From: a virus | Length of the DNA: 60,390 nt | IMG/VR virus record: IMGVR_UViG_3300025009_000111 | Location: 1-60,390 of that record | Reading direction: 5' to 3' (one strand) | Part shown: positions 1 to 60,390 of the stretch, one piece after another | How the letters are laid out: each line of letters starts with the position of its first letter | Position numbering within the stretch: position 1 is the first letter of the stretch | Made by a program: the position numbers and the translations under genes | Notes under the pieces: model-generated | What the model saw: only the letters and a program-made list of their open reading frames with translations | Databases searched by the model: none | Told to the model about the DNA's origin: nothing

Positions 1-56
1 GGACCAACTGGTGACGTTGGCCCCACTGGTCCGACCGATGGACCAACAGGACCAAC
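1..56. repeat. Left copy of terminal 56-bp direct repeat
   Basis: Bases 1-56 are identical to 60333-60388; base 57 then differs (a versus t). The repeat lies inside collagen-coding sequence in the same reading frame at both ends, so closing the molecule here gives one uninterrupted gene. The overlap can be an assembly overlap of a circular map or simply two copies of the collagen repeat; the in-frame continuity favours circularity. Confidence 0.8.
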
Positions 57-654
57 AGGGGATACGGGTGCTACAAGTACTGTCACCGGACCAACTGGAG
101 CCACGGGAGCAGCCGGTGCCGGGGGTGTGGGCGTGTACCGAAATTTGTGGGTGGATGCTTCTGCTTTTGTTCCGCGTGCAACAAACGGATCTGATCCCGG
201 AACCGTGGAACTGACGTCCAACTACATTATGATGGATTATCAAGACTTCGACAAGGACACCGAGCAGGCGGCACAGGCTAAAGTCACAATGCCTGATGAA
301 TGGGATTTAGGGAATATCAAAGTCAAGCACAAATGGACGAACGGGGAAACCGGGGGTTCCGGTTCCGTTGTATGGGGGACGAAAGCTCGTGCCGTAAGCA
401 ACGATGAGGCTTTGGACGGATCGTGGGGCACGCGAGTAGATGTAACTGACGCATTCACGACAGACGGAGACTTGCTGGAATCGGGGGCATCTGCCGCAAT
501 TACCATAGGGAATACCCCGGCTATGTCCGATCTGATCATATTGGAGGTTTCCCGTGTAGTGTCAGCCAGTGCCGACGTGTACGATAAAACTGCCCGGCAC
601 TTAGGATGCGTTATCCAGTACAAGGAAGCATCTTCAACGGTAACGGAGTGGTAG
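1..654 (+). CDS. Collagen-like tail fibre protein, C-terminal part (continues from right end)
   Basis: This open frame starts at base 1 without a start codon and is the continuation of the gene that begins at 58818. The first 40 or so codons are G-X-Y triplets, mostly Gly-Pro-Thr. A globular domain of about 175 residues follows from about base 130. It is rich in Thr, Asp and Val, has no cysteine pair and looks like an all-beta trimerising or receptor-binding tip. Joined across the ends, the protein would be about 722 residues. Collagen-like stretches are known in phage fibres as trimeric rods. The tip fold is not identified. The LamG gene follows 4 bases downstream, so the two are probably co-transcribed. 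Confidence 0.85.
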   Translation, partial: GPTGDVGPTGPTDGPTGPTGDTGATSTVTGPTGATGAAGAGGVGVYRNLWVDASAFVPRATNGSDPGTVELTSNYIMMDYQDFDKDTEQAAQAKVTMPDEWDLGNIKVKHKWTNGETGGSGSVVWGTKARAVSNDEALDGSWGTRVDVTDAFTTDGDLLESGASAAITIGNTPAMSDLIILEVSRVVSASADVYDKTARHLGCVIQYKEASSTVTEW

Positions 655-658
655 TCCG

Positions 659-2029
659 ATGCAAATATCCAGAAGGCGTTTAGTAAAAGACCCCAACTGC
701 AAACTGTATTTACCGTTTGATGGACTTGCTGATCAAACGGTAATGCAGGATATGTCGTTGAGTAAGCACGCGATTACAGTTTCTGGTGATGCGAAGATTA
801 CACAGACATCCCCTAAATTTGGAAGTGGTTGTTTAACGTTAGATGGAACTGGAGATTACGCAACAATAGCGGCTAGTTCTGATTGGAATTGGACTGGAGA
901 TTTTACCATTGAAGGATGGTTTAAAACAACAGTAGATTTGCCTGCCGCCGGACTGGCAATGCTATGGTCAAATTCTGATTCTGGAGCAAATACAGACTTA
1001 CATTTACTGAGATGGGGATCTAGTGGGGATTCGAGAAAAATACGTATCAAATATTATGAAGCCACTGTTGCTAAATTTGACATAACAAGCACATCAACAA
1101 TGAATGTGGATACTTGGTATCATATATCTGTTGTGCGTTATAATGGACAAATCAAACTCTACATAAATGGAACTAGCGAAGGCACTCCAGCTACGTATGC
1201 AACAGCGATGAATTTATCTTCTTTGCCGTTTTATATAGGGATGTCTAATGGTAGTCCGTACTATTATTTTCCAGGACAAGTGGATGATTTTACTGTTCAC
1301 AACATAGCTCTTCACACTTCCGATTACACTCCACCAGATAAACCCTATAATATCACAGCAATAGATAGAGCCTATGCATATAAAGCAAATTCTATTTTGA
1401 AGTTGCATTGTGATGGAGCAGATACAAGCACAACATTTACGGACTCTTCAGATTATGGACACGTAGCAACAGCAAATGGAAATGCACAAATAACCACTAC
1501 CGACCCAAAAATTGGAAGTGGGTGTTTGTTGTTGGATGGGACTGGAGATTATTTAACAGTTCCATTTTCCGCTGTATTTAATCTCGGATCTGTATATACT
1601 GTTGAATTTTGGATAAACTTCTCTTCAGTTGCGGGAGACCGTTACGCACTGGAAATAGTAAATACAAGTGGAGTGCATACATTTCAAGTAGACTTTTATA
1701 ATGACAATAAACTTGCATGGAGAGACCAGGCAAATGATGGAACTGGTTGGGCATATACAAATAGCACAACTTTTTCTACAGATACTTGGTATCATATATC
1801 TTTTGTTAAAAATTCTGGTATTATTAACTCCTACGTGAATGGTGTTTTACAAACTCGTTCAACTGAAGCTGGAGGAGCCTCTGGAAATGCTCTTGTGGGG
1901 GTGATTATAGGCGCAAGATATGATGATTCTTACATCACATTTGTTGCAGCTAAAATGGATGAAATCAACATATCCAACTACGCAAAGTATCTCGAAAACT
2001 TTGTTCCAAACGCTAGAGGGGCTTTTTGA
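659..2029 (+). CDS. Double LamG/concanavalin-like domain virion protein
   Basis: A 456-residue protein with two homologous LamG/jelly-roll domains, at about 15-220 and 245-450. Each begins with a leucine-rich 'L..DG' segment, carries 'GSGC' followed by 'LDGTGDY', and contains 'DTWYHIS' before a 'YINGT' or 'YVNGV' strand, the hallmarks of the LamG_3 family. Such domains bind glycans or peptides, and in phages they usually sit on tail fibre tips. It lies right after the collagen-like fibre gene. The DNA is clearly more A+T rich than the neighbouring genes, which suggests acquisition by transfer. There is no signal peptide. Surface binding is inferred from the family; the ligand is unknown. Confidence 0.85.
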   Translation: MQISRRRLVKDPNCKLYLPFDGLADQTVMQDMSLSKHAITVSGDAKITQTSPKFGSGCLTLDGTGDYATIAASSDWNWTGDFTIEGWFKTTVDLPAAGLAMLWSNSDSGANTDLHLLRWGSSGDSRKIRIKYYEATVAKFDITSTSTMNVDTWYHISVVRYNGQIKLYINGTSEGTPATYATAMNLSSLPFYIGMSNGSPYYYFPGQVDDFTVHNIALHTSDYTPPDKPYNITAIDRAYAYKANSILKLHCDGADTSTTFTDSSDYGHVATANGNAQITTTDPKIGSGCLLLDGTGDYLTVPFSAVFNLGSVYTVEFWINFSSVAGDRYALEIVNTSGVHTFQVDFYNDNKLAWRDQANDGTGWAYTNSTTFSTDTWYHISFVKNSGIINSYVNGVLQTRSTEAGGASGNALVGVIIGARYDDSYITFVAAKMDEINISNYAKYLENFVPNARGAF

Positions 2030-2481
2030 TGATTGTGAATGGTATAATTCAGTTTCAAGCTTCCGATAATCCCGTCCTGTCCCCCATAGCCGGACGGGAC
2101 GGATACTGGAGATTAATACGCGATTACGATGTTGTGCAATACGGAGAAGGCTTATGGACAGCACCTAAAGGCATGATTACGGACGGTGCAAGCATCCCCC
2201 GGTTGTTCTGGCGGGTCATCGGTCACCCATTTGAGACGGATTTGATCTACTGGGCAATTCTGCATGATGCCGCTTACAAGGGACGCTTGCTCCATGACGG
2301 ACTGCCCGCTGGATTGGACCGGGAACAGTCCGACAAATTGGCTTTTGCACTCATGACTGGAATTCGAGTAGGGGCAGATATTGTGAGCACCCCCGCATGG
2401 AAACGACCGCTTATGTTTGACACATTAAGGATGTTCGGTGGCCCGAACTTCCAGCCCAACCCCACAGCAGTGATTAAGTAA
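2029..2481 (+). CDS. DUF1353 family phage protein
   Basis: A protein of about 150 residues matching DUF1353 by its core 'TDGASIPR' near residue 50 and 'AILHDAAY' near residue 85, the two most conserved blocks of the family. DUF1353 proteins are common near lysis or tail genes in phages; their biochemical role is not established. The ATG overlaps the stop of the LamG gene (TGATG), implying translational coupling. A TTG one codon earlier is possible but less likely. The next gene follows after 12 bases. Confidence 0.8.
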   Translation: MIVNGIIQFQASDNPVLSPIAGRDGYWRLIRDYDVVQYGEGLWTAPKGMITDGASIPRLFWRVIGHPFETDLIYWAILHDAAYKGRLLHDGLPAGLDREQSDKLAFALMTGIRVGADIVSTPAWKRPLMFDTLRMFGGPNFQPNPTAVIK

Positions 2482-2493
2482 GGAGAATGCCAC

Positions 2494-2943
2494 ATGTTCA
2501 TCAGCACTGAAACGAAAAAGAACCCCAATCAATTTGTTCTCGGATGCATCGTTCTGTTGATCGTCCTCGCTCTGGCTTCCTGCTTTACCGGATGCCAGTA
2601 CCAGACCAATTCCATTGCCGTCAACCCCTCCATCCAACTTCCTATTGACGTCACCCCCGGTTCAGCTACGAACAAAGAAGGAAAGCAACAGGGCAGCGGA
2701 GCAGTTGTAATCAACGTAGTCCTGAATGGGGATCAGGCCAAACCCATCGATGTTTCAGCGGCCAACCCCGCCGTAAGTGGTAATAAGTTGGGGGATTCCG
2801 CTGTGAATGCCCTGGGGGCTGCGGTCGGGGGCACTACAGGGGCAGTTGCCACCGGGGGTTCACCCGTCGGTGCCGTGGTTGGTGCTGCTACGGGAACCGT
2901 TCTGGCTCAGCCAGTCAAATCCCTGATGACGCCCAACGAATAA
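2494..2943 (+). CDS. Putative phage lipoprotein with glycine-zipper tail
   Basis: A 149-residue protein. A basic N-terminus (residues 7-9) is followed by a hydrophobic stretch (about 14-29) ending in the lipobox Leu-Ala-Ser-Cys, with Cys30 as the predicted lipidation site. After a polar spacer, residues 105-140 are Gly/Ala/Val rich with small residues spaced like a glycine zipper. This predicts an outer- or inner-membrane lipoprotein. It may act in lysis, for example as a spanin-like partner of the coiled-coil membrane protein downstream, or in superinfection exclusion; neither role is shown. A strong ribosome site (aaggag) sits 9 bases before the ATG. Confidence 0.7.
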   Translation: MFISTETKKNPNQFVLGCIVLLIVLALASCFTGCQYQTNSIAVNPSIQLPIDVTPGSATNKEGKQQGSGAVVINVVLNGDQAKPIDVSAANPAVSGNKLGDSAVNALGAAVGGTTGAVATGGSPVGAVVGAATGTVLAQPVKSLMTPNE

Positions 2944-3078
2944 AGGTCACCGTATCTGCCCTTTTTGAAGCCGGAATAAGCAACCTGGGTAAAGGTATGG
3001 TTTTACCGTCCAAGTAGGATTTTAGTGGGGCAATAAGGCAAGAAAACGTAAGGAAACAGAAGGAAGGCGGGTAACGGA

Positions 3079-3456
3079 ATGGCGGGTGACGACGTGAAAG
3101 CAATACGAGAAGCACTTGAGCGATTGGAGGCCAAAGTGGACAAGAACGCAGAAACTCTAGGAAGGGTACAATCGGATCTCCAATCCTTCCGCTGTTCTCA
3201 GGAACAAATATGCAAAGCAAGCAGCAAGGAGCGGACGGATCACTCGGAAACGCTATACGGGCGGGATGGATTGAAGGAAAGGGTTGTACGTATGGAGGAA
3301 ATTGTCAAGCCGGTGGTGGACATACATGACCGGGTACGGAAGGTGGAACAGCGGATGACCCTAGTTTGGATGGGGGTTCTAGGGTTCTGCGGATTTGCAG
3401 GGAAGTACATTTGGGAAGCAATCGTATCGGGAAAAATCCCTCCCCATGTCCCCTGA
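3079..3456 (+). CDS. Coiled-coil, C-terminal TM protein (XhlA/holin-like)
   Basis: A 125-residue protein. Residues 8-90 are charged with heptad-like leucine, valine and isoleucine spacing, and one membrane helix lies at about 94-112. This layout (long amphipathic coil, single C-terminal TM) resembles the haemolysin XhlA family, which cooperates with holins in lysis. It is the last gene of the rightward block and follows the lipoprotein gene, fitting a lysis module. No endolysin was recognised near it. It could instead be a small tail- or membrane-anchored protein. Confidence 0.6.
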   Translation: MAGDDVKAIREALERLEAKVDKNAETLGRVQSDLQSFRCSQEQICKASSKERTDHSETLYGRDGLKERVVRMEEIVKPVVDIHDRVRKVEQRMTLVWMGVLGFCGFAGKYIWEAIVSGKIPPHVP

Positions 3457-3652
3457 TTAGAGAAGTACCCCGGACGCCCATCGGGGGTTCCCCACCTTCA
3501 CTTACGTTTGCCTCCTCTCCACCAATCACTTTTGCATCCTTTGTTCCTGCGACTTCGTTTGGGTTCAATAATTGGGGGATTTGGGGTTAGCTTTAGAACG
3601 TAGATCACCGGGAGCTTCTGTATATCCGGATCTGGTTTTAGTCCGTCTCCTG
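3457..3652. other. Convergent intergenic region
   Basis: About 196 bases separate the ends of the convergent rightward and leftward blocks. A short inverted repeat ACCCC ... GGGGT occurs near 3465-3487, but no run of T follows it, so a factor-independent terminator is not convincing. No gene was supported here. Confidence 0.4.
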
Positions 3653-3871
3653 TCACGGTTCCACCTCGAATTCTTTAATGATAAAAGACGTACATTCCCA
3701 CAATACTGACAACGTTTCATACTTTGTACCGTATCCCACTTCCCTTTCCCATACCTCCCACTGTTTCTTCCGCATCGCTTTGTACGCCCCCAACTTCGTG
3801 GAATGAACGGATACGGGTTCTGGTCTACCTTCATGTGTAAACCAGCAATGACAAAATACATAGACCTTCAT
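3653..3871 (-). CDS. Small hypothetical protein, last gene of leftward operon
   Basis: A 72-residue basic protein rich in Trp, Tyr, Lys and Glu. The start ATG overlaps the stop of the Rad50 C-half gene upstream (3868) by four bases, typical of coupled phage genes, which is the main support for it being real. The sequence 'CHCWFTH...STKLGAYKAM' resembles small phage proteins of unknown function. No motif assigns a role. It is the distal end of a leftward operon that starts far upstream. Confidence 0.65.
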   Translation of the reverse strand: MKVYVFCHCWFTHEGRPEPVSVHSTKLGAYKAMRKKQWEVWEREVGYGTKYETLSVLWECTSFIIKEFEVEP

Positions 3872-4479
3872 TTCACCACACTTACCCCATCCACTTTTTC
3901 AATCGTGAATGCCTTGTCTGCACATTCCTGCAACCGGGGATCGTGCGACACTACTACGATCTGAAGCCCCATCCGGTGGGACGTCTCCCGAAGCAACTCA
4001 CTACACCGTTCCTGTAGATTCCGGCTTACAAACCGGAATGGTTCGTCAAGGAATAGTACCGGACGGGTGGGACTGAGGGACCACAGAGCAACACGTAATG
4101 CGAACGCTGCCACATCTGCACATCCCCCTCCAGCTTCCGTAATGGGATCAAAGGAATTACCATTACGGGTAAAGTTGAGATCACATTCTGTTTTCCCTCT
4201 TCGCAGGACAAATTTACAGTCCATGTGATAGGGTTCGTCCCACACTGCCCGCATTGCTCTGCTAACGATTTCACTGATGTGTATCTCCATCGTTGCCTGG
4301 GTTTCCTGTGCCACCCTCTGAATCACGCTTTGTGCTAGGTTCCCCCTAACGGCTTCCTCCTCATACCCCTGCTTTATCAATCGGTCACGTTCCCGCTGTT
4401 CCGTCAATAAATCCATCCTGCCCCGTGCCCGTTGAACCCGCTGGGACAGTTCCCCGATTCGTTCATTCAGACTGGCCAT
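3868..4479 (-). CDS. Rad50/SbcC/gp46-like ATPase, C-terminal half
   Basis: A 203-residue protein with only the C-terminal half of an SMC/Rad50 ATPase. It has a coiled coil at about 2-75, a signature-like segment 'EAGGGCADVAAF' (115-126), Walker B 'PVLFLDEP' at 140-147 with catalytic Glu146, and an H-loop 'VVVSHD' with His179. There is no Walker A and no zinc hook here. The Walker A half is encoded separately at 5772-6677, with the Mre11-like gene between. Start chosen at 4479 because GGAGG lies 7 bases upstream. The two halves presumably assemble with the nuclease into an end-processing complex for recombination-dependent replication. Confidence 0.85.
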   Translation of the reverse strand: MASLNERIGELSQRVQRARGRMDLLTEQRERDRLIKQGYEEEAVRGNLAQSVIQRVAQETQATMEIHISEIVSRAMRAVWDEPYHMDCKFVLRRGKTECDLNFTRNGNSFDPITEAGGGCADVAAFALRVALWSLSPTRPVLFLDEPFRFVSRNLQERCSELLRETSHRMGLQIVVVSHDPRLQECADKAFTIEKVDGVSVVK

Positions 4480-4711
4480 ACTTTGCCTCCATCTCTTCCA
4501 CAAGCTTGGTCAAGGCTTGTTCATCCTCTTTGATTCCCGCTTCCTCCTTGGCTAACAACTTCTCAGCACTGGCAAGATCCTTCACTTTGAACTCCTTTAA
4601 GAGCTGTGCTTGTATAACGTCCCGCTCTGCTTCGGCTTTTCTTTGATCGTGTTCGAGACTTTCGATTTTCTGCTTGAGATCCATCAATCGCTTTGCAACT
4701 TGGATATTCAT
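4463..4711 (-). CDS. Short coiled-coil protein between Rad50 halves
   Basis: An 82-residue, highly charged protein that is almost entirely predicted coiled coil (Lys, Glu, Gln and Leu heptads), with no cysteine. It overlaps the Rad50 C-half start by 17 bases. Its position suggests it is a detached piece of the Rad50 coiled-coil arm or a subunit of the same complex; this is inference from context. An in-frame TTG three codons earlier, directly behind gaggaagg, could be the real start. Confidence 0.6.
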   Translation of the reverse strand: MNIQVAKRLMDLKQKIESLEHDQRKAEAERDVIQAQLLKEFKVKDLASAEKLLAKEEAGIKEDEQALTKLVEEMEAKYGQSE

Positions 4712-4862
4712 CGCTGTCAAAATCCTTCCTCAGTGGTATGCCCTGTCTTTTCCTGAAGTACTGGTCACGGGAGAAATCCCGCAAGAACCCTATCACGATC
4801 CACATTCCCTCACGTCGGAACATCATTTCATTTCCGACACGCTCGGGTTTGTAGTTACCCAT
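4563..4862 (-). CDS. Possible small protein overlapping coiled-coil gene
   Basis: A 99-residue frame starting in an ATG that overlaps the stop of the Mre11-like gene, with GGAGG nine bases upstream, a strong initiation signal. Residues 1-60 look protein-like (aromatic and charged residues, 'MWIVIGFLRDF'). The tail after about residue 65 is a Ser/Arg/Lys-rich stretch lying out of frame over the coiled-coil gene (about 149 bases of overlap). Either the overlap is real or the reading frame has been shifted by a mutation that once ended the protein earlier. Function unknown. Confidence 0.45.
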   Translation of the reverse strand: MGNYKPERVGNEMMFRREGMWIVIGFLRDFSRDQYFRKRQGIPLRKDFDSDEYPSCKAIDGSQAENRKSRTRSKKSRSRAGRYTSTALKGVQSEGSCQC

Positions 4863-5775
4863 GGTCTAGTGCCTCCATAATCAGTTCCCGCACTTCCTTT
4901 TTCACTGGGTTGGCGTCTAGGAACCGTTCCATTTGTTCCCTGAAGTTTAACCGACGTAGATGTGCGGTATTTCCCTGTAGATATTCCACGAACGCGGAAC
5001 CTTCAGCCTTGGGGGTTTCCTTGGGTTCCTTGAACACGTCTTTTTCAATAGGCACAGGGATGTGTTCCCACTTTAGCGTTCGTGTTGTACTTGGCAGGAA
5101 TTCCACCAAGTACACGGCAGGTACGAAGTCGCGCTGATCGGACGTCTGCCGGGTAAGGGAACCGGGGTTGATCAGGGTTCGTCCATTTACCAACGTAACG
5201 AACTGTTGGTGGTTGTCCCCCGTGAGGATCAACTGCGCGTGAGGGTTCTGTTCCAGCAGTTCCTTGCTCGTGATCCCCTTGCAACCGGGGAACGGGGGCT
5301 TGCCCTTCTGGAAGACCATCCGGTGATGGATCTGAATGGTGGGGTAGGGTTCTTCCGTTTTCTGGCACGGTTCGGTTTCCCCGTACCCGTAGATTTCGAT
5401 GGCGCAATGATTCCCCATTTGTTTGGCGTATGATGTGCCGCAATACTGGTTTATCACTCCCCCTTGGAGCATAACCCAGAAAGCAGAACGGTCAATGTCT
5501 GCCATACGGTGATATGGCAGATCATGGTTCCCGGGGGCACAGTACATATTCCGTATTAGCCACAAGTGCTCCAATGCCCATCCCGTAAGCCAGTGATCGT
5601 CCGTCCTCCATTTGTGAAACACGTCACCAGCACAAAGGACAGTACACGGACTATTCTCCAACCGGAGATGCCCCAACCACTCTAACTTCCTCCGCTGGAC
5701 TTCCCGGAAATCATCTGTCCGGCAGTCCGGTTGATCGTCCCTCAGGTGCATGTCACCAACGAGTAGGAATTTCAT
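4855..5775 (-). CDS. Mre11/SbcD/gp47-like nuclease subunit
   Basis: A 306-residue calcineurin-like metallophosphoesterase. The metal-binding motifs are in order: Gly-Asp-Met-His (7-10), Gly-Asp-Val-Phe (50-53), Gly-Asn-His-Asp (81-84), His149/His150 and Gly-Asp-Asn-His (185-188). These are the phosphoesterase motifs of the SbcD/Mre11/T4 gp47 family, which processes DNA ends with a Rad50-type ATPase. The gene overlaps the Rad50 N-half (ATGA at 5772-5775) and lies between the two Rad50 halves. The C-terminal 90 residues would be the capping and ATPase-binding region. Together these support a phage end-resection complex. Confidence 0.9.
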   Translation of the reverse strand: MKFLLVGDMHLRDDQPDCRTDDFREVQRRKLEWLGHLRLENSPCTVLCAGDVFHKWRTDDHWLTGWALEHLWLIRNMYCAPGNHDLPYHRMADIDRSAFWVMLQGGVINQYCGTSYAKQMGNHCAIEIYGYGETEPCQKTEEPYPTIQIHHRMVFQKGKPPFPGCKGITSKELLEQNPHAQLILTGDNHQQFVTLVNGRTLINPGSLTRQTSDQRDFVPAVYLVEFLPSTTRTLKWEHIPVPIEKDVFKEPKETPKAEGSAFVEYLQGNTAHLRRLNFREQMERFLDANPVKKEVRELIMEALDHG

Positions 5776-6677
5776 AGCGACCCCTTTCCGTCACACAGTG
5801 GGCAGGTTTCTGGTTTAAGTTTGTTCCATTGTTCCTTAGCATCAGTAAGTGTCATTTGAATACGCTCAATGGTTTCCATCTTCCCCCGGCACCGCGTGAC
5901 CAGTTCCAAAAGGTTGTCTCTTTGTCGGTATCGCTCCCGGAGTTGTTCCAGACCCGTCAAGGATGCGTCTAGCGTTCGTTTCAGGCCACGTAGGTGGGCA
6001 AAATCCTTTAAACGATCCGAAACCCATACTAAGTCCTGGGCTACCCCCTGTAAACGGTTTTTGGCCAGTTTACGCGTCTTTATTTGACTATATGCTTGAT
6101 TGATGGATTCCACGGAACCCTCAGCGGCAGGAACCCAGTGGAGCTTCGTCAGGGCTTCCGTACCAGAATGTATCGCACGTTCTGTGACCTTTGCCCCATT
6201 CTCTGCCACCCGGATCTTGGACGCCACGAAAGACAAAGCCTTGTCGATGTCAGACAACCCAACGACCTCATTGAGCTTTCGACCCACTTCCCCTGGGCTA
6301 TCTGCCAGCAGGAAGTCAATGTTGCGCTGCCCCTGTAGATTGACATGGGAGAGGTTCAGGGCATTCAGGATGGGTTCAGGTACGGTCGTGCCAACAGCCC
6401 GGAACTCTTCTCCGTTCAACAAGTAACGGCTGTCCTTGCCCTTCACCCGTCCGATTACCGTGCCGTCCGTCAGCCGGATACGACCACGGGCTTCCGTCTC
6501 CCCGTGTCGGGTATACCTGTCCCCCAGGGGACGTCCCTCCGCAAGCCACTGAACGAACCGGATCACGGAGGACTTCCCGGCATCCGACGTCCCCACGATC
6601 ACGTTCAAATGGGGGTCCAATTCCAGAACGGTGTTCAGGTGTCCCTGGAAGTTTACAAGTTGGATTTTGTCAATCAT
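5772..6677 (-). CDS. Rad50/SbcC/gp46-like ATPase, N-terminal half with zinc hook
   Basis: A 301-residue protein. Walker A 'GTSDAGKSS' lies at 29-37 and the ascending coiled coil at about 170-285. The protein ends six residues after a zinc-hook motif Cys-Pro-Leu-Cys (292-295). In intact Rad50/gp46 proteins the hook is at the middle of the chain; here the gene stops just past it and the descending half is a separate gene (3868-4479). Start chosen at 6677 because the ATG overlaps the upstream stop and begins directly with the conserved 'I.LVNFQGH' strand. An earlier in-frame ATG would add 59 residues lying over the upstream gene. Confidence 0.88.
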   Translation of the reverse strand: MIDKIQLVNFQGHLNTVLELDPHLNVIVGTSDAGKSSVIRFVQWLAEGRPLGDRYTRHGETEARGRIRLTDGTVIGRVKGKDSRYLLNGEEFRAVGTTVPEPILNALNLSHVNLQGQRNIDFLLADSPGEVGRKLNEVVGLSDIDKALSFVASKIRVAENGAKVTERAIHSGTEALTKLHWVPAAEGSVESINQAYSQIKTRKLAKNRLQGVAQDLVWVSDRLKDFAHLRGLKRTLDASLTGLEQLRERYRQRDNLLELVTRCRGKMETIERIQMTLTDAKEQWNKLKPETCPLCDGKGSL

Positions 6678-6915
6678 CGTAATCGATCTCCGGGGGATGC
6701 GGTCTTGCTGGAACGATCCACGCTTTGGACTTTTTGTGCCATTTACGAATCCATGCGGACGTCCACCACAACACCTGTACAGTGTGTCCGTCAATGTCCA
6801 GCACCTTAACCGTTGAGTATTGTACGGATAGGACTTTCCCGGTACGTGCATCAACCATGTGTGCCTTCTGGTACTGGACGTGATCTCCCTTTTTCAATTC
6901 GTCCAGTCGTGGCAT
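6670..6915 (-). CDS. Small SH3/KOW-like protein
   Basis: An 81-residue protein beginning at an ATG that overlaps the RuvC-like gene stop (TAATG). The sequence alternates beta-prone segments ('GDHVQYQKAH', 'STVKVLDIDG', 'VQVLWW') like a small SH3-like or KOW barrel. It is probably a nucleic-acid or protein-binding accessory of the recombination operon, but no family was recognised. An aagga ribosome site lies about 10 bases upstream. It overlaps the Rad50 N-half start by eight bases. Confidence 0.65.
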   Translation of the reverse strand: MPRLDELKKGDHVQYQKAHMVDARTGKVLSVQYSTVKVLDIDGHTVQVLWWTSAWIRKWHKKSKAWIVPARPHPPEIDYDD

Positions 6916-7421
6916 TAGAGTTGTTTCCTTCGGGCGTATTCCGCGATCAGAAGGGCATCCGCATCTTTCTGCTTTGCAATCTGCTTTGCAAGGTGGGGCC
7001 ACTTTCGGGAACCCACCTGACGGGACGCTTCCTTCAATTCATCCCCCCTTAATCCTGCCGGAAGCATTTCCTTTTGCCATGGTTTGGAATCCATATACCC
7101 GGTCAACCCGATCCCCTTACTTTCTAGAGCAATCAGTGTGGCTTCCAGGCACCTCATAGCGGAGCAAGATGCCATCCACCGTCCGGGGTTTATCATGGGA
7201 CGTTCTAAGAATACCCGAATTTCATCTACTGGGTGGCATTGAAACCACTCTTCGAATAGGTGTCGAAGTTGGCCCACGTCCACACGATTTACGTATGCCT
7301 TTTTCTTGGTGTAGTTCAAGTCTTTCTTCACTGGAGTGGGAGCGTACGCCAATACTTCTCCACTACTCGTCAGAATAGCAATAGATCCTGACACCCCATT
7401 ATCAATACCCACGTACAACAT
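6915..7421 (-). CDS. RuvC-like Holliday junction resolvase
   Basis: A 168-residue RNase H-fold protein. The acidic catalytic set of RuvC is visible: Asp7 in 'GIDNG', Glu73 in 'FLERP', and Asp153/Asp155 in 'DADALLIAEY'. The spacing and length match bacterial and phage RuvC-type crossover junction endonucleases. It would resolve recombination intermediates before packaging. Start chosen at 7421: agga lies 7 bases upstream and the ATG overlaps the stop of the exonuclease gene. Neighbours on both sides are recombination genes. Confidence 0.82.
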   Translation of the reverse strand: MLYVGIDNGVSGSIAILTSSGEVLAYAPTPVKKDLNYTKKKAYVNRVDVGQLRHLFEEWFQCHPVDEIRVFLERPMINPGRWMASCSAMRCLEATLIALESKGIGLTGYMDSKPWQKEMLPAGLRGDELKEASRQVGSRKWPHLAKQIAKQKDADALLIAEYARRKQL

Positions 7422-8359
7422 TAGTTTCTCCTCCGTCCTGTCACCGTGCCGTGGCTTATTTTTGCTTCTGGAGCACTTCCCCCTTTGAATTCTCCCCGGA
7501 ACAACTTCCCCCATTCTACAAGTGCTTCAGGCTTCAGGAAACTGTTCAACCAATACTTTTCACACACTTCCCGAAAGCCTTTTTTGCTGAATTCATTGGG
7601 CTTGATAAATGGCAATCCTGTAAACTCGGGATGAGGTAAGGAAACTAGATTGAAATTCCGTTCTCTGATCTTGGGCAATTCTTCTCGAATCACAGAATAG
7701 ATTTTATGTGTTACTGGAAGCTCCTTCAGGATATACTTGATAGCGGTCTTCTCGGCCACTCCCGGTATCCCATCTACATTGTCCCCTGAACAACCGGCAA
7801 GGATTTTCATTTGAAGCCACTGGGATGGAGTAATCCCATACCGTTGTTTGAGTGCCGGGACATTGGTGGTTATCTTCGTGGAAGGGTTATAGCAAGCAAC
7901 GTGTTCCCGAATACATTGGAACAGATCCTGGTCAGCAGTCACTATTACAGCTGGATTATCAGTGTTAGCCCGTCTCGAAAAAGCGGCCATAATGTCATCT
8001 GCTTCAAATCCATCAACAACCCAGCAATTCTTCCACCCAATTAAGGGCAAGACATTTTCACGTAACTCAACAATCTGTTTCTTGAATCCAGACCAAATCA
8101 TGCGTTCTTCTGGTGGTTGGTCCTCTTTGTTGTTGTGTCGATTTCCTTTGTACTTCAAATATGTTGTAGCACGGACAGAACAAGTGGGAGAGTCGAAACA
8201 GAAGATCATCTGATTTGTACTGAATATTTTACCCAATGACAATATTCGATTCAGCACTCCGAAAGTCACCCCGGTTCCTACATCTCCAGCAGTAAGGTTT
8301 GGAATTGTAGCCTTGGCCTGATGTGCGAGAAAAGATACATCGATCAATAAAGTTGTCAT
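7421..8359 (-). CDS. 5'-3' exonuclease / flap endonuclease (PolI N-domain type)
   Basis: A 312-residue FEN/PIN-fold nuclease. Metal ligands can be read at Asp7, Asp56 ('CFDS'), 'EADD' (119-122) and 'TADQD' (141-145). They are followed by the helix-hairpin-helix region 'SGDNVDGIPGVAEKTA', the DNA-binding H3TH motif of T5/T4 RNase H and Pol I 5' nucleases. Because the polymerase itself has no 5' nuclease domain, this separate protein likely removes RNA primers and flaps. The gene overlaps the RecA-like gene by four bases. Confidence 0.93.
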   Translation of the reverse strand: MTTLLIDVSFLAHQAKATIPNLTAGDVGTGVTFGVLNRILSLGKIFSTNQMIFCFDSPTCSVRATTYLKYKGNRHNNKEDQPPEERMIWSGFKKQIVELRENVLPLIGWKNCWVVDGFEADDIMAAFSRRANTDNPAVIVTADQDLFQCIREHVACYNPSTKITTNVPALKQRYGITPSQWLQMKILAGCSGDNVDGIPGVAEKTAIKYILKELPVTHKIYSVIREELPKIRERNFNLVSLPHPEFTGLPFIKPNEFSKKGFREVCEKYWLNSFLKPEALVEWGKLFRGEFKGGSAPEAKISHGTVTGRRRN

Positions 8360-9468
8360 TCTTCAAACCCTACTTCATCTGTATCTGATTCCGTGTTCCC
8401 AGACGTTTGGCTGTACCGTCCAGGACGTCGTAATTGTGCATCCAGTTCTCTCCAGGCATTTCCCGTGATTTTTGCCAAGTGTAGCTGGAGATTTTCTTTT
8501 TCTACGTGGCTGGCCAGGGTGTTAACCGTCCACTGCCCTTCCCCAAATTCTCCACCTGTTTTAAGGGCACCTTTTTCGCCCATTTTCCACGCCTTGATCT
8601 CACACAGCCAGAGGATGTTCGCCCGGACGTCGTCAACCCCATACCCATAGTAGATGGGTAGGTCAAACTGCATATGACAACCGGTTGCATGGTTCTTGGA
8701 AATCTTTACCCGAGCAACGATCCCGATCTCATGCTTCACTTCTCGTATTGTGCGAGTCAAGGTTTGCTTCACGGCCAGCCAGTACTGATAGCAAGCGTAA
8801 AACTTCAAAGCCCTTCCCCCGTTGTGTGTCTTGGGTGCAAAGCTGATCCCGATGTTGTCACGTGTCTGTGAGATTATCATCAGCAGTGATTCAGTGTCCT
8901 TCAATCCAGATTTGATTTTACGAAGCCCATCGCTGTTTGACTTGGCCTTGGCCATTCCATACGAACCCTTGACATCCTTTCCAGCGGCACGTGCTTTCAA
9001 GTCCTCCTCAAACTTGTCTAGCTCGACGGAACCGTTTAGAGCGTCCATACTGTCCAAAATCTTTACGAACGGGATACCAGCTTGAATCCTTGTCCAGGTC
9101 GCGTCATAGAAATCTTCAATAGTTGTTGAATTCCTTTCCACCAACCGTTTGGATAGGGTTCCGAACATCTGTTCCACATTAAACTCGTTTGATCGTTCAA
9201 CGTCGTCCAATTCAAGCTTGTACTGTTTCAACTTAGGATTCATCGCAGCTTCCGCCAGCGTGGTCAGTCCCAGTAAGGACTTCCCACTGGAACTATCCCC
9301 GATCACATGGACGATTTTCCCCGTCATATATCCACCTTGTTCACTACCGGAACAGGCAAGATTGAGGAGAGTACAGCCAGTGGGGATGTATCCTTTGACT
9401 GGAACGGAGGACTTTTCTTTGGAGGAAGTGCTTCGCTGTTCTGCGAACTTCTTGGACTTTGTTGACAT
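8356..9468 (-). CDS. RecA/UvsX-like recombinase
   Basis: A 370-residue RecA-family ATPase. Walker A 'GDSSSGKS' is at 57-64, Walker B-like 'VKILDSMDAL' near 125-134, and the L1/sensor region contains 'ISQTRDNIG', a typical phage RecA/UvsX signature. The N-terminus is a basic linker and the C-terminus is acidic ('SDTDEVGFEE'). Start 9468 is preferred: ggag stands 9 bases upstream, while the alternative is a TTG. It catalyses strand exchange with the gp32-like SSB encoded next. A terminator stands between the SSB gene and this one. Confidence 0.9.
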   Translation of the reverse strand: MSTKSKKFAEQRSTSSKEKSSVPVKGYIPTGCTLLNLACSGSEQGGYMTGKIVHVIGDSSSGKSLLGLTTLAEAAMNPKLKQYKLELDDVERSNEFNVEQMFGTLSKRLVERNSTTIEDFYDATWTRIQAGIPFVKILDSMDALNGSVELDKFEEDLKARAAGKDVKGSYGMAKAKSNSDGLRKIKSGLKDTESLLMIISQTRDNIGISFAPKTHNGGRALKFYACYQYWLAVKQTLTRTIREVKHEIGIVARVKISKNHATGCHMQFDLPIYYGYGVDDVRANILWLCEIKAWKMGEKGALKTGGEFGEGQWTVNTLASHVEKENLQLHLAKITGNAWRELDAQLRRPGRYSQTSGNTESDTDEVGFEE

Positions 9469-9485
9469 TTTAGCAATCTCCAACT

Positions 9486-9528
9486 AAAAGAAAAAGGGGG
9501 CCGGGTACTCTTACCCCAACGCCCCCGG
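9486..9528 (-). terminator. Rho-independent terminator after SSB gene
   Basis: On the minus strand GGGGGC (9521-9526) pairs with GCCCCC (9496-9501), and an inner GGGGTA...TACCC extension is possible. The hairpin is followed by TTTTTCTTTT (9486-9495). It lies between the SSB gene and the RecA-like gene, so it would lower RecA expression relative to the abundantly needed SSB. Confidence 0.85.
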
Positions 9529-9544
9529 ACAGGTCAATCAGATA

Positions 9545-10615
9545 TTACCAGGTGTCTCCACCTTTCCCACCCCAATCATCAGCTTCTTCTTTCGGAGCTG
9601 CTGGCTTTCCAGCTTTCTTGCCAGCATCAGCTTTCCCATCTGCACCTCTGCGTTTGGGAGGAGGTGAAGGAGGATTGTCAATATCCTCTCCATCTTCATC
9701 CACTCCAGTGGAATCCTTATCTTCTTCTGCCGGTGAATCCTCTTCTTCGAACGGGGTTTCCTCTTCCTCCTCTTCAACCGGAGGTGGAGGAGGTGCCCGA
9801 CGGGACGACGTGGGGGCTTTCTTCTTGACTGGTGGAGGGGCATCCTCTTCCTCCTCTCCATTCGTTTCTTCTGTTTCCTCCGTTTCAACACCGTGGAACA
9901 ACTTCTTCAAGGTGTCGTAGTCCATGGCAACCAGCATGTCGTCCAAGCTGGGCGCATTGTCCACAATTTCATCTTCGAGATCGGTGAATGCCTTTGCATC
10001 AACAAAGTCCACCTTGTCCGTGACCAGGAATTTCCCACCGGAAAAAGTCCCTTCACCAACACGGAATTTGATGACTTTGCCGCCTTCGATATCGGCAAAG
10101 CCCAGATTATCAAGATCGTCTTCACAAAGCTCAGCCAGTTCAGTTTCCAGCTTGTCGGAAAACTTGAATGCCGACCAATCGAACACGATCAGCTTTTCAG
10201 GCTCGCGAGGATTGAAGCACAGATATAACATGCTGTGCTTGGCCTTGATGTCCTTGATGACTTTCTCGTTGTTATCATAGTTCTCACTGAGTCGCTTAAC
10301 CTCTTCGCAGATCGGGCACTTCTGGCCAATTGACTTCAGGCAAATTGCCGGCCGATCAGATCCTCCGACGTTGAAGTGCAGGGCATAGGGACGGCGATAC
10401 CACATTTCTCCAACTTCAACACCATCCGGATGGTTTGGGAGTGTCACGGTGTACGGGATGAACCGAAGGAAATACGTATCCTTCTTTTCAGGCATCCAGC
10501 GGCTTACACCGTCCGGGGTTCGCACAATTGAGCTTCCACCCTTCTGTGCATTCTTTGCAGTATTCCGGACATGCTCCCGGTTGATACCACGTTTCTTCGT
10601 TTCGTTTCTGGGCAT
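9545..10615 (-). CDS. gp32-like single-stranded DNA-binding protein
   Basis: A 356-residue protein. An N-terminal basic segment is followed by an OB-fold region. The zinc site is His80-x11-Cys92-x7-Cys100-x2-Cys103, very close in spacing to the His/Cys3 site of T4 gp32. The C-terminal 130 residues are low-complexity, Pro/Lys and Glu/Asp rich, ending in an acidic, aromatic tail ('ADDWGGKGGDTW') like the protein-interaction tails of phage SSBs. Start 10615 was chosen because aggagg lies 8 bases upstream. It sits between recombination mediator-like and RecA genes. Confidence 0.9.
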   Translation of the reverse strand: MPRNETKKRGINREHVRNTAKNAQKGGSSIVRTPDGVSRWMPEKKDTYFLRFIPYTVTLPNHPDGVEVGEMWYRRPYALHFNVGGSDRPAICLKSIGQKCPICEEVKRLSENYDNNEKVIKDIKAKHSMLYLCFNPREPEKLIVFDWSAFKFSDKLETELAELCEDDLDNLGFADIEGGKVIKFRVGEGTFSGGKFLVTDKVDFVDAKAFTDLEDEIVDNAPSLDDMLVAMDYDTLKKLFHGVETEETEETNGEEEEDAPPPVKKKAPTSSRRAPPPPPVEEEEEETPFEEEDSPAEEDKDSTGVDEDGEDIDNPPSPPPKRRGADGKADAGKKAGKPAAPKEEADDWGGKGGDTW

Positions 10616-10620
10616 TGTCA

Positions 10621-10761
10621 TTACCTCCTGGTTTCTGTTTCGGTACGGTGTTTCTCGTACCACTCTCGACTTTTGAAATATGCGGCAGTGGAAAGCCGGA
10701 CTATCAAATAAGACCAGAACGGAAAGCTCACTGCCGCAAGAATGATAATCACGGCATCCAT
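10621..10761 (-). CDS. 46-residue single-TM small protein
   Basis: A short gene with an aaggga ribosome site 7 bases before the ATG, which lies two bases after the upstream stop. Its own stop overlaps the ribosome site of the SSB gene. The protein has a hydrophobic helix at residues 3-21 ('VIIILAAVSFPFW') followed by a basic, charged tail. Tight packing between two real genes supports it. Its function is unknown; such micro-proteins can be membrane tethers for replication proteins or host-takeover factors. Confidence 0.65.
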   Translation of the reverse strand: MDAVIIILAAVSFPFWSYLIVRLSTAAYFKSREWYEKHRTETETRR

Positions 10762-10763
10762 AC

Positions 10764-11243
10764 TTAATCCCTTCTGCGGCGTGTCACTTGTCCATGTGCT
10801 TGTTTTTCAACTCTTGTTGTATTGAATGGAGGCATCGATTGTTCGGCTTTTTGCGCTCCAGTCCTCCAACCAGCCAACGTCAACTGTGTGATTGCATCAA
10901 GTGCTTTCTTCCGGTGTTCCATCGCATTTACTGCCCCATCCGTCAGAAGCATTATACGGCGGGTTTCCATATACTCGTCTTGGGCTTCTTTGACCGAATC
11001 ACACAGTTGGATTGCAGATGAGATTGAAGACTCGGTCACTTTTCCAATTCCATACTTATCAGGGTTAATACGAATCTCTCTGTCCATGTCAGCCTTGATC
11101 GTCTCAAGACAGTCCTTGGCTTTCTCACAGTCGATCCGAGCCTGCACGGCGTGTTCGACCACTTCCATGTACCGACCAGGAGCTGAAAGCCACTGTCCTT
11201 CCAGCTGATCCGGATCGATCTTCATCAATTCCTGATAGTTCAT
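10764..11243 (-). CDS. Helical protein, possible UvsY-like recombination mediator
   Basis: A 159-residue, mostly helical charged protein with 'KVTESSISSAI' in the middle and a basic C-terminus (RRRRD). Its size, helical nature and position between clamp loader and SSB resemble phage recombination mediators such as UvsY. I cannot show homology, and many phages carry a protein of this kind of unknown function here. The start has acctcc/aggaggt close upstream. A CCGTATAATG sequence inside the gene (10950-10959, minus) could be an internal promoter for the SSB. Confidence 0.6.
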   Translation of the reverse strand: MNYQELMKIDPDQLEGQWLSAPGRYMEVVEHAVQARIDCEKAKDCLETIKADMDREIRINPDKYGIGKVTESSISSAIQLCDSVKEAQDEYMETRRIMLLTDGAVNAMEHRKKALDAITQLTLAGWRTGAQKAEQSMPPFNTTRVEKQAHGQVTRRRRD

Positions 11244-11255
11244 TCGACACCTCCT

Positions 11256-12164
11256 TTACTTACTATTGACGCATTCGAAACAAGACATTGTCAAACCGGC
11301 ACGTCCAAGGTCATAGTAGTTCTTTTCGAATTGACACATGATATCATATGCCTTAGACATCCCGGAGTTAATCAAAACAGCATTCATATACCCAAGGACG
11401 CATCTTCGGACGCCTTCGGGTTCTTCCTCGATTCCTTTTAGAATCACCGATACTGTTTTCCAGTCTTTCCCCTTGAGTAGCGCTTGGCAAAGTCCATTGA
11501 CTTTCGATTCCGAGGTGGCAAGCTGGGTTGCCATCTCAGCCATTTGTTCAGGTGGTAATCCACGTATTTTGTCGAGGATGACAAGAGCAGTTCGGGCGGA
11601 TCCCATACAATCCCTGCTGATGATCTTCAGTACGTCCAGTGGGGGTTTGATCCCCTCGGCTTTGCACACGGGAATCAGCAATCCTTTGCCAATTTCTTCA
11701 GGAGACAGAAGTTGGGTTTCGAAAGACATGCAGCGAGTACGGATTGCCTTGAGGAGTTTATCTGGGTGGGTGGTGCAAAGAACGAAGTAAACGTGCTTTG
11801 GTGTGTCTTCCAGAGCCTTGAGCATTGCGCTCATGGCATCGTTTGACAGTTGATGGACTTCATCCATGACCCACATTCGGACTTTACCTTGGGAAGGGGA
11901 ATACACCATCTGCTTCCGGATTTCCCGAACTGTATCAATGCCGCGGAAGTCTCCCGAATCAATCTCGATATAGTCATTTTCTTCGCATCCGATTTGATTC
12001 TTGATGATTCTGGCGAGTGTTGTTTTCCCGGTGCCCGACGGTCCCGAGAACAAAATTGCATGCGGGGTATTGGTAAGATCCATCTTTCGAAGGGAATTGA
12101 TAATCCCCGTATTTCCGACCATTCCTTCCAGAGTATCCGGTCTGTATTTCTTGTACAGTTCCAT
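11256..12164 (-). CDS. Clamp loader AAA+ ATPase (RFC small/DnaX-like)
   Basis: A 302-residue AAA+ protein. Walker A 'GPSGTGKT' is at 41-48, Walker B 'MDEVHQ' lies near residue 100, sensor 1 'CTTH' follows, and 'IRTRCMSFE' carries the arginine-finger SRC-like motif of clamp loaders. C-terminal helices complete the collar. With the DnaN-like clamp (16290-17324) it should load the clamp for the phage polymerase. The first 42 codons and the region upstream of this gene are duplicated exactly at 12820-13002, with a foreign-looking segment between the copies, so the present 5' end is one of two copies. Confidence 0.9.
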   Translation of the reverse strand: MELYKKYRPDTLEGMVGNTGIINSLRKMDLTNTPHAILFSGPSGTGKTTLARIIKNQIGCEENDYIEIDSGDFRGIDTVREIRKQMVYSPSQGKVRMWVMDEVHQLSNDAMSAMLKALEDTPKHVYFVLCTTHPDKLLKAIRTRCMSFETQLLSPEEIGKGLLIPVCKAEGIKPPLDVLKIISRDCMGSARTALVILDKIRGLPPEQMAEMATQLATSESKVNGLCQALLKGKDWKTVSVILKGIEEEPEGVRRCVLGYMNAVLINSGMSKAYDIMCQFEKNYYDLGRAGLTMSCFECVNSK

Positions 12165-12221
12165 GTTTGTCTTACTCCCTAACTGTTAAGATTGGGTAAA
12201 CGGTGCCCCGAATCGAACGGG
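12039..12221. repeat. 183-bp perfect direct repeat, copy 1
   Basis: Identical over 183 bases to 12820-13002. It contains the first 42 codons of the clamp-loader gene, its ribosome site and about 57 bases upstream. It is the right-hand border (in transcription order) of the 598-bp inserted segment. Perfect identity implies a recent event or ongoing gene conversion. Confidence 0.95.
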
Positions 12222-12436
12222 TCGCCGCATTGCTTGCATGTGGTGGTCTCGACATCTTTCATCGGCTTTGGCGGGGCAATGCCCAGGCGCTTGGCCCGGG
12301 CGGCCTTGAGACAGTCCTCGTTGCAGTAGGACTGGCTGGGGCCGGTGGGGAGGAATGAACCTCCGCATTCCTTACATACGCGCGGAGTGGTCTTGACTTT
12401 GTCCATGACCTTCGAAAGTGCCGGGGGGTACGCCAT
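12179..12436 (-). CDS. Small zinc-ribbon protein carried by the insertion
   Basis: An 85-residue protein starting at an ATG with aaaggagat 6-8 bases upstream. It has Cys-x2-Cys ... Cys-x3-Cys ('CKECG', 'YCNEDC') and a second Cys-x2-Cys ('CKQCG'), so one complete and one half zinc site, joined by a basic linker. Zinc knuckles of this kind occur in HNH-type nucleases and small phage DNA-binding proteins; no catalytic residues are present. Its last 15 or so codons lie inside the 183-bp repeat, so the C-terminus was created at the insertion junction. Function unknown. Confidence 0.7.
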   Translation of the reverse strand: MAYPPALSKVMDKVKTTPRVCKECGGSFLPTGPSQSYCNEDCLKAARAKRLGIAPPKPMKDVETTTCKQCGDPFDSGHRLPNLNS

Positions 12437-12819
12437 GGGGGGATCTCCTTTGGTTGGGGTGGATGGTTCCCGTCTCTCCGGGATGTCACGCCTGTCCCCG
12501 ACGGCGTTCTCGGGTGCCAGCCCTTCAGCGGGGCGAGAGTCAAGCTCCGGTCTCTCCCGGATGTCACGCTCTTTCACGTTGTCATGCAGACGTGTTAACT
12601 TCGCGGTCTGCAAGCGAGTCTGGTCTCTGCCAGACGTCACGCCTGATTCTGTTCCCGTCCGATGTGTCATTTCAGGCGGGGGGTTCCGTGGCGTTCCGGG
12701 CGTTGCCGGGTGTGGTAGCCCTTCTATGGACATGATGGGGGATGACACCACCTCGACCCAGGTGGTCTGGGAATTGATCGGGACAACGTGGGTCCATCCG
12801 CCGGGATCGCGAACCGAGG
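12222..12819 (-). mobile_element. 598-bp inserted segment between direct repeats in clamp-loader locus
   Basis: The segment between the two 183-bp repeats has no counterpart elsewhere in the operon and is richer in G+C than the neighbours. It holds three tandem hairpin units and the zinc-ribbon gene, read leftward. Deleting the segment plus one repeat would restore an ordinary clamp-loader gene directly behind the upstream gene. It carries no transposase. A small element or a recombination-born tandem insertion is inferred. Confidence 0.6.
12470..12644 (-). repeat. Three tandem hairpin units with compensatory stems
   Basis: Units begin near 12470, 12547 and 12620, about 75 bases apart. On the plus strand each has a 4-bp stem around the loop TCTCTC or TCTCTG, then GATGTCACGC or GACGTCACGC. 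The stems are CCCG/CGGG, CCGG/CCGG and CTGG/CCAG: both sides change together while the loop and flank stay constant. Second hairpins follow (CCCGA/TCGGG in unit 1; GCAGAC/GTCTGC at about 12593-12618 in unit 2). Covariation indicates a structure conserved as RNA or as extruded DNA. Confidence 0.75.
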
Positions 12820-12945
12820 CGGTCCCGAGAACAAAATTGCATGCGGGGTATTGGTAAGATCCATCTTTCGAAGGGAATTGATAATCCCCGTATTTCCGAC
12901 CATTCCTTCCAGAGTATCCGGTCTGTATTTCTTGTACAGTTCCAT
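12724..12945 (-). pseudogene. Truncated duplicate of clamp-loader 5' end
   Basis: Starting from the second copy of the clamp-loader ATG at 12945, the frame is identical to the clamp loader for 42 codons, up to just before the Walker A loop. It then runs into inserted sequence for 31 unrelated codons and stops at 12724. The fragment lacks any ATPase motif. It keeps a full ribosome site, so it may be translated as a 73-residue peptide, but as a clamp loader it is broken. Confidence 0.85.
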
Positions 12946-13002
12946 GTTTGTCTTACTCCCTAACTGTTAAGATTGGGTAAACGGTGCCCCGAATCGAACG
13001 GG
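12820..13002. repeat. 183-bp perfect direct repeat, copy 2
   Basis: Identical to 12039-12221, offset by 781 bases. This copy is joined to the natural upstream sequence of the operon and is probably the original 5' end of the clamp-loader gene. Inside it lies a short inverted repeat, CCCCG-TTCGATT-CGGGG on the minus strand (12985-13001), which resembles a tRNA T-arm. Confidence 0.95.
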
Positions 13003-13018
13003 GTTGCTGGCATTGCAT

Positions 13019-13201
13019 CTAGTAGTCCGTATGCGACATCTGAGTATAGTGGTTAGCTTCACTCATTTTCATTACCGTTGTACTTCCGGTACAGTAGGCA
13101 TTTCCATCCAGCGGCACTTGATTCAATGAACCTATTCCGGTTAAAGGGCGGAACAGAACCACCGATTGAACAAGCATAGCCCATTGCCTTGCCCGTCCCA
13201 T
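13019..13201 (-). CDS. Possible 60-residue small protein
   Basis: An open frame downstream of the zinc-binding acidic protein gene. Its C-terminal half ('CTGSTTVMKMSEANHYTQMSHTDY' region) has balanced, protein-like composition. The ribosome site for the ATG at 13201 is weak; a GTG three codons earlier lies behind gaggag at a longish distance. It fills an otherwise gene-free stretch of 218 bases before the repeat. Function unknown; it may be a remnant. Confidence 0.35.
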   Translation of the reverse strand: MGRARQWAMLVQSVVLFRPLTGIGSLNQVPLDGNAYCTGSTTVMKMSEANHYTQMSHTDY

Positions 13202-13220
13202 CCGGGCCACCGTTCGTCTA

Positions 13221-13622
13221 TTACTCCTCAAATCCAAAATCGTCGTCCTGGGTTTCTTCATCACTCAAATCATCACCAGTTTCAACTACTGGGATACCAT
13301 CTTCATTCTCAACATCTTCTTCATCCGTCCCTCCCCCATCATCCCGAAGTGACATTGCATACCACTCTTCAAGTTGTTCAATCTTTGGTCGGTGCCCCAT
13401 TCTGTAGGGCCAGATTGAACAGGAGGAACAAACACAGTATCGGACTTCCTTTTTCTGCTGGCTAGAACAGTCCATGCACTTTTCCCGAATGGCTCGAATG
13501 GGTGTGCAGAGTTTGATTCCATCCTTTGCCATCTGTTCCCGAACTTCGACAACTGTTGGACCAGTACGTTTGGTTGGAATCGGTGGAGGTCTTTGTACTT
13601 TCTTTGTTGACTTGATTACCAT
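13221..13622 (-). CDS. Zinc-binding phage protein with acidic tail
   Basis: A 133-residue protein. The core 'KCMDCSSQQKKEVRYC' followed by 'CSSC' and 'YRMGHRP' gives four or five cysteines in the arrangement of a small zinc domain widespread in phages (I-R-x-x-C-x-x-C ... EV-x-x-C ... C ... PYRMG). Its role is not known, although it often lies near replication genes. The C-terminal third is strongly acidic ('DEEDVENED', 'SDEETQDDDFGFEE'). A CCGTATAATA promoter motif stands about 40 bases upstream. Confidence 0.8.
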   Translation of the reverse strand: MVIKSTKKVQRPPPIPTKRTGPTVVEVREQMAKDGIKLCTPIRAIREKCMDCSSQQKKEVRYCVCSSCSIWPYRMGHRPKIEQLEEWYAMSLRDDGGGTDEEDVENEDGIPVVETGDDLSDEETQDDDFGFEE

Positions 13623-13660
13623 GGTTTGTCCTGTCCTTATACTGTGTTTTTGTTACAACT

Positions 13661-13670
13661 TATTATACGG
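13661..13670 (-). promoter_or_regulatory. CCGTATAATA promoter motif
   Basis: Minus-strand CCGTATAATA overlapping the stop codon of the polymerase gene and 39 bases before the next gene's ATG. It belongs to a set of nearly identical motifs placed before several operons of this genome on both strands; no TTGACA-like box is seen 17 bases upstream. Confidence 0.65.
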
Positions 13671-15111
13671 TTGGAATTGCGATTTCCTTTTTCTCATACC
13701 AACAACCTCCGGGAGGAGTGACTTCAGCTTCGATCTTGATCGGTACATTGATCCATTTCCAAGCTTCCATCAATTCCGTGGTCATGATATGGTTGCACAA
13801 TTTCAAGTATTCGTCAAGTTCTCCAATCGGAACGAGTGCCAGTTTCGAATCATGTATCTGACCAACTAGATGCGATTGCATCTTTGGTCGTTTCTGGAGT
13901 TCTTCATCCATCCGGTAGAATGATCTCAATAGACAGTGAAAAGCATCACCTTGGATTGGATAGTTGATAACGTCATTCCGTTTAAAGATACCTGTGTGCT
14001 TGAATCCGGTCTTGCTACAAAAGAACCCCTGCCTTTGATATGCTTCAAACCACTTCTTTTTCCAGTCGGCATATACAGGGAACCGCTTGTGCCAAAAGTG
14101 GTCTTCAACTTTCGAGATGTGATGAAGGAAAGTACCAGGCTGGGGTTTTCCAAATCTACTGTTCTCATCCTTTTTCAGTGATCCCAGTTCCCTGATTTTC
14201 AACTTTCGTTTCAGATGTGTCGTAAATGGGGTGCCGTCCCCTAAGGTGAATTTACCTTCCAGCATCGCATTCCAAAGACTAGGTGCGATCTTTGCCCAGT
14301 ATGAGCCATAAAAGGCTGGGAATACAAACTTGTTTTTCGAAGCGTGTCGTACAGCCTTTGGTTTGGGGAGGCAGGCGTTGTATTCTTCCTTCGACAGTCC
14401 ATAGATTTCCAATGCCATGTCCCCGTGCATGTCCAGGTCATCAATCAGGTACTTGAGCATTGTTGGATCGCAGTGGTAACAAGCCGCAATACGAACCTCG
14501 ATGGCAGCATAGTCAGCTTCGACAAACACCCACCCGGGAGGAGCACGAAAAGCCATACGAATGATTTTAGCAATCTCTGGATCACGGTTTGGGAAGTTTT
14601 GAAAGTTAGGTCCACTCGAACTCGAACGGTATGTCGTTACACCGTGCAGATGAAACCAGCAGTGCAAGTATCCGTCCACGGTTTCCCGCAGGATTTGCTC
14701 CAGTACATCAATCGCTTTCCACCATCTACGATATTCGAGCACTGACTTTGCAAGAGGAAGTTTGTGTTTAGACAAAGCCGCTTTATCTGCTGTACCTGCT
14801 TGGGATTCAGATTCGAAGTCCTCTTCATTCCCTTCCAGATCGGATTCGTTAATTTTCAAATGGTCGAATAAAACTTCTCTGACTTGGTTGGTGTTTCCAA
14901 GTGAAGCATCTTTTCCATACTTTTTTATCCACCAATCCCCACCCTCCTGTTTCCAAGCATTCGATTCAATCCATTTGATTTTAGTTCCAATCTCGATCCT
15001 TTGTTTTTGACAATATTCAACATTAACTGAAATCCCCCTCCACGTTGCTCGGGATAGTGCGATACTCCCCTTGTGGAGTAAATGATATGCTTCGGGTTTA
15101 AATGGGATCAT
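13663..15111 (-). CDS. Family A DNA polymerase, polymerase domain
   Basis: A 482-residue protein with the palm, fingers and thumb of a Pol I-type polymerase and no exonuclease domain. Motif A is 'DYAAIEVRI'. The O-helix (motif B) has Arg...Lys...Phe...Tyr-Gly ('RHASKNKFVFPAFYG'). Motif C reads 'QIHDSKLAL', so the usual His-Asp-Glu is His-Asp-Ser. The 3'-5' exonuclease is supplied by the upstream gene, which it overlaps by ATGA (15108-15111). The pair therefore makes a two-subunit replicative polymerase, presumably tethered by the phage clamp. Confidence 0.92.
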   Translation of the reverse strand: MIPFKPEAYHLLHKGSIALSRATWRGISVNVEYCQKQRIEIGTKIKWIESNAWKQEGGDWWIKKYGKDASLGNTNQVREVLFDHLKINESDLEGNEEDFESESQAGTADKAALSKHKLPLAKSVLEYRRWWKAIDVLEQILRETVDGYLHCWFHLHGVTTYRSSSSGPNFQNFPNRDPEIAKIIRMAFRAPPGWVFVEADYAAIEVRIAACYHCDPTMLKYLIDDLDMHGDMALEIYGLSKEEYNACLPKPKAVRHASKNKFVFPAFYGSYWAKIAPSLWNAMLEGKFTLGDGTPFTTHLKRKLKIRELGSLKKDENSRFGKPQPGTFLHHISKVEDHFWHKRFPVYADWKKKWFEAYQRQGFFCSKTGFKHTGIFKRNDVINYPIQGDAFHCLLRSFYRMDEELQKRPKMQSHLVGQIHDSKLALVPIGELDEYLKLCNHIMTTELMEAWKWINVPIKIEAEVTPPGGCWYEKKEIAIPTV

Positions 15112-16286
15112 TCCGGTATCACTCCCATCTTCTTGAATTCTGCGTACAGTCTGAACGTCAATAAAGCATCCATTGCATTGTACTTGAGCAGTTGTGGCAA
15201 TGGAGCTTGGTCCACCTTATTGTATGCATTCTCCCCGTATTTCGATTCCTCTATTCCTGACGCCTTGAGAAACCTTCCTACTTCCTCCGTATAGGTCAAT
15301 TGGCCAAGACGAATGAATGCTTGAAACTTCAGGCTTGTCGCCTTCCGTCTTCCGTCTAGCAAGTGGGCGACCAACCGGGTATCACACCACCAACCGACAG
15401 TTTGGGCATTTCCAACGGTATGCCCCCAGGTATCCTCAAACTGAAGATTGTGAGCGATCTTTCGAATTTTCGTATTCCAGAGGATTTTCAACCAATCAGC
15501 TTCTATTCCATCCAGAGGAAAAGCATATGCCAGCTTCGGGGATACAGCCACGGCCACTGTCCGGATATGGTGTTTCTCCCGATGGGGCTTCAGTCCTGTC
15601 GTCTCATAGTCGAAGGCAATCGTGGCTTTTCGTTTTTGGATTTCATCAAGGAAAGCCCCTATTTTTTCTTTATTTGTCACCAGACGGATACTTTCTAGTG
15701 GGGGAGGGTAGTCAGGAAGGGATTTCCCGATGCTATCACGCGCATTTTTAATGTCCTGTCGCCAAATTACCGATACCACTTTATCCCAAGACATCTTCTC
15801 AACGTATTCAGGGGTGTAGACAGGAGCAACCCAGCACCTGAAGTCAGGATCCGGAATTACGAAGCCCCGGACTTGTTCCAAAGTGAGACCTTCCCCCAAG
15901 TGAATCCTCTGCTCGTACAAAGCCTTCAACGATTCTTCCCCGCAACAAAAGATCAATTTGGGCTTGCAGGCCTTGATCGTTTTCCAAAGCCTGGAGCGGC
16001 ATTCAGATATTCCCTTATCCTTTATTGGACTGTAGCAAGCCACAGCAAACTCGACAGCAGCTTCATATTCCCCTCCAAATACTTGGAGCAATTGGTCTGA
16101 CAACCAAGGAGTATTTCTGTTTTTATCATTCTCCTTTGTCGGCCTTGGAAGAATGATCAGGATGTCTGTCTGTCTGTACTCTTGGAGGACAGAGAGGTGG
16201 GGGCCGGTACAACACTTGTCCAAACCGCAGGACGAGCACTGCAACGACCCCCCTATTGTCAATTCGTCTTCCGTAAAGAACCCCAT
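15108..16286 (-). CDS. UDG-like domain fused to DnaQ/PolI-type 3'-5' exonuclease
   Basis: A 392-residue protein. Residues 1-190 resemble the family 4 uracil-DNA glycosylase-like domain known at the N-terminus of SPO1-type phage polymerases (Cys-x2-Cys near residue 17, 'ILPRPTKEND', 'KPKLIFCCGEESLKAL'). Residues 215-392 are a DEDDy exonuclease: 'FDYETTGL' (Exo I), 'AHNLQFEDT' (Exo II) and 'YNAMDALLTFRLY' (Exo III). In related phages these domains are joined to the polymerase in one chain; here a stop and overlapping start separate them. Whether the UDG-like part is catalytic cannot be told; it may be structural. Confidence 0.85.
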   Translation of the reverse strand: MGFFTEDELTIGGSLQCSSCGLDKCCTGPHLSVLQEYRQTDILIILPRPTKENDKNRNTPWLSDQLLQVFGGEYEAAVEFAVACYSPIKDKGISECRSRLWKTIKACKPKLIFCCGEESLKALYEQRIHLGEGLTLEQVRGFVIPDPDFRCWVAPVYTPEYVEKMSWDKVVSVIWRQDIKNARDSIGKSLPDYPPPLESIRLVTNKEKIGAFLDEIQKRKATIAFDYETTGLKPHREKHHIRTVAVAVSPKLAYAFPLDGIEADWLKILWNTKIRKIAHNLQFEDTWGHTVGNAQTVGWWCDTRLVAHLLDGRRKATSLKFQAFIRLGQLTYTEEVGRFLKASGIEESKYGENAYNKVDQAPLPQLLKYNAMDALLTFRLYAEFKKMGVIPE

Positions 16287-16289
16287 TGG

Positions 16290-17324
16290 TTATTCCTCCA
16301 CATCAGGACACAGGATCAGACCAGTAACCGCCCGCACTCCATTCCCTCCACCGTACAGGAACTTGTCCGAAACCTTGAATCCGTTCAACCCCACACGGGT
16401 AATTAAATCCTTGAGGAATTCCGGATTGATCATGAACTGAAGATCCTGGGAAGCCGCCGGCATTTTGAACCGTTCCTTGATCCGGGCGTACGGACCGGAC
16501 GCACTAACGTAAAGGATTCCACTCTTGATTTGAATCGTGACTTCAGGAAGGGGGGAACCTTTATCGATCACGTTCTCGGCCCTGGCCACGGCATTGACGA
16601 TATCCGGAGGGAAGCTGATGCCGACACCTTCCATCTCGAAGAACGGTTCGATGTCCTTGTACTCAACTTCCATGCGACGGAAGCTGAATACTGTCCCGGT
16701 TTCCTCGTCTTTTACGTGCCCCCAACCTTCCGTCATGGCAATTTTGGTGTATCGTACCTGTGCGATTTGGGACACGATTACAGCCGGTACGAGAATGTCG
16801 TGCTTGCTGCAGGGCTTGCTGAATACCATGGAGGTCAACCGCAGATTGTCCGAACTGTAAACATGATTCCCCCTGACCAGGACGTTTGTCAGATGCGGCT
16901 TGTCGGTCCCTTTCCGACAAGTGTGTTGACAGAAGGAACAGGCATCCCATAGCCCTTCTGGGACGGTGAGCCACTTTTCGGGCAAAACGACTGGGAAGGA
17001 ATCCGGATCGACATCGGCTTCCATCTTGACCCAGACTTTCAACTTCGGGGTGGTGACGGTCAATTCCACTTCTTCGATCGTGACATCAATTTCATCAGCT
17101 TTCGTCTTCCTAAGAACCCCGAGAAGCTCATCGGCTCGGACAGCTCCGTTAAGTTTGGACAGTTCTTTGGGAAGCGGGTGGGAGATACTGATCGAATCAC
17201 TACAAGTGCGGATCTGCCCGTTGTTGAAAATGAAGGATTGGGACGAAGCCTGGATTTCATTTTTGGCCAATCCTGCGACAGTCACTTCCAAGCAATTCAC
17301 GAATAGGTCTCGACTGATTTTCAT
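16290..17324 (-). CDS. Sliding clamp (DnaN-like)
   Basis: A 344-residue beta-rich protein. Its length and three-fold pattern of alternating strands match the bacterial beta clamp (about 366 residues, three domains). Supporting features are its place directly before the polymerase subunit genes and the presence of a dedicated clamp loader ATPase in the same operon. Similarity by eye is modest, and an insertion with several cysteines ('CSFCQHTC') near residues 130-140 is unusual. It has a good aggag ribosome site. Confidence 0.7.
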   Translation of the reverse strand: MKISRDLFVNCLEVTVAGLAKNEIQASSQSFIFNNGQIRTCSDSISISHPLPKELSKLNGAVRADELLGVLRKTKADEIDVTIEEVELTVTTPKLKVWVKMEADVDPDSFPVVLPEKWLTVPEGLWDACSFCQHTCRKGTDKPHLTNVLVRGNHVYSSDNLRLTSMVFSKPCSKHDILVPAVIVSQIAQVRYTKIAMTEGWGHVKDEETGTVFSFRRMEVEYKDIEPFFEMEGVGISFPPDIVNAVARAENVIDKGSPLPEVTIQIKSGILYVSASGPYARIKERFKMPAASQDLQFMINPEFLKDLITRVGLNGFKVSDKFLYGGGNGVRAVTGLILCPDVEE

Positions 17325-17357
17325 TCTTCACACTCCTCTTTTTGTTGGTTAAAAGTA

Positions 17358-17389
17358 AGGGGTACACCCCTGAGATAAGGTGCACCCCT
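17358..17389 (-). promoter_or_regulatory. Hairpin in leader of clamp gene
   Basis: On the minus strand AGGGGTGCACC pairs with GGTGTACCCCT (11 pairs including one G-T), with a loop of about ten bases. It begins at the promoter motif's downstream edge, so it would form at the very 5' end of the transcript. There is no clean U tract, so it is more likely an mRNA-stabilising or operator element than a terminator. Confidence 0.6.
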
Positions 17390-17398
17390 ATTATACGG
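17389..17398 (-). promoter_or_regulatory. CCGTATAATA promoter motif
   Basis: Minus-strand CCGTATAATA about 65 bases before the clamp gene, immediately upstream of a strong hairpin. It has the same sequence as the other motifs of the set. Confidence 0.7.
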
Positions 17399-17423
17399 AC
17401 GGTTGATGAATTCTCAGATTAGA

Positions 17424-18245
17424 TCACACGCCCCACTTTTCCAAGGCTGCGAGCACCCGATAGGTTTCGAGACGTGCAGTGCTGACAGAGGAGTTACCAC
17501 CGTTGGCAACGTACAGCTCATCTGCCTTCGGGAAGACTACGTTCAGATCACGGGACTTGGTGGCCCGGATGGCATCGACCGCGGCATCAAAACGGCCGTA
17601 CTTGGAATTGCGGTTGATCTTGGACTTCGGCTTCTTTTCCTTGGGCTCGGCCGGTTCCTCGGAAGTCTCTTCAGCAGCTTCCTCATTCTTTTCTTCCTCT
17701 TCCTCAGCAGGCGGTGCCGGGGGTTGGACCTTCTTGGAAACCTTTTTGGTCTTCGGGGGGATTTCTTTCTCCAGGGGAAGCTTGATGCCCAGGGCAACAA
17801 AGGCGTCCTTGGCTTTCCGCGTGAAGCTAGCCTTGCCTTCGATAACCTCGAAGTCATCCTCGCGGATTTCCTTCGCTTCCTGCCGAATGGTTGCTTCCAA
17901 GGCATCAGTGTCTTCCACATCGATGGGAGGGGTGAGATTCATCACTTCGTTCATCTCAACGGCAAGAGCGGCCATGTCAACTGTCGGGGTGTCTTTAGCA
18001 TCGTCTTCCCCTTCGCCAGCTTCCTTCTCCTCGGCTGCCTTGCGTGCCTTGGCAATTGCGTTCGCCTTACGTCCCAGAGCCAGGAGCATGTTCTTGCGTT
18101 CGACCTGGGCTTCATTGGGTTCTTCCAGAGCCTTGAGCGCATTGTACTCGGCCTGGATCTTCTTCACATCTGACGCCGTGCAGTTCTGGGCTTCGGGATA
18201 CTTTACCAGGGAACTGGCTTTCGGTGCTGTCTTGGGGGTTCCCAT
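17424..18245 (-). CDS. Acidic/lysine-rich protein with C-terminal helical domain
   Basis: A 273-residue protein. Residues 30-130 are charged helices, 165-205 a low-complexity Lys-Pro then Glu-rich linker, and the last 60 residues a compact domain ('RFDAAVDAIRATK...ARLETYRVLAALEKWG') of winged-helix or histone-like appearance. Start 18245 has aaggag 8 bases upstream. It sits between helicase and clamp genes. It may be a nucleoid-type or replication-accessory protein; no family was recognised. Confidence 0.65.
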   Translation of the reverse strand: MGTPKTAPKASSLVKYPEAQNCTASDVKKIQAEYNALKALEEPNEAQVERKNMLLALGRKANAIAKARKAAEEKEAGEGEDDAKDTPTVDMAALAVEMNEVMNLTPPIDVEDTDALEATIRQEAKEIREDDFEVIEGKASFTRKAKDAFVALGIKLPLEKEIPPKTKKVSKKVQPPAPPAEEEEEKNEEAAEETSEEPAEPKEKKPKSKINRNSKYGRFDAAVDAIRATKSRDLNVVFPKADELYVANGGNSSVSTARLETYRVLAALEKWGV

Positions 18246-18308
18246 TTTCATCTCTCCTTGCTTTCTGTTCTTGTTTCTATCCGGTTGATCCGGTATTGAC
18301 CTTCACCA

Positions 18309-18318
18309 TAGTATACGG
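18309..18318 (-). promoter_or_regulatory. CCGTATACTA promoter motif (variant)
   Basis: Minus-strand CCGTATACTA, one base different from the consensus, 64 bases before the acidic protein gene. It is preceded by AACTCAA and lacks a -35 box. Confidence 0.6.
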
Positions 18319-18351
18319 TTGAGTTATCGAAACATAGTAAATGGTTGATTA

Positions 18352-19944
18352 TCAGTCAGTTAGTTCCATATCTTCTTCGGTTCTTTCAATATCCCGTTCC
18401 CACTTACACCACCAACTGTCCGTTGCGATCCTTCCCCGGGGTAGGTCCATTGTCACTCCAACTTGATCGAAGACGGTGAATTCAGTTTCTCGGTGGAGAA
18501 CCCAACTGATTCGCATCTTTTGTTCCTTCTTTTCCTGTTTGGTTTGGTGAAGCCCAAGCATCCCGACACAGTGGGACAACTTCCGTTTGTCTTCTGAGCT
18601 GTTCTTTGCAGTGATCGTTCGGAGATCATATGAATCGCGGTTCGCTTGAGTAGGAACACAAACCAAACAATGGTACCGTTGAGAAAGCTGTCGGAGTGCC
18701 GCCCACCGTTCGTTCTCCTGTTGCCGTGGGTCACTCTTAGGATTCTCAGGAGCAAGGATATCAGCATAGTCAATCACCACTACATCCGGCACGAATCCAT
18801 CCCGGTCTTTCCAGTTTTCGAGAATGGACCGAATCCCCCGGACGTTGATGCTGGTATTCGGATGTACTGATAATTTGAAGTCTCGTCCTTTCATCCGGCC
18901 AAGGATCAATTTGGCTGCCCGTTGACAATCGGACATTGTCGCCTTTTTAATCTGGACCTTTCGATACAACCAAGCCGGAACGTAGTCAGAACCTTTCCCC
19001 TTACAACGTGTACAAGGCTTATACCCTTCCGGGATATCTTCTGGAGGCATTGGAACAGCATCAGCATCGGGAAGGATCTGAGGATTATTGGTCGGACAAT
19101 GCTCATTCGGGGTTTCCCCTAATTGGCAGTGCAAACAGTCAAGCGTACATCGATTATATTCATATTCATCTACTGAAGTGTGCTTCCCTGTCAACAGTGA
19201 ATATAGCCGGCGAAGGGTTTGGGATTCGGACATATCCCCGACTTGGAACCACGCTACATTCACACGGGATAAGCAACCCCGCTGAATCAGGATTGTTCCC
19301 CAATATGTCTTTCCACGCTTTTCCGGACCGAGCAATCCAATAAGTGAATCCCGAACCATGTAACGATTTAGCAATTCACCTAGGGATCCAGGGAACGTTA
19401 ACAAAGGGTCAATATTCTCTTCGAGGGATGCCCGAACTTTTTCCATGTCACATAGTGGATTGAATCCCCCTGTCCTTGTTCGTTCGACCGGGGTCCAACC
19501 TTTTATCATTTCCTCAGCTTGCTCGGCACCACCAGCATAAAGAGACGATCGAAGGGTTTCGCCGAGTAGTTCGATCTGTCGCTTTTTCCAATACCGAATG
19601 GTTTCATCAACTAAAAAGTCAATATTCCAACGGGGGTTCTCAGCATCATTTGCATTGTCCAGCTTGGTTAGGAATTGTTCAATCAGTGAAAGGATTTCAC
19701 TGTTGAATTCACCTTCCCGGCAAGCCCGTTCGTATCGAGTACGTATTGCCTCACCAGGAGCATCGGAGTATTGGTCATAGTACTCGATACACCAATTAGC
19801 AACATGGACGGCAAATTCAGAATGGAGATACTCAGCTCGATACTGGTCTCGGAGTTCCCGCAGAAACTTTTCTTCCAATATCATCGCTGTGACAATCTGT
19901 CGGTCCATCCTTCCGGATAGGTCCATTGGTTTTCGGCTAATCAT
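18352..19944 (-). CDS. DnaB-like replicative helicase
   Basis: A 530-residue RecA-fold helicase. The N-terminal helical part is about 1-160, Walker A 'GPEKRGKT' lies near 205 and Walker B 'DVVVIDYADIL' near 390, followed by a DnaB-type 'TQANRDSY' sensor. Between Walker A and Walker B there is an insertion with Cys-x-Leu-His-Cys and 'CTRCKGKG' clusters, a probable zinc-binding element not usual in DnaB. It would unwind the fork. The loader and probable initiator genes follow immediately upstream in the same operon. Confidence 0.88.
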   Translation of the reverse strand: MISRKPMDLSGRMDRQIVTAMILEEKFLRELRDQYRAEYLHSEFAVHVANWCIEYYDQYSDAPGEAIRTRYERACREGEFNSEILSLIEQFLTKLDNANDAENPRWNIDFLVDETIRYWKKRQIELLGETLRSSLYAGGAEQAEEMIKGWTPVERTRTGGFNPLCDMEKVRASLEENIDPLLTFPGSLGELLNRYMVRDSLIGLLGPEKRGKTYWGTILIQRGCLSRVNVAWFQVGDMSESQTLRRLYSLLTGKHTSVDEYEYNRCTLDCLHCQLGETPNEHCPTNNPQILPDADAVPMPPEDIPEGYKPCTRCKGKGSDYVPAWLYRKVQIKKATMSDCQRAAKLILGRMKGRDFKLSVHPNTSINVRGIRSILENWKDRDGFVPDVVVIDYADILAPENPKSDPRQQENERWAALRQLSQRYHCLVCVPTQANRDSYDLRTITAKNSSEDKRKLSHCVGMLGLHQTKQEKKEQKMRISWVLHRETEFTVFDQVGVTMDLPRGRIATDSWWCKWERDIERTEEDMELTD

Positions 19945-19947
19945 ATT

Positions 19948-20475
19948 TTATGCTTTCAATTCGATTAGAATTGCACCATCCATCAGGCGACGAGTAATTC
20001 GACAGTCGGATCCTGCCGGAGAGAGATTCGACGTGCAACTTGTTGCTTTTCCGGCATTATACCTTCCGTTGATCACCCGGTACATGATCTCGGCTTCCCA
20101 GGGGCTGCGCCCTTCCATTCCAAAATCATCAAGAATCAAATGTCGGACTGTCAGTAGTCCATGGATGCGGTCTTCCCGGTGGTGCTGGGATTCCTTGACC
20201 GAGGCTACCATTTCAGTAGTATTAGTCCAGATAGTTCCAATTCCTCTCAAAAGAAGCTCACGACAAAAAGCACAGGATAGATGCGTTTTTCCAGTTCCTA
20301 CGTCCCCGACTATATAAGCACCTGGGATAGGTACTGTCAATAGAATTTTGGCCACGGTAGCACGTAGATTTTCTGGAAAATGGGACATCTCCGCCCCGAG
20401 ATACCGTGGAGGGATTCCGGATATTTTCATCCGCTCCCCTACATGCTTCGCCATAGATTCGAGATACGTAGTCAT
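19948..20475 (-). CDS. DnaC/IstB-like helicase loader ATPase
   Basis: A 175-residue AAA+ protein. Walker A is 'GDVGTGKTH', Walker B 'LILDDFG', sensor 1 'TSNLS', and an arginine-finger region 'RITRRLMDG' follows. It is shorter than E. coli DnaC (245 residues) and lacks its N-terminal extension. Start 20475 is preferred because ggag lies 9 bases upstream; an upstream TTG adds five residues. Adjacent to the DnaB-like helicase, it should load that helicase. Confidence 0.88.
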   Translation of the reverse strand: MTTYLESMAKHVGERMKISGIPPRYLGAEMSHFPENLRATVAKILLTVPIPGAYIVGDVGTGKTHLSCAFCRELLLRGIGTIWTNTTEMVASVKESQHHREDRIHGLLTVRHLILDDFGMEGRSPWEAEIMYRVINGRYNAGKATSCTSNLSPAGSDCRITRRLMDGAILIELKA

Positions 20476-21140
20476 TTCGATTTTCTCCAATTGTTCGTGA
20501 ATGAGTGCTTTTCTGTTTGACTTATTATACGGTTCATGGCAGTCTCATTTACAAGGGGACGTCCCTGTCTGCCATCACTTTTTTCAGAAAGCCAGGCATA
20601 TGCCCGGTTCTTTACTTTCTCGAAGGTATCATCACCGCGGATGACATAATCGAAGTTGAACCACGATTTTCCAACCAATTCCTTCGATTCCCTTATCGCT
20701 TCAAACAATTCAATCCATTCCCGTTTGTTGGGGTATGATGCCAGCCGCGTGTTGAGCTTTTGTTGACGCCACGTGTTGAGCTTTATGATTTTAACCAGTC
20801 CCAGTTGTTTGGAAACCTCGTTCCACCGCTCAATGATCCATTTGATACGAGCAGTGTTGTCAGGTTCTTCCTGCTCTAAAAAACTTACTTGATTCCTCAA
20901 TTCATTCGGGCGGGGGTTTTTATAAGGGGCGGGGATAGGGGGCTTTTTATTAAGGGGTAGGGGATTAATTATGGGGGTATGGGGTGGAGTTAATTTTGGG
21001 GGTGGGTGTCTTGTATTGGAAGAATTTATTTTAATTTCCGAATAGTATGTACTTAATTTCTCTCCGACTACTAATACCCCCTTTTTCAACACCAAAAAAC
21101 CACGTTCAATCATTTTATCAATTAACTCGTTATCAGACAT
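20472..21140 (-). CDS. Probable replication initiator / replisome organiser
   Basis: A 222-residue protein. Residues 1-35 look like a small winged-helix segment, 40-80 are a proline-rich linker, and 100-200 form a helical domain ('WIELFEAIRESKELVGKSWFNFDYVIRG...AYAWL') like the C-terminal domain of phage initiator proteins that sit next to DnaC-type loaders. Start 21140 has gggag 8 bases upstream. The gene end overlaps the loader start and contains a promoter motif. Role assigned from domain pattern and order. Confidence 0.7.
   Translation of the reverse strand: MSDNELIDKMIERGFLVLKKGVLVVGEKLSTYYSEIKINSSNTRHPPPKLTPPHTPIINPLPLNKKPPIPAPYKNPRPNELRNQVSFLEQEEPDNTARIKWIIERWNEVSKQLGLVKIIKLNTWRQQKLNTRLASYPNKREWIELFEAIRESKELVGKSWFNFDYVIRGDDTFEKVKNRAYAWLSEKSDGRQGRPLVNETAMNRIISQTEKHSFTNNWRKSK
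20523..20532 (-). promoter_or_regulatory. CCGTATAATA promoter motif
   Basis: Minus-strand CCGTATAATA inside the last codons of the initiator gene, about 50 bases before the helicase-loader ATG. It would give the loader and helicase genes extra transcription. Confidence 0.65.
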
Positions 21141-21221
21141 CGTATACACTCCCATCGTCTGCCGACTTATCGTTTACTTCGAATAAGTCTTTCTCGTTAA
21201 AAAGTAAGTGGCAAGCCCACC

Positions 21222-21231
21222 TATTTTACGG
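21222..21231 (-). promoter_or_regulatory. CCGTAAAATA promoter motif (variant)
   Basis: Minus-strand CCGTAAAATA, one base from consensus, in the 158-base gap before the initiator gene. A hairpin at the end of the previous gene lies just upstream, so transcription likely restarts here. Confidence 0.55.
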
Positions 21232-21279
21232 GATACCCGATGTACCCCATATCTGTATACGTTTTTGGGTATACTCGAA

Positions 21280-21308
21280 CGAAAAGTCCAGTAAGCCCTT
21301 ACTTTTCG
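21280..21308 (-). terminator. Hairpin at end of SNF2 helicase gene
   Basis: CGAAAAGT pairs with ACTTTTCG (8 bp) around the stop codon of the helicase gene, with a 13-base loop. No strong U run follows, so it may be a weak terminator or an mRNA 3'-end structure. Confidence 0.5.
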
Positions 21309-22921
21309 ATAAGTCCCTGAAGTACTTCATCAAGGATCGTTTCTTCCGAATGGATATCCTTCCCGTCCAGGATCTGTTCCAATACTTTCGCTTTTCGTGC
21401 GAGTACTTTTGCAATCACTTCGTCGATCGTAGATTTCGCCAGCAGGTAATAAATATTTACCGTATCATGTTGACCGATACGGTGGCAGCGGTCCTCGGCT
21501 TGAGTAAGCTCGCCAGGTGTCCACGGCAGTTCGGCAAATGCCACGGATGAGGCTGCCGTGAGAGTGATTCCCACTCCGGCTGCTTTGACATTACCAATAA
21601 ACAGACGTATGGAAGAATCGTTTTGAAAGGCCTGTACCCGGTTGGTCCGTTGTTCCTGGCTTGTCCGTCCATCAACTATGACAGATACGTCTGGAAAGGC
21701 TTCTTTTAGTTTATCAACCGTGTCGTGGTGTGTAGTGAAAAGAACCAACTTTCCATCAGCTTCCAAGAAGTCCCGAACCCAAACAATCAAGGAATCCATT
21801 TTTCCTTTGATCGCCGCTTGCTTCAGTGCTTCAATTTGAGAAAGTTGGTCAAGTCGTTTCATTGTCCCATCTGCCAGACGCTGGAGTGCTTGATCTTGCA
21901 CTTCTCGATATTCCGTCCAGTTGTTCAAGAGAAGGGGAACTGAAGAACGGATCTTTGGAGGAAGTACAGACAGGACGTCAACTTTACGCCTGCGGATCAT
22001 GATCGTATCGTTTAGCAGTTTGTGCAGTTCGGCTTGATTGGATGCCCCTTTAAAGTCCATGCCACCCGACCAGCGGTTCGGTTCCGGGTCGCAGTACTTC
22101 AGGCCGAATTGGTAATATGATGGGAATTGAGAAGGTGCGATCAGGTTGATAGCATTGAAAAGCTCAATAGGACGATTGACCAATGGTGTTCCTGAAATCG
22201 AGATGATATGCTGAACGCCATCACAGATTTTCTGTACGGCTTTCGTTCGTTTAGTCTTGCCGTTCTTGATTCCGTGGGCTTCGTCCAGGATGACAGCTCT
22301 TACACCCAGGGATTTGAATAGAGTGATCCGAGTGGAAATGATATCGTAGTTCACCACGTGGATCCGGGCAGCTCTGAAGGTGTCGATTGAAAGTGGATCC
22401 TTTTTAGGTTCAGCTCCGGTGTGGACCAAGCAGTCTGAATGGGACCAGTCTCGGAGTTCCTTTCGCCAGACTTCCTTTAAGGACGCAGGGCAGATGATCA
22501 AAGCTGGCCGGATATGTTGGTTAGCAGTTAACCATCCGATCGTTTGGACGGTTTTGCCCAGTCCCATGTCGTCGGCGAGAAGTGCTCGTCCATTCAGTTC
22601 CTGCAATCTTTTGATTCCAACTTGTTGGTACGGGAAAAGCTGATCCCAGAAGGAAAGTTTGGAACTGTCAAACTTCGAAGACTTAGCCGGCGTTAATGCC
22701 TGGATCAAATCTGGATGGATTTTGAACCCTTTGGTTTCCAGTTCAGCGAGTTGGGAACGGGTGATAATAACGGTCCAGGTTCGGGTATCCCAGTTGAAGG
22801 TTCTGGAACTGAATGTCGTTTTGACCCAGGAAACAAGTGCCGGGTCGTAAGGATACACCAGATCGGAATAGACAGCCCCGCGGGACACTTGGTTCAGTGT
22901 AGCTGTTCGTTCGGAAGCCAT
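21299..22921 (-). CDS. SNF2-family DNA helicase/translocase
   Basis: A 540-residue superfamily 2 ATPase. Q/motif I is 'LLADDMGLGKT', motif II 'ILDEAHGIKN', motif III 'ISGTP', and the C-terminal lobe has 'LFTTH' and 'DRCHRIGQHDTVNIYYL', the motif V/VI signature of SNF2 enzymes. The N-terminal 90 residues resemble the HARP-like extension of SMARCAL1/phage SNF2 proteins, suggesting fork remodelling or annealing activity. It is the first gene of the leftward block, starting from the divergent promoter region. Confidence 0.92.
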   Translation of the reverse strand: MASERTATLNQVSRGAVYSDLVYPYDPALVSWVKTTFSSRTFNWDTRTWTVIITRSQLAELETKGFKIHPDLIQALTPAKSSKFDSSKLSFWDQLFPYQQVGIKRLQELNGRALLADDMGLGKTVQTIGWLTANQHIRPALIICPASLKEVWRKELRDWSHSDCLVHTGAEPKKDPLSIDTFRAARIHVVNYDIISTRITLFKSLGVRAVILDEAHGIKNGKTKRTKAVQKICDGVQHIISISGTPLVNRPIELFNAINLIAPSQFPSYYQFGLKYCDPEPNRWSGGMDFKGASNQAELHKLLNDTIMIRRRKVDVLSVLPPKIRSSVPLLLNNWTEYREVQDQALQRLADGTMKRLDQLSQIEALKQAAIKGKMDSLIVWVRDFLEADGKLVLFTTHHDTVDKLKEAFPDVSVIVDGRTSQEQRTNRVQAFQNDSSIRLFIGNVKAAGVGITLTAASSVAFAELPWTPGELTQAEDRCHRIGQHDTVNIYYLLAKSTIDEVIAKVLARKAKVLEQILDGKDIHSEETILDEVLQGLIEK

Positions 22922-23114
22922 GTTCGTTTGCCTTTCAGTTATCGTTCAGTCCATGTCATGAGTCTGGTTATTATACGGTCGGATTGGATAAATTTGAAGG
23001 AAAGTTGAAAAATATTTATGGTTTACACTAGTAATCTAGTTAAACTGGTTGTATATTGTTAGTATCAGGGTGGAAGCACCACCTACAACCAACCAAAATA
23101 AAGGAGAGACTGAG
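22922..23114. promoter_or_regulatory. Divergent promoter region
   Basis: The A+T-rich 193-base region between the leftward and rightward blocks. On the minus strand it holds CCGTATAATA (22969-22978). On the plus side there is TTTACA (23022) and TATATT (23052), too far apart to be a normal pair, and a perfect inverted repeat ACTAG-TAAT-CTAGT (23027-23040) that could be an operator. This is the main switch point of transcription and a candidate early control or origin region. Confidence 0.6.
22969..22978 (-). promoter_or_regulatory. CCGTATAATA promoter motif
   Basis: Minus-strand CCGTATAATA 48 bases upstream of the SNF2 helicase ATG, the likely start of the long leftward transcript. Confidence 0.7.
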
Positions 23115-23315
23115 ATGACAAAGCTAGACCAAATGGTGGAAACTTGGATTAAAGCGGAAGATAAAGCAGTACAGGGAAACCAGTTAGCCGACGCTTACGG
23201 ACGTAGTGTTGCAAAGCTCAATGCAGCTAGGACTTGGGAACACATCGATATGTACTTATACGAAGTTGCTGGAACGTGGGAATGCCAAGATCCGGAAACC
23301 AGTATCCGAGTATAA
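23115..23315 (+). CDS. Small hypothetical protein
   Basis: A 66-residue acidic helical protein with aaaggagag directly upstream. It is the first gene of the rightward block after the divergent promoter region, so it is likely expressed early. No motif is recognised. Early-expressed small proteins of phages often modulate host functions, but nothing in the sequence shows that here. Confidence 0.65.
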   Translation: MTKLDQMVETWIKAEDKAVQGNQLADAYGRSVAKLNAARTWEHIDMYLYEVAGTWECQDPETSIRV

Positions 23316-23366
23316 CCACCAACACCCCGATCCCCGGCGGGAAATACCGGGGGAGAGGACAGGAAT

Positions 23367-23645
23367 ATGAAAATCACAGTAACACGCAAAACCGAAGAGA
23401 TATACATAGCAAAGTCAGATATTGGGTACTGGCAGAACGGGGACAAGTTGGACGAGCGGTTGGCTCTGAGTACGAACGAGAGTTATCCGATATTTTTAAA
23501 TTTGTATGCGCAAGCAGTAGACCGCAAGAACGGTAATCGGTACATGCTCATCACACGGTTTGGGATTTCCAAGGTATCCTCCCCGGTTGCCTTTGCGTCT
23601 GTTCAAAACCTTAAGGTTGGTGAATCAGTGACTTTGGAAAAGTGA
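23367..23645 (+). CDS. Small hypothetical protein
   Basis: A 92-residue protein with alternating beta-prone segments ('MKITVTRKTEEIYIA', 'YMLITRFGISKV') and no cysteine. An aggacaggaat ribosome site precedes the ATG. It lies between two other short genes in a tightly packed early-type cluster. Function unknown. Confidence 0.65.
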   Translation: MKITVTRKTEEIYIAKSDIGYWQNGDKLDERLALSTNESYPIFLNLYAQAVDRKNGNRYMLITRFGISKVSSPVAFASVQNLKVGESVTLEK

Positions 23646-23655
23646 GGAGAATGTC

Positions 23656-23862
23656 ATGAACCCCAAAATCCAACAAGCACTTGACCTGCTGAACCGGATG
23701 ATTGCGGACGGGTGGGAGTATCCGGACGCTGAAGACCACGTGTCCGTGAAGCTGCGTGTAAGCAACATCGCTCTGCGCAAGGCTTACGATGCTGATCAGG
23801 TTCGGCAACTGAATAAAAACATTAGCTTTTCAGAACGGTTTGGATCTACAATCAAGGGTTGA
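23656..23862 (+). CDS. Small hypothetical protein
   Basis: A 68-residue helical protein ('ALDLLNRMIADGWEYPDAEDHVSVK'), preceded by gaggag 7 bases upstream of the ATG. The N-terminal half resembles a short helix-turn-helix-like segment, but not strongly enough to call a DNA-binding protein. It precedes the sigma-like gene. Confidence 0.65.
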   Translation: MNPKIQQALDLLNRMIADGWEYPDAEDHVSVKLRVSNIALRKAYDADQVRQLNKNISFSERFGSTIKG

Positions 23863-23889
23863 ACGATAACAAGGACTAGGAGTATGAAA

Positions 23890-24390
23890 ATGAGAGCAGA
23901 TATGGAACAAATCCTCATCGATAACGATAAGCTGATCTGGGATGTTGCCCACAAGTTCGCATTCAAGTATGGGCACCCGGCGGAGGATTTGTATTCATTT
24001 GGACGCCAAATTATCGTCCAGAAGTATAATAAGTGGAATCCCTTGAAATCCAAATTCACGACGTTTGCCGTGCTGGTCCTTCGGAATTCGTTCCATATTT
24101 ACTGTCAACGGGAAGTGAAGGTCCAGTATCGGGATCCAGTCGAGTTTGTTGAAGTCATCCAAGAGACTTCCAATTCGGGTTTTTTCCTTGAAGAGATTGG
24201 AAATGTTCTCTCTTGGGACGCCAATGAGGTGGTGGACGTGTGTGTTGAAATCATGGACGATTTGAATGAAGTTGGAAAGCGTGAGGCAAAAGCCAAGATC
24301 CGGACAGCCCTTATGGACCGTTTCGGATGGACGATGGAAGCTGTCGGTGAACTGTACACGGAGATACGTCAAGTGTTGAAGGAGATCTGA
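23890..24390 (+). CDS. Sigma-70 region 2-like protein (phage sigma factor)
   Basis: A 166-residue protein. Residues 8-70 follow the pattern of sigma factor region 2: 'LIWDVAHKFAFKYG', 'EDLYSFG', 'KYNKWNPLKSKFTTFAVLVLRNSF', i.e. core-binding 2.1/2.2 then a -10 recognition-like 2.3/2.4 segment. The C-terminal 70 residues contain helices ('KIRTALMDRFGWTMEAVGELYTEI') that could be a reduced region 4. ECF-type sigma factors are similar in length. It could direct host RNA polymerase to the CCGTATAATA promoters. Start 23890 has aggag 7 bases upstream. Confidence 0.75.
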   Translation: MRADMEQILIDNDKLIWDVAHKFAFKYGHPAEDLYSFGRQIIVQKYNKWNPLKSKFTTFAVLVLRNSFHIYCQREVKVQYRDPVEFVEVIQETSNSGFFLEEIGNVLSWDANEVVDVCVEIMDDLNEVGKREAKAKIRTALMDRFGWTMEAVGELYTEIRQVLKEI

Positions 24391-24392
24391 CG

Positions 24393-24560
24393 ATGGCTCG
24401 CAAGACAATCGAGACCAAAGGGGAAAGGAAGCCCTGGATGATTAAGAATTTCCCCGTGCATCTTCGACTTCAGGTCAAGCACAAAGCTGAAGATAACGGG
24501 AAGACTGTACCCGAGTTTATGGAAGAGGTCTTGAAAGGAGTGTTGAAGAATGATCGCTGA
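24393..24560 (+). CDS. Small ribbon-helix-helix-like protein
   Basis: A 55-residue protein beginning two bases after the sigma-like gene stop, with aaggagat just upstream, and overlapping the primase start by 11 bases. After a basic tail, 'WMIKNFPVHLRLQVKHKAEDNGKTVPEFMEEVLKG' (shown in two parts: strand 'MIKNFPVHL', helices 'QVKHKAED' and 'VPEFMEEVLK') matches an Arc/CopG-type ribbon-helix-helix fold. It is likely a dimeric DNA-binding regulator; the target is unknown. Confidence 0.7.
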   Translation: MARKTIETKGERKPWMIKNFPVHLRLQVKHKAEDNGKTVPEFMEEVLKGVLKNDR

Positions 24561-25437
24561 ATTCGAACGACTTCTCCAGTCTCGGGGTACATTGAACAAT
24601 CGGGGATTTTATGAAGTCGATTGCCCAGTGTGCGGGAAAGTGGGACATCTGGGAGTACATAGAGAGACGGGGGCTTGTTCTTGCTGGGTATGCGGGAAGC
24701 AAAAGAAAATCCCCACGCTTGCTCGACTTTTGGGGATGGATGAACCTAAGGTCAGGTCTTTACTACGTAAAAAGGTCCAGATAGAGATACCCCAACGGAA
24801 ACAGGTCGAAAAAGCGAAGGGAACATACCAAGAACCTAGGGGAGTTATCCCACTGCAGACTTGTCACGCACAATATCTGATGAATAGGGGGTTGAACATC
24901 CAAGAACTCGAGGACACATATTGTGTGTCCTCTATCAACTACATGGGAGGTCTTTTCGCCAACCGGATTTTCATCCCCACGCACTTTGAGGGGGAGCGGG
25001 TGAGCTGGCAAACCAGGTCAGTAATGAATTCCGTTAAGAACAAGTATATGTCTGCTCCAAAGGACATGGAATCAGTCAATCATAAGTCCATCGTATATGG
25101 CTGGGATTGGGCTGAAGCTATCGGAAAGGCTGTTGTGGTTGAAGGTGTCGTCGATGTGTGGAAGCTCGGTCTTGGAGCGGTGCATACTTTTGGGGTTGAA
25201 TGGACTTTGGACCAGTTGATTCTGCTTTCAAAGTTGAAAAAAGTATTTGTCATGTATGATAACGAGACGGATCCTCGGAAAAAGCAGGCAGTGGATAAGC
25301 AGGCTAACACCTTGGCCGAATCTCTCTCAGCGTTAGGTGCCGACGTAGAACGTGTGGAATTGTCCGGTATGTACCACGATGCGGGGGAGATGCCCCAGGA
25401 TGAAGCCCGGAAGTTGATGAGACATTTGGGTTTTTGA
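24550..25437 (+). CDS. DnaG-type primase (zinc finger plus TOPRIM)
   Basis: A 295-residue protein. The N-terminal zinc ribbon has Cys-Pro-Val-Cys (about 20-23) and 'CSCWVCGK' (about 43-50). The TOPRIM part carries the catalytic Glu in 'VVVEGVVDVWKLG' and the acidic 'VMYDNETDP' motif. It is shorter than bacterial DnaG and has no helicase domain, like many phage primases. It should prime lagging-strand synthesis with the DnaB-like helicase encoded on the other strand. RBS aaagga lies about 10 bases upstream. Confidence 0.88.
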   Translation: MIAEFERLLQSRGTLNNRGFYEVDCPVCGKVGHLGVHRETGACSCWVCGKQKKIPTLARLLGMDEPKVRSLLRKKVQIEIPQRKQVEKAKGTYQEPRGVIPLQTCHAQYLMNRGLNIQELEDTYCVSSINYMGGLFANRIFIPTHFEGERVSWQTRSVMNSVKNKYMSAPKDMESVNHKSIVYGWDWAEAIGKAVVVEGVVDVWKLGLGAVHTFGVEWTLDQLILLSKLKKVFVMYDNETDPRKKQAVDKQANTLAESLSALGADVERVELSGMYHDAGEMPQDEARKLMRHLGF

Positions 25438-25451
25438 AGAGGAGAGAGAAC

Positions 25452-25640
25452 GTGATCAAGTTTAATTCGTTTCCGTGTCGGTTCGCCAGTAGTATCGGGG
25501 CGATATTCTACCGGGTGAATCCCAACAAGAACAGTCAGTGGAGGAAGATGCTTGAGAGACATCAGAGAGAAGTTGAGACGGTGCGCACAAGCTATCCAAA
25601 GGCGTTTGTTGCGTCCGATAACCACGGAGGTGTCAACTGA
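25452..25640 (+). CDS. Small basic hypothetical protein
   Basis: A 62-residue protein with GTG start behind gaggag (8 bases). A TTG six codons earlier overlapping the primase stop is an alternative. It is rich in Arg, Lys, Phe and Ser, and its stop overlaps the start of the terminase small subunit gene. No domain recognised; position and overlaps support that it is translated. Confidence 0.55.
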   Translation: MIKFNSFPCRFASSIGAIFYRVNPNKNSQWRKMLERHQREVETVRTSYPKAFVASDNHGGVN

Positions 25641-26149
25641 TGCCACGCGGGGATGGAAAACCTATACGTGTCCAGCCGGTCACCGAACCGACGGCAATCA
25701 GTGCGATGGACGTTGTGATCCAGGGTTTGATCCTGGGCAAAACCACTCGTCAGATAGTGGAGGCAATGGAAAAGAAGCACAACCTACCTCCAGAGGCAAC
25801 GGGGAAGTTGATCACCACGGCGAAAAAGGAACTAAGTGAGCTGTACGCCATGAGTATCCGGGAACATTTTCACCGCACGCTCACGCGCTTGGAACACCTT
25901 TGGCAGAAGACCTACGGGACAGGAGACTATACCGGGGCATTGAACGTGCAGAAAGCAATTATTGGACTGCTCGGATTGGAAGCCCCGAAGGAAATGCGAA
26001 TCTCGGCTGAAGTCAACAGTCAGAGTGTCAAATTGGAAATTGATCAATCACGTCTTGACCAGCTCACAGTCGAAGAACGACAGCAGCTTCTTGGTACTCT
26101 GCTCGCGCTCGCTCCAACCCAGAAAAAAGAGGATGAACCACCCGTATAA
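25640..26149 (+). CDS. Terminase small subunit-like protein
   Basis: A 169-residue protein. Residues 18-60 form a helix-turn-helix-like pair ('AMDVVIQGLILGKTTRQIVEAM'), then a long helical region with 'RLEHLWQKTYGTGDYTGALNVQKAIIGLLGL', which is typical of phage terminase small subunits. The tail is acidic. It would recognise packaging sites in the phage DNA. It lies two genes upstream of the large subunit. Annotation rests on pattern and context. Confidence 0.7.
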   Translation: MPRGDGKPIRVQPVTEPTAISAMDVVIQGLILGKTTRQIVEAMEKKHNLPPEATGKLITTAKKELSELYAMSIREHFHRTLTRLEHLWQKTYGTGDYTGALNVQKAIIGLLGLEAPKEMRISAEVNSQSVKLEIDQSRLDQLTVEERQQLLGTLLALAPTQKKEDEPPV

Positions 26150-26151
26150 TA
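26142..26151 (+). promoter_or_regulatory. CCGTATAATA promoter motif
   Basis: Plus-strand CCGTATAATA overlapping the stop of the small terminase gene and 24 bases before the next ATG, so it could drive the glycosyltransferase and large terminase genes. There is no -35 box. Confidence 0.6.
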
Positions 26152-26174
26152 TTCTGAAAAGGAGATCTGAAAAC

Positions 26175-26414
26175 ATGAAGAAACGAAGCCTCAGTGATAT
26201 CGCAGATGAGATATCCACGGATTGGAAACCCATGCACTTTACGGCAAAGCCTTTTGTCCAAGCAATGTCCTGTCTGGAATCTTTGGACGAAAAGTATGGC
26301 ATGGATACAGCCCGGGATATTGTAGTTCGGTTTCTGTGCAACGCTTCCACTTGGAGGGGTAAGGTTGCCCGGGCTGTCAAAGGGGAATTGAACCAAATGT
26401 TGAAAGGAAAGTGA
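26175..26414 (+). CDS. Small hypothetical protein
   Basis: A 79-residue helical, charged protein with aaggagat 9 bases before the ATG. 'DTARDIVVRFLCNASTWRGKVARAVKGELNQML' is a run of amphipathic helices, with basic residues suggesting nucleic-acid contact. It lies between the small terminase and the glycosyltransferase. Function unknown. Confidence 0.65.
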   Translation: MKKRSLSDIADEISTDWKPMHFTAKPFVQAMSCLESLDEKYGMDTARDIVVRFLCNASTWRGKVARAVKGELNQMLKGK

Positions 26415-26416
26415 AC

Positions 26417-27649
26417 ATGGCTGTGAATCAGTACACCAAGACCGAATTGGAAAAGCAAGTTGCCCGCAAGGTACACAAGAAATCTCAGCAGGTTGAACTG
26501 TTTGACCTTCCCCCAGATTGGAAGTCGTATTGGTGGGGAATGCCTCGGTTTGAGAATGGAGACTTGCACCCGCAGTATACAATGACGGTTTCCTTCATGA
26601 CCAAGGACGACAAGTTGGCTTTCGGCAAGAAGCTCGGAATTAAGATAAATGAAGCAACTCCTGGGATTTGGTTTCCAACTCAGCAGCGGCTGAAGCCTGG
26701 AGAATATCGGTATACTGGACCAAAGACGGATAGTCGGTATCCAATCTGCATCCCGAGCAAGGGACGTGCTGATTGTCAAACAACGGGGAAGTGCTTAGAC
26801 AAGATGGGTGTCAACTATCGGTTCTTCGTCGAAGATAACGAATACAAGAAGTACTGCGAGCATGTTGGATCCGAGCATGTCGTCAAGATGCCCTTCCACG
26901 ATTTAGGGAAAGGATCCATCCCGGCTCGTAACTATATCTGGGAGTGGGCGAAGGAAAAGAAGTGCAAGAGGCATTGGACTGTTGATGACAATATTCAAAA
27001 TTGGTACCGTGCCAATCATACCCGTCGTTTGATGGTGGAAGGGGGAGGGTTCTTTCACGCGATGGAGGACTTTGTCGATCGGTACCAGAATGTCGCTATG
27101 GCTGGTCCGCATCATATCGGGTTCTGCGCTGTCGGGCATTCAAAGATAGATCCAGTGCTTTGGAACAGTCGCGTGTACTCCTGCATCCTCCTCGATACCT
27201 CACTTCCCCATCGTTGGAGAGGACGGTACAACGAGGATACCGACCTTTCCATCAGGCTTCTCAAGGATGGGTATTGCACCTTGCTTTTCCACGCCTTAAT
27301 GATGAAAAAGGGGGATACAGCGGGTTCCAAGGGACATGCGATGAAGGGCGGGAACACGGACAACGTCTACAACGGAGGGGACCATCGGCTGGCTTTTGCT
27401 CAATCCCTAGCAGATCAACACCCGGACGTCGTCAAAGTCGTCTGGCGGTTCAATCGTTGGCACCACTTGGTCAACTACGCACCTTTCGCCCGGAACACTC
27501 CCGTGTTGAAGGAAGGCGTCACCCCCGTCGTATTGGACAACGAGTACGGCATGCAGTTGATTCGCGGCGAGAAGTATGATGAGCCTGAAGAGGAAGTTGA
27601 AACAAGTGCCGAAGAAGACTTCTCCGACCAGGAAGGATTTGAGGAATGA
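26417..27649 (+). CDS. TET-associated glycosyltransferase-like (TAGT) protein
   Basis: A 410-residue GT-A-fold protein. From about residue 115 the pattern reads 'ICIPSKGRA', 'FFVEDNEYKKYCEHVG', 'GKGSIPARNYIWEWA' and 'HWTVDDNIQNWY', whose Asp-Asp-Asn stands for the DxD metal/sugar-nucleotide motif. This matches phage TAGT enzymes that glucosylate hydroxymethylated bases in DNA. No TET or base-hydroxymethylating enzyme is evident in this window, so the acceptor is uncertain; it may be protein. The C-terminus is acidic. It sits between the terminase genes, which fits DNA modification before packaging. Confidence 0.7.
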   Translation: MAVNQYTKTELEKQVARKVHKKSQQVELFDLPPDWKSYWWGMPRFENGDLHPQYTMTVSFMTKDDKLAFGKKLGIKINEATPGIWFPTQQRLKPGEYRYTGPKTDSRYPICIPSKGRADCQTTGKCLDKMGVNYRFFVEDNEYKKYCEHVGSEHVVKMPFHDLGKGSIPARNYIWEWAKEKKCKRHWTVDDNIQNWYRANHTRRLMVEGGGFFHAMEDFVDRYQNVAMAGPHHIGFCAVGHSKIDPVLWNSRVYSCILLDTSLPHRWRGRYNEDTDLSIRLLKDGYCTLLFHALMMKKGDTAGSKGHAMKGGNTDNVYNGGDHRLAFAQSLADQHPDVVKVVWRFNRWHHLVNYAPFARNTPVLKEGVTPVVLDNEYGMQLIRGEKYDEPEEEVETSAEEDFSDQEGFEE

Positions 27650-29319
27650 AGGACCGACAAGCAGAACCAAAGAAGAAAAGGGGCAGGGCCCGCTCCTCCG
27701 GGATATATCGGGAGAAGGTAAGGGCCACAGAGAAGGGGGTGAGTTTGGGAGGGGTCAAGGTCAAGGGATTATCGTCCTTTTTAGTGAAACTAAAAAGAAA
27801 CAAGCAAATCCGTCAATCCGAGGAAAAAAAGGTTGTTGAAAAGAAGAAATTGCCCCCACTTTCGATAAAGATGGGAGGGGCAGAAGGCATAGAGGAGGCA
27901 ATAGAGAGAGTCAAGGCCAGCATAGCACGGGATAGCTTCCCGGTATTTGTGAAGGAGTTCTGGGAAACCATCTGCCAGGAGCCACTTATCTGGAACTGGC
28001 ACATGGAGGTACTTTGTAGGGTGGCGCAGGAGGTTGCCTTATTATCTATAGATAGAAGACCGAAGAAGCACGACTTGCTGATCAACGTGCCTCCAGGATC
28101 CAGCAAGTCAACTATCTTCAGTGTGATGCTTCCAGCGTGGTGTTTCGCACGTGATCCAACATTCCAGGCCATATGTGGAAGCTATTCGTTTAGCTTGTCA
28201 CTCGACTTGAGTATGAAGTCCCGGGATGTGATCCAAAGCGAGAAGTATCAACGGTGGTATGGATCATATGTTGATATACGTGCTGACCAATCTGCAAAGC
28301 AATACTTCAAGTTGAGTGCTGGTGGTTGGAGGTATGCAACAAGTACTGGTGGTGCAATCACAGGATTTCATGGACACTTGATCATAATTGATGATCCACT
28401 TGATCCTAACCGTGCAATCAGTAAGCCTGAGTTGAAGGCTGCCAACCATTGGATGGAGGAAACCTTACCAACAAGGAAAGTTGATAAACGGTCAACTCCA
28501 ACGATATTGATCATGCAGCGGTTGGCGCAGGACGATCCAAGTGGAAAATGGTTGGAGAAGAAAAAAGCTGGTAAACCAATATATCACATTTGTTTACCGG
28601 CAGAACTATCAGAACATGTTGCTCCTGTTGAGTTGAGGCTCAACTATATAGATGGTTTGTTGGACCCTATCCGCATGGACAAAGGGGTATTGGATGAGGC
28701 GAAAGGGAATGGCCAATATTCCTACGCTTGTCAATACGACCAGTGGCCGATACCGATGCAGGGTGGAATGTTCAAGGTCGAGGAATTTCTGTCTCGGATT
28801 ATCACGGTGTATCCCGATAAAATCGTAAGAGAAGTCAGATACTGGGATAAGGCAGGGACGGACCAGATGAAAAATCCAAATGCCTGTTTCACCGTGGGCG
28901 TTCGCATGGCATTGGTGCTTGGAACGAAGTTTGTCATTCGGGACGTTGTTCGTGGGCAGTGGGCGACAGATAAGCGGGAGGATATGATCAGGATGGTCGC
29001 AAACTTGGATGGACCTTCCGTTGAAGTTTGGATTGAGCAGGAACCTGGATCCGGAGGACTTGATTCAGCGAGGCAGACGATTAAGAACTTGGTAGGATTC
29101 AGAGCATATGCTGATCGACCTGTTGGAGATAAGGCCACGCGGGCGGATCCATTCTCTGTCCAAGTAAACGCCGGCAATGTGTGTCTTTGGCAGGGAAACT
29201 GGAACATGTCATTTATTGAGGAGCTGCAGTGGTTCCCGGTTGGTCAGTTCAAAGACCAAGTTGACGCAGCGTCCGGGGCGTTTGGACGGTTGCTCCAAAT
29301 AAAGTTGAAGGCTGGATGA
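27646..29319 (+). CDS. terL: Terminase large subunit
   Basis: A 557-residue packaging motor. An unusually long basic N-terminal extension (about 1-75, Lys/Arg rich) precedes the ATPase. Walker A-like 'NVPPGSSKST' and Walker B 'HLIIIDDPL' are clear. The C-terminal nuclease has 'RYWDKAGTD' as its first acidic motif and a later 'EQEPGSGGLDS'. It overlaps the glycosyltransferase gene by ATGA. The basic tail may be a DNA grip or could mean that the true start is downstream at the Met near residue 76. Confidence 0.93.
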   Translation: MKDRQAEPKKKRGRARSSGIYREKVRATEKGVSLGGVKVKGLSSFLVKLKRNKQIRQSEEKKVVEKKKLPPLSIKMGGAEGIEEAIERVKASIARDSFPVFVKEFWETICQEPLIWNWHMEVLCRVAQEVALLSIDRRPKKHDLLINVPPGSSKSTIFSVMLPAWCFARDPTFQAICGSYSFSLSLDLSMKSRDVIQSEKYQRWYGSYVDIRADQSAKQYFKLSAGGWRYATSTGGAITGFHGHLIIIDDPLDPNRAISKPELKAANHWMEETLPTRKVDKRSTPTILIMQRLAQDDPSGKWLEKKKAGKPIYHICLPAELSEHVAPVELRLNYIDGLLDPIRMDKGVLDEAKGNGQYSYACQYDQWPIPMQGGMFKVEEFLSRIITVYPDKIVREVRYWDKAGTDQMKNPNACFTVGVRMALVLGTKFVIRDVVRGQWATDKREDMIRMVANLDGPSVEVWIEQEPGSGGLDSARQTIKNLVGFRAYADRPVGDKATRADPFSVQVNAGNVCLWQGNWNMSFIEELQWFPVGQFKDQVDAASGAFGRLLQIKLKAG

Positions 29320-29322
29320 GAT

Positions 29323-29508
29323 ATGATTACGTTGTCATATACAGTTTGGATAGTTGGAAGGAATGGAAAGATTGACAAAGTCGATGGACACATCCAAGTA
29401 GCTTTTGTTGAATGGTCCAATTCCGTTGCCAAACGTAGAATATACAGAGAGGTGCACAAGAGACAACCAGAAGCATTTGCGATACGCATTGAGGAGGTAG
29501 AAAGATGA
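29323..29508 (+). CDS. Small hypothetical protein
   Basis: A 61-residue protein. An N-terminal beta-prone half ('LSYTVWIVGRNGKIDKVDG') is followed by a basic helix. It lies three bases behind the large terminase and overlaps the next gene by four bases, so translational coupling is likely. No family recognised. Confidence 0.6.
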   Translation: MITLSYTVWIVGRNGKIDKVDGHIQVAFVEWSNSVAKRRIYREVHKRQPEAFAIRIEEVER

Positions 29509-29816
29509 TGGAAAATGTGAAAGTGAAAGTGTTCCTAGTCCGGAGGGATGTCTATTGGAGAGCAAAGTCTGCAAATATGGATATGTACTTGGTTCCAGCT
29601 GTCAAGTTTCATGTATTTACAATGGATTGGGAGTGTCCGGAATCTCTTACTTGGTTTAGAGATTCAATTCGACGTATCTACCCGGAACATGTGATGATCA
29701 AGTACGAACGTATTGTTGAGCAGGTCTACACTTGCTCAGCTTGTCTATTCGGACCAACTGATTTGAGTAATTGCCAGCGTATAAGTTGTTCGTCAACACA
29801 AGTCTGCGAATTCTAA
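29505..29816 (+). CDS. Small hypothetical protein with C-terminal cysteine cluster
   Basis: A 103-residue protein. The C-terminal 30 residues contain five cysteines ('YTCSACLFG', 'NCQRISCSS', 'VCEF'), a likely zinc or disulfide site. The N-terminal part alternates short strands with charged residues. The start overlaps the previous stop. Function not recognised. Confidence 0.6.
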   Translation: MMENVKVKVFLVRRDVYWRAKSANMDMYLVPAVKFHVFTMDWECPESLTWFRDSIRRIYPEHVMIKYERIVEQVYTCSACLFGPTDLSNCQRISCSSTQVCEF

Positions 29817-29831
29817 AGGAAAGGATTGTCC

Positions 29832-30458
29832 ATGAAAATCGTACAAATGTCCGTTGAAGTGATGAGCCACCCAGACTATGCATTGGCCGTGATTGAGAAG
29901 GCGTACCGGGTGGCATACCAGTCTACTCCTAAGCCGGGAGAGACAACGGAGGAATTTATTAAGTCACACATGGAACACGAAGCTCCCCTGGAGTTCGCTT
30001 CCGTGGGGTTCCTGTTCGTCGTTGACCGGGGGGTATCCCACGAGATGGTACGTCACCGGTTGGCGAGTTACGTGCAGGAATCGACACGGTACTGTAATTA
30101 CGGCAAGGACAAGTTCGGGGGAGAGATTACGGTTGTGCAACCTCCAGGGTTGGATGGCATTTTGTCACATGGATGGAAGACGTCAATGGAAACAGCAGAA
30201 CACCATTACTTGGGCATGCTCGAGAATGGAGTCAAGCCCCAGATCGCACGGTCAGTCCTTCCCACCTGCTTGAAGACACAGATCGCAATGTATGCGAACT
30301 TTCGTGAATGGCGACATATTCTGAAACTTCGCACAGCCAGGACTGCTCATCCCCAGATTCGGGAAGTCATGCTTCAGGTGTTGGCCTACTTCCGCAAATA
30401 CTGGCCCGTGATCGTCCATGACATCAACGTGGTGGAGGAATTTCCCGATCATGCTTAA
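29832..30458 (+). CDS. thyX: Flavin-dependent thymidylate synthase ThyX
   Basis: A 208-residue protein with the ThyX motif RHR-x7-S-x-R ('RHRLASYVQESTR', about residues 75-87), which binds FAD and dUMP, and a C-terminal 'LRTARTAHPQIREVM' block containing the substrate-binding Arg. ThyX methylates dUMP to dTMP using methylene-tetrahydrofolate and NADPH. Phages carry it to supply thymidine nucleotides. Its start (ATG, ggaaagga upstream) is preferred over a TTG two codons earlier. The next gene overlaps its stop. Confidence 0.93.
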   Translation: MKIVQMSVEVMSHPDYALAVIEKAYRVAYQSTPKPGETTEEFIKSHMEHEAPLEFASVGFLFVVDRGVSHEMVRHRLASYVQESTRYCNYGKDKFGGEITVVQPPGLDGILSHGWKTSMETAEHHYLGMLENGVKPQIARSVLPTCLKTQIAMYANFREWRHILKLRTARTAHPQIREVMLQVLAYFRKYWPVIVHDINVVEEFPDHA

Positions 30459-30828
30459 CAAGCACTACCCATTCATTGATGCAGCGTGGAAGTCCCGGTG
30501 GCCACAGGACGAATTGGTGTTGGAGGAATCCCACGCGGTTCCCCAGACGCTGGGTGACACGGAGTGGTCACCGGAGTTTGAACGTCTGATGAGGAATCGG
30601 TTGATCATGGGGGCATTCCGATATGGGCGGCTTCACGGCAAGGGAAAGCCCCAGTGGGATCGTACAATAAGCATTGTGAAGCGGTTGGCCCAGTACCGGG
30701 TGGACGGCAACAGGGAACACCTGGTTGATGTTGCTAATCTGGCTTTGTTGGAGTTTGAAGAGGGTATAAACAAAGACCGTCCAATCCACGCGATTGACGA
30801 CGGGGAACACGTGGAGAGAACAATATGA
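30451..30828 (+). CDS. Conserved phage helical protein (possible nucleotide-related)
   Basis: A 125-residue protein. The segment 'RLIMGAFRYG', then 'ISIVKRLAQYRVDGNREHLVDVANLALLEFEEG' and 'DDGEH', is a pattern I recognise from many phage proteins of unknown function, related in look to small all-alpha pyrophosphatase-type folds (MazG-like) but without a clear catalytic set. It overlaps the thyX stop, which fits a nucleotide-metabolism role. Uncertain. Confidence 0.65.
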   Translation: MLNKHYPFIDAAWKSRWPQDELVLEESHAVPQTLGDTEWSPEFERLMRNRLIMGAFRYGRLHGKGKPQWDRTISIVKRLAQYRVDGNREHLVDVANLALLEFEEGINKDRPIHAIDDGEHVERTI

Positions 30829-31079
30829 TTGAGAAGACAAGACACTTGTGGAAAGGACAGCACGATCCGGACTGGAACCCATCTCCATACAAGACGTTTA
30901 GCGTGGGGATCTTTGAGGGGGTGAAGCGTGGCAACGGCGATTACAAAAGGGCGGGAAAAGTAAAGGTTCGCATCAGCGGGCTAAAGGGCAACGCAGACGC
31001 TGTGTACGACATGGCGGATATTGTGGCACGTCAATTGGACCAAGGCAAGTACACCGGGTCAAGGAGGATCAGGGTATGA
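30825..31079 (+). CDS. Small basic hypothetical protein
   Basis: An 84-residue basic protein ('HDPDWNPSPYKTFSVGIFEGVKRGNGDYKRAGKVKVR' region) with 4-base overlaps to both neighbours. No domain recognised. Its steady beta-like pattern and coupled arrangement support a real gene. Confidence 0.65.
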   Translation: MIEKTRHLWKGQHDPDWNPSPYKTFSVGIFEGVKRGNGDYKRAGKVKVRISGLKGNADAVYDMADIVARQLDQGKYTGSRRIRV

Positions 31080-31480
31080 AAAAGCGTAGTCGAAAAGTGA
31101 ATCGCTCCCGTGCCGCTTGGAGTCAGATGGTTCTGCGACGGGAACGGAGGATTGAGGAATTGGAAGCAGAGTGCCGTCGGTTGCACACGAATGAGGGGCA
31201 GGTTGTTTATCATTCTTCCCCTGAATGGAAAGCGGCGACGGAGGAACGGGATTCGTGGAGAGCCATGGCTTTGCAATACGGACGGGATATTGACAAGCTG
31301 ACCACAGAGAACGAAGCCCTGCGTAAGCACCAACTTCCCCGGTGGTACTACGTAGTGGAATTCCAGAACAAGAAATACGCAGAGGAATTCCAGTGGTTGG
31401 TTGCTGATGACCTGGAACGTGTGCGCCGTTCAGAACGCATGGGCGTGTACGATGCAAAGACGGAGGTGGAGGATGAATAA
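31076..31480 (+). CDS. Coiled-coil hypothetical protein
   Basis: A 134-residue protein. The basic N-terminus (KKRSRK) is followed by a coiled coil (about 20-90) and a C-terminal region with 'WYYVVEFQNKKYAEEFQWL', which may be a small globular domain. Overlaps of 4 and 8 bases with neighbours. Function unknown. Confidence 0.65.
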   Translation: MKKRSRKVNRSRAAWSQMVLRRERRIEELEAECRRLHTNEGQVVYHSSPEWKAATEERDSWRAMALQYGRDIDKLTTENEALRKHQLPRWYYVVEFQNKKYAEEFQWLVADDLERVRRSERMGVYDAKTEVEDE

Positions 31481-31703
31481 GCGACAGCGGAAGAAAGCTG
31501 AAAAGCGGTATTGGGAATGGAAGTCCAATTTGGTGATGATTCTATTAGATACCTCAGTCGTTAGCATTGTGCAAGATTTATGTGCACCAGGACAGATGGT
31601 GGACATTCTCAAAGTAATGAAAGCACTGGATGAAGCATACCAGTCACTAACGTCATTCGGGGCGTTTGGACGGTTGTTGAATCGGAAGTTGATTGCGGGG
31701 TAA
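31473..31703 (+). CDS. Small helical hypothetical protein
   Basis: A 76-residue protein with a basic start (NKRQRKKAEKRYW), then hydrophobic helices ('LVMILLDTSVVSIVQDLCAPG'). RBS ggaggtgga precedes the ATG at 31473. It overlaps the coiled-coil gene by 8 bases. No recognised family. Confidence 0.6.
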   Translation: MNKRQRKKAEKRYWEWKSNLVMILLDTSVVSIVQDLCAPGQMVDILKVMKALDEAYQSLTSFGAFGRLLNRKLIAG

Positions 31704-31706
31704 GGA

Positions 31707-31716
31707 TCGTATAATA
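31707..31716 (+). promoter_or_regulatory. TCGTATAATA promoter motif
   Basis: Plus-strand TCGTATAATA (one base off consensus) 21 bases before the next ATG. A TTGATT lies 15 bases before TATAAT, so here a weak -35 box is possible. Confidence 0.6.
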
Positions 31717-31737
31717 GATAACGAAAGGAGACTTCAT

Positions 31738-31956
31738 ATGAAAGTGAAATTGATAGATGGACCAGCAGCCGGACGTGTGCTCAATCTTCCCGATGGTGTA
31801 TACGTGATACAGGTGCAGGCTGAGAGTGAAACGGAATCCCGGTATGATCCTATGTCATCAGTTCCAAATAGGATTCCTCTTACTTTTCAGTACCGGGTGG
31901 ATGAGTGGGAGATTGATCAATTTACAGGGGCGTGTAAGGCATATTACCAAAAGTGA
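31738..31956 (+). CDS. Small beta-rich hypothetical protein
   Basis: A 72-residue protein with a strong aaaggag site. The pattern 'VKLIDGPAAGRVLNLPDG' followed by 'FQYRVDEWEI' is typical of a small phage protein family of unknown role (G-P-x-x-G-x-x-L-x-x-P near the start). It has its own promoter motif just upstream. Confidence 0.7.
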   Translation: MKVKLIDGPAAGRVLNLPDGVYVIQVQAESETESRYDPMSSVPNRIPLTFQYRVDEWEIDQFTGACKAYYQK

Positions 31957-31980
31957 ATGGCGGAAGGAGAGTAACCAATG

Positions 31981-32934
31981 ATGACGTATGAAGAATGGAC
32001 GCTGATGGGATCGGAACAGCGTATATCGAAGTTGATCCAGATGGATGCCAACATCGATTACCACGAAAGGTCACGCGGGGAAGCGGAGGAAAAAATCAAG
32101 GTAATGGAAGCACGGTGCGAGGAGTTGGAACGTGTTGTGATCGCAGTACGGGACGGAATGGAAGTGTATCCGCAGTGGGTCAAGCCCGTAGAAGTCCCGA
32201 AGGCGAAGGAGGAATCCAAGAAGACTTATTGTGCGCAGTGTGGTGTTCCCTTGAAAACGGGAGAAGATAGTTTGTGTACGGATTGCTGGTGCGTGAGTGA
32301 GGATTTAAATCAGGCAAAGGGGGAACCCATAAACGGCACTTGTGAGATGTGTGGAACCCCGATCAAAGGGTTGGGGGTGTGTGATAGGTGTTGGGACGAA
32401 ACTGAAAATGATAGGCAAGAAGAGGAGACTGACGATGATGCTGAGGAAGATCAAACGGAATCAAGTGAAGCTGGTGGGAATGTTCCGGCAAATGGTGAGG
32501 CACAGGCCCTTCAAGCAATGGTGGAACCGGAACGGGATCATGGTAGCAGTCCGGTTGTCCCAGCTCAAGAAGGACTTCCAGGCCCAGCAAGCACGCAAGG
32601 TGGCGGTGAGGTAATCCCCCATCCAATGGACCGTCCCGTAACGTTCCACCCGTACCCGGAGACGGAACCCCCGGTGGGACGAAGGATCATGGTGATCGGG
32701 TATACCGGCAATTTAGGAATGGATGAGTACTACGGGGAACATAGTTGGTGTTGGCACAGACCTTCTGCTGTAATGTACTGGGCTGATTGTATCAAAGTGG
32801 GATGTGTTACGGAAGCTCATCGAAACACTTTGTTGCACATGAAGATCGAACACGAAAAGCAGGAGTGGCAGAAGTACGTAAACAAGGTTCGGGGGATTCA
32901 GACCCCACAACCCAGTGTCGAAAGCGAGTGGTGA
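31981..32934 (+). CDS. Double zinc-ribbon protein with DUF551-like C-terminus
   Basis: A 317-residue protein. The N-terminal coiled coil is about 15-60. Two zinc ribbons follow: 'CAQCG...CTDC' (about 83-101) and 'CEMCG...CDRC' (about 121-138). Next comes an acidic and Gly/Pro-rich linker (about 145-215), then a domain with 'PPVGRRIMVIGY...HRPSAVMYWADC', which looks like DUF551. Inside the linker a second frame with its own ribosome site is open (32435-32614), so the linker may really be a separate overlapping gene. Function unknown. Confidence 0.6.
   Translation: MTYEEWTLMGSEQRISKLIQMDANIDYHERSRGEAEEKIKVMEARCEELERVVIAVRDGMEVYPQWVKPVEVPKAKEESKKTYCAQCGVPLKTGEDSLCTDCWCVSEDLNQAKGEPINGTCEMCGTPIKGLGVCDRCWDETENDRQEEETDDDAEEDQTESSEAGGNVPANGEAQALQAMVEPERDHGSSPVVPAQEGLPGPASTQGGGEVIPHPMDRPVTFHPYPETEPPVGRRIMVIGYTGNLGMDEYYGEHSWCWHRPSAVMYWADCIKVGCVTEAHRNTLLHMKIEHEKQEWQKYVNKVRGIQTPQPSVESEW
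32435..32614 (+). CDS. Possible nested 59-residue basic protein
   Basis: A frame inside the linker of the zinc-ribbon gene starts at ATG-ATG behind gaggag (7 bases) and encodes a basic helical protein ('MLRKIKRNQVKLVGMFRQMV', then 'FKQWWNRNGIMVAVRL'). Its composition is more protein-like than the low-complexity sequence of the long frame over the same bases. It could be a true overlapping gene or a sign that the long frame is a fusion of neighbouring genes. Confidence 0.45.
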   Translation: MMLRKIKRNQVKLVGMFRQMVRHRPFKQWWNRNGIMVAVRLSQLKKDFQAQQARKVAVR

Positions 32935-32939
32935 TACCC

Positions 32940-32949
32940 CCGTATAATA
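32940..32949 (+). promoter_or_regulatory. CCGTATAATA promoter motif of structural operon
   Basis: Plus-strand CCGTATAATA directly after the zinc-ribbon gene, about 265 bases before the portal gene. Transcription from here would produce the structured leader at 32955-33150 and then the head and tail operon, if the leader terminator is read through. Confidence 0.7.
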
Positions 32950-32970
32950 AGCCTGTAGGGGCTGACCCAT

Positions 32971-33048
32971 ATGAGTATCGGGTTGGGAAGTGTAGAAGCT
33001 AAAAAGGGCAGTAACAAGGCTGGAAAGCCAAAGGAGGACGGTATGTAG
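32971..33048 (+). CDS. 25-codon leader peptide candidate
   Basis: A short basic ORF (Gly, Lys, Ser rich, ending Gly-Met) that starts 21 bases after the promoter motif. Its ribosome site is weak (gggg about 10 bases upstream). Its last codon and stop are the ATG-TAG that lies behind the strong aaaggagg site. It may control translation or termination in the leader; it may also be chance. Confidence 0.35.
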   Translation: MSIGLGSVEAKKGSNKAGKPKEDGM

Positions 33049-33075
33049 GAAACCACACAACTGAATACTTACACC

Positions 33076-33150
33076 AAGCCCCCCGGATCTCACGGCCACG
33101 TAAAGAAGTGTGGTATCCCATGGACGGAGGATGGATGACGGGGGCTTTTC
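33076..33150 (+). terminator. Terminator-like hairpin before portal gene
   Basis: AAGCCCCCCG (33076-33085) pairs with CGGGGGCTT (33139-33147) and is followed by TTTTC. The loop is long (about 53 bases) and itself structured. It would end transcripts from the 32940 promoter unless relieved. Confidence 0.55.
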
Positions 33151-33214
33151 CATTCTAGGTTATATTAAGGCTTAGGATTGACCCCACATAACATAGAATA
33201 AAGGAGAACGTCCC

Positions 33215-34723
33215 ATGTCCAGAGGCGACAAACAGACCGTGATGAACGAAGATCCCACGCGGATGAAGATGTTGGAACTGGCCATATCTCGTATGGGATT
33301 AGGTTCCCTCTTAGGGCAGTCCTTCGGTGGCAAGCGGGATATGTACGTTTCCTGCGGGTGGGACAAGCTCCTCACTATCCAGCAGTACCAGGATCTGTAT
33401 GACCGGGGGGACATAGCCCAGACAATTGTCAATGCGTACCCGGATGGCACGTGGGAGGCTGATCCGGTGGTGAGGGAGGATAAGCCCGGATCTACCCGCA
33501 ACATCCCGTCAGCCCAGACGGAGTTTGAAACAGCGTGGGAGGAATTGACGGACGAACTGGAACTGAACACGTTCTTTCAGCGAGTTGACCGTCAGGCGGG
33601 TATCGGCCAATTCGGAGTGCTGCTAGTGGGGCTGGACGACGGACTAGACCCCAGTCAACCCGTGGTCAAGAAGGCGGGGGCGAGGATTACCTACTTACGG
33701 CCATTGAGTGAGGCGGGAATTAGTATTAGTCAGTGGGACAATGATATCCGAAGCCCCCGGTATGGTAAGCCCGTCCTGTACTCAATTCAACTTCAACAAC
33801 TGAACACCCAGAACGCCACTGTTGGGGAACCTTCTACCAGCATCATTGCCCACTACACACGCGTGTTGCATGTGGCCGATGGGCTTCAATCATCCCTGGT
33901 GCTGGGAACCCCCCGGCTTCAGGGCGTGTGGAATCGGTTGTTTGATGCACACAAGGTCTTGGGTTGTTCCGCTGAGATGTTCTGGCAGGGGGCGTTCAAG
34001 GGGTTCAGTTTGAATGTCAACCCGGAAGCAGAATTGACGGATTCAGACACGTTGAAGGCAAAGATGCAGGATTACATCCATGGGATTCAGCGGTATTTGA
34101 TAACCCAGGGAATCGACGTCAAGGAACTGGGCGGGGCAGTGGCCGATCCTCAATCTCATATCAATATTCAACTCCAGTTCATCAGCGCGTTTACGGGCAT
34201 CCCTATGCGAATCCTGCTGGGGAGTGAACGCGGGGAGTTGGCCAGCAGCCAGGACGAACGCGGTTGGCACCAGAAGCTCAAACGACGACGGTCCAAGTAT
34301 GCCACCCCGACGATTATCAAACCTTTTGCCCGTTTGTGTTGCAATGCAGGGGTGCTGCCGGAACCGCGCAAGGGGACGTTCTGGGTAGAGTGGCCGGAAG
34401 CCAACGAAATGGATGCGGCGGCAATGGCGTCCGTCGGGCTTCAGCGAACCCAGGCTATGGGGGCGTACATCAGTGGCGGGGTGAGTGGTTTGGTATCCCC
34501 CACGGACTTCTTGGTGCGTGTGTTGGGGTTTGAACGGTGGGAAGCGGAAGAGATGATTGCGGGAGCGGACGGGAACGCCATCAATCTGATCGCCGAAGAG
34601 CAGACACCTGAAGAACCCGTGGTGGAGGGGGAAACCCCGCCCCCGGAAGTCCCATCCAAGGAAGAGGAACCCCCGACAGAGGAACAGGGCACGCCGAAAC
34701 CCCCACGTAAGCGAGGCAAATAA
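33215..34723 (+). CDS. Portal protein (DUF1073 type)
   Basis: A 502-residue protein. The core 'DRGDIAQTIVNAYPDGTW', 'GIGQFGVLLVGLDDG' and 'FTGIPMRILLGSERGELASSQDE' segments match phage portal proteins of the DUF1073 family. Twelve copies would form the DNA entry channel and bind terminase. The C-terminal 45 residues are a Pro/Glu-rich tail. RBS aaaggag precedes. It is the first gene of the structural operon, followed by a hairpin and the MuF-type head protein. Confidence 0.9.
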   Translation: MSRGDKQTVMNEDPTRMKMLELAISRMGLGSLLGQSFGGKRDMYVSCGWDKLLTIQQYQDLYDRGDIAQTIVNAYPDGTWEADPVVREDKPGSTRNIPSAQTEFETAWEELTDELELNTFFQRVDRQAGIGQFGVLLVGLDDGLDPSQPVVKKAGARITYLRPLSEAGISISQWDNDIRSPRYGKPVLYSIQLQQLNTQNATVGEPSTSIIAHYTRVLHVADGLQSSLVLGTPRLQGVWNRLFDAHKVLGCSAEMFWQGAFKGFSLNVNPEAELTDSDTLKAKMQDYIHGIQRYLITQGIDVKELGGAVADPQSHINIQLQFISAFTGIPMRILLGSERGELASSQDERGWHQKLKRRRSKYATPTIIKPFARLCCNAGVLPEPRKGTFWVEWPEANEMDAAAMASVGLQRTQAMGAYISGGVSGLVSPTDFLVRVLGFERWEAEEMIAGADGNAINLIAEEQTPEEPVVEGETPPPEVPSKEEEPPTEEQGTPKPPRKRGK

Positions 34724-34737
34724 CGAGGAGAGAGTGG

Positions 34738-34765
34738 GGGGATACCTTCTACCAGGGGTATCCCC
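34738..34765 (+). terminator. Hairpin between portal and MuF-type gene
   Basis: GGGGATACC (34738-34746) pairs with GGTATCCCC (34757-34765), a perfect 9-bp stem with a ten-base loop. A weak T-containing stretch follows (TTCGACGTTT). It may be a partial terminator or RNA processing site that lowers expression of the downstream gene relative to portal. Confidence 0.6.
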
Positions 34766-34789
34766 TTCGACGTTTAAAAGGGCAGTAAT

Positions 34790-36154
34790 ATGGCCACATT
34801 GGCGAAGAAACTAGACCCGACGGACACCACGCTTATCCGTCGGCAGTTCATAGCGGAAGTCAACCGACGATTCACTCAATTGTCCAAGGCGATCACCGAC
34901 GCACTGGTGACGCAGGACATGCTTGGGCTGAAGGAGAAGGTCAACCCGCTGAAAATGTTGGCTCGTCCGGGTAACTTCCAGTTCAGTAGCAACCCGGAGA
35001 AGCATCAAGGGTTCATGGACTGGTTGAAGGAGCAGGAGACGTTCGACATCCTGGGTACGGTCAAGCCGGGGCCCACGGGGAAGTCCAGCCGATGGACGGA
35101 CGGGTATATTCAATCGGCGTATAAGAAATCAATCGCACAATCCTACAGCTTTTTCAAGGCCAACGAATCCAAGCTCAAGGAGGTGCAGCCTGACATCCCC
35201 GGACTGATTGGCCCTGACCCTCAGGCGTTCATCAATCACTCCATGCTACTCCCGATTCACAAGGATGCCGTGGAGATGCTTTACACCCGGACGTACAGTG
35301 ATTTGAAGGGTATAACGAATGTCATGGACGCAGGGATCAGTCGTGTGTTGTCACAGGGGATAAGCGAGGGGCAAAACCCCAACGTATTGGCACGGAAGAT
35401 GCGGGACACGGTAAGTGGAATTGGAATTGCACGGGCAAGGATGATTGCTCGTACCGAAGTGATTCGTGCACATGCTGAATCGAAGCTGAACACGTTCCAG
35501 GCGTTGGGGTTGGAGGACGTGGAGGTGGAAGCGGAGTGGAGCACTGCGGACGATGAGCGGGTGTGCCCTAAGTGTCACGCTATGGAGGGGAAGGTGTTCA
35601 CGTTGGCGGGCGCAAGGGAAATGCTTCCCCTCCACCCCAACTGCCGTTGCACCTGGATTCCGCACTTGCCTGATCTGTCCGAAGAAAAGCCGGAAGAACC
35701 AGTGAAGGAACCGGAAACGGACGTGGAGGAGGGAATCCCGGAGGAGGAAATGGGAATTCCCGAAGTCGAATGGACAATGCCGGAAAGGGCACGTAGGTCG
35801 GGAGATAAAGTTGTGTGGGTTGACGTGGAAGCCTTTGACCGTCTGTGGAAGAAAGACCCTGAGATGTACGTAGCCCCCGGTGGGGTTGGTGGGATAAAGG
35901 GACGGTATGAACGGTTCGGTAAATTCCTGGAGACGGGGGAATCCGTTATCATGTCCGAAGTTGGGGTATCCCCCCGGACGGGCACTATTGAATTTACGAA
36001 TGGTCGGCACCGGTTTGCGTACTTGAGGGATCATGGGGTAAAGACAATTCCGATCAGCATGGACAAGAGCATGATGAAGCTCGCAAAGAAGACAGAGATC
36101 ATCGTCAAGGCACCAAAGAACAAAAAGATGGGTACTATATTAACCACTAAGTGA
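34790..36154 (+). CDS. MuF/SPP1 gp7-like head morphogenesis protein with C-terminal extra domain
   Basis: A 454-residue protein. The MuF domain covers about 130-290, with 'ARMIARTEVIRAHAESKLNTFQALG' then 'CPKCHAMEGKVFTL' and 'PLHPNCRCTW', the zinc-type core of SPP1 gp7/Mu gpF head proteins. After an acidic linker (300-330), residues 335-454 form a separate domain with 'YVAPGGVGG' and 'FTNGRHRFAYLRDHGVKTIPI'. MuF proteins often carry C-terminal effector or toxin domains; whether this one is such is unknown. Minor capsid component delivered with the head. Confidence 0.88.
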   Translation: MATLAKKLDPTDTTLIRRQFIAEVNRRFTQLSKAITDALVTQDMLGLKEKVNPLKMLARPGNFQFSSNPEKHQGFMDWLKEQETFDILGTVKPGPTGKSSRWTDGYIQSAYKKSIAQSYSFFKANESKLKEVQPDIPGLIGPDPQAFINHSMLLPIHKDAVEMLYTRTYSDLKGITNVMDAGISRVLSQGISEGQNPNVLARKMRDTVSGIGIARARMIARTEVIRAHAESKLNTFQALGLEDVEVEAEWSTADDERVCPKCHAMEGKVFTLAGAREMLPLHPNCRCTWIPHLPDLSEEKPEEPVKEPETDVEEGIPEEEMGIPEVEWTMPERARRSGDKVVWVDVEAFDRLWKKDPEMYVAPGGVGGIKGRYERFGKFLETGESVIMSEVGVSPRTGTIEFTNGRHRFAYLRDHGVKTIPISMDKSMMKLAKKTEIIVKAPKNKKMGTILTTK

Positions 36155-36190
36155 TTGAACCGTCAACCCAAAAGTGAAGGAGATGAGACG

Positions 36191-37792
36191 ATGCCACGAG
36201 GAGATAGTGTTATCAATGGTGGACCCGGAAGCGGAAACTTTGGACACGCGGGAATCCCTGGTCAGGTGGGAGGTAGTGCCGGTGTGGAGGGGGGAAGCAA
36301 AGAGCGTTTTAAACAGGCGTTAGAAGAATTTAAGGAGATCATCGGGGGTATCAATAAAGAGGAAGCCAAGATGGGGACTACGGGAGCATTACAGAAAAGT
36401 GCAGTACCAATTTGGGACACCCTTTACAAAAAGTATCGGCTGGATGAGGAAGATTCTAAAAAGTCCAATCAAGCACCGTCCGGCTTCTACGCAATCAAGA
36501 CGAACGTCAGTCCGTTGGTTCGGAACGAAACACTGGATGGACGTTCGTACCTAGTCTTCCCCGCTATCCTGATCAACGAGGGAGTGCACAATGGATCGCA
36601 AGGGCCACTGTTCTACCCCGCCAAAGCGTTGCAGTCCACCGTGGAAAGCTGGAACCACAAACCCGTCCTGGTCTACCACCCCGAATTGAATGGCAAGCCT
36701 TGCGGATCGTGCAACCCCAAGGTGCTGGAAGCCCAGAAGGTTGGTTTTTTAATGAATGCAGAGTGGGTGCCGGAAGGGAACAAGCTGCGGTCGGACGTGT
36801 GGCTGGACGTGGAGAAGTGCAAGACGGTAAGCCAACCCGTGCTGGATAAGATCCAATTGAACCAGATGATCGAAGTGTCCACCGGACTGTACACGGACGA
36901 CAAGCCTGTGGAAAACGCTGAAGGGGAAGCCGTGTTCAACGGCAAGAAGTACCGGAAGATTACAACCAACCATCGTCCCGATCACCTCGCACTGTTGCCG
37001 GATCGCAAGGGGGCATGTTCGATTGCGGATGGGGCAGGAGCACCCAGGCTGAACGAGGAGAACTCTGAAGTAGAAGAGGAAGCGGAAGACGGGGTGAAGC
37101 AGGTGAAGGAAAAGACCAAGGGCAAGAAACCCGCCTTCAACGAATTGTCCCACGACGAAGTTCGTTGTGCCATCCGGGAAGCGGTCCAGGCCAAGTACCC
37201 CTCCAATTCCCCGATGGGTGGGATGGTTCCGCGTCCATACGTTATGGAAGTGTACCCCGACTATTGCATTTTCGAAGTGGGTGGAATCGAGGTTGGAGGA
37301 AAATCTACCAATCTCTGGAAACAGGGGTATATATTAGATCAAGAATCGGACACAGTTGAGTTGGATGGTGAACCGGAACAAGTGCAACGCAAAGTCACAT
37401 ATGAACCAGTAACCCTGAACCAGGAAGCAGAGGAGAAGCAGAACATGGCCGATGAAAAGAAAGTCGAAATCCCCGCAATCGTGGAGAAGCCTGCCCCGAC
37501 CTTCAACGAATTGTTGAATGCAGCACCGGCTGAGATTCGCGAAAGCATCGAGCAGGGCACCAAGATGGTCAAGGCCAAACGTGCGGAATTTTCCGCCACG
37601 ATCAAGGCCAACAGCAAGAACAAGTTCACTGACGAACAGTTGAACGCAATGCCGTTCGAGACGCTGGACACGATTGCCGCGATGGCCGTGGTTCCGACGT
37701 TTGCGGGTCAGGGCGGGGAAGTCAAAGCCCCCAAGGCCAACGAAGCGAAGATTGCCCCGTTGCCATTGCCCGACTACAGCCCCAAGAAGTAA
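36191..37792 (+). CDS. Prohead protease/scaffold (DUF2213-like)
   Basis: A 533-residue protein. It starts with 'INGGPGSGNFGHAGIPG', a repeated hallmark in phage head-gene N-termini. The middle (about 90-280) has 'VFPAILINEG', 'HKPVLVYHP' and 'HLALLPDRKGAC', the DUF2213 core with its conserved His and Ser/Thr candidates for a protease. The C-terminal 130 residues are charged, scaffold-like. Start 36191 has aaggag 8 bases upstream. It would mature the prohead with the capsid protein downstream. Confidence 0.82.
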   Translation: MPRGDSVINGGPGSGNFGHAGIPGQVGGSAGVEGGSKERFKQALEEFKEIIGGINKEEAKMGTTGALQKSAVPIWDTLYKKYRLDEEDSKKSNQAPSGFYAIKTNVSPLVRNETLDGRSYLVFPAILINEGVHNGSQGPLFYPAKALQSTVESWNHKPVLVYHPELNGKPCGSCNPKVLEAQKVGFLMNAEWVPEGNKLRSDVWLDVEKCKTVSQPVLDKIQLNQMIEVSTGLYTDDKPVENAEGEAVFNGKKYRKITTNHRPDHLALLPDRKGACSIADGAGAPRLNEENSEVEEEAEDGVKQVKEKTKGKKPAFNELSHDEVRCAIREAVQAKYPSNSPMGGMVPRPYVMEVYPDYCIFEVGGIEVGGKSTNLWKQGYILDQESDTVELDGEPEQVQRKVTYEPVTLNQEAEEKQNMADEKKVEIPAIVEKPAPTFNELLNAAPAEIRESIEQGTKMVKAKRAEFSATIKANSKNKFTDEQLNAMPFETLDTIAAMAVVPTFAGQGGEVKAPKANEAKIAPLPLPDYSPKK

Positions 37793-37851
37793 CCCCAACA
37801 CCATTTGACCATAGGTTGAAGTAACAGGAACAAGAACAGGAGTAAAGAAAC

Positions 37852-38328
37852 ATGAGCGTTACGAACACCAGCTACATTTTCAAGATCGCGCTGGACACCC
37901 CGGCCCACGTGATGGAACGTCTGTGTGCAAGCACAATCCTCCCCGGCATGCTGATCGAAGCTTATGCTGACACGACCGAGAAAGTCCGTGCCCACAGCAC
38001 TGCTAATGGCCCGGCTGAAGCCATGTTCGCCCTTGAGAACAGTCTCCAAGGCGAAGGCATCACGGATGCGTACACGACCGGCGACCGTGTGACCTGCGGC
38101 GTTTTCAACAAGGGCGACCGTGTGTACTGCCGTATTGCCAACGGCGTCAATTGCGCTATCGGCTCCAAGCTCGTCAGCAATGGTGACGGGTACATGAAGC
38201 TGTACGTTCAGGAAGCGTCTGCTGCAGTCGTTCCGGTTCACCCCATTCTCCAGTCTGAACAGGCCGTGGACATGAGTGGTTCTTCCGGCGTAGACCCCGA
38301 CGGGTTCTGCATTGCTCGCGTGATCTAA
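37852..38328 (+). CDS. Capsid decoration/minor head protein
   Basis: A 158-residue beta-rich protein placed between protease and major capsid genes, the usual position of head decoration proteins. 'GDRVTCGVFNKGDRVYCRIANG' resembles the short beta barrel of such stabilising proteins. A strong aaggag ribosome site suggests high expression. Assignment is mostly from position. Confidence 0.65.
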   Translation: MSVTNTSYIFKIALDTPAHVMERLCASTILPGMLIEAYADTTEKVRAHSTANGPAEAMFALENSLQGEGITDAYTTGDRVTCGVFNKGDRVYCRIANGVNCAIGSKLVSNGDGYMKLYVQEASAAVVPVHPILQSEQAVDMSGSSGVDPDGFCIARVI

Positions 38329-38384
38329 CCCCGACACAATTCATCAGGACCTAATAGGAAACAAGGAACAAGGAGACGAAGACA

Positions 38385-39458
38385 ATGGGTAACGAAGCGG
38401 CAGTACAGATTGAAATGATCAACAACGGTGGTCCCATCGCGGATCTGCTGTTGAAAAACAACATGAACGTGAACGCCCTGCGTCCGTTCGTGGCGGAAGA
38501 TGGACGCAGTTACATCAATTGCGTGAACAACGACGGTTCTTTGGGCACCCAGCCAGTCACCAACGCCACCCTCCGTAAGGATGAGTGGATTCTGTTGGAC
38601 AAGGTTGTAACCCAGGCGGCAACTCAGCGTCAGCGCGTGGTTGCGTCCCTTCGCAATCGTGGGCTGACGTTCCCCCTGCCCAACGGGATGAACCACACCA
38701 TCCTCCAGTACCAGAACCAGAGCGATACGAGTGCGGCACAGGTCACAATGGATGCCATCACTAAGGGAACTGCTGACAGACCGCAGTTCGATCTGACGTC
38801 CCTCCCGCTCCCCCTGGTCACGAAGGACTTCGACTTCACCGCTCGTGAGCTGGCCACGTCCCGTAACATGGGACTTCCGCTGGACACGATGCAAGCGGCA
38901 GTCAGTTCCCGTCGGTGCATGGAAATGGTTGAACAGATGATCACCGGCACGGCCACAGCACTGGCCTTCGGTGGTGGCACGGTTTTCGGGCTGACGAACT
39001 ACACTTACCGGCACACCAAGTCCCTGGTGAGCTGGCTGGGTAGCACCAAAACCACCGTCCAAATCATCACCGACGTCCTTGCCATGAAGCAGACGTTGAT
39101 CTCGGATCGGATGTTCGGCCCGTATGCGCTGTACGTTTCCAGCGACTACGAAACCCTGCTGGACAAGGATTACCTCCCCAGCACCACGACCCCGACCTCC
39201 AGCGACACCCTCCGCTCCCGCTTGCTCAAGATCGACGGGATTGCGGAAGTGACCACGCTGGACTTCCTGGGCACAGAGACGGTCATCCTGGTGCAGTTGA
39301 CCAATGACTGTATCGAACTGATCGATGGGTTCATGCCGACCCTGATCCAGTGGCAGCCGGAACCGATGCGGTACTGCTTCAAGATCATCACGCTGCTGGT
39401 TCCCCGCATCCGATCCGACTACAACAATCGGTGCGGAATCGTTCATGCTGCGGTCTAG
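38385..39458 (+). CDS. Major capsid protein
   Basis: A 357-residue protein with strong ribosome site. The sequence 'WILLDKVVTQAATQRQRVVASL' followed by 'NGMNHTILQYQNQSD' and the C-terminal beta region 'LVQLTNDCIELIDGFMPTLIQW' fit HK97-fold capsid proteins of this portal/MuF gene set. It is followed by two hairpins, the second a strong terminator, as expected for the most abundant product. Confidence 0.85.
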   Translation: MGNEAAVQIEMINNGGPIADLLLKNNMNVNALRPFVAEDGRSYINCVNNDGSLGTQPVTNATLRKDEWILLDKVVTQAATQRQRVVASLRNRGLTFPLPNGMNHTILQYQNQSDTSAAQVTMDAITKGTADRPQFDLTSLPLPLVTKDFDFTARELATSRNMGLPLDTMQAAVSSRRCMEMVEQMITGTATALAFGGGTVFGLTNYTYRHTKSLVSWLGSTKTTVQIITDVLAMKQTLISDRMFGPYALYVSSDYETLLDKDYLPSTTTPTSSDTLRSRLLKIDGIAEVTTLDFLGTETVILVQLTNDCIELIDGFMPTLIQWQPEPMRYCFKIITLLVPRIRSDYNNRCGIVHAAV

Positions 39459-39478
39459 GATTACGTGGGCACGTAATC
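39459..39478 (+). terminator. Hairpin after capsid gene
   Basis: GATTACGTG pairs with CACGTAATC (9 bp, two-base turn), starting right after the capsid stop codon. It may stabilise the capsid mRNA end. Confidence 0.6.
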
Positions 39479-39493
39479 GCTGAGTTGGTTGGA

Positions 39494-39537
39494 AGCGGGT
39501 ACGGAATAGCCCTTAGAATTCCGTACCCGCTTTTTCA
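39494..39537 (+). terminator. Strong rho-independent terminator after capsid gene
   Basis: AGCGGGTACGGAAT (39494-39507) pairs perfectly with ATTCCGTACCCGCT (39518-39531), 14 bp, followed by TTTTTC. It separates high-level capsid expression from the genes downstream. Confidence 0.93.
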
Positions 39538-39570
39538 TTTCTGAGGGAAATTGATCAACAGGAGAGAAAC

Positions 39571-39993
39571 ATGAAGCGGTTCCAGGTTACTAATGGGCAT
39601 CACACGGACATCGATGGAAAACAGTACCGCAAGGGGGATATCATTGAGTCTGAACGCGATTTGGACACGGAGTGGGCGGGAAGGTTCAAGAGCGTTGGGG
39701 AAACGGTCAAAGAAAACCCCAGTATTCCCGCAGTTTTGAAGGACGAAGACTCCACCCCAGGTACTATTACGGTTTCCACCGCCGAAACGCAGAAACCCCA
39801 GGCTATCCCGCTAGTTTCCAGACGGAGACGGGATGAACCGGCTAAGATGGAAACTACCCTTCCCCGATTCGTGACAAAAAAGGGTGCCGCTGGTACGTGG
39901 AACGTGATTAACACGTCCACAAACGTCACGATGAATTCCCGCCGATTGTCAAAGGCTGAAGCGGAAGCCCTTGTCAAGTCCCTAACCGTCTAA
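39571..39993 (+). CDS. Small head protein of unknown function
   Basis: A 140-residue protein. The N-terminal 45 residues ('FQVTNGHHTDIDGKQYRKGDIIES') look like a small beta domain found next to capsid genes. Residues 60-95 are a Thr/Pro and Arg-rich linker, and a second small domain ends the protein ('GTWNVINTSTNVTMNSRRLSKAEAEALVKSL'). It may be a head-closure or decoration protein. RBS aggagag. Confidence 0.6.
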   Translation: MKRFQVTNGHHTDIDGKQYRKGDIIESERDLDTEWAGRFKSVGETVKENPSIPAVLKDEDSTPGTITVSTAETQKPQAIPLVSRRRRDEPAKMETTLPRFVTKKGAAGTWNVINTSTNVTMNSRRLSKAEAEALVKSLTV

Positions 39994-39998
39994 CCCTA

Positions 39999-40631
39999 AT
40001 GGAATACGATACCCCCAACTGGTGGCGGGTGCCGGACATGTGGAGGGGGGCTGAAGTGTTTCTGATCGGTGGCGGTGCGTCATTGGTTGGATTCGACTTC
40101 GCCCCCCTCCGTGGCCGTCACGTAATCGGGTGTAACGATGCCTTCATCAAGTTGGGGGCAGAGGTTGTACCCGTGTCCGTCTTCGGGGACGGTGCGTGGT
40201 ACTTCGCTCACAAGGCGGATTGTATTGCTTACCCCGGATTGCTGATCACGTGTGCCCCCGAATGCTATGGATACCCTAACCTGCACGCCACCTCCCGTAA
40301 GATGAACGAAGTTACCTCCATGGGATCGGACGCTTTGGGGTGGCACTTCAATACGGGGGCGTTGGCAATCCAGTTGGCCGCGAGCATGGGGGCGTCCCGG
40401 ATCGTGCTGTTAGGGTATGATATGAAGTGTGCGGCGAACAAGCGGCACAATAACTGGTATCGGGAGAAGGATGATAATACAGACGCCCACTATCAGCGGT
40501 TCCTCCGGTGTTTTGCTGACTTCCAGGGTCAGTTCAAAACAGTGTTCCCGGACGTGGAAGTGTTAAATGCAGGTCCGGATAGTGTACTGACGGGATACAA
40601 AATGGTCGAATTGGGGATGGTGTTGAAATGA
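39999..40631 (+). CDS. DUF115-like (Rossmann) protein of glycan island
   Basis: A 210-residue protein. 'AEVFLIGGGASL' near residue 17, 'VIGCNDAF' and 'TGALAIQLAASMGASRIVLLGYDM' form the pattern of DUF115-related proteins, a Rossmann-like family that includes sugar-transfer and motility-glycosylation enzymes. The same domain recurs at the C-terminus of the next gene. It probably acts in glycan building on the virion. The ribosome site is weak. It begins the five-gene carbohydrate cluster inserted between capsid and connector genes. Confidence 0.7.
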   Translation: MEYDTPNWWRVPDMWRGAEVFLIGGGASLVGFDFAPLRGRHVIGCNDAFIKLGAEVVPVSVFGDGAWYFAHKADCIAYPGLLITCAPECYGYPNLHATSRKMNEVTSMGSDALGWHFNTGALAIQLAASMGASRIVLLGYDMKCAANKRHNNWYREKDDNTDAHYQRFLRCFADFQGQFKTVFPDVEVLNAGPDSVLTGYKMVELGMVLK

Positions 40632-41911
40632 CCAATACTTTTGTATGTGTGTTAAAAAGTGGAGGGGACTTCAGTTTGGATTATGTGCGGGTGCTTTACC
40701 GTCGGTTGAAAGACCAGTGTAAAGCCCCTTGGGAATTGGTGTGCTTGACAGATCTGGTGTATGAGGAACTGGTATACCAGGGGGTTCGGTTTGTTCCTTT
40801 GCAGGAGAATTGGCCGGGGCGTTGGAGCAAGATCGAATTGTTCCGTCCAGAAATGAGACGTTTCCTTCCCTTCCTGTTTGTGGATCTGGATACGTTTATT
40901 TTGCGGAACCCTGATGGGATGATGCAGAGTTTGCGCAATATAAACAAATGGACAATGCTGAAAGACCTATACCGTCCCGAAAGGCCAGCATCCGGGCTAA
41001 TGTATTTCCCCGAAGGTGAACCAGATTATGGAGTGTGGAATGAATTTGTAAGTAACGGGGAATATATTTTGGCAAAGGATGGGGGGAGAGCAGATGATGG
41101 GGAATTTATCTACCGGCATACATATCCTCAAATGTTTTTCCAGGACGCCTTCCCTAATGCCATCACATCGTTTAAACCGTTAAATGAAAAACGGGAACCT
41201 GTGTGGTTGAGTAGCCTTCCGGAAAAAGAAGTGTTTGTCTGCTTTCACGGAAATCCACGTCCCCGGATCGCCGCTCAGAAAGTGCCGTGGGTGTCGTTGT
41301 ACTGGAATATCGGGGAAACCACTGCCTATTCAAACTACACCCATCGATATGAAGGCACTCTAGCCATCGTGGGTTCTGCTCCATCCTGGAAAAAGGATTT
41401 TGATTGGGTAAAGAAAAACCGTCCTGAATATCGGGTCATGACTATTGGACACGCGGCGGGGTTTGTACAAGCGGATTTCGTGGTTACGGATCATTATGAG
41501 GTGCATTCCATCTTGACGAAGCTACAGCTACAGTTCCACGATCAGTTCACTCAGCACTGCACCCGCTGTTCATTCTGGCAACGGTTCACCAAGTGGGTGG
41601 ACTATTGGTGGGACTGGGAGCGGTCAGATTGTTCGTCCGTCCACACGGCAATACGGATCGGGCTGGCTATGGGGTTCACTGAGATCATCCTTTGCGGTTC
41701 CCCGTTGGAACACGCCAAGATACAGCACAAGGAACAAATTAAAAAGGATGGTGCCGATTGGCCCCCACCAAATACAGAGGGGGGCAGGGGGTCGGATGAC
41801 CAACTTGGGTGGTACCAGGAGAATTTCCAAAAGCATGTTCCGGAGTGGAAGGGTAAAGTGTTTAGCCTTTCCGGCTTTACGCGTGAACAATTGGGAGGAC
41901 CAAAAGCATGA
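40628..41911 (+). CDS. Glycosyltransferase fused to DUF115-like domain
   Basis: A 427-residue protein. The N-terminal 220 residues are a GT-A-type transferase: 'FVCVLKSGGDFSLDYV', 'LFRPEMRRFLPFLFVDLDTFI' with an Asp-x-Asp motif, and 'PASGLMYFPEG', similar to GT8-like enzymes. Residues 240-427 repeat the DUF115-like pattern of the previous protein ('LAIVGSAPSWKKDF', 'SSVHTAIRIGLAMGFTEIILCG'). So two sugar-handling domains are joined. Four-base overlaps link it to both neighbours. Confidence 0.78.
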   Translation: MTNTFVCVLKSGGDFSLDYVRVLYRRLKDQCKAPWELVCLTDLVYEELVYQGVRFVPLQENWPGRWSKIELFRPEMRRFLPFLFVDLDTFILRNPDGMMQSLRNINKWTMLKDLYRPERPASGLMYFPEGEPDYGVWNEFVSNGEYILAKDGGRADDGEFIYRHTYPQMFFQDAFPNAITSFKPLNEKREPVWLSSLPEKEVFVCFHGNPRPRIAAQKVPWVSLYWNIGETTAYSNYTHRYEGTLAIVGSAPSWKKDFDWVKKNRPEYRVMTIGHAAGFVQADFVVTDHYEVHSILTKLQLQFHDQFTQHCTRCSFWQRFTKWVDYWWDWERSDCSSVHTAIRIGLAMGFTEIILCGSPLEHAKIQHKEQIKKDGADWPPPNTEGGRGSDDQLGWYQENFQKHVPEWKGKVFSLSGFTREQLGGPKA

Positions 41912-42621
41912 TAAGTGTTTTGATGCCAACACGGGGACGATTAGATTTAGCGGCACGTGCCCAGAAGTCGATCAAGGACAATAACGCAGGACGGGTTGAG
42001 TTGCTGATGTACGTGGACAATGACGATAACACGGACTATGAACAACTGGACCGCAAGGACGGACTTCTCCGCACAAAGGTATTCCGCTCAGATCCCAAGA
42101 CTGTAGGCAAGGCGTGGAACGACCTATACGCGTGTTCCAAGGGCGACTTGATAATGATGGGCAATGACGACTTGGTTTGGAAGACCCCCGGATGGGATTT
42201 GATGGTGGAAGAGGTATACCAACGGAAGTTTCCCGACAACCTTGGGGTCATGTGGTGTGATGACGGAAGCGGACGGGGTGGACTTCCCTGCTGTTTTCCG
42301 ATTGTGAGTAAGTTGTGGTGTTCTGCTCTGGGTCAGTTTACCCCGGAGCATTTCCACTTCCTCTGGAACGATACGTGGATACATGACGTGGGGGTGAAAG
42401 CGGGGTTGACCCACTATTTGCCTTTCGTGTTGATCGAACATCGACATTTCACGCACCAGAAAGCAGACTATGATGAGACCTATCGAAGACATCGGGAGGG
42501 GCTGAATGCCTGTCGAAAGCGGCAAGAGGATCAGGCGGAGTTCCGGGCTACGGAACCGGAACGGCTGGCGCAGGCACGGCGGATTCAATCACTGGTCGGG
42601 GCAGGAAAGGTGACAGTATGA
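41908..42621 (+). CDS. Family 2-like glycosyltransferase
   Basis: A 237-residue GT-A-fold enzyme. It opens with 'MISVLMPTRGR', then 'LLMYVDNDDNTDY', 'KAWNDLYACSKGDLIMMGNDDLVW' (the metal-binding Asp-Asp) and 'WNDTWIHDVG' as the catalytic Asp region. The C-terminal helices are charged. GGAGG lies 9 bases before the ATG. It is co-translated with its neighbours. Likely elongates a glycan on a virion protein; donor and acceptor unknown. Confidence 0.85.
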   Translation: MISVLMPTRGRLDLAARAQKSIKDNNAGRVELLMYVDNDDNTDYEQLDRKDGLLRTKVFRSDPKTVGKAWNDLYACSKGDLIMMGNDDLVWKTPGWDLMVEEVYQRKFPDNLGVMWCDDGSGRGGLPCCFPIVSKLWCSALGQFTPEHFHFLWNDTWIHDVGVKAGLTHYLPFVLIEHRHFTHQKADYDETYRRHREGLNACRKRQEDQAEFRATEPERLAQARRIQSLVGAGKVTV

Positions 42622-43178
42622 TTGATGTTGAAGATATCCTTCATTACTGGAGTGGCCCCAAGGGCATCCACCGCATAGCACCCCCTAATCAATGGGACAT
42701 AGCACCTACCGACGTGGTGCGTCTTATGTGTACGTGCAGGGGTAAGACCTGCGAAGTGGGTTGCGGAATCGGGAGGTTGGCCGCATACTTCCGCAAAGAT
42801 TCGTACGTGGGGGTGGATATCAACGGGGAAGCCATCCGGGTAGCAAACAACGATTTGCCCACGCATACCTTTGCCCAAATTCCGTGGGGTGGGGCACTAC
42901 CTACGGCAGATACATACCTGCTGTGGACGGTTGCCCTTCACGTACCAGACGAAGTGATCCGGGGATTCCTTGCCGGGATGGACAACCGGATTGTCATTGT
43001 GGAGAGTATGGACAGGACGTATCGGACAAGCCGTTTTATGTTTCAACGTGACCCGGAGGAGTATCAGGATTTGTTGAAGTCTTTGGGGTATGGCATTGAA
43101 TTGTATGAACGGATTTCGATACCTAATTACCCGCATCACCAGGATTGGATCATAGCTCAAAAGGAGAAAGTACAATGA
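42618..43178 (+). CDS. SAM-dependent methyltransferase
   Basis: A 186-residue class I methyltransferase. Motif I is 'CEVGCGIGRLAAYF' (about 46-59), the acidic loop 'YVGVDINGEAI' follows, and later 'DTYLLWTVALHVP' stands for motif IV. Within the glycan cluster it probably methylates a sugar or a nucleotide-sugar product. Overlaps of four bases on both sides. Confidence 0.85.
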   Translation: MIDVEDILHYWSGPKGIHRIAPPNQWDIAPTDVVRLMCTCRGKTCEVGCGIGRLAAYFRKDSYVGVDINGEAIRVANNDLPTHTFAQIPWGGALPTADTYLLWTVALHVPDEVIRGFLAGMDNRIVIVESMDRTYRTSRFMFQRDPEEYQDLLKSLGYGIELYERISIPNYPHHQDWIIAQKEKVQ

Positions 43179-44437
43179 AGGTTGGGATGATTGGACTGGG
43201 CAAGTTAGGCCTGCCCGTGGCCGTGGCCATGGCACACCAGGGGCATGACGTGACGGGGTACGACGCAAATCCCCAGCGTATGTCCAAGAATCCGCCAGCA
43301 GAGGCAGAGGCTGGACTAGATGGCGGGGTTAGGGGCTTCGACGCTTTACTGGCCAGTAGCACTATCAAATTCGACACGCTAGAAGGGACGGTGAGGGACG
43401 CCGAGATTATCTTTGTCGCGATTCAGACGCCTCACCAGCCGCAATTTGAGGGGGTTACGCCACTCCCCCCATCCCGCGCAGACTTTGACTACATCCACCT
43501 TGTACGTGCAGTGGGTAGTCTCGTTCCGTGGGTTGTTCGGGATACCCCCGTGGTCATCATTTCCACGTGCCTTCCGGGTACCGTCGCCCGTGAAATCCTC
43601 CCCGTGTGTAGCGTCAACCCTCACATCCGAATTTGTTACAATCCGTTTTTCATCGCAATGGGAACAGTCGTATACGACTTTTTGAATCCGGAATTTGTCT
43701 TGCTTGGGGTGGATGATCCATGGGCGGGAGATCAGGTGGAGCAGTTCTACAAAGAAACGATCCCGTGGGCGGGAGTACGTCGGATGTCAATTCCTTCCGC
43801 AGAGTTGACCAAGGTGGCGTATAACACATACATCAGCTTTAAGATCGGATTCGTGAATCTGCTACAGGAGATCTGCCACAAGATCCCTGGTTCCAATGTG
43901 GACGATGTGACGAACGCGCTGAAATGTGCAGACAAGCGGTTGATTTCCACGGCGTACATGTCCGCAGGTATGGGCGACGGCGGCGGCTGCCACCCCCGAG
44001 ACAACATCGCAATGTCGTATCTCGCTGAGACGCTGGACTTGGGTTTTGACCTATTTGAATCCGTGATGCTGGCGAGGCAGGGGCACGCGGAATGGATCGC
44101 ACGGATTATCATCAACAAGCATCAGACCACCGGGCTTCCTGTGGTAGTTCTTGGGGTGGCGTTCAAACCGGAGACAAACTTGATCACGGGCAGTCCCTCC
44201 CGGTTGGTGGTACACTACCTGAAGCGGAGAATACGGGAAGATCTGATCAGCGTATATGACCCGCATGTTTTACCAGATCATTCCGTGGAATGGAAACCGG
44301 CTATATATTTTATTGGGTGTAAGCATGCGTGGTCCGAAACGTATTTGCCCCCAGAAGGGTCGGTTGTGATTGATCCCTTCCGGTACTGGGTCAGGCGTCC
44401 AGGTATTGAGTACATTCCTCTGGGCAAAGGAGTATAA
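43175..44437 (+). CDS. UDP-glucose 6-dehydrogenase-like nucleotide-sugar dehydrogenase
   Basis: A 420-residue protein. The N-terminal Rossmann domain begins 'VGMIGLGKLGLPVA'. The middle has 'NTYISFKIGFVNLLQEIC', and the catalytic cysteine lies in 'GDGGGCHPRDN' (compare GGSCFPKD in UDP-glucose dehydrogenase). The C-terminal domain contains 'VVVLGVAFKPETNLITGSPS'. It oxidises a UDP-sugar to the uronic acid. Start 43175 has aaaggag 9 bases upstream. Such a gene inside a phage structural operon indicates that the phage makes its own activated uronic acid for glycosylation. Confidence 0.9.
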   Translation: MKVGMIGLGKLGLPVAVAMAHQGHDVTGYDANPQRMSKNPPAEAEAGLDGGVRGFDALLASSTIKFDTLEGTVRDAEIIFVAIQTPHQPQFEGVTPLPPSRADFDYIHLVRAVGSLVPWVVRDTPVVIISTCLPGTVAREILPVCSVNPHIRICYNPFFIAMGTVVYDFLNPEFVLLGVDDPWAGDQVEQFYKETIPWAGVRRMSIPSAELTKVAYNTYISFKIGFVNLLQEICHKIPGSNVDDVTNALKCADKRLISTAYMSAGMGDGGGCHPRDNIAMSYLAETLDLGFDLFESVMLARQGHAEWIARIIINKHQTTGLPVVVLGVAFKPETNLITGSPSRLVVHYLKRRIREDLISVYDPHVLPDHSVEWKPAIYFIGCKHAWSETYLPPEGSVVIDPFRYWVRRPGIEYIPLGKGV

Positions 44438-44440
44438 ACG

Positions 44441-44875
44441 ATGGCATATTACAACGATGCTGAAGACGTAAAAGCCATTTTTACCACGGATATGACTGAT
44501 CCGACGGTGGAGCGGTTTATCCGTATGGCCAATATCATGTTGACCAACGTGTTTACGGCCACGGATGCAATGTCCGATGACGAAATGGAAATGCTGGAGC
44601 TGCTTCTGGCCTGCCACTTCTGTTGTCTGAATGATCCTCGCCAACAATCCCTTGGTGTTGGACGTGCGAATGAATCCCGGCAGGGGACCACGGGAATGCG
44701 ATTGTCCGCTTCCACATACGGGCAACAGGCTATGGCTTTTGATCGTACCGGGAAGCTGACTGCAAGGGATTCGGCTAATTTCCAAAAGGCTTCCCTGGAC
44801 TTTGCCGGGTCTGATGTTTCGGATCGGCTGACGGGGGATACGTACAACAGTGACTACGGGATTCCGACCATATGA
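44441..44875 (+). CDS. Head-tail connector protein
   Basis: A 144-residue helical protein ('DAEDVKAIFTTDMTDPTVERFIRMANIML' at the N-terminus), the pattern of gp6/gp15-type adaptor proteins that join portal to tail. It starts the connector block right after the glycan island and overlaps the next gene by four bases. Confidence 0.72.
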   Translation: MAYYNDAEDVKAIFTTDMTDPTVERFIRMANIMLTNVFTATDAMSDDEMEMLELLLACHFCCLNDPRQQSLGVGRANESRQGTTGMRLSASTYGQQAMAFDRTGKLTARDSANFQKASLDFAGSDVSDRLTGDTYNSDYGIPTI

Positions 44876-45225
44876 GCATTATCAATCAACTCCTCCGACA
44901 GAAAGCGGTTTGGTGGGCTAAGTCCACGATGGATGTTTACGGTAAGCCCACATACCTCGCTCCTGCGGAAATCCGGTGTCGTTGGGAACCGGATCAACGG
45001 GAGATCGTGGACGCTTCCGGATTGAAGCGAATGGCCAGTGCTGCTGTGGATCACGATACCCCGTCTGTTACAACCGGGGATGTGCTTTACTTGGGAAATC
45101 TGACGGATCTTACCACACCGCAAAAAGCAGATCCTGAAAGTGTAACGGGGGTCTGGAAGGTGCAGCGGGTGGAAACTACGCCGGATGTGCCTCAGCGTCA
45201 ACAGTGGAGAACGGCATACCTGTGA
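44872..45225 (+). CDS. Head closure/joining protein
   Basis: A 117-residue beta-rich protein. 'ECRWEPDQREIVDASG'-type start (residues 30-50) and 'VTTGDVLYLG' and 'VWKVQRVETTPD' segments match head-closure (stopper) proteins of SPP1 gp16/HK97-like type. The order adaptor, closure, gp10-like, terminator is canonical. Confidence 0.7.
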   Translation: MSIINQLLRQKAVWWAKSTMDVYGKPTYLAPAEIRCRWEPDQREIVDASGLKRMASAAVDHDTPSVTTGDVLYLGNLTDLTTPQKADPESVTGVWKVQRVETTPDVPQRQQWRTAYL

Positions 45226-45728
45226 ACAGCGTGACCATAAAATTAGATGGTGTGCAGGGAGTTTTAAACGAACTGAATTCCCAGATTGCCAAGATCCAGG
45301 GGCGTACACGTAAGGGTCTCATTGAGGCGGGGTTGATGATCCTGGCCAAAGCACAGAAGAATACCCCGGTGGATACGGGCAACCTGAAAGCGTCAGCATC
45401 CCTGATTCCATCTGCAATGGCAGCAGTCCCCACGCCAGTATGGGACACCGACAGCAAGAACCCCAAGCGAAAGAACCCCACGCATTTAAGCGGGGAAACC
45501 ATATCGGAACTGTCCGCTGGGTTTGAGACGATGGTGGGGGAGTCCAAAGCGGAGATTGCCTCAGATGCCACAAAGCACATCGATTCCGTGATCGTGGGGT
45601 ACGGTGCGTACTATGCGGTGTTCGTACACGAGAAAGCTGGCCCCAAGATGAAATTTCTGGAGAACGCTGTGAAGTCCGAAACCAACGCAGTACTTGAACG
45701 AATACGAAGACGGGCGGTGATAGCATGA
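45222..45728 (+). CDS. HK97 gp10-like tail completion protein
   Basis: A protein of about 168 residues with 'AGLMILAKAQKNTPVDTGNLKASAS', the typical gp10/tail-completion signature, and 'GAYYAVFVHEKAGPKMKFLENAV', its usual second half. The GTG start at 45222 overlaps the preceding stop; a GTG six codons earlier is possible. Confidence 0.82.
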   Translation: MNSVTIKLDGVQGVLNELNSQIAKIQGRTRKGLIEAGLMILAKAQKNTPVDTGNLKASASLIPSAMAAVPTPVWDTDSKNPKRKNPTHLSGETISELSAGFETMVGESKAEIASDATKHIDSVIVGYGAYYAVFVHEKAGPKMKFLENAVKSETNAVLERIRRRAVIA

Positions 45729-46132
45729 ATTCAACAGCTATGGACATAGCCGGATTTTTGGAAACCGGATTGTGGATTCGGGGCACCAACCTATTTGTAG
45801 GGTTGTTTCCCGATCTTCCGGTTCAGGCCATCTGCGTATACGATACCATGGGCACTTCCCCGGATCGGTATCAAGACCCCATGAAAGCCCCCACGGAGAA
45901 GCCGGGGGTACAGATCACGGTGCGTTCTGCTACATACGATACGGGGTATCACATTGCGCGGAATGTCGCGTGTGCCTTACGTTTGATTACCAATCAGACA
46001 GTGGTGGGGGATGGGGACGCTGTGCGATACGGTATCATAAACCAACAGGGGGATATATTACCATTAGGCAAAGATGAGCGTCAACGGTATACGTTCAGCA
46101 TGAGCTTTTCGGTTGTCCGGGAACAAGTGTAG
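45725..46132 (+). CDS. Tail terminator protein
   Basis: A 135-residue protein. 'IAGFLETGLWIRGTNLFVGLFPDLPVQAICVYD' and a C-terminal 'DERQRYTFSMSFSVV' are the pattern of tail terminator/minor capsid proteins of siphoviruses. Four-base overlap upstream. It caps the tail tube before head joining. Confidence 0.75.
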   Translation: MNSTAMDIAGFLETGLWIRGTNLFVGLFPDLPVQAICVYDTMGTSPDRYQDPMKAPTEKPGVQITVRSATYDTGYHIARNVACALRLITNQTVVGDGDAVRYGIINQQGDILPLGKDERQRYTFSMSFSVVREQV

Positions 46133-46171
46133 AGAGTAGAGTCAAGGAACAGAAGAACAGGAGTACAGACC

Positions 46172-46549
46172 ATGCCAATGATCATCGGAACAGGAATTGA
46201 GATCGCCTTCGCCACATCCGCTTTTTCAGCGGAGATCATCGATGTCACTCCCCCCAACCGTTCACGTAAGTCCGTGGACGTCACGCACCAGAGTGCCGCC
46301 GCAATGCTTTACATCCCCGGCAAGCTGGTGGAAGGCGGGGAACTGAAACTCAAGATCGGGTTCAATCCTGCCACTGCCGCACCGATTGACGGTGCCGTGG
46401 AAGTCGTGTCCATCACGTTCCCGGATTCTGCCGGAACCATCTGGACGTTCGACGGGTTCATGACCGGGTACAATCCGACGGGAACCCTGGAAGACAAGAT
46501 GACGGCAGACGTTACCGTCAAAGTAGCCGGGGCAATCACCCAGAATTAA
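46172..46549 (+). CDS. Major tail tube protein
   Basis: A 125-residue beta-rich protein with strong ribosome site. 'DVTPPNRSRKSVDVTHQSA' and 'VEVVSITFPDSAGTIWTFDGFMTGYNPTG' are typical of lambda gpV-like tube proteins. It is directly before the tail chaperone and tape measure, as expected. Confidence 0.82.
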   Translation: MPMIIGTGIEIAFATSAFSAEIIDVTPPNRSRKSVDVTHQSAAAMLYIPGKLVEGGELKLKIGFNPATAAPIDGAVEVVSITFPDSAGTIWTFDGFMTGYNPTGTLEDKMTADVTVKVAGAITQN

Positions 46550-46618
46550 GCCAGTTTTTAACACGTGGGATGGCGTCCCACGTATAAGTACAGACCCAGC
46601 AACGAAGGAGAGAAAACC

Positions 46619-47029
46619 ATGGCGTTACTCACGAAAGAACAGATCCTAGAGGTACAGGACTTACAGGTGCTCGAAGTCCCGGTGCCCGAATGGGGTGGAA
46701 GCGTCCAAATGCGTGCCCTATCCGCAATGGAAATGGAAGGGTGGCAGAATAGCGTCAACCGCCGCAAGAACAAGGACGGGGTGATGAACATGAAGGGCAT
46801 CACGGCATCCCTGCTCCAGAAGGTGATCGTGGAAGTATCCTCGTCCACTGGCGTCCTTGTCCCCATGTTCACCGAAAGCGACATCACGGCACTGAGTAAC
46901 AAGTCGAGCAAAGCGGCGGCACGGTTGCTCAAGATCGCCATGGAGATGAACGGTGTGGACGAAAAAGACCTGGAGGGAATCCGGGGAAACTCACCGGAGA
47001 CCCAAGAAGGTGGTGGTGGTTCCGAATAG
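46619..47029 (+). CDS. Tail assembly chaperone (gpG-like)
   Basis: A 136-residue protein with strong aaggag site. Its C-terminus contains the sequence where a -1 shift at 46984-46990 can lead into the downstream frame. Normal reading ends in Gly-Gly-Gly-Gly-Ser-Glu. It should coat the tape measure during tail assembly, as lambda gpG does. Confidence 0.85.
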   Translation: MALLTKEQILEVQDLQVLEVPVPEWGGSVQMRALSAMEMEGWQNSVNRRKNKDGVMNMKGITASLLQKVIVEVSSSTGVLVPMFTESDITALSNKSSKAAARLLKIAMEMNGVDEKDLEGIRGNSPETQEGGGGSE

Positions 47030-47343
47030 CGGAGACCCTTCATTGCACCGTCAAGGAAGCACGTGAGCGGGTTCCCGCTTCCGAATACCCGGAATGGATT
47101 GCATACTTGATTGAGCGGGAGGAGCAGGAACGGGAACCCCAGAAAATCGACTACCTGTTTGCGAACCTGATCCACAACATGGTTGGAATGCTCCACGGTA
47201 AGAAGGCTGGAGAGTTGAAGGACTACCTGCTCAGGTTTGAAAAGACTGGCAACACTTCCCAAGAGGAACGGATGCAACGGGCGAAGGCGATGCTTATGTC
47301 CTTCCGGGTTCAGCACAACAAAGAGGCGAAGAAGCTCAAATGA
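46619..47343 (+). CDS. Frameshifted tail assembly chaperone (gpGT-like fusion)
   Basis: Reading -1 at GGGAAAC joins the first 124 codons of the gpG-like gene to a frame open from 46990 to 47343 (about 117 codons), giving about 241 residues. The downstream part ('FRIAETLHCTVKEARERVPASEYPEWIAYLIEREE') has the look of gpT domains and has no start codon of its own before 47107. The GT product recruits tape measure and tube protein. The downstream frame overlaps the tape measure start by four bases. Confidence 0.85.
46984..46990 (+). other. Programmed -1 ribosomal frameshift site GGGAAAC
   Basis: In the zero frame the codons are CGG-GGA-AAC, so the heptamer reads G-GGA-AAC, a perfect X-XXY-YYZ slippery sequence, nearly the same as lambda's GGGAAAG in G/GT. 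The -1 frame is open from here to the tape measure gene. Confidence 0.88.
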
Positions 47344-49217
47344 TAATCGGAACCATGATCGCCAAAATCGGACTGGATACGTCCACCTTCGAAGGGGGCG
47401 TCCGAAAGGTCACAACCTCCTTGGCGGGGGTACAGGACCAGATGAGTTCCCTGGGGCGTACGATGTCCCTTGCGATCACGACCCCAGTGATGGCGTTTGC
47501 CGGCTTCGCTGTACATGCGGGAGCGTCGGCAGAGGAAACGCAGATTGCTTTTGAGTCCGTGTTTGCCGCTATTAAGGGGGACGCCACCGACACTGCTAAG
47601 GGCATGGGACGATCCTTCGGGCTTGCGACGGACGATCTGATGAAGGGAATGGCTTCCACTGGGGCACGCCTGAAGGGGTTCGGGTTCGGAGACAAAGCCG
47701 CATTGGGGATGTCAGCACAGCTCCAACAGATGGGCACAGACATCGCCGCGTTCAAGGGGAAGGCAGGACAATCCGCTGAAGTGGTCAATACCCTTTCTTT
47801 TTCACTCAATGGCATGACCCGTGGGTTGCGTCCGTTGGGTATTTCCATTGATGAAAGTATGATCAAGATGCGGCTGGAAGCAGACACAATCCGGGGGGTA
47901 AGGTATGAGACGATGGAACAAGCCAAGGCGGCAACCATACTGTCATTGATCCAGGAGAAGACCAAGGAGATGCAGGGTGCGTGGGCACGGGACACCTCCT
48001 TTGCCAAGTACTGGGCACAGCTCACGAGTTCAATCTCTGACTACAAAGAGACTGCGGGTCAGATGATCATCGATGCTTTCCAATTGAAGGATGCGATGCA
48101 GTGGGCGAAAAAGGAACTGGATTCCTTGATACAGACAATGGCATCGTTGGATGGTTCCGCTTCACGTATGATCCTGTTCGTCATTGCTGCTACAGCCGCA
48201 ATCGGACCAATCCTGCTAGTGTTTAGCGCTTTACTTGCTTACGGTCCATCCCTTGCTGCTTTGGCCGTTCCCGTCAGTGCTTTTTTGGTCACATTGGGAC
48301 TTGTTGCCTGGGCTGTGTACGAAATCGGGAACGCGTTTGGTTGGTGGGATGAAAAATGGAAGAAAGTGGAAGATGGCCAGCGGACGGGCATTCAGCGTGT
48401 GATCGGGTTCTTTGCGGATCTGGTGGAGAAGTTTACGCGGGGTTCCGTGATGATCCTAAATATCTTTGAATTGATCTACCGGGGAGTTAAAGCGGTGTTC
48501 CAGTTCATCGCAGATATTGTTGTGCTGAGCCTGGAAAACGTATCTGATGCTTTCGGTTGGTTGGTTGACCAGATTGGATCGGACTTTGAATGGATGAGCA
48601 ACAATTGGAAGACCGTATTGAAGCTCATGTGGGAAGTAGCCAAACAAATTGGAAAAGATATTGGAGAGGTGTTCTCCAATGCTTTCTCCTCGTTATGGGG
48701 CGGGAATGAGAACTGGGACGATCTGTTTACCCGGCAGAAGATGCGGATGAATGAACTCTCAAATTTGGTCAAGGACAAGCGTTCCGTATTGGAAATGCCC
48801 GACTTTAAGAACCCCCTCCTGGAAGCAGCCAACGGATTCAGAGACGCCGTAATTAAAGCAAGGGACGATTTTTGGAACGGGAAGAATATGTGGGGGGACT
48901 TGTTTGGACGTTGGGGTGTGGCAATTGCTAATGTTTTTCGCGCAGCAGTGGAAAAAGGGGCTGTGGTAAAACCGTGGAAGGGGATGGGCGGAACACCATC
49001 AGACTTCTTCACCAAGGGGGAAACCCCCATGGACGTGGGGATGCGTCAGTATGCGGGAGCGGCCACGCGGGGATCGGTGGAAGCATTCACCACTACCAAT
49101 CAGCGGTTCGATGAGACGTGGCAGAAGGACGTGTTGGCCTACCTGAAGACCACCGCAGAGAATACCGGGACTATGTCCAGCGCAATAGCAAACGAACAAA
49201 CAGTGGATGGATTGTAA
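47340..49217 (+). CDS. Tape measure protein
   Basis: A 625-residue protein. The N-terminal 'ARIGLD'-type start ('MIAKIGLDTSTFEGGVRKV') and Ala/Gly-rich helices are typical of tape measures. Hydrophobic segments at about 280-325 ('MILFVIAATAAIGPILLVFSA', 'FLVTLGLVAWAVY') are the usual membrane-penetrating parts. By 0.15 nm per residue the tail would be about 94 nm. The gene overlaps the chaperone frame. Confidence 0.92.
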   Translation: MIIGTMIAKIGLDTSTFEGGVRKVTTSLAGVQDQMSSLGRTMSLAITTPVMAFAGFAVHAGASAEETQIAFESVFAAIKGDATDTAKGMGRSFGLATDDLMKGMASTGARLKGFGFGDKAALGMSAQLQQMGTDIAAFKGKAGQSAEVVNTLSFSLNGMTRGLRPLGISIDESMIKMRLEADTIRGVRYETMEQAKAATILSLIQEKTKEMQGAWARDTSFAKYWAQLTSSISDYKETAGQMIIDAFQLKDAMQWAKKELDSLIQTMASLDGSASRMILFVIAATAAIGPILLVFSALLAYGPSLAALAVPVSAFLVTLGLVAWAVYEIGNAFGWWDEKWKKVEDGQRTGIQRVIGFFADLVEKFTRGSVMILNIFELIYRGVKAVFQFIADIVVLSLENVSDAFGWLVDQIGSDFEWMSNNWKTVLKLMWEVAKQIGKDIGEVFSNAFSSLWGGNENWDDLFTRQKMRMNELSNLVKDKRSVLEMPDFKNPLLEAANGFRDAVIKARDDFWNGKNMWGDLFGRWGVAIANVFRAAVEKGAVVKPWKGMGGTPSDFFTKGETPMDVGMRQYAGAATRGSVEAFTTTNQRFDETWQKDVLAYLKTTAENTGTMSSAIANEQTVDGL

Positions 49218-49218
49218 C

Positions 49219-50118
49219 ATGGCTGAAGTAGGCATATACCCGGCGTGGGCACCCAAAGGTGCGATCCAGCAGAACAGCACCGAATACATCAAGCGATTCG
49301 TGGTGATCCAAGCCGACGATCAGGACACCCCGTACACAATCCTGGAGTTGGCCGGACTTCCCGCTATGGGGGACAGCGGGGAGCATGGAACCGTCCTCAC
49401 GCGGATGTCTGCCGAGCAAGACCCGGACAACGGAACCAAGTGGACGGTGGAAGCCACGTACACCACTGTATATGGCACATCCCTTTCCCCAGACGCCAAC
49501 CGACATATCCGGTATCGGTACAGGGGGGAGAAGACGGAAGTGGTGGCAGAGAATAGTTATGATGTGGACGGGAACTTGACGGTGCCCGTATTGAATCTGG
49601 TCAATGATCCGTACGATCCCCCGTTGATGATTTCCAAGATGCTTCTTGTGATCGCGATTACCAAGAAGCGTACCGGCTTCACCGCTGCAGACATCCTCAC
49701 GTACCAGAACACGATGAACAAAGGGGAATGTGAGATCGACGGAACCCCATACCCCCCGTACACCCTGGTCCTCCGATCCCTGAACCCTGAACCCTATTAC
49801 GACAATGGGGGAAACGTGGACTATTATCTGATCACAGCAGAAGTCGTGTATAACCCCGACACGTGGAAGTCGTCCGTTTTAGAGCGGGGCTTTCGTGGGA
49901 CTTTTTCAGACGGTATTCGTCCTATCCGTCTTTCCGATCTCAACACTAACATCAAGGTCAAAAGCCCACAGGACAAGAACATCGACAAGCCCGTCCGGTT
50001 GGGGGCGTTGGGTATCCCCCTTGCGGCAGACGCAGCAGCTTCCGAAAGCGTATACACAGACTTCCGCGTGTACAAGCCCATATCCTGGGTGGATCTCCGC
50101 AACCGCTACATGGACTAA
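49219..50118 (+). CDS. Distal tail / tail-associated protein
   Basis: A 299-residue beta-rich protein with no recognised domain. It follows the tape measure, where distal tail proteins are encoded. Segments such as 'YDVDGNLTVPVLNLVNDPYDPPLMISKMLLVIAITKK' suggest beta sandwiches. The ribosome site is weak and the gene may depend on coupling. Confidence 0.6.
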   Translation: MAEVGIYPAWAPKGAIQQNSTEYIKRFVVIQADDQDTPYTILELAGLPAMGDSGEHGTVLTRMSAEQDPDNGTKWTVEATYTTVYGTSLSPDANRHIRYRYRGEKTEVVAENSYDVDGNLTVPVLNLVNDPYDPPLMISKMLLVIAITKKRTGFTAADILTYQNTMNKGECEIDGTPYPPYTLVLRSLNPEPYYDNGGNVDYYLITAEVVYNPDTWKSSVLERGFRGTFSDGIRPIRLSDLNTNIKVKSPQDKNIDKPVRLGALGIPLAADAAASESVYTDFRVYKPISWVDLRNRYMD

Positions 50119-50130
50119 GGACTTACCCCT

Positions 50131-50904
50131 ATGGCTGGCGTAAAACTATCACAAACAGCGGTACAGCAGATTCGGGACACGATTCAGCGGGTAAACGATC
50201 TGCCGTCAACCAAGGGGATCGCTGTGCCCGGTAAGGGGTGGTCGGAGAACTCCAACCCCCCGGCTTTCCCCTTCACGGTATTTTCATGGCTGGAGGATGA
50301 GGAAACTGACACATGGTTTTTCCGCGTGTGCTGTGGGAAGGAGTGGGCTGACGAGGGGATGAACAGCACCGTTGCCACGTCGGAGAAGGCGGGACGGGTG
50401 CGGACACAAGTGGCCGGATACGCTGTTTCATTTTTGGAAGTGGACGCTGACGATTTTGACCAAGTCCAAGGGGGGTTTATCAGCGTCAAGATTCGGATAC
50501 CGGATGCGTACACGGGGATCACCGCTGTACTTTATCAATCTATCGCGGCACCCGCTAACCTAGTGGGCGTTCAGACCGGGTACACGGATGTATTCATCCA
50601 ACTGGCTTTTGTAGCGGAAGATGGGGAAGTGACGCAGTACCATTGGGGAGATATTGACTTACCGATCCTGGGGACGGGTGGTGGAATGACCCCGGTAAAG
50701 ATCACGTCCGGTTCCGGGACAGATCATGTGGGGAGCGTATACGCAAACGGGGTGGACGCAATGGCGACGGAAACCGGGGTGACGATCAAGGTGCTTCAGA
50801 TTGCCACTGGGGCGGTGATCCCGGTTAATACCCTGCTTTGGGCTACAAAACTGAAATGGGCTGGTACGAAACAATGGACGGTTGACGTGGCAAGGTGGTA
50901 CTGA
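50131..50904 (+). CDS. Tail protein of unknown function
   Basis: A 257-residue protein. Residues 1-30 are helical ('LSQTAVQQIRDTIQRVNDLP'), the remainder beta-rich and Gly/Thr-rich, with a C-terminal 'GVDAMATETGVTIKVLQIATGAVIPVNTLLWATKL' segment common in phage baseplate-type proteins. It is expected to be part of the tail tip by position only. Confidence 0.55.
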   Translation: MAGVKLSQTAVQQIRDTIQRVNDLPSTKGIAVPGKGWSENSNPPAFPFTVFSWLEDEETDTWFFRVCCGKEWADEGMNSTVATSEKAGRVRTQVAGYAVSFLEVDADDFDQVQGGFISVKIRIPDAYTGITAVLYQSIAAPANLVGVQTGYTDVFIQLAFVAEDGEVTQYHWGDIDLPILGTGGGMTPVKITSGSGTDHVGSVYANGVDAMATETGVTIKVLQIATGAVIPVNTLLWATKLKWAGTKQWTVDVARWY

Positions 50905-50905
50905 T

Positions 50906-51868
50906 ATGGCGATCACCTTTACTGATTGGGAACATTGGGATGATGGAACGGAATCCGGTGTTTTGGATTGGACGTTGGAAGGATTGACAAATGCCCCAAC
51001 ACTACTTCCGTATATTGAAGCCATCCGACAGGCTGTTTACGAACGTTATTTACTAAAAAGCGGTACTGATGTTTTTTCTACTAACATCTTTAATAAATGG
51101 CAACTTTTCAGGAATCGAAGTATTTCTGGACAACAGGGGATATACGATTTAGATCAATTGATCTATGCTTTAACGGCTACCCATGTTATATCTGATCCAG
51201 AAGGATTATCAGATTACTTGCCATGTATCGAAAGCAGAAATACTTTGCTAACTCGGTTGGGGTTTTCCCCCTACTTTGGTATAAGTATAAATGCGGAAAA
51301 TCCTTCCTTGAGTAACTGGCTGTACCAATCCAAAATACTGCTAAATGAACTTTATTGGTTTTGGGGACAGTCTTATGCGGGAGTGTCCTTTACAATAGCA
51401 TGGAGAAATTCAGCGAGTAATTATTATCCTTGGGACATTGCGGTGCAGGCATTTCATGATCATGTGTGGAGTGATGAATCAACACATGATCAACCAAATA
51501 TACTTCATTTTGGAGAGAGAAATTATCATAACAATTTTTTCCTAGTGAGGTTTCGAACTATCTGCAAACTGAATATACTTGAAACATCTTTTAAAAAACG
51601 AGTATCGGTGTTTATTAAATTAAGGGGGAATGGCCTTTATGTAAATCGGGATAATCCAGAGATACTTGAAAATCAATATAAAAGGTATGATTCTTTAGAT
51701 GATTATGTATTTGATGATGTTACTTTAGAAACATGGGGGGATAATGTAAACCCAACCCTTATTCAAGATGATTTTTCATTATTTGAACGAGCCGGGTATT
51801 ACTATCAGGCAAACACTTCTTTTATTACGGTTAAAGGAGATATCCCCGGAGGCTTTATATTCCAGTAA
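50906..51868 (+). CDS. A+T-rich tail-region protein
   Basis: A 320-residue protein starting at ATG 50906 one base after the preceding stop. It is rich in aromatic residues, Asn and Ser ('TNIFNKWQLFRNRS', 'WFWGQSYAGVSFTIAW'). The base composition is markedly more A+T rich than both neighbours, like the LamG gene at 659, pointing to recent acquisition. No domain recognised. It may be a host-range or tip protein. Confidence 0.6.
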   Translation: MAITFTDWEHWDDGTESGVLDWTLEGLTNAPTLLPYIEAIRQAVYERYLLKSGTDVFSTNIFNKWQLFRNRSISGQQGIYDLDQLIYALTATHVISDPEGLSDYLPCIESRNTLLTRLGFSPYFGISINAENPSLSNWLYQSKILLNELYWFWGQSYAGVSFTIAWRNSASNYYPWDIAVQAFHDHVWSDESTHDQPNILHFGERNYHNNFFLVRFRTICKLNILETSFKKRVSVFIKLRGNGLYVNRDNPEILENQYKRYDSLDDYVFDDVTLETWGDNVNPTLIQDDFSLFERAGYYYQANTSFITVKGDIPGGFIFQ

Positions 51869-51930
51869 GTCCCCGACACGGGCGTGAAGGGGTTAACGTG
51901 AGTAGATGGTTAAACCAAGGAGAGACGCAG

Positions 51931-52515
51931 ATGGACTTCCCGGACTTCGAATACTGGAAACTAAGGGTGCTGGCACCGGAGGACACCACGTGGGTAAACT
52001 TCCATACCCCGGAGTGGCACCGGTACTACCAGGACAAGTGCCGGATCTGTGAGCTGATTCAACCCAAGACTATATTGGAAATTGGGGTTCGATTCGGTTA
52101 CTCGGCACACGCCTTCCTTTGCTGTTCTTCCGTTACCCACTATGCTGGTATTGACGTCAACGATCCCAAGTACGGTGGATGGGTACGTCCCACCATGGGG
52201 GATGCCCGACGGATGTTGGAACAGGAGCACCCTGACAAGACCATCACCCTGTACGAGGGTAATACGCAGGCGGGATTCCGTCCTGATTGGTCTGACTATG
52301 ATTTTATCCACGTGGACGCTGATCACTCTTATCGGGGGTGCGTCCGTGATTTGCAAACCTTTTGGCCGATGGCGAACAAGGCCTTGTTGGTGGACGATTA
52401 CGAGGACAACACGGAAGTACACTGGGCGGTGAACGACTTTGTATCCGAATCGGGATTCGGTGGATTCCTCCTGACCGGAAAATCGAAACGTGGAGAGGCA
52501 TTGCTGATCAAATGA
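51931..52515 (+). CDS. SAM-dependent methyltransferase (MTase_24 type)
   Basis: A 194-residue methyltransferase. Motif I is 'TILEIGVRFGYSAHAF', the acidic residue lies in 'HYAGIDVND', and 'YDFIHVDADHSYRGCVRDLQTF' is the conserved post-motif of MTase_24 proteins, which often act on sugars. Start 51931 has aaggag 8 bases upstream; a GTG eleven codons earlier is an alternative. It overlaps the GT fusion gene that follows, so it is probably part of the same glycan pathway. Confidence 0.82.
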   Translation: MDFPDFEYWKLRVLAPEDTTWVNFHTPEWHRYYQDKCRICELIQPKTILEIGVRFGYSAHAFLCCSSVTHYAGIDVNDPKYGGWVRPTMGDARRMLEQEHPDKTITLYEGNTQAGFRPDWSDYDFIHVDADHSYRGCVRDLQTFWPMANKALLVDDYEDNTEVHWAVNDFVSESGFGGFLLTGKSKRGEALLIK

Positions 52516-54473
52516 AAAACGTAGTACTGGTTACGATGGTCAAAAATGAAGGGGCAATCATCCAACGAATGCTCCAATCCGCTTTTAGTGCCGCCAAGTA
52601 CGTGGTCGTATGCGACACGGGAAGCACGGACGACACCCTTCAAAAAGCGACAGATGCTTGCGGAGATTCCATCCCATTCCGTGCGTATGGGGACGAATGG
52701 AAAAACTTTGGGCACAACCGGACGCTAGCCCTTAAGCACGGACGGGATGCTATTGATAAATGGGGATTGTGCCGGGAAGAGACGTGGATGCTCCTGCTGG
52801 ACGGGGATATGATCTTGGTGGACGCCGGGTTCAACCCATCCCAACTGAACGATGATGTGATCCTATTGGAACAGCGGGGTGGGGGTATTGCCTACAGTAA
52901 CGTCCGGTTGATCCGTTCATCAATCTCCGCCACCTATAAGTGCTATACGCATGAGTATCTGGATCACGGCATAGCCGCCAAGGGGACACTCAAGACGCTG
53001 TGGATCGATGACAAGGGGGACGGCGGGTGCAAGGCGGACAAGCTGCCCCGCGATGAAAAACTCCTTCAGGCACAGCTCAAGGAAACCCCCATGGACGCCC
53101 GGACGTTGTTCTACCTTGGGCACACTCTGAGGGACATGGGGAAGACCTCCGAAGCACTGGTTTACTACCGCAAGCGGGTACACGTAGGCGGGTGGGATGA
53201 GGAAGTCTGGTATTCCCGATATTGCATCGGGATGTGTTTGGAAAAGCTGGGCAAGACGAACGAAGCGTTGGACGAATACGCGGGTGCGTGGGCTTCCCGT
53301 CCGTGGCGGAACGAACCCCTGCTGAAGATGGCAGGGATCTATCATGCCCGGAACGATCACGCCCGTGCCTATTGGACTGCGAAAGCGGGACTGTCCACCG
53401 CTTATCCCACGGGAGACCTTCTGTTTGTTGAAAAAGAGGCTTATTACGACAGTTTCTTGCGATTCGCTTCGATACACGGGTACTTTATTGGGCAGAGAAC
53501 TGATGCGGGAAAATCTGCGGATAGCCTACACTTTTTCGGGCAGGATAAAACAACGCGGGAGGAAGCACTTCGAAACCTCTCATGGTACACCAACCCTCTG
53601 GCCGGGGTTCCTCTCTCCGTTCCCCGGACGCCCCCAGAGGGTTGGTCCTTCTGTAACCCATCGATTATCAAGCACGGGACAGATTACTTGTTAAACCTTC
53701 GAATGGTTAATTACAAGATCAATCCCCAGGGGGGTTACTATGGATTCGGGGACAAGGTGCGAACCCGGAACCTATTGGTGACCCTGGATATGGATCTGAA
53801 GCCCATTTGGGAGGTGGAGTTAAACACACCCGAACCGCATAACCATGATGCACAGATTCAGGGGATTGAAGACGTTCGTCTCTGTTCCGATTGGGGATGT
53901 GGCGTAAAGGGATTGGGAGTTCGGTGTGATATGTATTATCAATACCCCACCATGTGGCAGTTCCGATGGGACTTGAGTACGGGGAAATGCGAGGAAGCCA
54001 AACCGTTATCCACGAGCGGGCACACGGAGAAGAATTGGTTGGTGTTCGGGGGTACTTTTGAGCATGGGGAAAAACGCGTGATTTATTCCCATTCCCCTTA
54101 TACGGTCACGGATTTGAACAAGACGGTTATTTCACACCAGTTCCAAATGGACTTGAGCGGGTTCCGGGGTGGGTCTGCCCCAATAAAGTGGAATGGGGGT
54201 TGGCTATATATTATCCATGAGGTCACTATGCTGCCAGGGCACACCCGGAGGACGTACATGCACCGGTTCTGTTGGACAGATGAAAACTTGATGCTGAAGA
54301 AGGTGTCTGCCCCGTTCCATTTCCGGGAACCCCACACAATCGAGTTCTGTTCTGGATTGGTCGCGCACCGTACAGGGGTATTGGCCACATACGGACGGAA
54401 TGATGGGATTGCAGAAATGATGTTCGTGGAAAACACCAAGGTACAGGAAATGCTGAACACTGAGGTAAAATAA
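52512..54473 (+). CDS. GT2 glycosyltransferase - TPR - glycosidase-like fusion
   Basis: A 653-residue multidomain protein. Residues 1-230 are a GT2 ('LVTMVKNEGAIIQRML', 'VVCDTGSTDDTLQKA', 'WMLLLDGDMILV', the DxD-like motif). About 190-330 are TPR repeats ('ARTLFYLGHTLRDMGKTSEALVYYRKRV' and the next copies). About 365-653 resemble a five-bladed propeller of GH130/GH43 type ('FCNPSIIKHGTDYLLNLRMVNY', 'TRNLLVTLDMDLKP', 'GIEDVRLC', 'GGSAPIKWNGGWLYIIHEV'). It directly precedes the collagen-like fibre genes. Acting on the fibres is an inference. Confidence 0.82.
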   Translation: MKNVVLVTMVKNEGAIIQRMLQSAFSAAKYVVVCDTGSTDDTLQKATDACGDSIPFRAYGDEWKNFGHNRTLALKHGRDAIDKWGLCREETWMLLLDGDMILVDAGFNPSQLNDDVILLEQRGGGIAYSNVRLIRSSISATYKCYTHEYLDHGIAAKGTLKTLWIDDKGDGGCKADKLPRDEKLLQAQLKETPMDARTLFYLGHTLRDMGKTSEALVYYRKRVHVGGWDEEVWYSRYCIGMCLEKLGKTNEALDEYAGAWASRPWRNEPLLKMAGIYHARNDHARAYWTAKAGLSTAYPTGDLLFVEKEAYYDSFLRFASIHGYFIGQRTDAGKSADSLHFFGQDKTTREEALRNLSWYTNPLAGVPLSVPRTPPEGWSFCNPSIIKHGTDYLLNLRMVNYKINPQGGYYGFGDKVRTRNLLVTLDMDLKPIWEVELNTPEPHNHDAQIQGIEDVRLCSDWGCGVKGLGVRCDMYYQYPTMWQFRWDLSTGKCEEAKPLSTSGHTEKNWLVFGGTFEHGEKRVIYSHSPYTVTDLNKTVISHQFQMDLSGFRGGSAPIKWNGGWLYIIHEVTMLPGHTRRTYMHRFCWTDENLMLKKVSAPFHFREPHTIEFCSGLVAHRTGVLATYGRNDGIAEMMFVENTKVQEMLNTEVK

Positions 54474-54474
54474 G

Positions 54475-54816
54475 ATGGAACTGGGATCAATATACATTGG
54501 GCTGGCATGGGAACCCATCGTGGAGATTATTGACGTACAGGGGGCAACCCCCGCCGTACCGGAGGAGATCACGTTCACGTTGCGCCAAACTCTTACCGGC
54601 CCAGTGGTGTTCCAGTGTCTCCTCTCCGATGGGACGATTACCATGGGGACTGTTACAGATGGCGATCCACTTGTGATTGTAATCTTCCTAACGTCCCTTC
54701 AAACGGCGACACTGACTGATTCCACAATGATTGCCAGTTTGACAATCACCGTGGACGGAGTGGAGTATGAAGTTGATCCCAAGACGCCCGTTCGAGTAAT
54801 TGAAAACGCATCGTAA
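54475..54816 (+). CDS. Small tail-fibre-associated protein
   Basis: A 113-residue beta-rich protein ('ITFTLRQTLTGPVVFQCLLSDG', 'ASLTITVDGVEYEV') with an immunoglobulin-like look. It starts one base after the GT fusion gene and ends 20 bases before the collagen-like fibre. It may be a fibre adaptor. No family recognised. Confidence 0.6.
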   Translation: MELGSIYIGLAWEPIVEIIDVQGATPAVPEEITFTLRQTLTGPVVFQCLLSDGTITMGTVTDGDPLVIVIFLTSLQTATLTDSTMIASLTITVDGVEYEVDPKTPVRVIENAS

Positions 54817-54835
54817 ATAGGACAGGAAAACGACA

Positions 54836-58381
<3,546 letters not shown>

Positions 58382-58382
58382 C

Positions 58383-58811
58383 ATGAAGAAGTATAAAGTA
58401 ATATCTAACTATGCAGGTATTATCAGAGATGATGGGGCAAGTATTCCGTTTTGTATCAATAATTCGGATTATCAAGAGCATCTTCAATGGCTTGCTGATG
58501 GCAACACACCAGATATCGAAGAATCTGTTGTTGATCCGCAGATAGCAATCAAACTGCAAGAACGTATGGAACTAGAGAATGAGTATTTGGAAGCGTCTAA
58601 ACTTTTGTGTCAGCTTGCCGGTGATACTATTCCTGACGGTGTGTGGCCTAAGCTAGAGGCAATCGAGTATAAAGAGAAAGCATTGATTGCCGAGAAGCAT
58701 CCGAATTTCACATCACGCATCACGGAAACCCTCTTGTACTGCCTTTTTGAATTGAAGATGATGGGCTGGACTTGGGAACAGATCGAATACAGAAACGACA
58801 TAGTGGAGTAA
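58383..58811 (+). CDS. Fibre-region protein (tail fibre assembly-like)
   Basis: A 142-residue protein ('YKVISNYAGIIRDDGASIPF', then 'YQEHLQWLADGNTPD'), with a helical, charged second half. The N-terminal pattern, a strand-rich opening with a W-L-A-x-G-N-x-P motif, resembles small tail-fibre-associated and chaperone proteins that follow fibre genes in phages. It lies between the two collagen-like fibre genes. Confidence 0.65.
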   Translation: MKKYKVISNYAGIIRDDGASIPFCINNSDYQEHLQWLADGNTPDIEESVVDPQIAIKLQERMELENEYLEASKLLCQLAGDTIPDGVWPKLEAIEYKEKALIAEKHPNFTSRITETLLYCLFELKMMGWTWEQIEYRNDIVE

Positions 58812-58817
58812 TTACAC

Positions 58818-60390
<1,573 letters not shown>

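Follow-up and report, generated by a model that had tools for sequence, protein, structure and literature searches.

The window analysed here, a tailed-phage contig and a virus record taken over its whole length of 60,390 bases, carries on its minus strand a replication and recombination block between about 22.9 and 3.9 kb. Within it we found a cassette of four genes, all on the minus strand, whose neighbours include, read by eye, RecA-like, FEN1-like, RuvC-like and clamp-loader-like proteins. The first gene (5772-6677) encodes a protein of 301 residues assigned by its motifs, Pfam, PHROGs, AlphaFold and Foldseek as the N-half of a split Rad50, formed by an N-lobe, an arm and a C-terminal zinc hook. 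Its Walker A motif, GTSDAGKSS (6567-6593), contains G29, G34 and K35, which are nearly invariant across 48 N-halves. The arm (5817-6257) comprises helices at residues 141-178 and 182-287 in the AlphaFold secondary structure, and its self-similarity at lag 47 marks it as a putative region of 47-residue repeats. The hook CPLC (5793-5804) follows, with C292 invariant and C295 conserved in more than 90% of the same 48 proteins, and the chain terminates as CPLC-DGKGSL-stop.

The stop of the N-half overlaps by 4 bases the start of a Mre11/SbcD-like nuclease of 306 residues (4855-5775), recognised by Pfam Metallophos and by conserved residues, D8, H10, D51, H84, H151 and H189 being invariant in nine relatives. 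This protein has GDNH where GHxH is usual, and GDxH is found in 25 of 43 viral members versus none of 33 genomic ones. Next comes a small coil protein of 82 residues, named K (4463-4711), with helices at residues 3-41 and 46-81 and a family present at 103 of 112 loci. K overlaps by 17 bases the C-half of the split Rad50 (3868-4479), a protein of 203 residues assigned by motifs, Pfam and PHROGs, in which a short returning helix precedes a C-lobe. Among 11 C-halves, the ABC signature region GGG (4123-4131) has G117 and G118 invariant and G119 conserved in more than 90%, the Walker B motif VLFLDEP (4039-4059) has D145 and E146 invariant, and the H-loop histidine of SHD (3943-3945), H179, is likewise invariant. 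An additional open reading frame of 99 residues (4563-4862) was without a relative among the first loci compared.

The first-pass annotation had described this arrangement from the letters alone, and its description is borne out: the Walker A half stops six residues after a Cys-Pro-Leu-Cys hook, the gene with Walker B and H-loop begins 1.3 kb after that stop, and the Mre11-like and coiled-coil genes lie in between. It had also pointed out that only one half has a hook, and the C-half indeed contains no CxxC; this is not odd, because one CxxC per Rad50 is normal.

Family assignment and predicted folds

Pfam matched the N-half to AAA_23 (3e-9), the nuclease to Metallophos (3.5e-8) and, weakly, the C-half to SMC_N (5e-4), and PHROGs filed the two halves apart, in phrog_16465 (6e-28) and phrog_15167 (1.7e-27, a family of 211 positions). 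The Rad50 models of NCBIfam matched the leading part of the N-half and the C-half lobe, and the N-half of the bacterium Aedoeadaptatus ivorii aligned to residues 3-453 of the 878 of a Rad50 model, that is, to lobe, ascending arm and hook. It is established in the structural literature on Pyrococcus that the ATPase core of Rad50 can assemble from separately produced halves. The nearest solved sequences to both of our halves are those of Pyrococcus Rad50, a number of which were solved with N and C on different chains, and the core structures 1f2t, 1ii8 and 3qkr list A and B chains.

The AlphaFold model of the N-half (pLDDT 87.7) shows an N-lobe, the two arm helices and then the hook, and in Foldseek it retrieved Rad50 and SMC heads, the nearest solved folds being Pyrococcus Rad50 N-lobes. 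The model of K (pLDDT 95.6) has two helices, both predicted with confidence and linked by a short turn, and Foldseek returned nothing useful for it (one match, E 9.6). Compared with the features that define Rad50/SbcC, the cassette has a Walker A motif in an N-lobe of Rad50 fold with a Mre11-type nuclease gene alongside, a signature, Walker B and H-loop in what is by sequence a Rad50-type C-lobe, and a CxxC whose sequence and location at the arm's distal tip make it a putative zinc hook. Rad50, an ATPase of DNA-break repair, is ordinarily a single long chain; the cassette departs from the defining features in that both lobes and both arm strands do not lie in a single polypeptide, and the lengths of the arm strands, judged as lengths only, are roughly matched in the window and not in long-armed relatives.

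Recurrence and conservation of the break

A tblastn search of 50,697 phage records gave only five that match each half. Bacillus phage vB_BboS-125 has a similar layout, with a hook-ended N-half of 471 residues, a K of 78, a C-half of 211 and an unannotated Mre11 open reading frame downstream; the accessible part of its genome paper (PMC6375668) mentions neither SbcC nor a split. In Microbacterium phage Magritte the halves are far apart on the genome and the N-half is hookless. Scanning viral contigs with the N-half alone gave zero relatives, and the C-half was the better probe, yielding 8 IMG/VR loci as a single probe and 65 as an alignment. Iterated profiles over 71 loci, a set that omits the duplicate contigs L008-L015 and the window itself (L007), detected the N-half in 63, Mre11 in 64, K in 63 and the C-half in 69. 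Among 84,980 species genomes scanned there were 23 further loci, 22 in Bacillota and one in Cloacimonadota by title or taxonomy, all with K, C-half and Mre11 and 22 with an N-half, L092 being without one in the stretch examined. The C-half family occurs in 66 of the 398 Bacillota genomes drawn, and in 3 of 124 from the phylum of the Cloacimonadota locus. The cassette of A. ivorii lies between recA and rny amid ordinary core genes, named by eye from their translations. RecA adjoins the cassette in 23 of 41 bacterial loci, with RNase Y on the opposite side in 21 of those 23, and the order on the Bacillota core chromosome is recA-Mre11-N-K-C-rny.

Conservation was analysed over 112 loci (6 phage records, L016-L103 and L142-L159, the short L104-L141 being excluded), which after removal of near-copies left 79 distinct C-halves, 72 of them with an N-half in the same stretch. 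In 68 of these 72 N-halves a CxxC lies 3-30 residues from the C-terminus (median 13), versus 20 of 711 other open reading frames of at least 250 residues in the loci with a CxxC within 35 residues of the end; the four hookless N-halves are those of L023, L063, L067 and L150, the last a broken frame. The gene order, with M for Mre11, is NMKC in 34 of the 79 distinct loci, MNKC in 26, NKCM in 7 and MKNC in 2, the other 10 being incomplete, and K was undetected in three distinct loci having N, M and C. Over all loci, N and C never share one open reading frame except in three armless fusions with Mre11. In a tree of 80 C-halves the window falls within a viral clade of 30 (100/98, with the bootstrap not settled) and the chromosomal forms group with Brevibacillus-type prophages. 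All members of the family are split, and therefore the break is probably older than the spread of the family.

We give next to no probability to a decayed or mis-assembled gene, in which a frameshift or insertion would have broken a normal Rad50. Gene fission can begin in this way, and the orders MKNC and NMKC show that other genes moved in; however, 79 distinct C-halves of phages and bacteria share the same break with motifs intact and K conserved, and complete chromosomes are among the carriers. As an account of the present-day genes, sequencing error or decay is thus refuted by the recurrent, conserved break, and the frameshift that the first-pass annotation had held unlikely is excluded. 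The recurrence in other phages that it had proposed as a check was found in divergent phages and also in bacteria. Given that the split is genuine, recurs and is kept at the hook, a functional complex has to be put together from separate arms, as had been argued there. The same annotation had suggested that the hook might connect N-halves to each other while C-halves dock through their coiled coil.

A strong canonical SbcC is absent from 15 of the 16 cassette or fusion genomes tested. The exception, G390 (E 1.5e-37, a frame of 1186 residues), has a cassette without adjacent RecA; G182 gave a match to the SbcC N-lobe only (3.5e-16), and in the remaining genomes there is either no match or one no stronger than those of SMC, RecN or RecF, identified by frame length. 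Among the genomes listed, Bacillota carriers up to G113 have SbcC in 1 of 20 (G102) versus 6.2 expected (37 of 119 genomes; hypergeometric 0.003). Since the genomes are related and both draws are listed in part, this anti-correlation between split and SbcC in Bacillota is indicative only. The split cassette is a likely Mre11-Rad50 complex for those Bacillota that are seemingly without SbcCD.

A modular arm and a small coil protein of constant length

Complete N-halves range from 295 to 530 residues (one broken frame of 109 aside) and K from 75 to 126 with a median of 83, and the two lengths are uncorrelated (Spearman -0.06, p 0.60, n=69). The N-half thus varies while K stays constant, so along the entire arm K does not act as a partner strand of matching length, and a simple 1:1:1 paired arm misfits the long-armed members. 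In the 22 N-halves of chromosomal length (474-490 residues) leucine-type positions repeat at lag 47 (0.62, or 0.56 smoothed, with 0.45 at lag 94). In 41 viral arms, that of the window among them, a lag of 47 came out top among the 40 lags, with a value attained by none of 1000 heptad-phase shuffles; the peak was not seen in 28 SbcC arms. A single internal gap of 47 or 48 residues separates the pairs L157/L147, L157/L144, L093/L100 and L145/L152; L040 and L041 differ by 47 in two gaps, and other close pairs by gaps of 40-44 or by split gaps. Among N-half pairs sharing 33% identity or more, gap sizes are broadly spread (239 gaps), 47 being a local peak with 10 and sizes 27 and 30 commoner, with 21 and 22, so that the evidence for modules lies in the autocorrelation, together with the shuffle test and the close pairs. 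By these sequence measures 47-residue repeats make up the arms of the N-halves. There are precedents for long-range repeats in coiled coils, tropomyosin among them. The arms of SMC proteins have been reported to function at certain lengths only (PMC5344682).

Three Bacillota genomes encode a single chain of 684-700 residues formed by Mre11, N-lobe and C-lobe, in which the two lobes follow each other with almost no arm and without a hook. These fusions show directly that Mre11, N-lobe and C-lobe belong to one machine. A whole-genome search for K gave a match at the cassette in six of six split genomes (E at most 7e-9), three of which have weak second matches of up to 2.7e-6. The same search in the three fusion genomes gave no comparable match, two having none and one a match of 0.0016 falling within frames of 137 and 194 residues. 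K is present at all six split cassettes and has no comparable match in any of the three fusion genomes, and therefore goes with the arm. The first-pass annotation had suggested that the small coil may be a detached arm segment. Its assignment to the arm holds, as K directly precedes the C-half and is absent from the three armless-fusion genomes. That it should be no more than a severed portion of the returning arm is doubtful, given the range of N-half lengths against a K of about 80 residues and its weak resemblance to the returning arm of SbcC.

Several arrangements of K were weighed. K and the short helix of the C-half may be the returning arm cut in two and paired 1:1:1 with the N arm, a possible but doubtful reading. 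K stands immediately before the C-half and the lengths in the window nearly fit, about 145 residues of N arm facing 82 plus about 45, and K prefers the returning arm in 21 of 28 SbcC proteins (mean 5.1 versus 0.96 bits for the outgoing one). However, a reversed K has the same preference, although weaker (23 of 28; 0.98 versus -1.49), and because this control carries part of the bias the resemblance is not relied on; N-halves also reach 520-530 residues, and the growth of K and C does not suffice to follow them. Tentatively, the distal N arms of two protomers could instead form a parallel rod closed by the hook, with K sitting at a single point on it as a clamp or regulator. This would account for a variable N arm with a constant K, and the predicted K, two helices and a short turn, is compatible with a hairpin; the loss of K along with the arm fits as well, yet is not specific to a rod. 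It is rather unlikely, though worth stating, that the returning arm consists of K copies tiling the arm of the N-half, one per one or two 47-residue modules. Our confidence in several K per arm is low, even though it best fits a modular N-half with a constant K. Should it hold, the number of modules in the N-half would set the length of the arm, and the ring could be opened or lengthened by removing or adding small subunits.

An anti-phage or anti-plasmid SMC-like system resembling Lamassu, instead of an end-processing complex, appears very improbable. PADLOC gave weak matches of LmuB models to the N-half (8e-11) and the C-half (0.004) and of mad3 of MADS to the C-half (1e-14); against this, the partner is Mre11-like with putative metal ligands, no effector match came from the cassette proteins in PADLOC, and the neighbours are replication genes in the phage and recA and rny in chromosomes. 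Moreover, the C-half keeps the Walker B glutamate, which in LmuB is generally changed from E to Q (PMC10586767).

Proposed complex and known systems

We consider it probable that the cassette encodes an end-processing Mre11-Rad50 complex of four subunits, three of which, the polypeptides N, K and C, together make up Rad50, and we infer its formation, zinc pairing, stoichiometry, the role of K and its function as follows. The lobes of N-half and C-half would unite non-covalently into one ABC ATPase head, and two heads would dimerise on ATP, with the Mre11-like nuclease carried where the arm begins; our confidence is high both that the lobes join and that Mre11 is the partner. The arm would be mainly the helix of the N-half, and two N-halves may pair through their C-terminal CPxC around one zinc, the hook being a chain end and not the tip of a hairpin. 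The hook has been described as a constitutive dimerisation module (PMC6969161); we hold its pairing via zinc at the ends of the N-halves with moderate confidence, and equally moderately that K is an arm subunit, which would lie along the arm or clamp it, replacing the missing returning strand. In the phage the complex would serve recombination-dependent replication by resecting or processing DNA ends, and Bacillota would use their chromosomal form in place of SbcCD.

This division of Rad50 is genuine, old and found repeatedly, and the modular arm is a second surprise. A natural, old and widespread Rad50 cut at the hook means that covalent joining of the arm strands is unnecessary there. It also offers a system for asking how hook and arm function, in which the hook is a free end, the arm varies in whole modules and K can be omitted. 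No description of a Rad50/SbcC split at the hook was found in titles and abstracts of the open-licence PMC literature, a search that implies nothing of absence elsewhere, and the split Rad50 is apparently undescribed so far.

The cassette shares with Rad50/SbcC and Mre11/SbcD, including T4 gp46/gp47, the ABC lobes, the Walker and signature motifs, the CxxC hook, a long arm and the Mre11 partner; it differs in that Rad50 is distributed over the genes N, K and C, the hook is a chain end and the N arm carries 47-residue repeats. The Mre11/Rad50 (SbcDC) fusion proteins of PMC3175470 represent the same complex with an unusual gene architecture in viruses, plasmids and bacteria, although they are fusions where ours is a fission, and the word "split" is absent from the part of that paper available. 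Jumbo phages likewise divide subunits of DNA polymerase III and RNA polymerase into separately encoded chains presumed to reassemble (PMC7824862), but these are different enzymes, and SbcC is treated as one protein in the accessible part of that work. Lamassu LmuB is a short-armed Rad50 relative, and on its model of 611 positions the N-half matches 5-338 and the C-half 409-590, leaving between them about 70 positions where K would sit; LmuB, however, is a single chain with other partners and the usual change from E to Q in Walker B (PMC10586767). Finally, the families of N-half and C-half are included in phrog_16465 and phrog_15167, whose annotations go no further than exonuclease and ATPase and do not link them as halves of one protein; with the present analysis these two phage protein families become linked.

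Motifs and possible longer forms of the Mre11-like protein

Among the 43 viral Mre11-like proteins, namely the product of window 4855-5775 and its relatives, the usual GHxH is replaced by GDxH in 25 and GNHD by GQHD in 21, and both changes are absent from the Mre11-like proteins of the 33 genomic members. A 695-residue reading frame with an Mre11-like match close to its start was seen at two loci (L068:704-2791 and L074:1166-3253), possibly representing the nuclease joined to another domain.

Other reading frames of the window

Between the Mre11-like gene and the gene for the 82-residue coil lies a 99-residue frame (4563-4862), for which no relatives were found among the first loci and which may be a small gene or a chance frame. 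Collagen-like GPTG repeats open the long proteins at 54836-58381 and 58818-60390, which are probably tail fibres.

Arms, hooks and armless fusions

The arm of the N-half is built of 47-residue repeats (for example in L098, L100, L147 and L157), and some related N-halves differ in length by one whole repeat. In Microbacterium phage Magritte the N-half lacks the CxxC hook, and the genes for the two halves are widely separated on the genome (L004:284-934 and L005:4001-5053). Three Bacillota genomes encode single-chain Mre11-N-lobe-C-lobe proteins of 684-700 residues without arm or hook (L138:3152-5254, minus strand; L139:2764-4818, plus; L140:3083-5170, minus), and there the armless fusion apparently substitutes for the split cassette.

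Follow-up and report, generated by a model that had tools for sequence, protein, structure and literature searches.

The clamp-loader gene of this phage begins twice, on either side of a 598-bp segment of foreign DNA. The repeat that contains the two beginnings is real; the segment between its copies, which we call X, is probably a fragment from a phage carrying a truncated HNH-type endonuclease gene, and the duplication is probably an accident of recombination. X also contains three copies of a hairpin unit whose stem pairing and loop are conserved across phages that have no common neighbouring gene. The duplication has little to teach beyond phage mosaicism, and it is the hairpin units that matter more.

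A perfect direct repeat at the start of the clamp-loader gene

The DNA analysed, referred to as the window, is the whole of IMG/VR virus record IMGVR_UViG_3300025009_000111 (60,390 bases). A repeat search of the window found that positions 12039-12221 and 12820-13002 are identical over 183 nt (100% identity, spacing 781) with 598 bp between them, as had been described earlier. A perfect repeat of 183 bases cannot be chance, and it is the sole long perfect repeat in the window apart from the collagen-like repeat genes. On the minus strand the order of features is DNA polymerase A, an ORF of 133 aa, repeat copy 2, X, repeat copy 1 and the full clamp loader:

13663-15111, minus strand, DNA polymerase A gene
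13221-13622, minus strand, ORF of 133 aa
12820-13002, minus strand, repeat copy 2, with the broken clamp-loader start (42 codons) on its native upstream sequence
12820-12945, minus strand, broken copy of the clamp-loader start, 42 codons
12222-12819, minus strand, insert X, 598 bp, about 62% G+C
12179-12436, minus strand, putative truncated HNH-type endonuclease gene, N-terminal treble-clef part only, 85 aa, ATG at 12436 (PHROG 1271 and alignment)
12039-12221, minus strand, repeat copy 1, adjoining the intact clamp loader, 100% identity
11256-12164, minus strand, intact clamp-loader gene, 302 aa (PHROG 5846, E=3.1e-55; relatives found)

Repeat copy 1 holds the first 42 codons of the clamp loader together with the ribosome-binding site and 57 bp upstream, and it also encodes the last 13 codons and the stop codon of the truncated endonuclease ORF. 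Across the 42 codons and the upstream region the two copies do not differ, even at third positions, so either the event happened recently or something keeps them the same. In the distal copy the reading frame (ORF 12724-12945, minus strand) leaves the clamp loader within the P-loop, where it switches to foreign sequence (SGP/SGTGKTT becoming SGP/PRFAIP); its earlier description as a broken start of 42 codons is therefore correct.

A perfect T-arm-like hairpin, CCCCG-TTCGATT-CGGGG, lies at the 13002 border, and there is a pairing AACGGT/ACCGTT upstream of the clamp loader (both in window 12960-13085). A tRNA attachment site at this border was considered but is doubtful; ARAGORN found no tRNA, and the fold is no more stable than those of shuffled sequences (z=-1.0). 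At the contig ends, positions 1-56 and 60333-60388 have the same 56-base sequence, in both cases within collagen-like repeat genes. This may reflect a circular genome or a collapsed repeat.

The insert is foreign DNA

The G+C content of X is about 62%, compared with 45-51% on both flanks, and the composition steps at both ends. The window has three matches to the hairpin model, all within X. The model had no match in the clamp-loader loci of 80 relatives or in the whole records of 20 relatives, a search run there without a positive control, while it matched 27 of 28 other records, most of them chosen as carriers of the motif. From the G+C step and the absence of the hairpins from the relatives searched we conclude that X is foreign DNA.

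DNA searches with X gave no match among 72,556 plasmids and only three short weak matches (E 0.2-0.6) among 50,697 phage records. There was no second copy of X in any collection searched, and no protein match was found for the 5′ part of X. A single genome is known with the structure repeat-X-repeat. No donor was found either, so neither junction can be compared with its source. In agreement with the preliminary description, X contains no transposase, recombinase or integrase (ORFs; Pfam and PHROG scans). The repeat search found no terminal inverted repeats at either end of X, and a duplication of 183 bp is unlike the short target duplication of a transposon or insertion sequence.

The insert probably contains the front part of an HNH-type endonuclease gene

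The insert had been said to hold a zinc-ribbon gene and hairpins. Both are present, but the gene resembles a truncated HNH endonuclease; this likeness was missed, as was the wide spread of the hairpins among phages. PHROG 1271 (HNH endonuclease) matches residues 15-78 of the ORF in X with E=1.8e-8. Pfam matches of the ORF are all below cut-offs, so the assignment rests on PHROGs and alignment. The start codon is most likely the ATG at 12436, behind AAAGGAGATCCCCCC, giving a protein of 85 aa and not 190. The longer reading was rejected as the hairpins sit in different frames, and the part upstream of ATG 12436 is probably noncoding. The ORF has two CxxC knuckles and ends at 12179; its last 13 residues (PFDSGHRLPNLNS) and the stop codon are encoded by the repeat, as the preliminary description had noted for the zinc ribbon.

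On alignment with LUZ24 gp35, Jabbawokkie gp30 and GAL1 gp80 the positions of CxxC, Phe, Cys and CxxCG are in common. The N-terminal zinc-binding or DNA-binding part of the HNH family is thus recognised in X, from PHROG 1271 and from the Cys and Phe positions. The three aligned proteins continue into Endonuclease VII or HNH domains. The protein of X enters the repeat after CKQCGD and stops 13 residues on, before any catalytic residue, and PF13392 (HNH_3) has no match anywhere in the record. Judged from its sequence, the ORF is most likely a truncated endonuclease rather than a complete zinc-ribbon protein, and its short product could still be made. Other protein matches to the zinc ribbon are only partial, and one of them (L083) is a NinG protein. 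The annotation of LUZ24 places gp35 between parts II and III of the DNA polymerase.

The hairpin stems covary

X has three 24-base hairpins (12468-12491, 12546-12569 and 12619-12642), where 0.06 would be expected by chance. They belong to the following units, the match of unit 3 being expected since this copy belonged to the alignment of the model:

12617-12643, minus strand, hairpin unit 1, TCTGG-CAGAGA-CCAGA
12544-12570, minus strand, hairpin unit 2, TCCGG-GAGAGA-CCGGA
12503-12507, minus strand, 5′ strand of the P1 stem of unit 3, ACGCC, whose partner is GGCGT at 12488-12492
12466-12492, minus strand, hairpin unit 3, TCCCG-GAGAGA-CGGGA, the last unit before the ORF (45.2 bits, E=5.4e-8)

The consensus of the hairpin is GGYGTGACN, a 5-bp stem and a GAGAGA loop, and the copies in X read GCGTGAC(A/G), 5-bp stem, (G/C)AGAGA, stem. 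Since the frame of the overlapping ORF differs from one copy to the next, selection acts on DNA or RNA, and not on protein.

A pattern specifying foot and loop was found in 63 stretches of viral contigs as against 17 in the species-genome collection (257 billion bases). The inner stem pairs, which this pattern leaves free, are complementary in 62 of 65 viral matches, compared with 9 of 18 genome matches. A freer pattern gave at least 120 viral stretches. Among the matches listed for the free-stem pattern at new loci, 28 of 46 distinct stems are fully paired, whereas shuffled partners gave a mean of 2.2 and a maximum of 7. Pairing is 100% in 25 aligned copies with 38 double changes, these copies having been selected for pairing. 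There is a second stem, P1, in which an upstream ACGCC or ACACC pairs with GGCGT or GGTGT. A unit has its own P1 partner within 70 nt in 30 of 59 cases (16.8 when partners were swapped, 5.1 when the sequence was shuffled), and GRACGC or GACACC is found upstream of 87 of 124 units (13 expected). The hairpin stems covary, in positions not imposed by the search.

We note that at four loci (L088:2042, L095, L130 and L147) the GAGAGA units are accompanied by a variant of the hairpin whose loop is GAAAGA and whose P1 stem differs. The GTGACAC register of the hairpin resembles the SP6 promoter. A reading of the hairpins as promoters of a phage RNA polymerase was set aside as unlikely, since the stem covaries and a promoter would have no need of it.

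The units adjoin phage genes of many kinds

In 22 viral contigs searched whole there is one hairpin cluster per record; the exceptions are G014, which is clear, and G012, which has a weak second match. At loci of low G+C, 16 of 65 units lie inside an open frame of at least 150 codons, compared with 45 at random positions. A ribosome-binding site with a start codon and frame follows within 75 nt downstream of 34 of 124 units, while 12.6 are found at random and 3 in antisense. None of 16 matches in annotated phages overlaps a gene, and two overlap only an annotated promoter feature. Isolated phages with a unit include Vibrio phage 10N.286.54.E5_PE002, Gordonia phage LittleMunchkin and Aggregatibacter phage S1249. 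One genome match is a CRISPR spacer in an array of Castellaniella caeni (L160:1374-1459), and suggests that phages with the hairpin unit infect this bacterium.

Genes adjoining the units encode capsid, tail tube, terminase small subunit, single-strand DNA-binding protein and N4-type virion RNA polymerase, among others. A link with any one gene was rejected as the neighbours are nearly all different; an HNH gene nearby was seen only at L108. Units adjoin N4-type polymerase genes at L088, L095, L143 and L147, the call being made by PHROG 2206 for two scanned neighbours and presumed for the very large ORFs of L095 and L147. Units lie directly before tRNA genes at L116, L142 (seen by eye), L168 (a weaker second hairpin) and L170, and upstream of a Mu-gp36-like gene at three loci (L176, L187 and L216, identified by eye), where Rfam gave no match. 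Beside the units of L130 (4300-4900) there is by eye a hammerhead-like sequence (CTGATGAG ... CGAAAC), unreported by Rfam at the gathering threshold. Within the SU10-like capsid family (L090-L148) related phages differ in how many units, and of which kind, stand between the capsid gene and the gene after it, so that units are gained, lost or swapped as whole modules. In the same family a second repeated phrase, GCGACACCTGCC, starts many units.

The position of the units suggests that they act as leader RNAs. They are mostly noncoding and often lie a few tens of bases before a start codon; together with the conservation and the CRISPR spacer this is a sign of an RNA function in phage gene expression that is common and apparently unstudied. 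The units may constitute a new widespread phage RNA family, comprising P1, GACA and a 5-bp hairpin with a GAGAGA or GAAAGA loop, which would be present as one cluster of one to five units per genome before very different genes and be exchanged as modules between phages. We regard the case for such a family as evenly balanced. If it is true, X is one such RNA module caught just after transfer.

Origin of the duplication

Between polA and the clamp-loader gene relatives have uninterrupted sites or other homing genes. The gaps in 69 relatives range from 2 to 2,458 nt, with assorted extra genes, and homing-endonuclease-type genes are found in those of L012 (HNH), L051 (GIY-YIG with NUMOD) and L068 (NUMOD3). 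Gene gain at this site is therefore common, with homing endonuclease genes among those gained. The nearest clamp loaders are 40-48% identical to that of the window. Among the loci of relatives a direct repeat of at least 20 nt near the clamp-loader start is found only in L078, where it is about 36 nt long and lies upstream of the gene. Only this phage has the long duplication.

We favour, with rather better than even confidence, entry of the fragment X by illegitimate recombination through two junctions that overlap by 183 bp. X would be a piece of a G+C-rich phage genome, containing three structured leader-RNA units and the front part of an HNH-type endonuclease gene. At the first junction codon 42 of the clamp loader would have been joined to X, and at the second codon 72 of the endonuclease to a position 57 bp before the clamp loader begins. 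Had two phage genome copies taken part, either as sister genomes or in a concatemer, with junction points overlapping by 183 bp, a direct repeat would have resulted. We infer the phage donor, the participation of two genome copies and the order of events. The opposite arrangement would lose the clamp-loader start and be lethal, so that selection alone could account for the duplicated outcome; the duplication would be seen because the reverse overlap destroys the clamp loader, and no special strategy of X is needed. Both border genes are cut in mid-domain, the clamp loader in the P-loop and the endonuclease in the second CxxCGxxF knuckle, which is what junctions at random points would produce. 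GCAATGC is common to the two sequences upstream of the repeat, and an endonuclease that continued naturally as CGxxF would have CCCGTTC in common with the target; joining at microhomology would leave such traces. The dispersal of the hairpin motif among unrelated phages, yet its absence from the relatives searched, also supports illegitimate recombination, as do the step in composition at both ends of X, the lack of a transposase, recombinase or inverted ends, and the frequent gain of genes in the related gaps. Against it, a direct repeat of 183 bp should vanish fast through homologous recombination. For it to have persisted, the event must be recent, X must be selected for, or the assembly must be in error.

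The main rival is failed homing, given that there is endonuclease sequence in X and that genes of this kind are drawn to the site. A free-standing HNH gene would have entered the gap between polA and the clamp loader by cutting and copying, and repair of one end with homology and of the other by end joining would have left the 183-bp repeat and lost the catalytic half. The resemblance of the ORF to the N-terminal part of phage HNH endonucleases, including LUZ24 gp35 between split DNA polymerase parts, is in keeping with this, as are the homing-type genes of three relatives in the same gap. However, the catalytic domain is missing, HNH_3 having no match in the record, there is no known cut site, and homing normally copies a gene precisely and without a long duplication. 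We therefore consider this origin unlikely, if still deserving of attention.

That the structure is an assembly chimera, in which another molecule sharing the 183 bp, or a small circle of repeat and X, was merged into the contig, is less probable again. The repeat is perfect, X is foreign in composition and the record is an IMG/VR virus contig, but an assembler needs both borders in reads, and it is unlikely that the same 183 bp was falsely joined twice, independently. Homologous recombination of the phage with a 781-bp circle, made of X and a captured 183-bp piece of phage DNA, would yield repeat-X-repeat exactly and in one step, and the repeat starts in T-arm-like sequence as in tRNA-targeted integrations. 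Yet X has no replication or integration gene, ARAGORN found no tRNA and the circle must first arise, so we give this origin little credence.

The preliminary description had proposed a mobile element that keeps itself harmless by copying the 5′ end of the gene it targets. Its account of 598 bp inserted at the clamp-loader start, with the gene kept intact by duplication, is supported, and the insert has a readable gene; but with no mobility gene or recombinase, no inverted or otherwise defined ends, no second copy found and its own endonuclease gene cut short, X is most improbable as a strategic element. The simple alternative that it offered, a one-off recombination, is the better fit.

Comparison with known systems

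None of the Rfam 15 covariance models, including those for GOLLD, ROOL, tRNA and hammerhead, overlaps a unit in the window or at many loci. The hairpin family is unlisted in Rfam, which is not proof that it is undescribed. A survey of 2017 reportedly presented 224 candidate RNAs, among them the phage motif Mu-gpT-DE, which is of interest here for the three loci with a unit upstream of a Mu-gp36-like gene.

X resembles the ‘moron’-like segments of phage mosaicism by illegitimate recombination in its foreign composition, its in-gene junctions and the preservation of the essential gene. It differs from them in the long direct repeat, and in carrying RNA hairpin units and a truncated gene in place of a complete cargo gene. 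The ORF of X has the treble-clef arrangement (CxxC, F, YC, DC, then CxxCG) and the replication-gene neighbourhood of free-standing HNH genes of the LUZ24 gp35 type; unlike these it is without the catalytic HNH domain, and a 183-bp duplication is atypical of homing.

The units are short hairpins with a conserved foot and a variable stem, like repeats of the REP/BIME type; they occur as one cluster per genome, whereas REP/BIME repeats have many dispersed copies. Like GOLLD and ROOL (PMC12286853) they are phage-borne, noncoding and structured; in contrast, they are about 30-90 nt long, and the loci that contain them are without an Rfam match. The put antiterminator of HK022 is a two-stem RNA of about 70 nt in two early operons (PMC9378689). 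It is a phage-encoded two-helix RNA that acts from the transcript (PMC9378689), and the units described here are likewise two-helix and phage-encoded. By description they are set apart from put in being shorter, in forming one cluster of one to five per genome, and in lying before many kinds of gene.

Follow-up and report, generated by a model that had tools for sequence, protein, structure and literature searches.

The closest described counterparts of the RNA unit reported here are RNA elements of antitermination. According to the available part of PMC9378689, the put RNAs of phage HK022 are ~70 nt long, form two stem-loops, bind the β′ zinc-binding domain and the flap tip, and, with no protein needed, suppress both pausing and termination; ten known put sequences are aligned in this structural paper. 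As far as the available text of PMC11658703 goes, canT of Tn916, EAR of B. subtilis and conAn2 of pLS20 are RNA elements that take part in processive antitermination. Here, a 60,390-nt stretch of viral DNA, hereafter termed the window, was found to carry on its minus strand, at positions 12467-12699, three units that are non-coding and not the product of chance. By analogy with HK022, the array would be a tandem set of three cis-acting antitermination RNAs that work like put, a reading to which we assign a probability of roughly 0.6, and the best reading of the unit and its relatives is that of a put-like RNA far more widespread than put. The RNA unit appears to be new: Rfam 15, ribozymes included, gave no match to it in the window and revealed only tRNAs in 13 relative loci, and no report of it was found in the literature searched, which comprised open-library papers.

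The 24-nt direct repeats of the array occupy positions 12468-12491, 12546-12569 and 12619-12642, with a spacing of 78 and then 73 nt. An initial sequence-only reading of this DNA had described three tandem hairpins at this place, at about 75-base spacing, and its stem and loop letters, read on the plus strand, match those found here. On the minus strand the 3′ end of every window unit reads GYGTGAC-stem-SAGAGA-stem. When GTGACRTCNNNSAGAGA was searched with up to two mismatches, the sole matches in the 60,390 bases were the three window units, all of them exact, and none of 40 mononucleotide shuffles of the insert that holds the array, 598 nt long, produced three such copies. A 127-codon frame is open across the array and could suggest that the repeats encode a proline- and arginine-rich protein. 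The probability of this is negligible, since the units fall in two reading frames, with a spacing of 73 that is not a multiple of three, the stems covary, the codon-position G+C of the open frame is flat (65/57/65% vs 54/52/73 in the neighboring zinc-ribbon gene) and no protein relative was found for its first 60 codons; the conserved-protein explanation that the initial reading had set against its own does not apply here. Other candidates considered and dropped were a CRISPR or tandem guide array, a glycine riboswitch, which GGAGAGAC resembles, and the hammerhead, twister and HDV ribozymes, for which Rfam gave no match.

The unit is a structured RNA under selection for base pairing, in which three helices, P0, P1 and P2, all covary. 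It comprises, in order, a P0 hairpin, a P0 loop, usually GAACGCC, that pairs with a downstream GGCGT to form P1, the trinucleotide GAC, and a P2 hairpin of 4-6 bp closed by a 6-nt GAGAGA loop. P0 and P1 together form a pseudoknot, and the hairpins noticed at the outset constitute the 3′ half of the unit; the "additional hairpins" placed between them are in part the 5′ half, the P0/P1 pseudoknot having been missed. The 5′ half was identified by asking which upstream strand pairs with GGYGT. Among 94 distinct GGCGT units, 62 had only ACGCC or ACGTC in reach, 11 only ACACC and 20 neither, while 43 of 52 distinct GGTGT units had only ACACC, one only ACGCC or ACGTC and six neither; three units in this comparison had both partner types. 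The rarer P1 forms ACGAC/GTCGT, ACGTC/GACGT and ACCGC/GCGGT represent added compensations. By a strict test, 17 of 23 units with an unusual 3′ strand lacked a P1 partner, and 4 of the same 23 would have one if GGCGT were substituted. Overall, a 5-bp P1 preceded by A was present in 72 of 174 units vs 13.2 with shuffled upstream sequence. A P0 of at least 3 bp lay at the expected place in 32 of 64 units (500 flank swaps gave a mean of 12.7 and a maximum of 21), a count that decreased to 18-19 upon sliding by one base and to 3-9 upon sliding by two to four bases.

Alignment A1 was drawn from units in which a P1 had been found and the spacer did not exceed 17 nt; of 43 such units it holds 40. Within it, P0, P1 and P2 are paired in 89%, 99% and 98.5% of cases, respectively, and 97.3% of pair cells hold standard pairs vs 76.7% in shuffles, none of 500 shuffles reaching 97.3%. 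Two-sided changes were observed at four of five pairs in P2, two of two in P0 and one of five in P1, where changes in the 3′ strand are fewer because the search pattern fixed that strand; G-U pairs are tolerated in the stems. The two internal covarying pairs of the window hairpins, which had been taken as evidence for selection on base pairing, are real, weak with the three copies alone and strong once relatives are added. The search for more copies that had been proposed as a check returned many relatives with further compensatory changes, which bear out both selection on pairing and the suggestion of a structured RNA located 5′ of genes. A covariance model, R1, was built from A1 with P1 and P2 only, without the pseudoknot.

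Unit 1 (12618-12699, minus strand, as for all three units) contains a 3-bp P0 (CCG 12699-12697/CGG 12688-12686) with GA at 12696-12695, a long-spacer P1 (ACGCC 12694-12690/GGCGT 12643-12639), GAC at 12638-12636 and a P2 (GTCTGG 12635-12630/CCAGAC 12623-12618) with the loop CAGAGA at 12629-12624. It scores 21.8 bits against R1 (E 0.00046 over 12618-12660), the model not bridging the long spacer and the loop starting with C rather than G. Unit 2 (12545-12587) lacks a clear P0 and displays a weak P1 (ACGT 12579-12576/GCGT 12569-12566) of four pairs, one of them G-U, which fails the 5-bp P1 test; GAC at 12565-12563 is followed by P2 (TCCGG 12561-12557/CCGGA 12550-12546) with the loop GAGAGA at 12556-12551, and the unit scores 31.6 bits (E 1.6e-6). 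Its poor P0 and P1 are a point against a put-like role. Unit 3 (12467-12515) contains a 5-bp P0 (CCCGA 12514-12510/TCGGG 12501-12497) with GA at 12509-12508, P1 (ACGCC 12507-12503/GGCGT 12492-12488), GAC at 12487-12485 and P2 (TCCCG 12483-12479/CGGGA 12472-12468) with the loop GAGAGA at 12478-12473; its score of 56.5 bits (E 1.1e-12) is that of one of the 40 units from which R1 was built.

The RNA unit is common to many unrelated phages with very different hosts. An exact-pattern scan of viral contigs returned 29 stretches, a few with further diverged units nearby. A strict tandem pattern gave no match there, and a tandem pattern relaxed after variants had been seen among diverged units gave 44 stretches; in genome contigs the tandem pattern gave five, which on inspection are repeats of other kinds. 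The single-unit pattern GGYGTGACNNNNNGGAGAGAC matched IMG/VR viral DNA in at least 120 stretches, compared with 10 for the reversed pattern, and although the 3′ half of the P2 stem is absent from this pattern, at least four P2 pairs were present in 69 of 89 unit rows (loci L164-L240). Consensus probes matched phages of, among others, Vibrio, Stenotrophomonas, Pseudomonas, Cronobacter and Morganella, as well as Rhodobacter, Phaeobacter, Gordonia, Planktothrix and Microcystis; the host groups include Enterobacterales, and the matches include weak chance ones (e.g. Salmonella SP-031). When R1 was applied to 20 phage records or stretches besides HK022, 16 matched at E 1e-4 or better, the remaining four being Alexa (1.1e-4), Medea1 (3.5e-4), phiSHP3 (1.3e-3) and PhiPLPE (only 0.023); the units of Pag-Yong1 and MW202657 belong to the 40 that built the model. 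Among 90 loci (742 kb) that had been retrieved for unrelated purposes, a single match reached E < 0.01. Several of the phage RNA units carry the loop GAAAGA. The mEp390 unit is located at 27450-27481 of NC_019721.1, on the minus strand; searched with its flank, it matches once in 5,426 complete E. coli genomes (NZ_CM132251.1, 2829495-2829590).

The genomic setting of the unit was assessed in 130 loci, one unit each, which are partly related, so that the position, terminator and tRNA counts do not represent independent events. All these counts, and those on P2 joining, start-codon distance, P0 and P1, exclude loci L001, L115 (the window itself) and L159-L163, and units with fewer than three stem pairs (P2-joining count) or four stem pairs (other counts). 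The unit overlaps a called ORF in 48 loci, though ORFs cover 80% of the DNA, and in the 82 loci outside ORFs the next gene lies on the same strand in 56, on the opposite strand in 18 and is absent in 8. The 400 nt that follow the unit contain an intrinsic terminator on its own strand in 10 of 122 loci vs 1 of 123 upstream and 2 of 122 on the opposite strand; at 400-800 nt downstream the count is 6 of 115. Within 300 nt, a tRNA lies downstream on the same strand in 14 of the 130 loci, upstream in 4 and downstream on the opposite strand in none. By annotation, the unit of mEp390, Mannheimia 587AP2, Medea1 and Cruim01 follows a CI-like repressor and precedes the next genes. In phiSHP3 it comes after the gene for the major capsid protein, in Vibrio PE002 it separates lysis from terminase genes, and a Morganella phage has it ahead of holin and terminase; in MD18 and Mwe-JY26 it lies within the tRNA arrays. 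The annotated next gene lies on the opposite strand in Alexa, 1.103.O, RcCWillis and Bajun; in 1.103.O, ARAGORN places a tRNA on the unit's own strand. The annotated settings named first are untranslated or polar, and termination there would be most costly to the phage. Two points in these counts speak against a put-like role, namely that terminator enrichment is modest and that 18 of 74 intergenic loci have the next gene on the opposite strand.

The strongest rival to put-like antitermination arises from the same positions, because units end 4-12 nt ahead of a tRNA in 8 of 130 loci: the unit might be an RNA-processing element, either an RNase site or a small self-cleaving RNA, that separates an mRNA from the following gene or tRNA. 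Its compactness, its highly conserved unpaired bases and its mostly intergenic location agree with this proposal, which we nevertheless consider unlikely, since some units are located in long leaders, well away from the next gene, Rfam ribozymes gave no match, and the put-like pseudoknot with its GAACG loop would be left without explanation. A second proposal takes the GGAGAGA of the P2 loop as a Shine-Dalgarno sequence whose stem tunes initiation of the next gene. A start codon lies within 70 nt of 75 of 162 units (counting ORFs of at least 60 codons, or at least 40 if cut by the locus end), and 12 units, several of them in related phages, share an identical distance of 19 nt. Unit-to-start distances scatter, however, from 13 to 66 nt, far beyond the usual Shine-Dalgarno spacing, many genes, including that in the window, have their own GGAG in between, and units precede tRNAs too, which renders translational control improbable. 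The start-associated sequences of cluster K mycobacteriophages are likewise small hairpins repeated upstream of genes; they are located at start codons and have a different sequence, whereas the distances of the RNA unit vary and it also precedes tRNAs.

A conserved loop in a covarying stem is also typical of sites bound by phage or host proteins, such as a translational repressor, an mRNA stabilizer or a decay barrier, which would have no effect on termination, and one group of related contigs has its arrays after a capsid-like gene. This possibility appears distinctly unlikely, as no single gene was found to accompany the unit in annotated phages and the unit is found ahead of tRNAs and early operons. 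The more specific suggestion that the array binds the zinc-ribbon protein encoded next to it is not supported: most relatives precede quite other genes or tRNAs, and the protein itself has only three relatives in viral contigs, all weak, short local matches. In the contigs just mentioned (L116, L124, L117, L125 and L150), two to five units are present each, several after the capsid-like gene, and an identical 5′ half is joined to differing P2 hairpins, as if the units recombined at the conserved GGCGTGAC. In L125, for which no DNA relatives were found, a 16-codon open frame (8035-8082, minus strand) begins just after one unit and stops at the TGA within the GGCGTGAC of the next.

The array precedes, as had been noted, the 85-residue zinc-ribbon ORF (P0001, 12179-12436, minus strand, start at 12436), which lies directly 3′ of it and has its own AAAGGAG between Unit 3 and the ATG. 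The best PHROG match of this ORF is the HNH endonuclease family phrog_1271 (E 1.8e-8, residues 15-78), and it may be what is left of a homing element. The array and most of the zinc-ribbon gene are contained in a G+C-rich insert (12222-12819, 598 nt) of ~60% G+C, compared with mostly 45-50% in the surroundings. An exact 183-nt direct repeat (12039-12221 and 12820-13002) flanks the insert, and the end of the zinc-ribbon ORF falls within it. The repeat copies the clamp-loader leader and first 42 codons, leaving the upstream copy truncated, and may have arisen by recent recombination or be an artefact of assembly. Both the insert with its repeat and the joining of one 5′ half to differing P2 hairpins in related contigs could point to a DNA element, in which a hairpin serving recombination or mobility would use its stems as folded single-stranded DNA. 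This is highly improbable, because the unit displays a strand bias toward the downstream gene (56 vs 18) and toward same-strand tRNAs, and its stems tolerate G-U pairs, as in RNA. The sequence-only proposal that the hairpins could be recognition ends of a mobile element is not supported either: the unit is one-sided, is usually oriented with transcription, and does not occur as a pair at the ends of an element. On the minus strand at 12981-13003, CCCCGTTCGATTCGGGG followed by CACCGT resembles a tRNA T arm and 3′ acceptor end, and a copy near 12210 has one stem C fewer; ARAGORN called no tRNA in the window. Elsewhere in the window (54836-60390), a long ORF encodes a long run of GPT-like (collagen-like) repeats.

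Downstream of the zinc-ribbon ORF lie the clamp-loader gene (11256-12164, minus strand; phrog_5846, E 3e-55) and, beyond it, a UvsX-like recombinase gene (8356-9483, minus strand; phrog_97) and further minus-strand ORFs, so that the array is located ahead of replication genes and on their strand. No DNA relatives of the window region were found among phages, and only 1 of 80 related clamp-loader loci in viral contigs has a unit at E < 0.01, which is a further point against a put-like role. If the array works like put, minus-strand transcription would allow each unit to fold into an H-type pseudoknot, formed by P0 and P1, beside a short P2 hairpin with its GAGAGA loop. The folded unit would stay on the elongating RNA polymerase, with a contact probably at the RNA exit channel near the β′ zinc-binding domain, by analogy with put, and would suppress pausing and termination such that the untranslated gap and the downstream replication genes are transcribed. 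Also against this reading, the minus strand beyond the array was found to hold no terminator-like site as far as position 3000, so that in the window the array would act on Rho-dependent ends, pauses or distant sites, or else would be a passenger of the insert. Put-like antitermination was preferred because it accounts at once for fold, loop, strand, host breadth and position, and the wide host range fits a target as conserved as RNA polymerase. The analysis shows the structure, its conservation, its strand bias and where it lies in genomes; polymerase binding and read-through are inferred.

For a direct comparison, putL was located in HK022 at 28312 on the minus strand, where it fits 22 of 22 residue facts in the available part of PMC9378689; putL and putR are confirmed by the annotation of HK75 and O276, and put is annotated in HK639 too. 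In putL, A3-G7 pairs with C15-U19, and the loop C10-G14 lies opposite C30-G34 with five possible pairs, one of which, G12-U32, is named in the same part of that paper. Both RNAs share the order P0 - xA - P1 - P0′ - spacer - P1′ - G - second stem, in which the 5′-hairpin loop pairs with the strand just before the junction to form the stem I pseudoknot. A pseudoknot rule with a P0 of 5 was satisfied by 73 of 3000 random 80-mers of putL composition, and since the topology alone is not rare, it is the shared loop sequence and the positions that carry the comparison. The P0 loop is GAACGGC in eight of eight put sequences examined and usually GAACGCC in the RNA unit, GAACG being common to both; ACGCC is preceded by G in 44 and by A in 38 of 46 RNA units, and the GGTGT/ACACC group has GACACC in place of GAACG. 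In put, A9 makes a non-canonical pair with G35, whereas in strict register the A pairs with U in the RNA unit; the A is common in the unit and the G after P1′ is present in all, this G being set by the search pattern. A crude scan for pseudoknots over 16.7 kb of HK022 placed putR and putL at the head of their strands, and a position ahead of early operons is common, in some phages, to put and the RNA unit.

Major differences, which weigh against a put-like role, were observed in the second stem, which in put is long and contains an internal loop (G42-U65, G43-A64, C44-A63), in contrast to the short P2 of the RNA unit, whose GAGAGA, GAAAGA or CAGAGA loop is not that of put. R1, lacking the pseudoknot, did not find putL in HK022 and gave putR only 4.2 bits (E 3), and no Rfam family matched at putL or putR. 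The RNA unit was not filed as put because the long stem II and recognition by a common model are absent. Relatives of put detected by BLAST fall almost wholly within phages of Enterobacterales; the RNA unit, unlike put, forms tandem arrays, occurs in late and tRNA regions and extends to hosts far outside that order. While put lies just downstream of the early promoters PL and PR, some RNA units are near CI-like repressors and many are elsewhere. Mutants in the β′ zinc-binding domain block antitermination by put. The canT region measures 452 nt (available text of PMC11658703), compared with ~50-80 nt for the RNA units, and canT, EAR and conAn2 are set apart from them by description only.

Common descent of the RNA unit and put is plausible. 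More tentatively, and at somewhat less than even odds, both may be members of one RNA class spread throughout phages of many bacterial phyla. Such RNAs would contact polymerase themselves and override termination with no protein involved, and phages would use them as single copies or as arrays in their early, late and tRNA regions; HK022 put would be a divergent enterobacterial twig of this class. put is an odd case in which RNA alone reprograms the polymerase; if the unit acts like put, RNA-only antitermination would be common in phages of Proteobacteria, Actinobacteria and Cyanobacteria, would be represented by hundreds of natural variants, and would help to account for the transcription of long operons, untranslated gaps and tRNA arrays in phages.
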